36,700 bases of DNA from Candidatus Dadabacteria bacterium (lineage in GTDB: Bacteria > Desulfobacterota_D > UBA1144 > Nemesobacterales > JADFKM01), in contig JADFKM010000014.1 in assembly GCA_022564935.1 (NCBI GenBank), positions 1 to 36,700 of the forward strand, read 5' to 3'. Position numbers and translations under genes: made by a program. Below, piece by piece: positions 1 through 36,700 of this stretch (position 1 is the stretch's first letter; every line of letters begins with the position of its first letter). The notes beneath the pieces were generated by a model, which saw only the letters and a program-made list of their open reading frames with translations, was not told the DNA's origin and did no database searches.

Positions 1-168
1 GACTTCCACCCCCTCCGCGCCGATGCTCATCAACTCATCGATGGCCGTTTGTATCGCAGAAGGCTCATCTAGAGGTGTGCGGTCAGGGCCTTTTTTGGAA
101 CCGTCACCCCCGGCCGTTTTATCTGCGGCTATTTTTTTTATCTCATTTATGAAATTCGATTTATCCAA
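1..168 (-). CDS. Partial CDS, N-terminus only, hypothetical protein running off the window start
   Basis: The minus strand reads open from a possible TTG at 168 to the window edge: LDKSNFINEIKKIAADKTAGGDGSKKGPDRTPLDEPSAIQTAIDELMSIGAEGVEV. It has protein-like composition but no clear family. Confidence 0.45.
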   Translation of the reverse strand, partial: MDKSNFINEIKKIAADKTAGGDGSKKGPDRTPLDEPSAIQTAIDELMSIGAEGVEV

Positions 169-408
169 CTAACAACACCCGTTAAACAACTTGATGGAGC
201 GCCGGAGGGGTTATTATATCCATTACGCAACGTTTAAGTCCGATTATAATACCCTGGGAGGCCCGATATGGTAAACACGAAACGAAATCGGCCCGCAACC
301 CCCAATACCTCACAGAGCCAAATTGCATAGAGAACAAGAGGTTGTATAATAATGAAACGGCGCCAATTTTATTTATAGGCGGGTTAACCCCGCCCTGCGG
401 AGAACAAA

Positions 409-2079
409 ATAGACAGAATTTACGGTAAGACCTCCGGTCTGAAGGCCAGCGAACTCCACAACCTATCAAGACTTTACAGAAGAAGGATCCCCAGAGGGGA
501 CATAATTACCCAAGAGCTCTGCAGGACGGTTTCACAGATCTCACACGACTTAAAGCGGAACATCTGCTTGCTCATAAACCGACGGGGTAAGATCAAGGCC
601 GTATTCGTCGGGGACGCGTACGAGATACCCTTCGATGAAATATTGGAAAGGTCAAGGGAGGCTAAAGTCAGGCTCCGCGGTTACCGTCTTATCCACACAC
701 ACTTAAGAAGCCCCTCCCTTTCTCATCCCGACCTGGTTACCCTGCTCAGCGAGAGGCTCGATCTCATAGGCGTCATTGAAGTAAAGCCCGAAGGGTTTGC
801 CGGAAAGCTGCAAATTGCCCACATGCTCCCTCCGAACCCCAGGGGAGATATGTGGGACGTGCGGGAATATCAAGACATCGGGAGACTGAACACAAATTTC
901 GACGAGTTCATCGTCGACCTTGAAAACCAAATCGAGAGGTCATACCGGAAATTCGGAGGTACGACCGACAAAGAAGGCGTTTTCCTGGTCGGTTTTTCCA
1001 CTTCTTCGAGGTACGAAGCGCAAGACTCCATAGGGGAGCTGAGGGAGCTTGCGCTCTCGGCAGATAAAATCGTGCTGGGTAAAGTGGAGCAAGTAAGGAA
1101 GAAGCCCGACCCAAGATACCTCGTCGGCAAAGGGAAGCTTGAGGAGATAATCCTGCGGGCCAAGCACCTCGGAGCCAACACCCTAGTGTTCGACGTCGAG
1201 CTCACCCCCGCGCAGGTAAGAGCTATATCCGACCAAACAAACCTCGGGGTAATGGACAGGACCCAGCTTATACTCGAGATCTTCGCCTCACGAGCCAACT
1301 CGAGCGAAGGAAAGCTGCAGGTACAATTAGCCCAGCACCGGTACATGCTCCCAAGGCTTACCGGCAAGGGCATAGAGCTATCGCAGCTCGGCGGCGGCAT
1401 AGGCACGAGGGGGCCGGGGGAGAAAAAGCTCGAAGAACAGAGGCGGATGCTCAGAAAAAGGATCGAGCAATTAGAAAAACAGATCGAGAAAATAGGAAAA
1501 AGGCGGCAGAGCGGCAGGAAATACAGGAAAGAAACCGGAATCCAGACTGTAACCCTCATCGGGTATACATGCGCAGGGAAGTCCACCCTCTTCAACACAA
1601 TTACAAAGAGCGACGTGCTTGCCGAAAAAAGGCTTTTCTCAACACTTACCCCCACCACAAGAAAGATGATGCTGCCAAGCGGGAAGACAATACTGCTGAC
1701 CGATACTGTGGGTTTCATACGCGACCTTCCCGAAGAGCTCATGAAGGCCTTCAGGGCCACGCTTGAAGAGCTTGGCGAGTCTACTGTGCTCGTTCACATG
1801 GTCGATTCAAGCGACCCGCAATACGACAGCAAGATCGAATCGGTAGAAAACATCTTGGCCTCAAACGGCTATGATGAAATCCCGACAATACTGGTATTCA
1901 ATAAAATAGATAAGATCACAGAAAGCGAGAGACTGCGTCTGAAGCAGATCTATAACTCTCCCTTAGTTTCAGCCCCGGACAAAACGACGTTCGAGAATTT
2001 TCTCCTCACCCTCGACGCAAAAATAAACCACTCCTACGATGCCCCCGAACAAACCGAGACGGCAGGAATCGTCAACTGA
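409..2079 (+). CDS. hflX: GTPase HflX
   Basis: Contains HflX hallmarks VGKGKLEEI, GGGIGTRGPGEKKLEEQRR, a P-loop GYTCAGKST, DTVGFIRDLP and NKID. The supplied ORF starts at TTG 568, but the same frame is open from 388 and encodes the typical HflX N-terminus (IDRIYGKTSGLKASELHNLSRLYRRRIPRGDIITQELCRT). The likely start is therefore ATA 409, with GGAG 6 nt upstream. Confidence 0.93.
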   Translation: MDRIYGKTSGLKASELHNLSRLYRRRIPRGDIITQELCRTVSQISHDLKRNICLLINRRGKIKAVFVGDAYEIPFDEILERSREAKVRLRGYRLIHTHLRSPSLSHPDLVTLLSERLDLIGVIEVKPEGFAGKLQIAHMLPPNPRGDMWDVREYQDIGRLNTNFDEFIVDLENQIERSYRKFGGTTDKEGVFLVGFSTSSRYEAQDSIGELRELALSADKIVLGKVEQVRKKPDPRYLVGKGKLEEIILRAKHLGANTLVFDVELTPAQVRAISDQTNLGVMDRTQLILEIFASRANSSEGKLQVQLAQHRYMLPRLTGKGIELSQLGGGIGTRGPGEKKLEEQRRMLRKRIEQLEKQIEKIGKRRQSGRKYRKETGIQTVTLIGYTCAGKSTLFNTITKSDVLAEKRLFSTLTPTTRKMMLPSGKTILLTDTVGFIRDLPEELMKAFRATLEELGESTVLVHMVDSSDPQYDSKIESVENILASNGYDEIPTILVFNKIDKITESERLRLKQIYNSPLVSAPDKTTFENFLLTLDAKINHSYDAPEQTETAGIVN

Positions 2080-2369
2080 TTTGGGGGGGCCACCCAAACA
2101 GAAACCGCTATTGTTAACCTTAGAGACGCAGCGTCTTTAGGCTTATCTTTTCCACTATATACAAAAGGAATCAACTTCAACTGCGTTAAGAGCTTATTCC
2201 CCAGGATCGGGTCACTCTCCGGCCGCATGGAAATCAACCCAACGGCCCCTATTTCCCCAGGGAAGCTACCGGTGTTATCGGGCACTTTTGCAGTGGGATT
2301 GACTTTGTTTAAAAGTTAAGCCAGCTTATTGGGCAAGCCGTTTTTTCTCAATTCCAACAGCAGCTTATC

Positions 2370-2546
2370 ATGACATCAAACCCTAAATTGGAACCAAGTA
2401 TAAAGGAGGCAAAGCGGCTGATAAAGGGGAAAAGGCTGCACTGCGGGCACAGGGTAAGCATGGCGACAGACACACATGACGGCTTCATTATCGGCGGTCA
2501 TACAACTCCAGCTAATGAGTGCGATATTGCTCATAAATCCATCTAA
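2370..2546 (+). pseudogene. Remnant of an IS5/IS4-type DDE transposase
   Basis: Translates as MTSNPKLEPSIKEAKRLIKGKRLHCGHRVSMATDTHDGFIIGGHTTPANECDIAHKSI*. The KGKRL..G.RV.MATD..DGFI.GGHTTPAN segment resembles the central DDE transposase region, with no flanking domains. Confidence 0.5.
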
Positions 2547-2810
2547 TCACGCTTATCCACACTTTTGCAGCGGTCTTACCAGAGTTAACAATAATGGTGG
2601 AGGAAAATAAGAAAGGTTGATAAAGAGGCGCTATTGAGTTCTCAGCCGCAAGATGAAAAGTAGGGTTCTTGCCTATCTCAAACTGAAAGCTGTTGGGCAG
2701 GTACTGATTGAAATGCAGATGGGTTTATGTAAGGACTCACGAGTATCCTGTGAAAGCACCCTCCTCCATGTGACCCAACCGCTCTGTTTAAGCCTTAATG
2801 CCCCGGACGC

Positions 2811-3698
2811 TCAGATATTTACCTCCGCCAAGCCGCCCTTTATAACTTTTACACCGTCGCTTTTGCGCTGCACTTCGAACCCCAGCACGGTGGTTCCGTT
2901 TTTTGATCCCATCTCCCAGCCGTCGGATATAAGCGTGTCGCCGGGATAGACGGGGCTAGAGAACCTTACGCCAAGCCTAACAAGCTTTGTGGGGTCGCCC
3001 GCGCAGTAGCTGTCTATAATTCCCTGCATCGTCATCGCCATGGTGCACAGTCCGTGGAGTATTATCCCCTTCAGACCGGCGGCCCGGGCAACTTTCTCAT
3101 CGATATGTATGGGGTTTTTATCGTTAGAGGCTTCGGCGTAGTCGTAAGTAATACCCTCTCTTATCCTTATAATGTTCCTGAAGGCAAGCTGCAGCTCACC
3201 AACGGGGTCGGCCTTGGGCTTTTTACCGGCTGGCTTCTGGGGCTTCTTTCCGCTTCCAATGCCCCTGAAAAAAAGGCTCCAGTCCGACTCCACAACCTTT
3301 TCGTCATTCTGATTGGTAGAAATCACATTAAAATTCACCACCTCGCCGCTTCCCTTGTCCTCAATATCCCGAACTTTTGCAACGGCAGTTATCGTATCTC
3401 CGGCCTTGATGGGTTTAAAAAACTGCATCTGCTGCTCGCCGTGAACGAGCATAAGCACATTACGCTTGGCTTCCTCGGGGCCCCCGTGGAGACCCTCGGC
3501 ATGCCAGGCCTTCTCAAGCATCGGCAGCTCGTATACCACTGAGAATATCGGAGGGGCCATGGTGCAGTTCTGGTACAGGTAATTATTATCCCCATACGCC
3601 TTCGCATAGTTCGATATGGCTTGCTCGGTGACCTTATATACTACAGGTTCGAACTCACGACCGACATAATCTCTGTTAAGAGCCATCTTTAGTCCCAT
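2811..3698 (-). CDS. MaoC-family double hot-dog dehydratase / enoyl-CoA hydratase-like protein
   Basis: 295 aa. The hydratase-2 motif region YAEASNDKNPIHIDEKVARAAGLKGIILHGLCTMA is clear, with an N-terminal hot-dog half. Confidence 0.85.
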   Translation of the reverse strand: MGLKMALNRDYVGREFEPVVYKVTEQAISNYAKAYGDNNYLYQNCTMAPPIFSVVYELPMLEKAWHAEGLHGGPEEAKRNVLMLVHGEQQMQFFKPIKAGDTITAVAKVRDIEDKGSGEVVNFNVISTNQNDEKVVESDWSLFFRGIGSGKKPQKPAGKKPKADPVGELQLAFRNIIRIREGITYDYAEASNDKNPIHIDEKVARAAGLKGIILHGLCTMAMTMQGIIDSYCAGDPTKLVRLGVRFSSPVYPGDTLISDGWEMGSKNGTTVLGFEVQRKSDGVKVIKGGLAEVNI

Positions 3699-3759
3699 AG
3701 TTCTCTCCCCGCAAAATTGAATTTATCCAAACATAAATGACCCGGAGCTTTGAACTTAA

Positions 3760-3775
3760 TTTTGCAATTGCAAAA
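3760..3775. promoter_or_regulatory. Perfect 16-bp palindrome TTTTGCAATTGCAAAA upstream of the MaoC gene; candidate operator
   Basis: Read directly. It lies about 62 bp upstream of the minus-strand start at 3698. Confidence 0.35.
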
Positions 3776-4122
3776 AGCCGTTACATTTCCCGCTTGTTCA
3801 AAAATTTAAGCCCAAACTCCATTTCCGGCGGCAACGCCTTAGACAAAATCTAACAGATACCGTGTGTTCCGGCAACAGCACTCGAAACACACATCAGAAC
3901 GTATCACAATTTCACAACAAAATCTATATAAAATCACTCGCATTGTCAAGACATATATTCGCACTTGCAACAACACTACGCCTCTAATTCGGAAGAATCG
4001 ACCGCATCAGCCGCATAACCTTGGACAAGACGCGCCCAATCTATATCTCCCGATTTCAGCCCGCAGACACTCTAACGGCGGCTGCGAACTGATGACCGAA
4101 AGGTGTAAAAGCATTCCATCCG

Positions 4123-5130
4123 CTAGCCGCCAGTGCCCGCAAGCTCAATAGCTACGTGTCTGAGACCGTCCACCACCCGGGCGGTGCTCTCGAAGTTTAT
4201 CTTGTCCGGTGTGTCTTGGGGCGTATGGTAGTAATCGTATCTAAAAAGTGCCGTGTCGGTAACCATAACCGCTTTGTATCCCATCTGCCAGAACGACCGG
4301 TGGTCAGACCAGTCCACGCCTTCAATGAACGAAGGGGATGACGCGCCTTCGGAGGGAAACGAGGCGCTGCGCCTGAAAGCGGAGATGCAGCTGTGCACGA
4401 GGCTCCTGGAAGACAGGTTGCCGACAAACCCAATGAAATCGGCGGTCGTCGGGTAGAAAAAGCTTAACGGAGGCGGGTATTTCTGCGTTGCTTTCTTATC
4501 CGAGTAATACCCAATGGTTTCTATCGAGAGCATTGCGGTGATGTGTTCTGAAAGCTCCTTTGAGCGCCGGGCGTAAACGTAACTTCCCTGGTATTCGGTC
4601 TTGAAAAAAGGCGGCTCCTCATTCACAAACGCAACGAAGCGCAGTGTGCGGGCGGGCTTAAAATCCCTGAGCAGTCTCGACAGCTCAAGCACCGCCGCCG
4701 TGCCGGTAGCGTTGTCGTTTGCTCCCGGGGAGCCGGGGGCAGAGTCGTAGTGGGCACCAATCACGACGATCTCCTCAGGGCTCACCCGGCCTTTGATTTC
4801 CACCTCGATATTCCTGACCTCTTTATCCCGATAGTAGTAGGTCTGGCTTAAGGGACTGTAACCAAGCTTATGAAAAGTCTCATCAATGTAGCCTGCCGCC
4901 TTCTTAAGACTGCCGTAACGGGTTACGTTGCGCTCCCCGATTACTCCTGCAAGCATCCTCACATGCTCTTTCAGTCGGGATTTGACCTCTTTTTGCTCAT
5001 CGGTCAGCGGGGGCAGGGAGCCTCTATAAGACACCCCGGGCATCCATACCACATAGTACAGGGGCAATATCAGAACTAAGATCACGATAATCCAGAACAT
5101 AATACGAAGCACTGGAGTATGATAGAACAT
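4123..5130 (-). CDS. M28-family zinc peptidase with an N-terminal membrane anchor
   Basis: 335 aa with VVIGAHYDSAPGSPGANDNATGTAAVLELSR, VNEEPPFF and the late YYHTPQDTPDKIN, typical of M28 peptidases. A hydrophobic N-terminus is present. Confidence 0.85.
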   Translation of the reverse strand: MFYHTPVLRIMFWIIVILVLILPLYYVVWMPGVSYRGSLPPLTDEQKEVKSRLKEHVRMLAGVIGERNVTRYGSLKKAAGYIDETFHKLGYSPLSQTYYYRDKEVRNIEVEIKGRVSPEEIVVIGAHYDSAPGSPGANDNATGTAAVLELSRLLRDFKPARTLRFVAFVNEEPPFFKTEYQGSYVYARRSKELSEHITAMLSIETIGYYSDKKATQKYPPPLSFFYPTTADFIGFVGNLSSRSLVHSCISAFRRSASFPSEGASSPSFIEGVDWSDHRSFWQMGYKAVMVTDTALFRYDYYHTPQDTPDKINFESTARVVDGLRHVAIELAGTGG

Positions 5131-5284
5131 GAACCACTAATCTCCAAATCGGAGAATGAATCGTTCACATTGTGGGCACATTTTCACTTGCAGCGCGCGC
5201 GGTCTCAAATAAAACTTCGAGGCCTCACCCACTGCAAACGGCCATCCGGCAAAACATTGAACACATCACCGCCCTCCAGTATGA

Positions 5285-5983
5285 TTTAGGAGTTTGTATA
5301 GAGAAGCGGATTAAACTAGTGTTAATTAATGACAAGCAAGTGGGTCAGGAACAGCAAACTCAGCAACAGACAGATAGGGAAACTTATTGATTGCTTTGTT
5401 CTGGTAGCGCCGTCGAGTAAGGCAGCAAAAATGCTCAAGATTAATAGGCATAGCGCAGATCGTGTCGGTAATATAATACGCACTAAACTCACTCAAGAGG
5501 TCGAGGTTGATGAATCGTACTTTGGCGGTAAGAAAAAAGGCAAAAGAGGACAGGAGCGGCAAATAAAGTACCTGTTTTCAGTATCTTAAAGCTCGGGGGG
5601 AAGGTTTATACAGGGGTAGTTGATGATGTGTCTAGAAAAACTCTCCAGGGAATAATTCGTTCAAAGGTCATACCTGAGAGCGTAATCTACTCGGATAGTT
5701 TTCGCTCATACGATGGATTGGTTCTAGATGGATTTAAACACTTTCGCATCAGTCATGATGATGAATTTAGCGATGGGAAAAACAACCACATTAACGGCAT
5801 CTAAAACTTCTGGGGTTTCGCAAAAACCAAGCTCAAAAGGTACTATGGAGTAAGCAGGACGCATTAGTATTTGTTCTTAAAAGAAATGGGGTTCAGATTT
5901 AACAAAAGAAATGAAGATTTAAGGGTGCTTATAAGGAATATTTTGAAAAGGAGTTAGTGCCCTTCTATTACAAGCTCCAAAAG
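5285..5983 (+). mobile_element. Decayed IS1595-like insertion sequence with imperfect terminal inverted repeats
   Basis: TTTAGGAGTTTGTATAG (from 5285) resembles the reverse complement of the sequence ending near 5983 (TTTTGGAGCTTGTAATAG). The transposase remnant lies between them. The exact ends are uncertain. Confidence 0.4.
5329..5955 (+). pseudogene. IS1595-family transposase, frameshifted and interrupted by stops
   Basis: The first frame gives KLSNRQIGKLIDCFV...VEVDESYFGGKKKGKRG. A second frame continues VFSILKLGGKVYTGVVDDVSRKTLQGIIRSKVIPESVIYSDSFRSYDGL...NNHINGI*NFWGFAKTKLKRYYGVSRTH*YLFLKEMGFRFNKRNEDL. The frameshift is near 5560-5575, with in-frame stops near 5802 and 5865. Confidence 0.8.
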
Positions 5984-6009
5984 TTAATATTTAACGGCAC
6001 GGCAGGTTA

Positions 6010-6594
6010 GTGATGAGCACAGGACACGAGGGCTACGTTTCAGGCGCATTCTGGTCGCTATCGCCGGTAGTGGCTATAACAAGCGTCTGGGACGGGAAAA
6101 TCAACGGTCAGATTGCAGTAACGGTTGTAAACGCCTCAATCCTGCTTTCCCATCCCCGCCTTATATTGGGAATATGGAAGGGTAATTACACCCACGACTT
6201 CATAGCCGGCAGCGGGAAGCTGGCCGTGCATCTCCTCCGAAAGGAACAGATAGCCACTGTGAGGAACTTCGGTTTCTATACCGGCAGGGAAAGGGACAAG
6301 TTCGCAGAAGCCGAATACAAAACAGGCACAACCGGCTGCCCGATACTGCTCGATTGCCATTCCTACGCAGAGTGCGAAGTCATAAACAGGATGGATGGCG
6401 GCGACATGAGCACATTCCTGCTCAATGTGGTTTACGGGGAGGTTATGAGCAACGGGGAGTGGATGACGCTCAGTCACTTTTATGCCTCCGCCCCCCCCGA
6501 GTGGATTGCGCAGTATGAAGAGCGGCTGGCAAAGTCCGTAGAGCTTTCTCTAAGTAGAATAAACGATATCGACTACTCCCCGTGGCGGCCCTGA
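6010..6594 (+). CDS. Flavin reductase-like domain protein
   Basis: 194 aa with WSLSPVVAITSVWDGKINGQIAVTVVNASIL..HPRLILGIWKGNYTHDFI, the flavin reductase-like fold pattern. Confidence 0.7.
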   Translation: MMSTGHEGYVSGAFWSLSPVVAITSVWDGKINGQIAVTVVNASILLSHPRLILGIWKGNYTHDFIAGSGKLAVHLLRKEQIATVRNFGFYTGRERDKFAEAEYKTGTTGCPILLDCHSYAECEVINRMDGGDMSTFLLNVVYGEVMSNGEWMTLSHFYASAPPEWIAQYEERLAKSVELSLSRINDIDYSPWRP

Positions 6595-6661
6595 GGGGTA
6601 GCAGTACCACAACGCTTTGTGATATTATTAGCATTAGGTAAGGGGGTTATATTACAGGCAG

Positions 6662-7114
6662 ATGGAAAAAGACTCATGCCGCGTCTTAAATACCGAAATT
6701 GTATTCCCGCACTACACTAACCACATCGGCACAATATTCGGGGGTAAGCTCGTAGAGCTGATGGACTTGACCGGCGCCCTTTCGGCCATGAGGTTTGCCG
6801 TGGACAATGTGGTCACGGCTTCCATCGAGGCGCTTGACTTCAAGATACCCGTTAAGCAGGGAGACATTTTGGAGCTTGAAGCCGAGGTAATTTACACGGG
6901 GAAGACATCGATGGTTTTAAAGGTGGATGCATATAACCGTGAGAACTTCGGAGAGAAGAAACAATTTTGCTGCAGGGGATACTTTGTGTTTGTGGCCATC
7001 GACAGTAGCGGAAGGCCGAAGCGAATCCCGAAACTCAAAGTGGAAACGGAGCAGGAAAGGTCGTTCTGGGAGGAGGGAAAACTGATTAAACAAAGGTCTC
7101 TACGGAGGGAGTGA
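6662..7114 (+). CDS. Acyl-CoA thioesterase, hot-dog fold
   Basis: 150 aa. HIGTIFGGKLVELMDLTGALSAMRFA and TASIEALDFKIPVKQGDILELEAEVIYTGKTSM match YciA/ACOT-type thioesterases. Confidence 0.8.
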   Translation: MEKDSCRVLNTEIVFPHYTNHIGTIFGGKLVELMDLTGALSAMRFAVDNVVTASIEALDFKIPVKQGDILELEAEVIYTGKTSMVLKVDAYNRENFGEKKQFCCRGYFVFVAIDSSGRPKRIPKLKVETEQERSFWEEGKLIKQRSLRRE

Positions 7115-7140
7115 GCCGTATTGACAGTCTCGCGCCCTAG

Positions 7141-8508
7141 GTGTATTTTCTTAAATCAATGACTGAATACCGCTCGTGGTTTCAATGCATCAATGAGGAG
7201 TGCGGGGAGACTTACTCCCTTGACCAAATTGTCTACCGCTGCACGAAGTGCGATAACCTCCTCGAAGTGGTTCATGACATCGATAGGCTCAAGAAGAGGA
7301 GCCCAGAGGAGTGGAGGAGCCTTTTTGACAGCCGGTACAGACATCGGATATGGCCTTACGGGAGCGCTGTTTGGGGCAAAAAAGAGTGGGTCTGCCCTTA
7401 CGTCGAGGACGAAAACGTAGTGTCGATGTACGAGGGCGCCACAAACTTGTTCTGGGCCGAGCGTTTCGGAAAGCAGATCGGGATTGAGGACCTGTGGATA
7501 AAGATGTGCGGAAACTCCCACACGGGCTCCTTCAAAGACTTAGGGATGACCGTACTCGTATCCGTGGTGAAGCAAATGATTGCAGACGGAAGGGACATAC
7601 CGGCTGTGGCGTGCGCTTCTACGGGAGACACTTCCGCCGCACTGGCGGCTTACTGCGCGGCCGCTGGTCTTGAATCGATCGTTTTTCTTCCAAAAGGCAA
7701 GGTCTCGGTAGCCCAGCTGCTGCAGCCCATATCAAACGGCGCAATAGTGCTCTCTCTGGATACCGATTTCGACGGCTGCATGTCAATGGTGCAAAAGATC
7801 TGCACCGAAGAGAATATATACCTCGCAAATTCCATCAACTCACTGCGCATAGAGGGGCAGAAGACTATCTCCATCGAGCTTTGCCAGCAGTTCAACTGGG
7901 AAGTGCCCGAGTGGGTCATAATTCCGGGGGGGAACCTAGGCAACGTATCGGCGCTGGGAAAGGGTTTTAAGATGATGTATGAGCTCGGTCTGATCGACAA
8001 ACTTCCTAGGATTGTTTGCGCTCAGGCTCAGAACGCAAACCCGCTGTACCTCAGTTATCAGAAGAACTTCGAAGAGTACCACCCGGTGAAGGCACAAAAA
8101 ACGCTTGCAAGCGCGATACAGATCGGAGACCCCGTAAGCATCAACAAAGCGATCAAGGTACTGAAGGAGTTCGACGGGATAGTAGAGCAGGCAAGCGAGC
8201 AAGAGCTCTCTGACGCTGCGGCCATGGTCGACAGAACCGGGACTTTTAACTGCCCGCACACTGGAGTCGCCCTTGCCGTCTTCCTAAAGCTTAAAGAGCG
8301 GGACTTCTTCAAACCCTCGGACAAGGTGATAATCATCTCCACCGCTCACGGGCTTAAATTCATTGAGTTTAAGATAGGCTACCATAACGGCTCACTTGAA
8401 AACATCGCTCCAAAATTCCCGAACATGCCCATCGAGCTACCCGCCGAGCTCGGCGCGGTGAAAAGGGCTATATTCGAGAATCTCGAGAAGAGGGCAAACC
8501 CGGTCTAG
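7141..8508 (+). CDS. thrC: Threonine synthase
   Basis: [23 protein letters not shown] and [28 protein letters not shown] (PLP lysine region). An N-terminal CxxxxC...CxxC zinc-ribbon-like segment is present. The start may be GTG 7141 or ATG 7159. Confidence 0.9.
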
Positions 8509-8660
8509 TCTGCCTCTTTCCCCCGGTATCCCCTCGCTCTGTAGATTCGGCTGCATACAGTTAAGGTGTGTAATGTGCGCTCTCGGAGCCTTGCGTTATA
8601 GCTGGCCGACGCACCCGGCCGGGACGCTGGATATGCCCCATCAATGTGTCGCGGATGGAC

Positions 8661-9578
8661 TCAATCGACAAGCTCCTTACCCGTAAGACGGAAGAACACA
8701 TCCTCGAGGTTGGCCGGGCGGTGGAGCACCTCGACATTATCCATCCCGATTAAGCGCTTGCCTATCTCCGGGCTGTTGTCCGAGTAGATGAATATGGTGT
8801 CCCCGGCTATCTCATGCGTGAAATCAAGCCCGTCAAGCATCGAGAGCACGGGCTTAACGTCAATGCGCCGCACCTGAAACACCTCCTTTCCCGCATATCG
8901 GGAAATCAGCTCCTGAGGCCTACCCTCCTCCACAATCCTTCCCGAATCCATGAGCGCAACCCTGTCGCACAGCTGCTGGGCTTCTTCCATATAGTGTGTG
9001 GTCAGTATCATCGTCACGCCCTGGGTCTTAAGCTCCCTGAGTCTCTGCCAAATGAGGTGTCTGGCCTGGGGGTCAAGACCGGTGGTAGGCTCGTCGAGTA
9101 TCAGCAGCTTGGGCTCGTTTATCAGTGCTCTTGCTATGATAAGCCTTCTCTGCATCCCGCCTGAGAGAAGCTCAACCTGCTCCTTCCGCCTTTCGTCAAT
9201 ACTTAGAAATTGCAGAAGCTGCCGCGCCCTGTGCTCCGCAACGTCCCTCGGAATGTCGAAATAACGCGAATAAACCAGAAGGTTCTCAATAACGTTGAGG
9301 TCAGGGTCGAGGTTGTTATTCTGTGGAACAACGCCCACCATGGACTTTATTTTCCTAGAATCCCTTGATACGTCGGAGCCAAACACATTGAGGCTCCCGG
9401 AGCTCAGAGGAGTATAGCAGTAAATCATCCTGATAGCAGTCGTCTTACCGGCCCCATTGGGCCCCAGAAAACCGTAACACTCCTTTTGGTGAACATCAAA
9501 GGATATGCCTTTAACGGCCTCCAGGCTTCCGAAACTCTTTGTGATATTCTGTGCCGTTACAACGGCGTGCTCAGCCAT
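8661..9578 (-). CDS. ABC transporter ATP-binding protein, DrrA/CcmA type
   Basis: 305 aa with Walker A GPNGAGKTT, signature LLSGGMQRR, Walker B LLILDEPTTGLDPQ and an H-loop LTTHY. Confidence 0.92.
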   Translation of the reverse strand: MAEHAVVTAQNITKSFGSLEAVKGISFDVHQKECYGFLGPNGAGKTTAIRMIYCYTPLSSGSLNVFGSDVSRDSRKIKSMVGVVPQNNNLDPDLNVIENLLVYSRYFDIPRDVAEHRARQLLQFLSIDERRKEQVELLSGGMQRRLIIARALINEPKLLILDEPTTGLDPQARHLIWQRLRELKTQGVTMILTTHYMEEAQQLCDRVALMDSGRIVEEGRPQELISRYAGKEVFQVRRIDVKPVLSMLDGLDFTHEIAGDTIFIYSDNSPEIGKRLIGMDNVEVLHRPANLEDVFFRLTGKELVD

Positions 9579-9601
9579 ATTCGAATTATCAGCACTATGG
9601 C

Positions 9602-9654
9602 GGAAAATAAAAAATCGGGCTATGATACGTTAAAATCATTGACCATAGCCCGAT
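9602..9654 (-). terminator. Rho-independent terminator downstream of the outer-membrane protein gene
   Basis: The 10-bp arms tcgggctatg (9615-9624) and catagcccga (9644-9653) are followed on the minus strand by TTTTTATTTT. Confidence 0.7.
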
Positions 9655-9712
9655 ATATTCTAATACAATTTTGAAATTATGCGAGACCGCCGCTCGGCGT
9701 AGGGTTCATGAT

Positions 9713-10570
9713 TTAGCTTCCAAACCGCAGTATCACGTCCATAAAGTAGTTGGCGTTGGAAAAGTTATCGACCTTTTCGCCCACCGGAATCTGGACTCCA
9801 ACCCCAAGGTCAAGAATTCTTCCTCCAAGCCTGAAACCCGGGGTGATGTAGAACTCGGTGACGTCATCGTTGAACGATGTTGATGAAACGAACAGCAGCT
9901 CAAGCAGGAATGTGGTGGAAAACGGGAACTGCAGGTCCGGGGTAACGCCACCCTCTAGGCCGTATTTAAGGAGCAGCTCCGCGTCATCTCCCTCAAGCTC
10001 ATCGGCATTGGTCATAATTTCCGCTGCAAAGTTTCCCTGCAGCGACCACCAGTCGCGTCCCACGCCAATGACAGCATAAGGAATGAGCGTCAAGGCGTCG
10101 TCAACGAAGTACGGCAGGTCTCTAAAGTACGTCCTTGCCGCGGCAGCGGCGAGATCGCCGCCGCTAGTGGGAAAGATTAGCTCTAATCCGGTCGTCAGAA
10201 TGAGACTTTCTGTATTTACCAGGGCGAACTTACCACCTAATCCCAGATTTCCGAACTCATAATTGTCCTCTTCGGCAACTCCAAAATTCACAACTCCCGA
10301 GAAAGGAAACTTGGCGTACAGTCCTACGAAATTTTCATACAGGTTTATATCTACACGCACCATGTTCATTATGAGCACACCGTCGGGGGGGTCGTCGAGA
10401 TCAACAATTTCAAAATTTGCCCTCACGCCTGTAAACGAATATGGATTCTCTAAAAAGAATCCTTGCGGTATATTAGGCCCGGCGGCGTAAGCTCCTACGT
10501 AAGGGATCAGCAACAAAGCAACGACTGCAATCAGATACGCTCCTATCTTGACGGGGCTTTTAGTCTTCAT
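9713..10570 (-). CDS. Predicted outer-membrane beta-barrel protein
   Basis: 285 aa with a signal peptide (KIGAYLIAVVALLLIPYVGAYAAG), alternating hydrophobic strands and a terminal FMDVILRFGS. Confidence 0.6.
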   Translation of the reverse strand: MKTKSPVKIGAYLIAVVALLLIPYVGAYAAGPNIPQGFFLENPYSFTGVRANFEIVDLDDPPDGVLIMNMVRVDINLYENFVGLYAKFPFSGVVNFGVAEEDNYEFGNLGLGGKFALVNTESLILTTGLELIFPTSGGDLAAAAARTYFRDLPYFVDDALTLIPYAVIGVGRDWWSLQGNFAAEIMTNADELEGDDAELLLKYGLEGGVTPDLQFPFSTTFLLELLFVSSTSFNDDVTEFYITPGFRLGGRILDLGVGVQIPVGEKVDNFSNANYFMDVILRFGS

Positions 10571-10744
10571 AACTATCTCTCCTCATTATCCGAATTGGAC
10601 TTAAATAATTTATTCTCTTCTAGTCTACTCAATTTTAGCAAAATATTTCATGGAATTCAAGACCCTTATGAAAAATAATTAAAGTTGTTTATAAAATAAC
10701 TGCAAAATTTGAAGAACTCAAGTTTATTAGTTAATTTTAAGTAA

Positions 10745-11383
10745 ATGGAAAACAAACTTAAAGGACTTTATGTAATTACAGATAACAGGCTGATTTCTCG
10801 AAAAAATTTTTCGGAAATAATTGAGAAATCACTTGAAGGCGGAGCCAAGATTGTTCAGCTAAGAGAAAAAGGCACACCAAAAGACGAGACTATTAAAGCC
10901 GGAAAGGAGCTTCTGAAATTGGCTGATAAGTGGAACATACCTCTCATAGTTAATGACTTACTTGAAGTCACAAAACAAATCGGCGCCCATGGAGTCCACC
11001 TCGGCGAAAGTGACCCCCCGATAGAGGAAGCGAGGAAACTACTGGGAGAGCGCGCCATAGTAGGGGTTTCCTGCTACGGCCTGATTCGCAGGGGCATAGA
11101 AGCCGAGTCCAAGGGGGCAAGCTACGTAACTTTCGGCACACCCTATCCCACTCCAACAAAACCCGGCAGGCGGCCCACACCCTTCGATGTGCTGAGAGAG
11201 GCAAAGACAAGGATCAGGTCAATACCGGTATTTGCAATAGGAGGCATAACCCCAAAAAACGCACGCGACGTGTTGGAAACCGGAGTGGACGGAATAGTGG
11301 TGATTACCTCCGTATTCGGCTCACCCGACCCGAAAAAAGCCGCCGAAGACCTGGTGAGGATTTTAAAAGAGTTCGGGCTATAG
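10745..11383 (+). CDS. thiE: Thiamine-phosphate synthase
   Basis: LYVITDNRL, AKIVQLREKG, LIVNDLLEV, GAHGVHLGESD, VGVSCY, YVTFGTPYPTPTKPG and VFAIGGITPKNARDVLETGVDGIVVITSVF. Confidence 0.92.
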   Translation: MENKLKGLYVITDNRLISRKNFSEIIEKSLEGGAKIVQLREKGTPKDETIKAGKELLKLADKWNIPLIVNDLLEVTKQIGAHGVHLGESDPPIEEARKLLGERAIVGVSCYGLIRRGIEAESKGASYVTFGTPYPTPTKPGRRPTPFDVLREAKTRIRSIPVFAIGGITPKNARDVLETGVDGIVVITSVFGSPDPKKAAEDLVRILKEFGL

Positions 11384-11624
11384 GAACGGCAAGACTTTTC
11401 TCCTTGTTTGCAAACACATCCATTGGGTGCAGCCCCCCCTGCGTTGCGGCCTGATAGAAAACGGTCAACATACTTGTTGAACATACTCAACTCCGGATGG
11501 ATTTAAATACATTTTTGTTGCAATTTATAAGCCGATTCAGCTCATTGTACGGCTTTGATTACTACAGGCTGTATATGTATATTTAATACCGTTAACGTAA
11601 TCCTCAGGCCGGATAGCCCAAAGC

Positions 11625-12257
11625 ATGCTGGACGAATACGAAAAGAGAAGGGAGCGACTTGAAAGTGCCCTTGAGATAGGAGAGAGGGAATGGGGAAACG
11701 TAAGAAAGTCCCTGGAGCTGTGCGGGGACGCCGGGGATTTCCACAGGGAAGATTTCATGGTGGGCATAATAGATGAGGACGTCATCATAAGGCAGCCCGC
11801 TCATAGCCCGACAAAAGGGGTCTCAGGCTACTCCCCGACATTTTATCCCATGTACTTCGCAGCCAACCTCCTCGCGATGGACGAGAAGATGGCGCAGAGG
11901 GGTTACAGAACTGTCGAAGCGCTTTACGTGTTTATCGAGCTTGTGACCAAGGCCTCTGAAAAGCTAGGCCTCATCGGCACCTTCAGCATGGGGTTCGCTA
12001 CGGGCTACGCCTACTGCCGCACCGGCTGGCCGGCTGAAAAAACCTTTCCCTTGGAGCGCGACCTGTTCTACGAGATGTTTTTCCCCCGGGACCTCTTCCT
12101 TTTTGGCCGCGGAGACTACAATTGGGATTTCCACTGGACCTCCGTGCAGGAGAGGCTCAACTGTATATTCAAGAAGTTCATGCAGTGGCAGAACGACCCG
12201 GAACTCTACAACACCGAGGTAAAATCGAAATCCAAAGTCATACCCATGATGGTATAA
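11625..12257 (+). CDS. Hypothetical protein
   Basis: 210-aa ORF with coherent composition. No family recognised. Confidence 0.6.
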   Translation: MLDEYEKRRERLESALEIGEREWGNVRKSLELCGDAGDFHREDFMVGIIDEDVIIRQPAHSPTKGVSGYSPTFYPMYFAANLLAMDEKMAQRGYRTVEALYVFIELVTKASEKLGLIGTFSMGFATGYAYCRTGWPAEKTFPLERDLFYEMFFPRDLFLFGRGDYNWDFHWTSVQERLNCIFKKFMQWQNDPELYNTEVKSKSKVIPMMV

Positions 12258-12360
12258 ACACCACTTTTTCAATTTCATCGGGGATATAATTTTGAGTGAA
12301 TAAACACATCTCTAAAATCCCGGGAGTTCGGTTTTGGACAACGAAACTCAAAAGAAGGAA

Positions 12361-12857
12361 TGACCCCCGCAAGAGCGGCGAACTTCCGTACCGTTAAAAG
12401 CATTTGTGTTCGCAGCAATCACCCTATTTACCGGCGGTATTACATTCTTTTTAATGTCCGAGCCCTTTGAGCAATACAACAATTCCTATTTAAACTACGG
12501 TGAAGTAGTAGCAGACGGAAGAATAAGAGGGGGGTGGATTCCTGAATTTCTGCCTAATTCGTCTATTAATATCGAAGAAAGACTAATGTAAGCTCCAACC
12601 AAGTTTGGCTGCATTATAGGTCTGAGGAGAGGGATTGTAAGTCAATGGCTCAACCGTGCCAGGGCTTACCCGAGGCCGAGGTAAAGTTTCCAAGAGAATC
12701 CGGACCGTGGCGTCTCTTAAAGAACAGCCCGGTTTCAGGCGGTACGGATAACCATTTTGTATACTTTAAATGCGAAGAGACTGTTCGATACGGCGAAGGC
12801 AGTAAAGCGGCTCATAACGGCTACCCGGCGGTAACGACCTGGCATAATGAAGCGTAG
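12361..12857 (+). pseudogene. Small membrane-anchored protein gene split by a frameshift near 12575-12585
   Basis: The first frame gives LKAFVFAAITLFTGGITFFLMSEPFEQYNNSYLNYGEVVADGRIRGGWIPEFLPNSSINIEER. The second frame continues TNVSSNQVWLHYRSEERDCKSMAQPCQGLPEAEVKFPRESGPWRLLKNSPV...YPAVTTWHNEA*. Together they read as one GWIPEFLP..(S)xNIxE...NxVWLhY protein. Confidence 0.65.
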
Positions 12858-12897
12858 TACTGGAAGTTAGGACAATGACAAAACCTCAGTTCCCAAC

Positions 12898-14370
12898 CTA
12901 AACCCATGCGTCCCCTGAGCCTCCGCCCCCGGCGGCTCCTATTGAGCTTACCCTCAGCTCCTTGGGGTCGATATCGGTTTCAAACACCTTTCCGGGGTTT
13001 AGAATTCCCTTGGGGTCGAAAATATCCTTCACAGCCTTCATCGCCCCAAGGTCGACGTCGGTAAAGAGCCACTTCAGGAACTCCCGCTTCTCGATGCCTA
13101 CCCCGTGCTCACCGGTGATCGTTCCGCCCGCTTCCACGCAAAGCCTCAGTATCTCCTCACCCGCTTGAGTTACTTTTTCAAGCTCCCCGGGCTTCCTGGG
13201 GTCGAACATAATCAGGGGGTGGAGGTTCCCATCCCCCGCATGGGCTACGTTTGCGATCTTCAGGGAGTACTTCTCCCCGATTTTGACCACCTTGCGAAGC
13301 ACTTCGGGAAGCTTCGGCCTGGGCACGACGCCGTCCTGGGTGAACTGGTTGGGCGCAATCATCCCCACGGCGCCGAACACCCCTTTCCTCCCCTTCCACA
13401 GATACTCCCGCTCCTCCTGCGTGCTCGCAGTCCTGATCTCGCGGGCACTGTTTTTTAAGGCGATATCCTTTATCAGATTAAACGGCCTCTCCATGGCCTC
13501 TCTTACTCCCTCAAGCTCTATGAGCAGCACGGCATCGGCGTCCATGGGATAGCCGTACCGGTAAGCCTCCTCGACTGCGCGGATAGCCATATTGTCCATA
13601 AGCTCGAGGGATGAAGGCATTATCCCGCGTGCCATAATGTCTGCGACCGTTTGTGAGGCGTCCTCAAGGGAGTTGAATATCACCACCATAGTAGCAAAGG
13701 CCTCGCGCATGTGAAGAAGCCTCAGCGTTATCTTCGTCACTATGCCGAGTGTGCCCTCCGAGCCTACTACCGCCCCCACGAGGTCATACCCGGGACAGTC
13801 GAGGGTTTTGCCCCCCAGCTCGACAACCTCGCCGCTCGGAAGCACAACCTCAAGCCCAAGAACGTGATTGGTGGTGACGCCGTAAGCCACTCCGTGAATG
13901 CCGCCTGAGTTCTCCGCTATGTTCCCCCCGATGGTGCACACCATCTGGCTCGAAGGGTCGGGGGCGTAGAAGTAACCGTATGGCTTTGCGGCACGTGAGA
14001 TATCGATGTTTATCACCCCCGGCTCAACCACTGCACAGCGGTTCTTGACGTCGATCTCCAAAATACGGTTCATCTTTGAGAACGACGTCACGATACCGCC
14101 CGTGATGGGCACCGCCCCACCGCTTACTCCCGTACCGGCGCCCCTCGGGACAATGGGCACATGAGCAGCGCTTGCAAGGGCGGCTATCCGCTGCACCTGC
14201 TCGGTGGAAGTGGGAAACACCACAAAATCGGGAAGGGCCCTCATGATAAAGGCGTCCTGCTCAAACACTATCACATCTTCGATGTGGCTGAGCACGTTCT
14301 CTTTGCCGAGCACTTTGCGCAGGTCCTTTAAAATCCTTTTTTTGTTCATTTTACTCACGGCAGACAACAA
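12898..14370 (-). CDS. FAD-binding oxidase, glycolate oxidase subunit GlcD / D-lactate dehydrogenase type
   Basis: 490 aa with PIVPRGAGTGVSGGAVP, CTIGGNIAENSGGIHGVAYGVTTNHVLGLEVVLPSGE, HAGDGNLHPLIMFD and GEHGVGIEK. Confidence 0.88.
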   Translation of the reverse strand: MLSAVSKMNKKRILKDLRKVLGKENVLSHIEDVIVFEQDAFIMRALPDFVVFPTSTEQVQRIAALASAAHVPIVPRGAGTGVSGGAVPITGGIVTSFSKMNRILEIDVKNRCAVVEPGVINIDISRAAKPYGYFYAPDPSSQMVCTIGGNIAENSGGIHGVAYGVTTNHVLGLEVVLPSGEVVELGGKTLDCPGYDLVGAVVGSEGTLGIVTKITLRLLHMREAFATMVVIFNSLEDASQTVADIMARGIMPSSLELMDNMAIRAVEEAYRYGYPMDADAVLLIELEGVREAMERPFNLIKDIALKNSAREIRTASTQEEREYLWKGRKGVFGAVGMIAPNQFTQDGVVPRPKLPEVLRKVVKIGEKYSLKIANVAHAGDGNLHPLIMFDPRKPGELEKVTQAGEEILRLCVEAGGTITGEHGVGIEKREFLKWLFTDVDLGAMKAVKDIFDPKGILNPGKVFETDIDPKELRVSSIGAAGGGGSGDAWV

Positions 14371-14591
14371 CCCCTCAAAATATGTATAGCTGTAATAATA
14401 TTCAACCGTTTGAGCTGAATCAAACCGCTTGAGGATTTACCTATTTTGACGTGCCAATTTAGCGCAGAGACCTAAATAGGCTTATGGGAGGCGAATAGAT
14501 AACAGAAACGGATGAAACAGTCTTTCTAGAACTTGTAACCGATTGATTAAAACAATACGCAAAGATCCAACAAAATGCCTATACGGCAGTG

Positions 14592-15971
14592 CTATGGGAT
14601 TTCCATATCCTCATATTCCTCTGTAATAGACCTGAAGCTCGGCACACCGTGCTGATCAAGAAATAGCAGTTTCACCGTGCCGGTGGGGCCGTTTCTCTGC
14701 TTCTCGACTATTATTTCAGCGATGCCATCTCTCTGGGCTTTTTCTTCGGGCTTGGTCCTGTAGGCGTCCTGGCGGTGTATGAAGATCACCACGTCGGCGT
14801 CCTGCTCAAGGGCGCCGGACTCCCTGAGGTCGGAGAGCTGCGGGCGCCTGTCGACCCTCGCCTCGGTCTGGCGGCTAAGCTGAGAAATTGCTATTATCGG
14901 GATTTCGAGCTCTTTGGCAAGCGCTTTGAGAGAAGCGGAAATCTCGGCTATTTCCCGCTCTCTTGACTCCGTCCTCTTGCTGGAACGCATAAGCTGGAGG
15001 TAGTCCACTATTAAAAGGTCAAGGCGTTTTTCCCTTTTCTGCCTCCTGGCCTTCGCCCTGAGCTCAAGAACCGTTATAGCGGGTGTGTCATCTATGAAAA
15101 TGTTGGCCTCGGATAAGACCTGGGCTTTTTTAAATAGCTTTTTGAGGTCGGAATCACTAATAAATCCGCTCCGTATTCTCGAATAGTTGACTTCTGACAT
15201 GCCGGAAAGCATCCTGAGAATCAACTGCTCCTTGGTCATCTCAAGGGAGAATATCCCAACAGAATGTCCACCCTCAACAGCTGCATGCACTGCCACGTCA
15301 AGACTGAGTGAGGTCTTGCCCAAACCCGGCCTTGACGCAAGCACTATGAGGTCTGAGGGCTGGAACCCGGAGGTAATGTAGTCGAGCTTCTGAAACCCCG
15401 TCGCTATCCCCGTGACATGCTCTTTCCTTAAATGCATTGTCTCGACAATTTCGAGCGCCCTTGCGGTAAGCTCTTTCGAATCGTAAAAACTTGGGCGAAC
15501 CTTGTTCTGTGCCACATCGAGAATGGACTGCTCGGAGCGCTCAACAAACTCCTCTATGTCGACATCTTCGCTTTGGGCTTCTCGCGTTATAACCGAGGCG
15601 GTCTCAATCATCTTCCTAAGCATCGCTTTTTCCTTTACTATCTTGGCGTAATAACCCACATTTAGGACGGAGGGAACGACCTCGGGTAGGTAGGTGATAT
15701 AGCTGCTTCCTCCAACATCTTCAAGCAGCTGAACCTGGGATTTCAGATACTCGTAAAGTGAGAGAACATCTATGGGTTTTGAAGCGCTGTCGAGTTCTAT
15801 CATAGCGCCGAATATCTTCCGGTGAGCCTCTTTGTAGAAGTCGTCCGTGCCAAGGATCTCAAGGACCTGGTTTATAGCGCTGCTGTCAATCAGGACACTG
15901 CCCAGAACGGACTGCTCGGCCTCTAAATTCTGTGGAAGAGGTTTTGACGCCATCTCAGTTAATTTCCCCAA
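14592..15971 (-). CDS. dnaB: Replicative DNA helicase
   Basis: PQNLEAEQSVLGSVLID, Walker A ASRPGLGKTSLSLDVA, LLIVDYLQLM, ISQLSRQTEARVDRRPQLSDLRESGALEQDADVV. Confidence 0.96.
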   Translation of the reverse strand: MGKLTEMASKPLPQNLEAEQSVLGSVLIDSSAINQVLEILGTDDFYKEAHRKIFGAMIELDSASKPIDVLSLYEYLKSQVQLLEDVGGSSYITYLPEVVPSVLNVGYYAKIVKEKAMLRKMIETASVITREAQSEDVDIEEFVERSEQSILDVAQNKVRPSFYDSKELTARALEIVETMHLRKEHVTGIATGFQKLDYITSGFQPSDLIVLASRPGLGKTSLSLDVAVHAAVEGGHSVGIFSLEMTKEQLILRMLSGMSEVNYSRIRSGFISDSDLKKLFKKAQVLSEANIFIDDTPAITVLELRAKARRQKREKRLDLLIVDYLQLMRSSKRTESREREIAEISASLKALAKELEIPIIAISQLSRQTEARVDRRPQLSDLRESGALEQDADVVIFIHRQDAYRTKPEEKAQRDGIAEIIVEKQRNGPTGTVKLLFLDQHGVPSFRSITEEYEDMEIP

Positions 15972-16000
15972 GCACTATTATACCCCCCCACCCCAAATAA

Positions 16001-16756
16001 TTAAATTCCGTAACCCAGCCTTGTGGCAAGCCTTTGATCCAATCCGGCGTCCAGAATCTTCCTTTGGGCATTAGGTATGTCGTAATCAAGCCTTACGAAC
16101 TTGACGTGCTTGTTTTCACCATCGAAAAAAAGAAAAGAAGCCTTGGGGTTCCTGTCGCGGGGCTGGCCTACGCTTCCGGGATTAATAAAATATTTGGCAT
16201 CCGGCTCTATATACAGCTCCAAATCGGTAAAATTATCCACCTTCTCTTCCTTGAGCACAAAGTAGCCCATAACATGGGTGTGCCCGAAGAAGCAGGTGTC
16301 TTTTTCTTCCAACAATTTAAGCTCATTGTAGGCGTCGTAAGGGGTGTGAACGTAACGGTCGGGATGTGAAATAGCCCCGTGGACGATCAGAAAATTCTCT
16401 ACCTCGCTGCTACTTGGAAGGTTCTGTAAATACTGCGTATTCTCTTCGGTAAGCATCCTTCTCGTCCATAGAACCGCGTCCCTGGCCATGGGATTAAAGC
16501 TTGTGGGCTCGGTCGTGCCGCAGGCAGCGGAGTCATGATTGCCGACTAAAGACAGCTCACACCTATCCTGAACAGTTTCAACGCATTCATTCGGATTGGC
16601 TCCATACCCGACAATATCGCCGAGACATATGATCTTATCCACCCCCGCACCATCTATTTCCTCGAGTGTCCGCGTCAGGGCTTCAAGATTTCCGTGAATA
16701 TCCGAAATGATGGCATACAGCATAGCCAACACCGTCTTCCGCCTGAACCGTAACAC
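16001..16756 (-). CDS. Metallophosphoesterase, YfcE-like
   Basis: YAIISDIHGNLEALTRTLEEI, CLGDIVGYGANPNECVE, GNHDSAACG, FFGHTHVMGYF and NPGSVGQPRDRNPKASF. Confidence 0.88.
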   Translation of the reverse strand: MLRFRRKTVLAMLYAIISDIHGNLEALTRTLEEIDGAGVDKIICLGDIVGYGANPNECVETVQDRCELSLVGNHDSAACGTTEPTSFNPMARDAVLWTRRMLTEENTQYLQNLPSSSEVENFLIVHGAISHPDRYVHTPYDAYNELKLLEEKDTCFFGHTHVMGYFVLKEEKVDNFTDLELYIEPDAKYFINPGSVGQPRDRNPKASFLFFDGENKHVKFVRLDYDIPNAQRKILDAGLDQRLATRLGYGI

Positions 16757-16764
16757 GCAACCAC

Positions 16765-18102
16765 CTACCGAAGTATTACAACCCCAATATCCATCACGTT
16801 TGTTCCCGTGGGCCCCGTTCTCACGAGCTGCCCCAGTTTATCGAAAAAGGTATGGGAATCGTTATTGAGGAGCGATTCCCGGGCGCTAAGCCCAAGCTTC
16901 CGTCCCCGTATCCTGGTGGTGCCGTCGCAAATAGCCCCCGCAGCGTCCGTCGGGCCATCTATTCCATCGGTGCCGCAAAAAAGCCCAAGTACGCCAACGT
17001 GTCCCATAATTTCAATTGAAAATGAAAGAGCGGTTTCCATGCACCTTCCCCCTTTTCCGTCCCCGGTTACCGTCACCGTTGTTTCCCCTCCGAACACAAG
17101 ACAAGCGGGCCTGCTAACGGGGATGTTGAACCTCTCTATATTCAGCGCAATCCCTGCCATCGCCTTAGCCACCTCCCGGGCTTCGCCCTTAATCTGGGAG
17201 GAAAGAAGCAGGGTGTTGTATCCAAGCTCGGCGGCCTTTTTCTCCGCCGCAACAAGTGATTTAAAATTGCTTCCCACTATAACGGTCTGCACCCTCTCAG
17301 GGTCAAAATCCCCAGTTTTGAGGTTAGGCTCTATCCCCCCCCTCCTGCCTTCCTCGAGATGGACAATGACCTGGGGAGGCAGTCTGTGCTCGAGCCTGAA
17401 ATCTTCGATTACCTGCCACGCCTCCTCGAAACTGGATTGGTCGGGAACCATAGGGCCGGAGGCAATCACATCAAGCCTGTCCCCAACGACATCCGATAGT
17501 ATCAAAGTAACGACTTCGGCGGGGAGGGCCTTTTTCAGGAGCCCGCCGCCTTTAATAGCAGAGATGTGCTTTCTAACGACGTTTAGGCCGTGTGTGTCCA
17601 CCCCCGACTTAAGCAGCGTCTCGGTTACCTTTCTTTTGTGCTCGAGGGTGAGGCCCTCGGCGGGAAGAGAAAGCAGTGCGCTCCCACCCCCCGAAATAAG
17701 GGCGATTACCAGGTCGCCTTCCTGCGCATTTTCAAGAATCCTCGTAACTTCAAGTGAGCAGTTTACGCTCCTTTCATCCGGCATGGGGTGGCTCGAGGGG
17801 TAAAACCTCAATTTCTTAAAAGGGCGGGGCGGAGGGGTATTCGACACTACGCATCCCTTCCTGATTCTATCCCCCAGGACTTCCTCGACCGCGCTTGCCA
17901 TAGCGGGTGCGGCTTTGCCGAATGCAATCACGTAAATAGAGCCGTAGTCCTTTAGTTCGTAGACCTTATCATCGACGGTGAGAGTCTCCCCGTCAAGAGC
18001 GAAATGCTCGAGCACACACCCGGCTGGTCTGGCAGCCTCAAGGGCGTGTTTAAAGATGCGAATTGCGTGTTCTTTGCTTTGGGTATTCATAGACTCAGGC
18101 AA
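16765..18102 (-). CDS. Glycerate kinase, MOFRL family
   Basis: 445 aa with VIAFGKAAPAMASAVEEVLG, ALISGGGSALLSLPAEGLTLEHKR, LILSDVVGDRLDVIASGPMVPD, and a C-terminal MOFRL-like region with FCGTDGIDGPTDAAGAI. Confidence 0.9.
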   Translation of the reverse strand: MPESMNTQSKEHAIRIFKHALEAARPAGCVLEHFALDGETLTVDDKVYELKDYGSIYVIAFGKAAPAMASAVEEVLGDRIRKGCVVSNTPPPRPFKKLRFYPSSHPMPDERSVNCSLEVTRILENAQEGDLVIALISGGGSALLSLPAEGLTLEHKRKVTETLLKSGVDTHGLNVVRKHISAIKGGGLLKKALPAEVVTLILSDVVGDRLDVIASGPMVPDQSSFEEAWQVIEDFRLEHRLPPQVIVHLEEGRRGGIEPNLKTGDFDPERVQTVIVGSNFKSLVAAEKKAAELGYNTLLLSSQIKGEAREVAKAMAGIALNIERFNIPVSRPACLVFGGETTVTVTGDGKGGRCMETALSFSIEIMGHVGVLGLFCGTDGIDGPTDAAGAICDGTTRIRGRKLGLSARESLLNNDSHTFFDKLGQLVRTGPTGTNVMDIGVVILR

Positions 18103-18136
18103 AGAAATAGATCATCGGGGAAACTATAGCGGTCTT

Positions 18137-18610
18137 TCAATCCGCTTGAAGCTTCTCTATTACTTCGTCAATAATATTTCTGCTCAGACAATCGTATAAC
18201 TCGTCGCCTGCCAGCATCACGGGTGCGCTGCCGCATGAGGCGAGGCATTCAGTCTCCATAAACACGATCTTTCCATCCGAGGTCGTCTCCCCCGTGTGCA
18301 CGCCAAGTTTCTCCGACACATAGCGCTCTACCTTGTCGGCTCCCCTAAGGGCGCAGGAAAGGGTTTTGCAAAGCCAGATGACCCTTTTCCCCACTGGTTT
18401 GGTGAAGAACATGGTGTAGAACGTGGCAACGCTGCGTACACTCGAGGGATGAAGCTCTAGGATTTGCGCCACTTCAGTCATCGATTCGACCGAAAGCCAG
18501 CCGAACTCGTTCTGCACCTCGCTCAAAACCGGTATCAGGGCGGAGCGCTTCGTCTCATGCTTTGATATAACCACATTTACCCTATCAACGAGCTGCTGTG
18601 AAAAAGGCAT
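18137..18610 (-). CDS. NuoE-like [2Fe-2S] thioredoxin-fold subunit (stand-alone)
   Basis: 157 aa with four ligand cysteines in CKTLSCALRGAD and ETECLASCGSAPVML. The N-terminus LIPVLSEVQNEFGWLSVESMTEVAQIL is typical. Confidence 0.88.
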   Translation of the reverse strand: MPFSQQLVDRVNVVISKHETKRSALIPVLSEVQNEFGWLSVESMTEVAQILELHPSSVRSVATFYTMFFTKPVGKRVIWLCKTLSCALRGADKVERYVSEKLGVHTGETTSDGKIVFMETECLASCGSAPVMLAGDELYDCLSRNIIDEVIEKLQAD

Positions 18611-18933
18611 ACGAAATCATTTCTCCAAACTGAATAAAACCTTAACAGGTTAAGCTAACATGGTAAAGGTCAATGCGCAATCTCAGGCATTCAACTGCCT
18701 GTTATCGTTAGTTTTAACAACTGAATACTACACAAATTCAAGCAATCCACACAAGTGTCCGGCGCACAGATATGCCACCGCACAGCCATATGGGAAAAGT
18801 ACTCTCAGAGAAGTCCGCCACCGTTTTAAGGGAATGCGGAATTAGGAATACCGGAACAGGGGATGTCCACCGCCGTAAAATGAAATGTGTGTCACAAAAG
18901 GCACAGCGCTAAGAAGTCCGCGCCGAGGGAAAC

Positions 18934-19407
18934 TCACTCCCCTTCTTTAAGGCACGACTTGAAATCGGCAGCCTGATGAGATTCGTATTTCAGTCCTGAT
19001 AGATAACCAACTAGACAATCCATCTCATCGGCTGTGCCCTTAAATCTCTTGCGATACTTTTTCTTCGCCTTGGATTTGCATTCGTAGTCAGTCTTGAAAT
19101 AGGGCTTCGGGTTTTTGACAAACGACCTGATGCTGTCGGCATCTCGTCTTTTCCCGATGTCAGACAGGTCGACCCCTATCTTATCTTCTTCTCCCTTGGG
19201 CTTGGTCTCGACGCCTCTTTCCTTTGCAAAAGCCTCTTTCTCCTTCTGTATTGCGGCGGCTTCGGCCTTTATCGTATGGCACGAATAACACCTCTTTTCG
19301 ATAAACAGCCTCCTGCCCTCCGGCGGCGCGCCCTGCTCAGCCGACGCCACAGCCAAGGGCACAAGAAACGCGATCAATAAGAGTAAAGACGAATAAACTT
19401 GTCCCAT
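18934..19407 (-). CDS. Monoheme c-type cytochrome
   Basis: Signal peptide and a single CYSCH in LFIEKRCYSCHTIKAEA, with a C-terminal cytochrome-c-like LVGYLSGLK. Confidence 0.78.
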   Translation of the reverse strand: MGQVYSSLLLLIAFLVPLAVASAEQGAPPEGRRLFIEKRCYSCHTIKAEAAAIQKEKEAFAKERGVETKPKGEEDKIGVDLSDIGKRRDADSIRSFVKNPKPYFKTDYECKSKAKKKYRKRFKGTADEMDCLVGYLSGLKYESHQAADFKSCLKEGE

Positions 19408-19958
19408 AGCACTTTCCCTCTAAAATTGGTTTTTGGAAGACTTTCATGACACCTGTTGCAAAGCTCGTTCTTAGAAACCGGATGTCGGAGCCTAACATCC
19501 TCATTCTCGCCGGAGGACACGGTTTTGCCCACGGTTTTTTCAACATCCGGCAAAACGACGAATTTTATGAACCTCTTGTTCCTCTCGTCCAATTCGGCCT
19601 TATAAACTACCCTGCCCTTCAGCACCCCCACGGGGTGTGGGTCATGACAGCTAAAGCAGGCGACCTTTCCGTTTTCGTCACCGGGAAGGGGGGAGGCCTC
19701 TTTGCCCTCGTGCTCCCTGACCCCCGGATGGGGCATCTCGGAGTGGCATCCCAGGCAGTTCTCCGAAGGGAGGTCTACTAGGAAGTAATCCGGGCTGCTC
19801 TCAGTCTCTTTAGGGACTTTGGTGTGGCATTCCAGACACACGAACTGGTCTTCGGTCATCTCCTTATGCGGGTTCTCCTCATCCCCGTCCTGTGAATAGA
19901 GAGCCGCAGGAAACACCAGAAGAAGCATAAATATAATTGCCGACAGGCTACCTCTCAT
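19374..19958 (-). CDS. Tetraheme c-type cytochrome
   Basis: Signal peptide and four CxxCH motifs: CLECH, CLGCH, CFSCH, CNRCH. Confidence 0.82.
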   Translation of the reverse strand: MRGSLSAIIFMLLLVFPAALYSQDGDEENPHKEMTEDQFVCLECHTKVPKETESSPDYFLVDLPSENCLGCHSEMPHPGVREHEGKEASPLPGDENGKVACFSCHDPHPVGVLKGRVVYKAELDERNKRFIKFVVLPDVEKTVGKTVSSGENEDVRLRHPVSKNELCNRCHESLPKTNFRGKVLWDKFIRLYSY

Positions 19959-20577
19959 AACCGCCCTCTATATGGCATTTTTCACAAAACGCACTCAGCT
20001 GGTGGCACGTCCCGCACGTCCTGGGATTCGCCCTCGCCTCAATCGCATGGACGAACCTGAAGTTCCTGTCATGAACCCTCCTGGTGGGGAGGTCTCTACG
20101 CTTGTGGCAGTCCTCGCAGAACCTGGGACTGTGGCAGTCCTCGCAGCTCTTTGAGTCAGCCTTCGAGAATACGGCATGCCTCGATACCCAGTCGAAATTG
20201 TGGTTGGGAGGCTGGATTTCCCTGGTGTTGAAATGGCATATGCCGCATCTGTCTGGGGCGATGTTTCCGGCCTGCGGGTTGTAATGACAAAAATGACAGG
20301 TGTCTTTTCCAGGAAAGAAGGCCTGCTCCGAAATCTTTATCATCTCCTCGGGCTCGGTGTACTCGTCTATTTCCACATCAGTCGTGTGGCAGATAAAACA
20401 CCCGAAGCCTTCCTTCTCGAGGACCTTCTTATGCACATCGTGGGAGAACGTCTCCCGTGTCATCCGGGGCCTGTCCGCCTTCCAGCCCCACTCGGGGGCC
20501 TCCTGTGTGCGGCAGCCGACAAGCGCCGCGAACACAAACCCTACAAACAAAATGTAGATAAAGCCCACTCTCTTCAT
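19948..20577 (-). CDS. Heptaheme c-type cytochrome lipoprotein
   Basis: Lipobox-like ALVGC near the N-terminus, and seven CxxCH motifs: CFICH, CHFCH, CGICH, CEDCH, CEDCH, CGTCH, CEKCH. Confidence 0.82.
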   Translation of the reverse strand: MKRVGFIYILFVGFVFAALVGCRTQEAPEWGWKADRPRMTRETFSHDVHKKVLEKEGFGCFICHTTDVEIDEYTEPEEMIKISEQAFFPGKDTCHFCHYNPQAGNIAPDRCGICHFNTREIQPPNHNFDWVSRHAVFSKADSKSCEDCHSPRFCEDCHKRRDLPTRRVHDRNFRFVHAIEARANPRTCGTCHQLSAFCEKCHIEGGYER

Positions 20578-20585
20578 AACAGGCC

Positions 20586-21875
20586 TCAGAAGTAGTAGCT
20601 CACCCCCAAATTCGTCCTGACGTCCTTCTCAAAATCGGGGTTGGTGTTAATTTCAACCTCGGCCCTGACCACAAGGCCGCGGATCACGAGGTATTGTACC
20701 CCCATAATGTAGCTGAATGCGTCCCCGTCCTTATTCGTAACCGTCTCGAAGTTGGCGTAGGCAAAGGAGAACTGGAGGTCCAAGCCCCTCAATATCTCCT
20801 CGGAAACCCCGAAGTTGAAGCCGATTGCCCTGTCGTCTTCGCGGCCGTCTACGAAGTAAAAGCCCTGAAACGTCTTGAGCCCTATCTCTGTCCAGAAATC
20901 CCATGACAACCCGAGCTTGAAGATGTGCCCGCTGGTAGACACCCCCTCCAATACTTCGTAGCGGGCAAACGAATAACTCGAAGACACTTCGAGGAAGCTC
21001 GTCGGATAGTACGTAAGCCCCACCCTCGCCTCGTGAAGCCTGCTTACCGAGAAAATATCGAATATGCGGTCCTGGAGGAATTCGTCCCTGTCGTCGTCCG
21101 GCTCGTAGGTGCTGTACTCGAAGTTGAGGTACAGCGAATTCACCGGGCTTATTCCCACTCCAACCGTGAACAGGGCGAAGCTTCCTTCCTTGAGGTCGAA
21201 CTCGGCGCGGCTGTATACGTCGGCGAAGTCCGTAAACGGCACCACCCTGTTAAAAGCGAAGTTTAGGAACTGCCGGGCCGAGGCATCTTCAGGATCGAAG
21301 GCCTCGTAGCCGAGGGAAATTATGGAGTCCAGGAACTCACGGGATTTGAGTACCACCCCATAAGAGCCAAAGCTCCTCTGAGGCTTCTCGGGGTCGGGCT
21401 GGGCGTCCTTGTCCTGGTAGCCTCCATAAGCGACGACCTCAAGACCCGCCAGCGGTGTGAACCTCAGCATACCTCCGTCAAGGAGCAGGAAATTGTTGCC
21501 CTCGGTAAGCACCTGACGGCCAATACGCAACGCAAACCCTTTGGCCGTATTGCTGTACTCTAGATAAGCGTTGTAGACGTCAAATGTCGTGTCTTCTCCG
21601 TCAAGTACCTGCCTTGAGCGCAAAAAGGTGTTCAGGGACAGGTTGTTCTCCGGGCTCACGGCGCTCAGCTCCAGATACTGGTAAAAGGGATAAAGCTTTT
21701 TGGTAGAGCCGTCCGTTCGTTTAATGGGACTATTAGCCTGGAACACGGTATAGATGTTGCCGAACACCCCCGTTGTGCGGGGAAGTATGGTCTGCTCCTG
21801 GGATAAAGCATCCCCCTCATACACGGCAGCCAACAGAAAAAACGATACAAACAGCGCGGGAAAATTGCTTTTCAT
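20586..21875 (-). CDS. Outer-membrane beta-barrel porin-like protein
   Basis: 429 aa with a signal peptide, many amphipathic strands (e.g. GFALRIGRQVLTEGNNFLLLDGGMLRFTPLAGLEVVAYGGYQD) and a C-terminal aromatic residue (LGVSYYF). It is embedded between cytochrome genes. Confidence 0.75.
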   Translation of the reverse strand: MKSNFPALFVSFFLLAAVYEGDALSQEQTILPRTTGVFGNIYTVFQANSPIKRTDGSTKKLYPFYQYLELSAVSPENNLSLNTFLRSRQVLDGEDTTFDVYNAYLEYSNTAKGFALRIGRQVLTEGNNFLLLDGGMLRFTPLAGLEVVAYGGYQDKDAQPDPEKPQRSFGSYGVVLKSREFLDSIISLGYEAFDPEDASARQFLNFAFNRVVPFTDFADVYSRAEFDLKEGSFALFTVGVGISPVNSLYLNFEYSTYEPDDDRDEFLQDRIFDIFSVSRLHEARVGLTYYPTSFLEVSSSYSFARYEVLEGVSTSGHIFKLGLSWDFWTEIGLKTFQGFYFVDGREDDRAIGFNFGVSEEILRGLDLQFSFAYANFETVTNKDGDAFSYIMGVQYLVIRGLVVRAEVEINTNPDFEKDVRTNLGVSYYF

Positions 21876-22193
21876 CTACTCTTCCACACCGTTGTCACCG
21901 TGACACACCGGGCAGCTATCGAGCCCCTCTTCCTCCACGAACTCCTGAATATCCTCGAGAGGCAGTATCCCTTCTGTACCCGTACGGTTTTCTCTGTGTA
22001 TCTCCTCAACCGGATGGCAGGCGAAGCAATTGGTGCGACCCCAGCCATCCGGATGTTCTTCTTCGGTTAAAATAACTCCCTCGGGACTCTCGAAAATGTT
22101 TCCGAAGTCCTGCCCATCGTCATCCCCACCGACGCATCCGAGGGCCGCAGCAATAAACAGCATTATCAATACAGCTCCCATTTTAGGCATCAC
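21876..22193 (-). CDS. Small diheme cytochrome lipoprotein
   Basis: 105 aa with lipobox AALGC and two CxxCH motifs, CFACH and CPVCH. Confidence 0.72.
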   Translation of the reverse strand: MMPKMGAVLIMLFIAAALGCVGGDDDGQDFGNIFESPEGVILTEEEHPDGWGRTNCFACHPVEEIHRENRTGTEGILPLEDIQEFVEEEGLDSCPVCHGDNGVEE

Positions 22194-22207
22194 AACTCTT
22201 CACTACT

Positions 22208-24445
22208 TCAGTTAGGCCTCCCGATGCGCAGCTCCGGCGGGAGCGGCGGAAAATGCACATTCTCCACCCCTAGCGGGTTCCCTACGCTGTGACAGGCAAC
22301 ACAAGCCCCTTCGGGCTGAGCACCGCCGGGATGGCCATCTCCGGTAAGGGCATCGCCGGCCACTGTGACTCCAAGTCCGTCATGACAGCCTGTGCACGTG
22401 GCGATTATCGGAGTCGTAAAGAACGTATCTAGAACCGTTATAGTTGAATCGTCCTTAGTGAATTCGCGCTCGGTCGTGGACAGCACTCCGGGGCCAAGGA
22501 CTCCGAAACCTAGATCCAGCACGTATGTATCCTGCAAATGGCACTCCTCGCAGTTCCTCCTGTCGCCGGGGAAAAGCACTTCGCCGAAGTCGTTGACGCT
22601 GCCACGGAAACCGAAGATGATGTACGGCTGTTCGGTCAGCTCTTCTCCCGTATGGATCTTATGGATCATGACCTTGAAGTGTATGGCTTCGCTCATTGCA
22701 GGGTCTCCGGGGAAATCAACCGGCCGCACGGCTATGTCGTCAGCGGAGGGATTATGGCAGAGCACACAGTATTCGGTGTTGTTCCTGAGGTTGCCGTGTA
22801 TGCTGAAGTCCTTGGAGAACACGCCATGACAGGCGCTGCAAAGCTCACCCTCAAACGTATTGTCTACAACCATCCGCCTGGGCACGGCCACCGGGTCGGT
22901 CACCGGGAAGTAAAACACTACGTTCTGCCCGGCCTCTTCGACCTCTTCGATCAGGATACGGTCGTCGCCGCCTACTGTTCTGGCAATCCTGCCCTCAATA
23001 CCGATAGCGTAGGTGCCCGTAGCATCTGCGGGTATCATGCCGTCAAAGGTATAGGTGAAGTTGCCCGATGCGTCAGGCCCTACAGAAGCATCTGCAGGCC
23101 TTTCGCGCAGCACATTCTCCGCGCCGGGTGTCTTGAGGCCGTCGCCGTTGTAGTCCTGTATGTCGTAGTCGTTCGTGGGTCCCGCAATAACGAGGCTTAT
23201 GGAATCCATGTCCTGTGGAGTAATGACAGCTCCGGCGTCGGTTTTTATGCTGTAAGCCACCTGAACATGCTCCCCCGGCCCAACAGTGGGAAGACTCGTC
23301 TCGGCGCTCCTAACGCTCACGATTTCAAAGTTAACACCGGGTAGAGATGCTGCGCGCAACAGAACCGTATGGGCCCCATCAACAGAGATGTCGAACTCGG
23401 TGCCCGTAGAAGGCAGGTGACAGGCGGAGCAGTTGTCGTCGTCAAGCTGCACCACGGGGTGGTTCTCCGCGGTGGCAAATACTACATCGTCGTGACAGGA
23501 GCCGCAGGCGGCCCTTGACGGGTTGGTTTTGAAATTGTCCGCCTGGGTCGCAATGCCCCCGTGGCATTTCTCGCAGTTCTTTATGTTCTGTGGGAACTCG
23601 ACCTCGGAAAAATCGTGAACACTGTCGCGGAAGCCTACAATCTGGTAAGGGGTGCCCTCTTGTACGCTCGGCAGCTCTGCCCCTCTGTGAATCTTGTGAA
23701 CCATCACCTTGAGATCAATAGAGTTGCCCGTGTCAGGGTCGATTTGTGGAGTTGTTACACCCGTTTCGGAATCCGTTATCTCAGCCGTATGGCACAGCAC
23801 ACACAGCTTTACGTCCCTTCTGAAGCCGCCGTGGACTTTCAGGGGGTCGTGGCAGGTGTTACAGCTCTCAACCCTCACCACATCTCGAACCACTCTTACG
23901 CCGCCCCCCGAGGGGACGAAGTCAAAAGTGGCGTTGGCGACAAACTGCCGGCCGAGTATTTCGACATCGGCGAATATTCCAACAGTGTGTGTGGCATTCG
24001 GATCAAAGCCTGGGGGCAAAACAGTGTTAAATGTATATTGATTCAGGCCTCCGCCCATGTTCACAAGCGTGCCGTCATCTGCGTTTTCCGAGCTTGCCTG
24101 GGTAGCGGACACGCCCGTTATCGAGCTCGTTTGAACCCTGGTGATGTAGTCTTGATATTGAGTGTCGCCGCTCTCAATCCTGGCGATAATCAAGCGAATC
24201 CTTACGATGCCGCTGTCAATCGGGTTCCCTTCGTCGTCAAAGATACGGAAGGTAATTACAGCTCTTCTATCCGAGTTGATTGAAGCGTCGAGTATCTCGA
24301 TGTTGAGTTTGTTTATAGATGGAAGGGGAGCGGGGGCTATAACGAAATCGCCGTTATCGTCACATCCCAAGGAGGTGATTAGCAATAAGCAAAATACAAA
24401 GCATGGAAGACATATGATCCTGAGCTTTTTATAATTTGCGCTCAT
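22208..24445 (-). CDS. OmcA/MtrC-family decaheme c-type cytochrome, lipoprotein
   Basis: 745 aa with lipobox TSLGC and ten CxxCH motifs in two pentaheme clusters: CNTCH, CVLCH, CEKCH, CGSCH, CSACH, then CSACH, CVLCH, CEECH, CTGCH, CVACH. Beta-rich domains separate the clusters, as in MtrC/OmcA. Confidence 0.9.
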   Translation of the reverse strand: MSANYKKLRIICLPCFVFCLLLITSLGCDDNGDFVIAPAPLPSINKLNIEILDASINSDRRAVITFRIFDDEGNPIDSGIVRIRLIIARIESGDTQYQDYITRVQTSSITGVSATQASSENADDGTLVNMGGGLNQYTFNTVLPPGFDPNATHTVGIFADVEILGRQFVANATFDFVPSGGGVRVVRDVVRVESCNTCHDPLKVHGGFRRDVKLCVLCHTAEITDSETGVTTPQIDPDTGNSIDLKVMVHKIHRGAELPSVQEGTPYQIVGFRDSVHDFSEVEFPQNIKNCEKCHGGIATQADNFKTNPSRAACGSCHDDVVFATAENHPVVQLDDDNCSACHLPSTGTEFDISVDGAHTVLLRAASLPGVNFEIVSVRSAETSLPTVGPGEHVQVAYSIKTDAGAVITPQDMDSISLVIAGPTNDYDIQDYNGDGLKTPGAENVLRERPADASVGPDASGNFTYTFDGMIPADATGTYAIGIEGRIARTVGGDDRILIEEVEEAGQNVVFYFPVTDPVAVPRRMVVDNTFEGELCSACHGVFSKDFSIHGNLRNNTEYCVLCHNPSADDIAVRPVDFPGDPAMSEAIHFKVMIHKIHTGEELTEQPYIIFGFRGSVNDFGEVLFPGDRRNCEECHLQDTYVLDLGFGVLGPGVLSTTEREFTKDDSTITVLDTFFTTPIIATCTGCHDGLGVTVAGDALTGDGHPGGAQPEGACVACHSVGNPLGVENVHFPPLPPELRIGRPN

Positions 24446-24463
24446 TTCAATACTCTCCTCATT

Positions 24464-24496
24464 TATATGCTATTACAAATCGATTTCTTATGTCAA
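24464..24496 (-). promoter_or_regulatory. Candidate promoter of the cytochrome cluster
   Basis: The minus strand reads TTGACATAAGAAATCGATTTGTAATAGCATATAAATGAGGAGAG, a perfect -35 followed by A/T-rich -10 candidates and an RBS-like GAGGAG before the ATG at 24445. The -10 spacing is not ideal. Confidence 0.35.
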
Positions 24497-25019
24497 GGAA
24501 TTTTTTAATAACACCATTCTTATAATATTGGAACAATCATAAGCATCCCCCCATTTGATCATTAAATGTAAGCATTCACTTACAAATTGTACCCAGAGTA
24601 AATATAACGTCAAATAACGAATTATTCGAGCATTCACGGCATACTCACACCTTAAACATATTTACAGCAACTCTAGATAACGACTACTAACCCAACCGTC
24701 TATTTGTAAATAACTATACTAAAAAATAAAAATCAAGATTAACTTCTTTATATTTTTTATCAACCTTTTTTACTACCTATTCAACATCCGTCCGACATTC
24801 CTTCAGTCTGAGTAGGCATAAACCAGTCGGTTAGTACGCCTCACCAACTCACCGATGTTTTGAAGTAAATCTCCCACTGCGAACGTTACTTAAACCATCA
24901 AAAACCATGCTTACTCACGCCCCCGCCTTTCGCCCCGAAAACTTCCGCAGTCAGCGGCATTGAGAGCCAACTATTAAGTTATATCGTAATGATGTTAATA
25001 TTATAGGGGGGGGATATAA

Positions 25020-25193
25020 CCACACTTTGAGCACTGCCTACCCGTATGCAAAGCGGACGAGCCCTCGGCAGAGACGGGCACGGTCATGCGCCCGGATACG
25101 CTGAGGCGTTATGCAAGGGAAGCGGGATTCAAGGACATCGAGATACTACCCATAAACAACTTCTTCTTCCGTTTCTACAGGCTGCTGCAGTGA
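25020..25193 (+). pseudogene. C-terminal remnant of a SAM-dependent methyltransferase gene
   Basis: Open frame PHFEHCLPVCKADEPSAETGTVMRPDTLRRYAREAGFKDIEILPINNFFFRFYRLLQ*, directly after a stop, with no start or SAM-binding domain. It resembles the tail of class I methyltransferases. Confidence 0.6.
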
Positions 25194-25286
25194 CATTAGA
25201 GAAAGGAACCCCTTTTCGAAGTCGCATTGCCGAACAAATCTTGAAAGAGTTGCACCCTTGAGCGGCGTGACCCACGAGATGGATGG

Positions 25287-25362
25287 TGGTAGCCCCTACG
25301 GGAGTCGAACCCGTGTCTCTGCCTTGAGAGGGCGGTGTCCTAGGCCACTAGACGAAGGGGCC
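25287..25362 (-). tRNA. tRNA-Glu (anticodon CTC)
   Basis: The minus strand reads GGCCCCTTCGTCTAGTGGCCTAGGACACCGCCCTCTCAAGGCAGAGACACGGGTTCGACTCCCGTAGGGGCTACCA. It has a 7-bp acceptor stem, a T-arm GGGTTCGACTCCC, an anticodon loop CTCTCAA and an encoded CCA. Confidence 0.92.
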
Positions 25363-25491
25363 GCAAAGATAGCCATGTTAGCAAATATCCCATCTAATCT
25401 ATCACATTTATCCTGTTATTCAACACCGCCGCAGGAACCGCGTCCTTGAAACAGCGGGGCGACTTAGCTATTCTCATTGTGAGACTAGGAC

Positions 25492-27102
25492 ATGACCTCT
25501 GAAACTGAACTCGGTCTGATAACAAGGGGCTCGCTCGTGGAGGGGCTTGAGATGAAGCTCAGCCCCGAGCGGAGCATCGAAGAGATTAAGGTCGGGAAAT
25601 TTGTAGTTATTGAAGGTCTTCTCCACAGGTTCTTCTCCCTCATAACCAACGTCAGGCTGGATTCCTCCTCTCCCAACGCGCTCACCAACCCCCCTTCCAT
25701 GGACGACGAGGTAATGAGGAGCGTGCTCGCGGGCACGAGCACCTACGCCACCGTGGAGCTTCGGCCGATGCTTACAATTCATCAAAACTCAAATGAGCCT
25801 TCTACAGTAAAAACAGTCCCACCGCATTTTGCTCAAGTAAAAGATGCTGCAGAACCCGATGTGAGTACTATTTTCGGCAAGGAAGACAATCATACATTTT
25901 TCAACATCGGAACACCAATAGATATGACAACACCTGTGTGTCTCAACCTCGATAAGTTCGTTGAGAGGTCAAACGGCATCTTTGGTAAGACCGGATCGGG
26001 AAAAACCTTTTTAACAAGGCTTGTCCTTGCCGGAATCATAAAGAATGACAGGGCGGTGAACCTCATATTCGACATGCACAACGAATATGGTTGGAGCGCA
26101 ACAACTGAAGGTGGAGAAGGATTCGTAAAGGGACTGAAGCAGCTCTTCGGCGATAGGGTTGCAATTTTTTCACTGGACCCCGACTCTACAAGGAAGCGCG
26201 GGAGGTCCCCCGACATGAGCGTCTACATCTCGCCTGAGCAGATAGAAATTGAAGACATATTTCTTCTTCAGGAAGAACTGAACCTTTCAGCCACAGCCAT
26301 TGAGTCTGCGTTTGCCATATATAAAGAGCACAGAACTAGATGGCTCAGCGAGCTGCTGTCATGGGAGCAGGAAGATATCCCCGACATCGCAAAGGAGCTG
26401 GGCGCCCATTCCGGCTCACTCGGAGCACTGCATAGAAAACTTAGAAGGCTTAAAAATCTTCCGTTTTTAGTAGATAGCATAAAAAAAGCAGAAGATGCAA
26501 TCGGAGAGATAATAAAGAACCTTGAAAGAGGAATAAATATTGTGCTTGAGTTTGGAGCAGGGACGCAACCGATGGAATACATCCTCGTTGCAAATATGAT
26601 AACCAGAAGGATTTACGATAGATACATAGATAAAACTGAGAATTATCAATCGACCCAAAACCCGGCGGATAAGCCCAAGCACCTCATGATCACAATTGAA
26701 GAAGCTCACAAGTTCCTCAGTCCTTATGCCGCAAAACAGACCATATTCGGCACCATAGCACGGGAGCTTCGAAAGTACTCCGTTACTATGCTGGTCGTAG
26801 ACCAGCGCCCCTCTGGAATCGACGACGAGATCATATCTCAAATAGGCACACGCTTAACGACTCAGCTTAACGACGAAAAGGACATCCAGGCCGTCCTCAC
26901 GGGGGTTCACGACCCCTCCGCACTCCGTTCACTACTTTCTACCCTGGAGTCGAAGCAGCAAGTCCTCCTGTTCGGACACGCCCTGCCTATGCCGATACAG
27001 ATAAAAACCAGAACCTACGACGAAGAGTTCTATAAGGACATGGCCTCTAGCGGCCCACAGCCCGAAGAAGCCGAGAAATTCAAAAAAGAGATGTACGATT
27101 AG
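25492..27102 (+). CDS. HerA-like / DUF87 ATP-binding protein
   Basis: Walker A GIFGKTGSGKTFLTRLVLAGI, LIFDMHNEYGW, and the HerA-type ITIEEAHKFLSPYAAKQTIFGTIARELRKYSVTMLVVDQRPSGIDDEIISQIGTRLTTQL. Confidence 0.88.
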   Translation: MTSETELGLITRGSLVEGLEMKLSPERSIEEIKVGKFVVIEGLLHRFFSLITNVRLDSSSPNALTNPPSMDDEVMRSVLAGTSTYATVELRPMLTIHQNSNEPSTVKTVPPHFAQVKDAAEPDVSTIFGKEDNHTFFNIGTPIDMTTPVCLNLDKFVERSNGIFGKTGSGKTFLTRLVLAGIIKNDRAVNLIFDMHNEYGWSATTEGGEGFVKGLKQLFGDRVAIFSLDPDSTRKRGRSPDMSVYISPEQIEIEDIFLLQEELNLSATAIESAFAIYKEHRTRWLSELLSWEQEDIPDIAKELGAHSGSLGALHRKLRRLKNLPFLVDSIKKAEDAIGEIIKNLERGINIVLEFGAGTQPMEYILVANMITRRIYDRYIDKTENYQSTQNPADKPKHLMITIEEAHKFLSPYAAKQTIFGTIARELRKYSVTMLVVDQRPSGIDDEIISQIGTRLTTQLNDEKDIQAVLTGVHDPSALRSLLSTLESKQQVLLFGHALPMPIQIKTRTYDEEFYKDMASSGPQPEEAEKFKKEMYD

Positions 27103-27157
27103 CCCCCTCCCGTTTCTTAGCTGAGGAAGCGAAACAAAATAGGGACACCCCCTCCCC

Positions 27158-28612
27158 TCACCACAGCTCAAGCTCCTTACTGCACTCCTCAAGCTGTTTG
27201 AGGACGCTTTGTTTTGCCGTGCCGCCATAAGAAGTACGACTCGATATGGAGCCCTCAACGGTAATACACTCAAATACGTCCTGGGCAAAAAGCTCGGAGT
27301 GCGACCTCAGCTCCTCAATGCTGAGCTGGTGAAGCTCCCTGCCGCGCTCTTCGGCCATGCTCACCACACCGCCCACAACCTCGTGGGCCTTGCGGAACGC
27401 CATCCCCTTCCTCGCCAGATAATCGGCGAGGTCGGTTGCGGTGCTGAACCCCCCGGTAAGGGCGCTCTCCATACTCTCCGGCTTAAAGCGGGCCGTTTTT
27501 ATCATCTCGGCCAATACTTCCAGGGAAGACTTTACGGTATCCACAGTGTCGAACAGCGGCTCTTTGTCTTCCTGCATATCCCTGTTATAGGAAAACGGAA
27601 GACCCTTCATGAGGGTGAGCACCGCCGTAAGGCTCCCGTACACCCTTGCGGTCTTGCCCCTAATAAGCTCCGCCACATCGGGGTTGCGCTTCTGAGGCAT
27701 AATGCTGGAGCCGGTGGTGAATTCGTCCCCAAGGTCAACGAAATCGAATTCCTTGCTCGACCACAACACGAGCTCCTCCGCAAGCCTGCTCAGGTGCATA
27801 TAGTGTATGGCGGAGGTCGCTATGAACTCTATCACGAAGTCCCTGTCGCTAACGGTATCGATGCTGTTCCGGGTAACGGTGGGGAACCCCAGCAACTCCG
27901 CAGCGTAGTGCCTGTCGATAGGAAATGTTGTCCCCGCTCCAGCGCATACGCCGAGCGGAAGGACGTTGAAGCGCTTCATACAATCCATATACCGCTCCCT
28001 GTCCCTGCGGAGCATCTCGAAATACGCCAGCAGGTAATGGGAGAGCAGCACAGGCTGAGCCCTTTGAAGATGGGTGTAAAAAGGCACCATAACCCCTACG
28101 TTGTCCTCGGCTTGGGTAAGGAAGGCCCCGGCAAGGGATTTAATAAGGGAATTGATTTCCCGTGTCTCCCGTCTCAGATACAGCCGCTCATCGAGGGCTA
28201 TCTGGTCGTTCCTGCTCCTTGCGGTGTGGAGCCTGCCTCCCGCCTCGCCTATCTTTTCGATGAGCCGGGCCTCGATGTTCAAATGGATGTCTTCATACTC
28301 CGTGCGGAAGGGGAATTCTCCGGTCTCCATCTCGGCCCTGATGTCACGAAGACCGTCGATGATGGCCTGCTCCTCTTCAGAGGACACAATTCCCTGCTTC
28401 GAGAGCATCTTCACATGGGCGATGCTCCCCTCTATGTCGTCAACAAAAAGCCTCTTGTCGAAACTCACAGACTCCGTGAACCGCTCGACAAGCTCATGCG
28501 TTGCTTTTTTGAACCTTCCGCCCCAGGGTTTTTTCGGCAAGTCTACTCTACTCCCGCTGAGAAAATCTGATTCAGACACCCTTAACATACCGCATCGGCT
28601 GTTAATTTCCAA
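27158..28612 (-). CDS. argH: Argininosuccinate lyase
   Basis: WGGRFKKATHELVERFTESVSFDKRL, HTARSRNDQIALDERLYLR, and the signature GSSIMPQKRNPDVAELIRG. Confidence 0.96.
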   Translation of the reverse strand: MEINSRCGMLRVSESDFLSGSRVDLPKKPWGGRFKKATHELVERFTESVSFDKRLFVDDIEGSIAHVKMLSKQGIVSSEEEQAIIDGLRDIRAEMETGEFPFRTEYEDIHLNIEARLIEKIGEAGGRLHTARSRNDQIALDERLYLRRETREINSLIKSLAGAFLTQAEDNVGVMVPFYTHLQRAQPVLLSHYLLAYFEMLRRDRERYMDCMKRFNVLPLGVCAGAGTTFPIDRHYAAELLGFPTVTRNSIDTVSDRDFVIEFIATSAIHYMHLSRLAEELVLWSSKEFDFVDLGDEFTTGSSIMPQKRNPDVAELIRGKTARVYGSLTAVLTLMKGLPFSYNRDMQEDKEPLFDTVDTVKSSLEVLAEMIKTARFKPESMESALTGGFSTATDLADYLARKGMAFRKAHEVVGGVVSMAEERGRELHQLSIEELRSHSELFAQDVFECITVEGSISSRTSYGGTAKQSVLKQLEECSKELELW

Positions 28613-28733
28613 TGTTCGGGGGCCTTTGTAATCTCCTAATAGGTAACTATGTCATTGAGGAGACTCGTCACAATCCAACGGGTTTATACCACAGAACCGG
28701 TGTGAGTTATTAACATCGCGGCCCCCTGAAGCG

Positions 28734-29490
28734 CTAAATGCCGAGGCCGGAGGTAAACACGAGCATGATCACAAGGCCGGCCATTATGCCCCAGGCGCAA
28801 TCATTCCTGGAACACAGCATCAAGCTCTCGGGAATCAACTCAGCAATTACCAGAAATATCATAGCGCCTCCGGCAAGACCGAGGCTGAAGGCGAGTAGGG
28901 GCTGGAAAAACCACACCAGCAAAAACGCAGGCACCGCAGCCACAGGCTGAGGCACGCTGGAGAATACAGAGTACAGGGCGCATTTAAAGGTAGACACTCC
29001 TTTTGCACGTAGCGGAAGGGAGATGGCAATCCCCTCGGGTATGTTATGGACTGCTATGGCAATGGCCGGCAGGAGTCCGAATTTGAACTCTCCCGTGCCG
29101 TAACCCACACCAATGGCAATGCCCTCGGGTATGCTGTGAATAAACAATAAACATCGTCAAAATAATCAGTACAGACTGCCTGGAGTCATGGAGACTCATG
29201 TTCTCAAGAGTCCAGTCAGTTTTTTCGACGTACTTTCCGGTACGCCAGTAGAAATAAGCCCCCGCTAGAAACCCGATCAGCACATCCCAGACCCTACCCC
29301 TGCGAAGCCCCTGCTCGGCGAGACTGAACACCGAGGCAGAAAGCATCATCCCACCGGCGACCGCATACGCTATACCCTGCATCCTAGAAGACAGCGTCTT
29401 TACGAACGCGAAGGGCACCGCCCCGAGGCCTGTTGCAAGCGCTGTGCCGAGAGCGACCAAAAAAACGTGAAAGACCAGGTTTTCCATCAC
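28734..29490 (-). pseudogene. ZIP-family metal transporter split by a 7-bp tandem duplication
   Basis: The upstream frame (29490 onward) ends ...SVLIILTMFIVYSQHTRGH. The downstream frame has MFIHSIPEGIAIGVGYGTGEFKFGLLPAIAIAVHNIPEGIAISLPL. Removing one copy of the duplicated GTTTATT restores ILTMFIHSIPEGIAIG. Confidence 0.85.
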
Positions 29491-29862
29491 AAAACTCTAC
29501 CTGACGAAAAAAAGAAATAATTTTGTGCCTTGTTGAGTCAGAAAAAAGTTTGTTCTTAACCAGTATCAGGGCTTGGGTAAGGTAACGTTGAGGAGCATCA
29601 ATAAAAACCAACGTGAAGTATATATGCTAACCATCTGATATCAAAGGCATTTTTATGGAAATTTAATCCACTGAATTCAATCAACAAGAGCCCTCCTCGC
29701 AGATAACCGCCCCCTTGTCCTTGTGATTTGTATATGAATAATAGAGTGAAGAACGCTTAGCAAATTACAAAATTCCCGTTATTTTCAACAATTTATGAAA
29801 TATTTGTGCTTTGGGAAAAAATAACCCTTGTAATTTAAAGTAAAATACTTTATATTATTAGT

Positions 29863-29953
29863 AGAAATTAATATGGATACTTAATTCCATCCTCCATCCT
29901 CCTTAAAAACAGGTGGGAGCTTATCCTTCCCCGGGAAGCTCCCACACTTTTTT
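29863..29953 (+). ncRNA. Candidate small RNA ending in a rho-independent terminator
   Basis: Promoter-like TTGTAA (29828-29833), a 17-nt spacer, TATATT (29851-29856), then a C-rich CCATCCTCCATCCTCCTT and a terminator hairpin. No plus-strand CDS lies upstream. Confidence 0.35.
29913..29953. terminator. Likely bidirectional rho-independent terminator
   Basis: Perfect 10-bp stem gtgggagctt (29913-29922) / aagctcccac (29936-29945). It is followed on the plus strand by acTTTTTTT and on the minus strand by ctgTTTTT, so it could also end the pnt transcript. Confidence 0.75.
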
Positions 29954-30065
29954 TAACCCCCCCAAAAAAATCCTATCTTAAAGCTGCTTTTTTTGAAAAG
30001 GCATTGAATTGCAATCCGCAAGCATAGGCTGTTAACAAAACAGTGGTGCTGCGGTAGACATTGCT

Positions 30066-31454
30066 TTAAGCGCTCTTGAGGATATTGGTAATGTCCGTAA
30101 CGGTCTTTTTAGCGTCCCCAAAGACCATCATCGTTTTGTCATCATAGAACAACTCGTTGTCTTCGCCAGAAAAGCCCGGGCTCAGGCTCCTTTTACAGAT
30201 TATAACAGTCCTAGCCTGGTCTGCGTTTAGTATAGGCATGCCGTACAGGGGGCTTCCCTTTTTGTACCTGGCCGCAGGGTTAATAACGTCGTTTGCGCCT
30301 ATGACAAGGACAATGTCCGTGTCTTTGAAATCTTCGTTTATTTCAGTCATATCCAGGAGCAGGTCGTAGGGCACGTTGGCCTCGGCAAGAAGCACGTTCA
30401 TGTGTCCTGGCATTCTCCCTGCCACCGGGTGTATTGCATAGCGAACCTTTATGCCCTTGTCCATGAGTAGTTTTGCCCCCTCTTGAAGCACGTGCTGCGC
30501 CTGGGCGACGGCGAGTCCGTAACCGGGGATTATTATCACCGAATAGGCGTTTTCAAGCATAAGCGCCGCATCCATGGGGGTGTATCTGGTAACGCTTTTC
30601 TTCTCCTCCTCGGATACGACTCCCGTTCCTCCAGCCGTGCCGACAGCGCCGAAGAGCACATTTGCGAGGGAGCGGTTCATGGCCACACACATAATCTTAG
30701 TGAGTATGAGGCCGGAAGCCCCCACGAGTGCGCCGCTTATTATGAGCACGTTGTTCGATATCACAAAGCCTGTGGCCGCGGCAGCAAGGCCCGAATATGA
30801 ATTAAGAAGTGCAATGACGACCGGCATATCGGCGCCTCCAATGCGAATAACCAACGATACGCCCAGGACTGCGGCAATAATAAATACTAAAACGAGCAGA
30901 AGCCACATCGATGGGTTAAAGGCCATCATAATTCCCAAAACCGCACAGACGACAATCAAAATTACGTTGACTACGTGCTGACCCCTGTAAACAATAGGAG
31001 CGCCGGTTAGAAGCCCCTGCAGCTTCGCATAAGCCACCATGCTCCCGGTCAGCGTAACCGTTCCTATAAGCACACTCAGGACAATTGTCACAACCAAATA
31101 CAGCTCAGGGTTTGTTTCCAGGCGCAGAACCCTCGGCCCCACCTCGGCAAACGCCACTAACATAGAAGCCCCTCCGCCAAGCCCGTTGAACACCGCAACC
31201 ATCTGGGGCATCTCGGTAAGCGCCACCCTTTGCGCGGCGATATACCCGACGGCGGAGCCGATTATGATTCCCACCATGATGTACGGCCAGCTGATTATCT
31301 GTCTGTCCAGCAGGGTTATGACTATAGCTATTAACATCCCAAGCATAGCCAGCATATTTCCCCGCCTGGCCGTCCTGGGGGAGCTGAGCATTTTCAAGCC
31401 GAATATAAACAGCACTGCGGCGACTAGGTAGATTAAATTAGTCTGCGCACTCAT
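30066..31454 (-). CDS. pntB: NAD(P) transhydrogenase subunit beta
   Basis: 462 aa with many TM segments and IIPGYGLAVAQAQHVLQE, KVRYAIHPVAGRMPGHMNVLLAEA, VIGANDVINPAA. Confidence 0.95.
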   Translation of the reverse strand: MSAQTNLIYLVAAVLFIFGLKMLSSPRTARRGNMLAMLGMLIAIVITLLDRQIISWPYIMVGIIIGSAVGYIAAQRVALTEMPQMVAVFNGLGGGASMLVAFAEVGPRVLRLETNPELYLVVTIVLSVLIGTVTLTGSMVAYAKLQGLLTGAPIVYRGQHVVNVILIVVCAVLGIMMAFNPSMWLLLVLVFIIAAVLGVSLVIRIGGADMPVVIALLNSYSGLAAAATGFVISNNVLIISGALVGASGLILTKIMCVAMNRSLANVLFGAVGTAGGTGVVSEEEKKSVTRYTPMDAALMLENAYSVIIIPGYGLAVAQAQHVLQEGAKLLMDKGIKVRYAIHPVAGRMPGHMNVLLAEANVPYDLLLDMTEINEDFKDTDIVLVIGANDVINPAARYKKGSPLYGMPILNADQARTVIICKRSLSPGFSGEDNELFYDDKTMMVFGDAKKTVTDITNILKSA

Positions 31455-31505
31455 AGTATTACTCCCTGGGTATTATTCCCCGGCAATCATGTTCCTCTAA
31501 AAACT

Positions 31506-31790
31506 TTATTTTTGCTTCTTAAACATCCCCAGCATCCTGTCGGTTACCTTAAAACCGCCTACGACGTTGACTGTCGCCATTATAACGGCAAACATGCCCA
31601 GTATCGAGCTGACAACCCCGTGGCCTGAGCCTGCGCTTATGAGCGCTCCGACGATGGTAATGCCGGAGATGGCGTTTGAGCCCGACATGAGAGGAGTGTG
31701 GAGAAGAGTAGGCACCTTGGCTATAACTTCAAATCCGACAAGCATAGAAAGAACAAACACATAAAGTGAAAATACGATGATCACCTCCAT
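31506..31790 (-). CDS. pntAB: NAD(P) transhydrogenase alpha subunit, membrane part
   Basis: 94 aa with TM segments and TPLMSGSNAISGITIVGAL. Confidence 0.9.
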   Translation of the reverse strand: MEVIIVFSLYVFVLSMLVGFEVIAKVPTLLHTPLMSGSNAISGITIVGALISAGSGHGVVSSILGMFAVIMATVNVVGGFKVTDRMLGMFKKQK

Positions 31791-31793
31791 AAC

Positions 31794-32948
31794 CTACTCA
31801 CCTCCGTTATTTATGAATTGATCCACCATTTCATTTACGATTTTACCATCCCTGGTCATACAAGCGCCTCCGATGATCTCATCCTCGAAATCAAGCTCAA
31901 AATCCGCCTTCGGGTACAGATGGTTCAGAAGGTTCAACATGTTGCCCGAATACATCTGGCTTGCATGTACGGGCAGGGCGGAGGCGAGATTGGTCTCGCC
32001 AAAAATGCTTACTCCGTGCTTCTCCACCACTTTGTCCGGCTTCGTCAGCTCGCAGTTCCCGCCCGTGCCGGCTGCAATGTCCACTATGACCGAGCCGCTG
32101 GGCATGAGCTTCACCATCTGCTCGGTGATAAGAACCGGAGCGCGCTTCCCAAACACCGCGGCAGTAGTAATTATGGCATCCACCCTCGGCAGTCTCGAAG
32201 CAATGGCCTCCTGCTCTTTTTTGAGGAACTCTTCGGTCATCTCTTTTGCATAACCTTCCTGCGTTTCGACATCTCCTTCGGGAAGCTCCATGGGCACGAA
32301 CTGCGCTCCGAGGCTCTCGATCTGCTCCTTCACCGCCGGGCGCGGGTCAAACGCTTCGACCCTGGCGCCAAGCCGCTTTGCCGTGGCAATGGCCTGAAGC
32401 CCGGCGACGCCGGCGCCTAGAACCAGCACGTTAGCCGGATGAATTGTGCCGGCGGCCGTCATAAGCAGGGGGAAAAATTTGCCCATATTGTCTGCCGCCA
32501 TAAGCACAGCCTTATAACCCACAACGGTCGCCATAGAGCTCAAAGCGTCCATGCTCTGGGCCCGGGCGATACGGGGGATGAATTCCATCGCAAAGCCGGT
32601 TACCTTCTTAGTCGCAAGGATCTTTATCAAGCTGGGGTTCTCGAAAGGGGAAAGAAAGCAAATTAGAACCAAACCATCTTTGAGAAAATCAACTTCTTTA
32701 ATCTTCCCTTTTGTTTGAGGAGGCTGTACCTTAACGACCACTTCACTGTCTAGGTACAACCCCGAGGGGTCTTTAATCACCTTTGCGCCCTGTTCTTTGT
32801 AGTCGTTATCGGAAAACGACGCCCCTTCGCCCGCTCCGCTCTCAACAAACACAACGTGTTCGTTATCTATCAGCCTCGAGACCATAGCGGGCACCAGCGC
32901 AACCCGTCTCTCGCCGTCAACAGTCTCTTTCGCAATACCTATCTTCAA
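31794..32948 (-). CDS. pntAA: NAD(P) transhydrogenase alpha subunit, NAD-binding part
   Basis: 384 aa with MKIGIAKETVDGERRVALVP, VLVLGAGVAGLQAIATAKRLGARVEAFD, ITTAAVFGKRAPVLIT. Confidence 0.94.
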   Translation of the reverse strand: MKIGIAKETVDGERRVALVPAMVSRLIDNEHVVFVESGAGEGASFSDNDYKEQGAKVIKDPSGLYLDSEVVVKVQPPQTKGKIKEVDFLKDGLVLICFLSPFENPSLIKILATKKVTGFAMEFIPRIARAQSMDALSSMATVVGYKAVLMAADNMGKFFPLLMTAAGTIHPANVLVLGAGVAGLQAIATAKRLGARVEAFDPRPAVKEQIESLGAQFVPMELPEGDVETQEGYAKEMTEEFLKKEQEAIASRLPRVDAIITTAAVFGKRAPVLITEQMVKLMPSGSVIVDIAAGTGGNCELTKPDKVVEKHGVSIFGETNLASALPVHASQMYSGNMLNLLNHLYPKADFELDFEDEIIGGACMTRDGKIVNEMVDQFINNGGE

Positions 32949-33460
32949 TGCACTTCTCCTTGTAAATCGTAGAGTTGGAACTCTCCCTCATCCCTCCTGC
33001 TCGTAAGATAGAGTAATTAAAACGCATATGTATTATAACGCAAACCGGATTTAACAGTTCACAGGATTGAAAAAAACGGCGCAAATCCCCTTTTGATTAC
33101 AACGAAATCATACCCCCGAGGCTGCCGCTTTTCTTAACTGCCCCATTTTTTTACCCCGAGGATGTGCATGAATTTATGAAACATAGACAGTAACCAAATC
33201 CGCATAGATTTACAAGACTTGCATAACCATAATTTCCCCCGCTTTGTCAAACAAACAAGACCTCATCTGGCCATACCCGTTAAATAATTTATCCTGATGT
33301 CTTTCACATAGGGTGCCGCTTTCCTCACGCTTCCCGGATGTGTATCAAACCGAAGCTTTAATGTGGCGGGTACACAATCACGATAAATCTTTTGCAATTG
33401 TGCTCCTTTGCGTTGATAATAGTTGGGGGTGGATGAATTTACTTGAGGGAGGTAGAGGGA

Positions 33461-34039
33461 ATGTTGGATATAGTACTTGAGGAGAGGTACCCAAAAGAGG
33501 AAACGCTTGACGACGGCTCGAAAATCGTGATAAGGCCTATGTTGAGTGACGACAAAGAGGGACTGATAAGGCTTTTCAAAAGCGTTCCGGAAGGAGAGCG
33601 CGTATTTCTTCAACACGATGTAATGGACCCTAAAGTTATCGAGGCATGGTGCAGGGAGCTTGACTATTTTCGCGTCCTGCCTCTGCTGGCAATCGATGGG
33701 GACAAAGTGGTCGGAAACGCATCATTAAAACAGCAGAGACGGGGATGGATGTCCCACATCGGGAACGTCAGGGTAGTTGTAGGAAACAATTACAGAAGAA
33801 AGGGTGTGGCGAGAAGGCTTATCGAAGAGCTAATTCATATCGCTCTGAATATCGGTCTCGTAAAGCTCGACGCCGAGTTCATGCTCGACCAGACTAAACC
33901 TATAGAGACGTTCGAGAAGCTCGGCTTCGTAAAGGCGGCCGTCCTTCCCGGGCACGTATGGGACCAGAACGGAGAGCCCCACGACTACGTGCTCATGGTT
34001 CACGACCTGCGTGACAAGGAGTATTTCGCCGTGGATTAG
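33461..34039 (+). CDS. GNAT-family N-acetyltransferase
   Basis: RKGVARRLIEELIHIALNIGLVKLDAEFM and FEKLGFVKAA. ATG 33461 has a strong RBS (GGGAGGTAGAGGGA) and is preferred over the ORF start at 33443. Confidence 0.82.
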   Translation: MLDIVLEERYPKEETLDDGSKIVIRPMLSDDKEGLIRLFKSVPEGERVFLQHDVMDPKVIEAWCRELDYFRVLPLLAIDGDKVVGNASLKQQRRGWMSHIGNVRVVVGNNYRRKGVARRLIEELIHIALNIGLVKLDAEFMLDQTKPIETFEKLGFVKAAVLPGHVWDQNGEPHDYVLMVHDLRDKEYFAVD

Positions 34040-34100
34040 CACAGTTTCACCACATTTTGGCACTCAAAAATAGTTATGACAAAATGGAGGGTGAAGTTCA

Positions 34101-34145
34101 TTGAAGGCAAGCGACATTATGACAAAAAACGCCGGAAATCTCTAA
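34101..34145 (+). pseudogene. Possible truncated start of a CBS-domain protein
   Basis: TTG-initiated MKASDIMTKNAGNL*, resembling the canonical CBS-domain N-terminus MKVxDIMTKN, preceded by GGAGGG. Only 15 codons remain. Confidence 0.35.
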
Positions 34146-34557
34146 TTTTCGCGGTACAGCTTTTGGGTGAGGCTCCAATGTACTATCTTAAATTATTAAA
34201 ACTCAATTTTGCAAAAAAACGTTAACAAACCACAATGACTTTGCTATAATCAATTACCATACGATCTATTTAGTTATCTGAAATGTAATCATTAAAATAT
34301 GACAGTACTGAATTTAGTAATTAATAGTGGCTCTTAAAGATCGAATCATTTCCTATTTCGAAGAAAGAATGAAATAATGTTGTTTATTTAAGTTAGCTCA
34401 AACCTGAGGCGGCTTTCGAAGTTTAGACGCTAAAGGAGAGGTAGTATTGCCAGTAGGTGACTGAGTGAGAGCTTATGAAAATGGTTAGCTAATCTTAAAG
34501 AGAATGTATGTGTTATAGTAAATGCCAGTGCCAAATAAAGAATAGGAGGAGATAACC

Positions 34558-35121
34558 ATGGGTAAACAAGCCAGAGAGGTTGTGGAACAAGCAGGGATCA
34601 ACGTCGAGGAACTGCTAGAGAAGTTGGTCCGGGCAGCGGCTGCGGAGTTTACAACCTATTACTATTACACTATCCTACGGGTGAATTCGATCGGTTTCGA
34701 GGGCGAGGGCATAAAGGAGATCATCGAGGATGCACGCTTGGAAGATCGCAATCACTTCGAAGCGCTGATTCCGAGGATCTATGAGCTAGGTGGGGAGCTT
34801 CCCCGGGACATTAGAAAGTTTGCCGAAGACTCAGCTTGCCCGGATGCTTATCTCCCGGACGATCCTCGAGACATGAAACAGCTTCTGACGGTCTTGGTCG
34901 AGGCGGAGCGCTGTGCTATTCGTGTCTATAGCGAGCTCTGTAACATGACTACCGGTAAGGATCATAGAACTTACGCCCTTTGCCTGGCGGTACTGCATGA
35001 GGAAGTCGAACACGAAGCATGGTTCTCCGAGTTCTTGGAAGAAGGCCCATCTGGACATTTCCGCAGACGGACACCGGGTCAATCCCCGTACGTGTCGGGC
35101 TTTTTGACCGCGAGATTCTAG
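34558..35121 (+). CDS. Dps-like / ferritin-like iron-storage protein
   Basis: 187 aa with [104 protein letters not shown] upstream. Confidence 0.85.
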
Positions 35122-35187
35122 CAGCAACAACAAAGTGGGCTCACACGAGCCCCCTGAACGGGTCAGCCAGCTGGGGGGTGAGGATAG

Positions 35188-35553
35188 ATGTATGCGTCTG
35201 AATTAGTAAGTGTAGCTACAAGGGGCGAAATTATGCCGGGGCAGATGAAGGTTGCCGAGATCAACGGAGTTGCTGTTGTTGTAGTCAACCTGGAGGGAGA
35301 CTACTGTGCCTTCGAAGCAACATGCCCTCATCGTCACGGCCCCCTCCATCAAGGCTATATCGGGAAAGATTTCCTCGGGAAAGATTTCATAGAGTGCCCA
35401 TGGCATCACTTCCGGTATGATATCCGAACCGGTGAGAATATCTTTCCGAAGAACGTCTATCCTAATATCGGGAGACTCCAACGAGACCTGCGGTCACTAC
35501 GCACATGGCGAGTTGAAGTTGAAGAGCAGGACATCAAGCTGAGACCGTTCTAG
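35188..35553 (+). CDS. Rieske [2Fe-2S] ferredoxin-type protein
   Basis: 121 aa with CPHRHGPLHQG and CPWHHFRYDIRTGE, the CxH...CxxH Rieske ligands. Confidence 0.92.
   Translation: MYASELVSVATRGEIMPGQMKVAEINGVAVVVVNLEGDYCAFEATCPHRHGPLHQGYIGKDFLGKDFIECPWHHFRYDIRTGENIFPKNVYPNIGRLQRDLRSLRTWRVEVEEQDIKLRPF
35360..35389 (+). repeat. In-frame 15-bp tandem duplication inside the Rieske gene
   Basis: TCGGGAAAGATTTCC TCGGGAAAGATTTCA, encoding GKDFL GKDFI between the two cluster-ligand motifs. Confidence 0.8.
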
Positions 35554-35607
35554 CCACTTATCGGGTCTTGTCGGGCTAAGCAATTGCCCGCGCTGAGCTA
35601 AAGCGCT

Positions 35608-35754
35608 ATGGTTACTGCCGGGTTCAAATGGCCGCCGGAAGTGCTCATCGTCACCGATACCATCACCGCAACGGCGGCCGATACAGTTATGATGCTCATC
35701 CCGCTTCTAGGCATAGGGCTGCGCTCAATACTGCGGAGAAGGGAAGAAGACTAG
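35608..35754 (+). CDS. Short ORF with a C-terminal TM segment, possible gene remnant
   Basis: MVTAGFKWPPEVLIVTDTITATAADTVMMLIPLLGIGLRSILRRREED*, followed by a terminator at 35814-35848. Confidence 0.35.
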   Translation: MVTAGFKWPPEVLIVTDTITATAADTVMMLIPLLGIGLRSILRRREED

Positions 35755-35813
35755 CGCTGTATAATAAGATATAGGGCGGGAGCGACCCTTCCCCCTTCGA
35801 CATGAAAATAAGG

Positions 35814-35848
35814 CCGGGGCGTCCCACAACAGGCGCTCCGGTTTTTTT
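35814..35848 (+). terminator. Rho-independent terminator
   Basis: Stem ccggggcg (35814-35821) / cgctccgg (35834-35841), followed by TTTTTTT. Confidence 0.75.
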
Positions 35849-36122
35849 GTTTTTGCAGGGTGCCGCGTCGCGTGTGCGGCACAAACTTAGGACTTGACGC
35901 AGGATTTGTATTGTGATTGAATTGTTGAGAGTGTGGTTTCTTAGAGGCGCGTGTTTTTAAGGGGTAGCATATACAGGTTTTTAAGGGCATTAATCGGGTT
36001 ATTGCAGCCCTAGACGGACAGGACATGAGTAAGGTGGGTTTAATGGAGACCCGACGCTGCTTTTCCCAAATGAATTCGGTTACAAATCCCGGAAATACAA
36101 TCAATTAAGGAGGATACTTCCT

Positions 36123-36700
36123 ATGAGGAGTAAATATTTCAGTAGATTTTTTGGAGCTATGGCGGTAGCTCTTCTCTTGGGACTGACGTTAGTCCCGATA
36201 ATATCCCAGGCCGCAAACCACATCGTGCCTACGGGAAAGACCACGCAGCAGGCGAGCCAGCTTGTGTTCTGGTACGACCAAGACCAGGATGACGAGGATT
36301 TTCAATCGTTCATACAGGTCACTAATGCCAGCGTGGACACCCCCGTGTGGGTGCATGTGCAGGTATTTGCCAGCAGCAACCCAAGCCCGGGAGACCCCGC
36401 AACGGCCGTGTTTTGCCAGGAGACCAACTTCAATGACTTCTACACCCCCCAGGATACCCACATCTATGATATGGATGATGTTGTTACTAACGACCCTCTG
36501 AACAGTTTCGATGTAGGCGACTTTTCCAGCCCCTGACTCAAAGGGGTTTGTGATCGTTACACCTATTGACGGCCCCGGCACCAGGAACGCCATCGCACAC
36601 CAGCACATGTTCGGCACCACCTATGCCCTTAATAATGAAAAGGAAACATCGTATTTTGTAAGCGCTATGGGCAGGGACGCGGTCAGTTTTTCCACGGGCA
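36123..36700 (+). pseudogene. Secreted hypothetical protein with a likely 1-nt frameshift, running off the window end
   Basis: Signal peptide MRSKYFSRFFGAMAVALLLGLTLVPIISQAA. The frame stops at 36536, but the next frame continues PAPDSKGFVIVTPIDGPGTRNAIAHQHMFGTTYALNNEKETSYFVSAMGRDAVSFSTG. Removing one T from TTTT at 36522-36525 joins them. Confidence 0.65.

Follow-up and report, generated by a model that had tools for sequence, protein, structure and literature searches.

Six tightly packed genes in a Candidatus Dadabacteria genome very likely specify a porin-cytochrome conduit that carries electrons across the outer membrane. Such a conduit had been proposed in an earlier note on this DNA, and the proposal now has good support from homology, synteny, co-occurrence and tests of the predicted barrel, that is, by sequence comparison and structural modelling.

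Gene content of the cluster

The window, i.e. the whole stretch of DNA that was analysed (36,700 nucleotides), carries the following genes, listed in transcription order:

Gene 1, 22208..24445, minus strand: 745-aa OmcA/MtrC-family decaheme lipoprotein, predicted surface cytochrome (10 CxxCH)
Gene 2, 21876..22193, minus strand: 105-aa diheme lipoprotein with a GTG start, possible cap or bridge (2 CxxCH)
Gene 3, 20586..21875, minus strand: 429-aa outer-membrane beta-barrel, about 22 predicted strands (0 CxxCH)
Gene 4, 19948..20577, minus strand: 209-aa heptaheme lipoprotein that may form the wire through the barrel (7 CxxCH)
Gene 5, 19374..19958, minus strand: 194-aa tetraheme cytochrome, predicted periplasmic (4 CxxCH)
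Gene 6, 18934..19407, minus strand: 157-aa monoheme class I-type cytochrome c (1 CxxCH)

The six same-strand genes described in the earlier note were all recovered from the open reading frame list, with the same place, order and heme counts. Spacing from gene 1 to gene 6 is 14, 0, 8, -11 and -34 bp. All 24 CxxCH motifs in the window ORFs lie within these genes, and none occurs in the other window ORFs of at least 60 aa.

The predicted surface cytochrome and the barrel

By sequence comparison, gene 1 is a full-length member of the OmcA/MtrC family with 10 CxxCH motifs, a refinement that the first reading did not contain. It scores 438 bits against TIGR03507 (cutoff 209) over model positions 7-672 of 672, matches PF22113 in Pfam, and in the PDB matches MtrF (3pmq, 4e-27) and OmcA (4lmh, 3e-26). 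A lipobox, LITSLGC, is recognizable by eye, and comparison of homologues reveals at least 10 invariant histidines outside the CxxCH motifs. The window protein has an Asp at lipoprotein position +2, which was counted against the conduit reading; in E. coli this residue favours retention in the inner membrane, a rule that may not hold here.

The view of the 429-aa product of gene 3 as an outer-membrane barrel was borne out by the AF2 model, which is all-beta with 22 strands of at least 8 residues and only moderate in quality (pLDDT 55, pTM 0.42), and by the strand alternation of the sequence, which reaches 2.07 and was exceeded by none of 2000 shuffled versions (1.31 +/- 0.21). The Foldseek PDB matches listed for the model are outer-membrane barrels (general porins and ushers), homologues show weak Alginate_exp/Porin_4 matches, and the C-terminal residue is Phe. 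A PDB profile search with the barrel gave no match, nor did any named EET porin in Pfam and NCBIfam, and PF11854 (MtrB_PioB) matched neither the window barrel nor 9 homologues. The barrel had been called much smaller than MtrB, which holds as far as strand number is concerned (about 22 versus 26-28). Its size, however, is not unusual: in the literature, 18-22 strands are predicted for Pcc porins and 5-14 hemes are given for their periplasmic partners, so that a 22-strand barrel with a 7-heme partner is within the known range (PMC4245776). The small barrel by itself is already known and not novel.

The other cytochromes

Gene 4 has exactly 7 invariant non-motif histidines (46, 49, 95, 126, 134, 169, 177) beside its 7 CxxCH motifs, and in the homologue alignment its lipobox G21-C22 is invariant. 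It scores 29.8 bits against PF14522 and does not match TIGR03508 (DmsE/MtrA); likewise, MtrA was not found when its profile was run against the PDB. In the earlier note the heptaheme and diheme proteins together take the place of MtrA/OmaB; for the heptaheme this is plausible, and for the diheme it would be a conjecture. Its AF2 model, built with 7 homologues, reached a pLDDT of 42 and was discarded, which was counted against the conduit reading. In gene 2 the lipobox C20 is invariant, as are two extra histidines, H47 and H66, a number that fits two bis-His hemes; no Pfam or NCBIfam family was found above cutoff. Gene 5, with PF09699, PF14522 and PF14537 above cutoff, has 4 invariant non-motif histidines (31, 77, 83, 108) beside 4 CxxCH motifs. 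In genes 2, 4 and 5 the non-motif histidines thus equal the hemes in number, and these extra residues would fit bis-histidine ligation. Gene 6 scores 35 bits against PF00034. Apart from M1 and the CxxCH histidine, its invariant columns contain no Met or His that could serve as distal ligand; two further cysteines are invariant, and a segment resembling KKKxRKxFKG is conserved. Plain Sec-type leaders were recognized by eye in genes 5 and 6.

Porin-cytochrome conduits include one or more redox lipoproteins of the outer membrane and a multiheme periplasmic component (PMC6148476). Here lipobox cysteines are predicted from sequence in genes 1 and 2 (and 4), and the candidates for the periplasmic component are the 7-heme protein, which bears a lipobox, and the 4-heme protein.

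Conservation in Dadabacteria

Its relatives assign the window to Candidatus Dadabacteria. The same gene set was found in 12 Candidatus Dadabacteria genomes out of 58 searched, in a profile search of genome contigs that covered close relatives, so that distant homologues outside Dadabacteria could exist. A search of the relatives for the six-gene order found 10-2-barrel-7-4 conserved, with genes absent only where a contig ends; the tetraheme gene is present in L015, L016 and L018. The cluster spans three families of one order, and its proteins are 45-72% identical to their counterparts in other families, with the same gene order, which places the cluster far beyond chance. OmcA/MtrC (11/58 genomes), the heptaheme protein (11/58) and the barrel (12/41) occur in the same set of Dadabacteria. 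In the relatives' loci the barrel gene always lies between the diheme and heptaheme genes, and, contig ends excepted, it was not found in genomes without OmcA/MtrC. No cluster-bearing genome gave a match to MtrB_PioB, so that no MtrB is available to the surface decaheme.

One further locus, L029, carries the cluster under the lineage label 'Ectothiorhodospiraceae NAT122'. This is probably a mislabel, since its cluster resembles those of Dadabacteria family f2; transfer would be the alternative. In one relative (L023) an EB_dh-type lipoprotein adjoins the cluster. This second ORF beside the decaheme gene was considered as a decayed decaheme copy and rejected, only the leader being common to both. 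An HNH_repeat gene located upstream in relatives is not in the window.

Possible inner-membrane link

In six genomes and in L029 the cluster is closed by a seventh gene, which sequence comparison assigns to the NapC/NirT family of (CymA-like) quinol dehydrogenases. It scores 33-43 bits against PF03264 (cutoff 24.1), has an invariant C74-C77-H78-M80 (a CxxCHxM first heme) and a CX4CH fourth motif, and shows hydrophobic N-terminal segments by eye. In L061 the NapC/NirT gene is accompanied by genes for tetraheme and monoheme cytochromes, a Rieske protein and cytochrome b, and in CSP1-2 Rieske, cytochrome b and multiheme genes are found downstream of the cluster. Neither the NapC-like gene nor the Rieske/cytochrome b neighbours had been part of the first reading. 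Cytochrome c maturation-like genes, recognized by eye, follow the cluster in two relatives.

In the window genome, a MAG that is 88.6% complete, neither NapC nor a match to the relatives' cytochrome b was found, and a heme-copper oxidase operon is present; these observations were counted against the conduit reading. Because it has the oxidase, the organism may respire oxygen.

A model for the conduit and its alternatives

In the proposed conduit the six products would join into one complex. The heptaheme lipoprotein would sit in or under the barrel of about 22 strands and carry electrons across the outer membrane, and the small diheme lipoprotein may bridge or cap the barrel. On the cell surface, the OmcA/MtrC-family decaheme lipoprotein would exchange electrons with an extracellular partner, which could be a mineral, a humic/flavin shuttle or another cell, while the tetraheme and monoheme proteins would ferry electrons over the periplasm. 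At the inner membrane the relatives would use either a quinol dehydrogenase of the NapC/NirT type or a complex of Rieske protein and cytochrome b, and in the window genome this part may be played by an alternative complex III-like enzyme.

By analogy with the Mto/Pio proposal, the same conduit might run inward, taking up electrons from Fe(II), Mn(II), a mineral or a partner cell and passing them via the monoheme protein to an aerobic oxidase. We regard this as unlikely and favour outward flow about twice as strongly. The window genome does have the heme-copper oxidase operon and no detected NapC, the operon ends with a monoheme cytochrome, and NapC-type enzymes and OmcA/MtrC proteins can run both ways. 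However, it is chiefly for outward metal reduction that surface cytochromes of the OmcA/MtrC family are known, relatives have genes for NapC/CymA-like and Rieske/cytochrome b proteins next to the cluster, and the monoheme protein does not show the Met ligand that is conserved in typical high-potential carriers.

Fold matches to general porins and ushers, the EB_dh-type lipoprotein beside one relative's cluster and the absence of a heme chain from the modelling (heptaheme pLDDT 42) would all suit an ordinary solute porin, accompanied by cytochromes that independently reduce a soluble compound at the surface or in the periplasm, with no heme wire. This is improbable given that the barrel gene keeps its place between the diheme and heptaheme genes and was not found apart from OmcA/MtrC except at contig ends, that a surface decaheme needs a path over the membrane where MtrB is absent, and that no catalytic subunit was found among the six genes. 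Still less probable, and already largely refuted, is a classical MtrCAB with MtrA and MtrB too divergent for profile detection: the family of gene 1 agrees with it, but none of the 10 barrel homologues matches MtrB_PioB, the strands number about 22 and not 26-28, and the inner cytochrome has 7 hemes and a lipobox, with no TIGR03508 match and no MtrA match in the PDB.

Comparison with known systems

The preferred reading, a porin-cytochrome conduit, shares with Shewanella MtrCAB/MtrDEF an OmcA/MtrC surface decaheme, one barrel gene, an inner multiheme gene and, in relatives, a NapC-family (CymA-like) quinol dehydrogenase. Unlike these systems, the cluster has no MtrB_PioB barrel, a 7-heme lipoprotein replaces the 10-heme MtrA, and a diheme lipoprotein, a tetraheme and a monoheme protein are added in one operon. 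MtoABCD/PioABC also combine a barrel with multiheme cytochromes, and the monoheme and NapC-type partner recall Mto; to our knowledge they have no surface MtrC, and their barrel is of the MtrB type. The Geobacter-type Pcc systems (OmbB-OmaB-OmcB, ExtABCD, ExtEFG) are alike by description in their small barrel of 18-22 strands, inner cytochrome of 5-14 hemes and outer lipoprotein cytochrome(s) (PMC4245776, PMC6148476), and ExtABCD also in having more than one lipoprotein cytochrome (PMC6148476), whereas the present cluster has an OmcA/MtrC-family surface cytochrome and a lipobox on the inner cytochrome. OetABI of syntrophic sulfate reducers and ExtHIJKL of Geobacter are likewise described as a barrel with multiheme cytochromes (PMC10553843, PMC6148476); in contrast, the six genes include OmcA/MtrC and no rhodanese (ExtH-like) gene.

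The architecture is best read as a surface cytochrome of Mtr type combined with a barrel of Pcc size and a heptaheme protein that bears a lipobox. We tentatively consider it possible that it represents a distinct conduit class, in which OmcA/MtrC is wired through an MtrB-unrelated barrel by lipid-anchored 7-heme and 2-heme cytochromes, with a monoheme protein of non-Met, non-His distal site (Lys, Tyr or open) at the periplasmic end. The earlier note did not recognise the combination as a described one, and no published description of it was found; however, FeGenie (2020) had already noted Geobacter-like operons of the porin-cytochrome kind in Dadabacteria, giving no description of the present architecture (PMC7005843).

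Dadabacteria are uncultured, and their possible role as metal reducers has been touched on only briefly (PMC7005843). With a conduit conserved in three families and quinone-linked genes next to it, the claim that members of this phylum exchange electrons with the outside can be tested directly. Moreover, the OmcA/MtrC surface cytochrome is apparently not tied to MtrAB, which suggests that it can be plugged into another barrel; such a swap bears on conduit evolution and could yield a compact engineering part. If the distinct class is real, OmcA/MtrC proteins would have been recruited to independently evolved membrane-crossing modules.

Organization of the cluster

The six closely packed same-strand genes claimed in the earlier note were found again by ORF and motif counts, on the minus strand. 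They run from 24445 down to 18934, with spacings of 14, 0, 8, -11 and -34 bp in order.

Genes of the cluster
Gene 1, minus, decaheme, 745 aa, 10 CxxCH
Gene 2, minus, diheme, 105 aa, 2 CxxCH
Gene 3, minus, barrel, 429 aa, 0 CxxCH
Gene 4, minus, heptaheme, 209 aa, 7 CxxCH
Gene 5, minus, tetraheme, 194 aa, 4 CxxCH
Gene 6, 18934-19407, minus, monoheme, 157 aa, 1 CxxCH

Among all ORFs of at least 60 aa in the 36.7-kb window, none outside these genes carries CxxCH. The flanking genes are ordinary, encoding on one side a NuoE-type 2Fe-2S protein, a glycerate-kinase-type protein (DUF4147/MOFRL), a metallophosphatase and DnaB, and on the other a HerA-type helicase. NAD(P) transhydrogenase genes (PNTB, AlaDh/PNT) lie nearby at 30066-32948, and a ferritin-like protein is encoded at 34558-35121. 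In several relatives a small HNH_repeat (PF18780) protein, absent from the window, is encoded divergently upstream of the cluster (contig positions L023:14723-15115, L017:12102-12539 and L016:4804-5238), and it is a possible regulator.

The barrel and its cytochromes

Gene 3 had no family above cutoff in the profile search; its homologues weakly match Alginate_exp (6 of 10, best 2.5e-4) and Porin_4. AF2 models the protein as a beta meander (pLDDT 55, pTM 0.42) in which 22 strands reach at least 8 residues, and the mean hydrophobicity difference of alternate residues in these strands is 2.07, against 1.31 +/- 0.21 in shuffles, none of 2000 reaching that value. In the fold comparison with the PDB, the best 50 matches listed all come from outer-membrane barrels, FimD, OccK/OprD and AlgE among them; given the quality of the model, they show a barrel but not which kind. 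The proposal that the 429-aa protein is a beta-barrel thus holds. It had also been considered much smaller than MtrB, and the 22 modelled strands agree with a small barrel, but one that is not unusual: Pcc porins have 18-22 strands and Pcc inner cytochromes 5-14 hemes (PMC4245776), so that both the barrel and the seven hemes fall in the Pcc range. By geometric estimate, the backbone radius is ~19-22 Å for 22 strands and 23-26 Å for 26, and by this geometry a 22-strand barrel would leave room for a cytochrome rod.

Gene 1 belongs over its full length to the OmcA/MtrC family (438 bits, cutoff 209), with MtrF and OmcA as PDB matches. In alignments, gene 4 shows seven motifs, exactly seven other invariant His and an invariant lipobox Gly-Cys; gene 5 has four motifs and gene 2 two, with four and two other invariant His, respectively. 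For gene 6 there is a cytochrome c match (PF00034), but beyond the heme motif no Met or His that could act as distal ligand is conserved in its alignment; a conserved Lys/Arg-rich segment (KKKxRKxFKG-like) occupies the expected Met site, and two additional Cys are invariant.

In the relative G001, the gene directly upstream of the decaheme (L023:12874-14442) encodes a lipoprotein that combines EB_dh (PF09459) and cytochrome c domains; this protein has the same leader sequence as the decaheme and is possibly an extra surface cytochrome. In the window's own genome, the gene for an 834-aa lipoprotein with 11 CxxCH stands right before that for a coiled-coil porin (Porin_5, PF16930, 97 bits) at a contig end (L059:4724-8726, G000:C89); reminiscent of OmcK/OmcL, the two proteins may be a second porin-cytochrome pair.

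Published conduits comprise an inner multiheme cytochrome, a barrel and an outer redox lipoprotein (PMC6148476), and these are found here at the sequence level, the sidedness of the heptaheme apart. Compared with published descriptions of conduits, the cluster stands apart in that its surface cytochrome is of the OmcA/MtrC family while its barrel is not MtrB, in the lipobox of its inner cytochrome and in the diheme lipoprotein. Geobacter-like porin-cytochrome operons in Dadabacteria were mentioned by FeGenie in one sentence, by BLAST and with the architecture undescribed (PMC7005843). The passages on Dadabacteria examined in other open-licence papers do not describe this gene combination; a subscription paper might.

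Distribution and divergence

All cluster data come from MAGs, in one scan of named genomes reaching close relatives. The window's MAG (1.99 Mb, 104 contigs, 88.6% complete) is a separate family within its order among the genomes searched. The barrel is present in 12 of 41 same-order genomes, and the heptaheme and OmcA/MtrC each in 11 of the 58 genomes of the phylum. The three co-occur in the same genomes, except that G021 has no decaheme and G007 no heptaheme, both at contig ends. The gene order, sought in relatives as the earlier note proposed, is kept as 10-2-barrel-7-4 in all loci with enough contig, the monoheme coming next in most. Barrel homologues occur in the Candidatus Dadabacteria genomes CSP1-2, RIFCSPHIGHO2_12_FULL_53_21, RBC041 and CR_Sed_300A, in HR37, a MAG of the Dadabacteria/Fischerbacteria/GAL15 group (PMC5877337), and in less precisely named 'delta' MAGs. 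A record titled 'Ectothiorhodospiraceae bacterium NAT122' (L029) has a full Dadabacteria-like cluster, reflecting either a mislabelled MAG or horizontal transfer.

Barrel identity is 50-67% to nine other genomes; identity to relatives is 59-72% for the heptaheme, 57-72% for the diheme, 55-60% for the decaheme, 47-62% for the tetraheme and 45-57% for the monoheme. Across six genomes (non-independent pairs), pairwise distances among the other five proteins correlate at 0.81-0.98, whereas those of the decaheme correlate with them at only 0.43-0.73. Moreover, two members of one genus have barrels 92% identical but decahemes (L022:4021-6276, L023:10515-12749) only 71% identical, by either fast change or exchange. 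These data indicate that the surface cytochrome evolves faster, in line with a similar remark by Shi et al. on Pcc outer cytochromes (PMC4245776).

Inner membrane and direction of electron flow

CymA belongs to the NapC/NirT family, and a gene of this family comes right after the cluster in G001, G003, G008, G015, G021, G025 and L029 (33-43 bits in each of the three checked, cutoff 24.1), with CxxCHxM at heme 1 and CX4CH as the fourth motif. In two genomes of genus g9, NapC is accompanied by cytochrome b and an octaheme gene; one of the two shows the gene row tetraheme, monoheme, monoheme, Rieske, cytochrome b, octaheme (HAO-like, PF13447) and NapC (L061:557-6005); this contig breaks off inside the tetraheme gene, and the conduit genes may be located on another. 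Downstream of the cluster in CSP1-2 and G013 lie genes for a Rieske protein, cytochrome b and a pentaheme cytochrome. In the window genome (88.6% complete) neither NapC nor a match to the relatives' cytochrome b was found; a pentaheme gene followed by a molybdopterin/Fe-S protein gene looks like alternative complex III (ActA/ActB).

As profile searches gave no MtrB match in the cluster-bearing genomes, the surface decaheme plausibly depends on the cluster barrel. The window genome carries a heme-copper oxidase operon and, since the organism has an oxidase, inward electron flow through the probable conduit is a serious rival to outward flow. The outward route is the most likely: quinol would be oxidised at the inner membrane and electrons passed to the periplasmic tetraheme and monoheme, then to the heptaheme in or under the barrel, the diheme, the decaheme and finally an outside acceptor. 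Family assignments point to the first and last of these steps, and gene order and co-occurrence suggest the middle.
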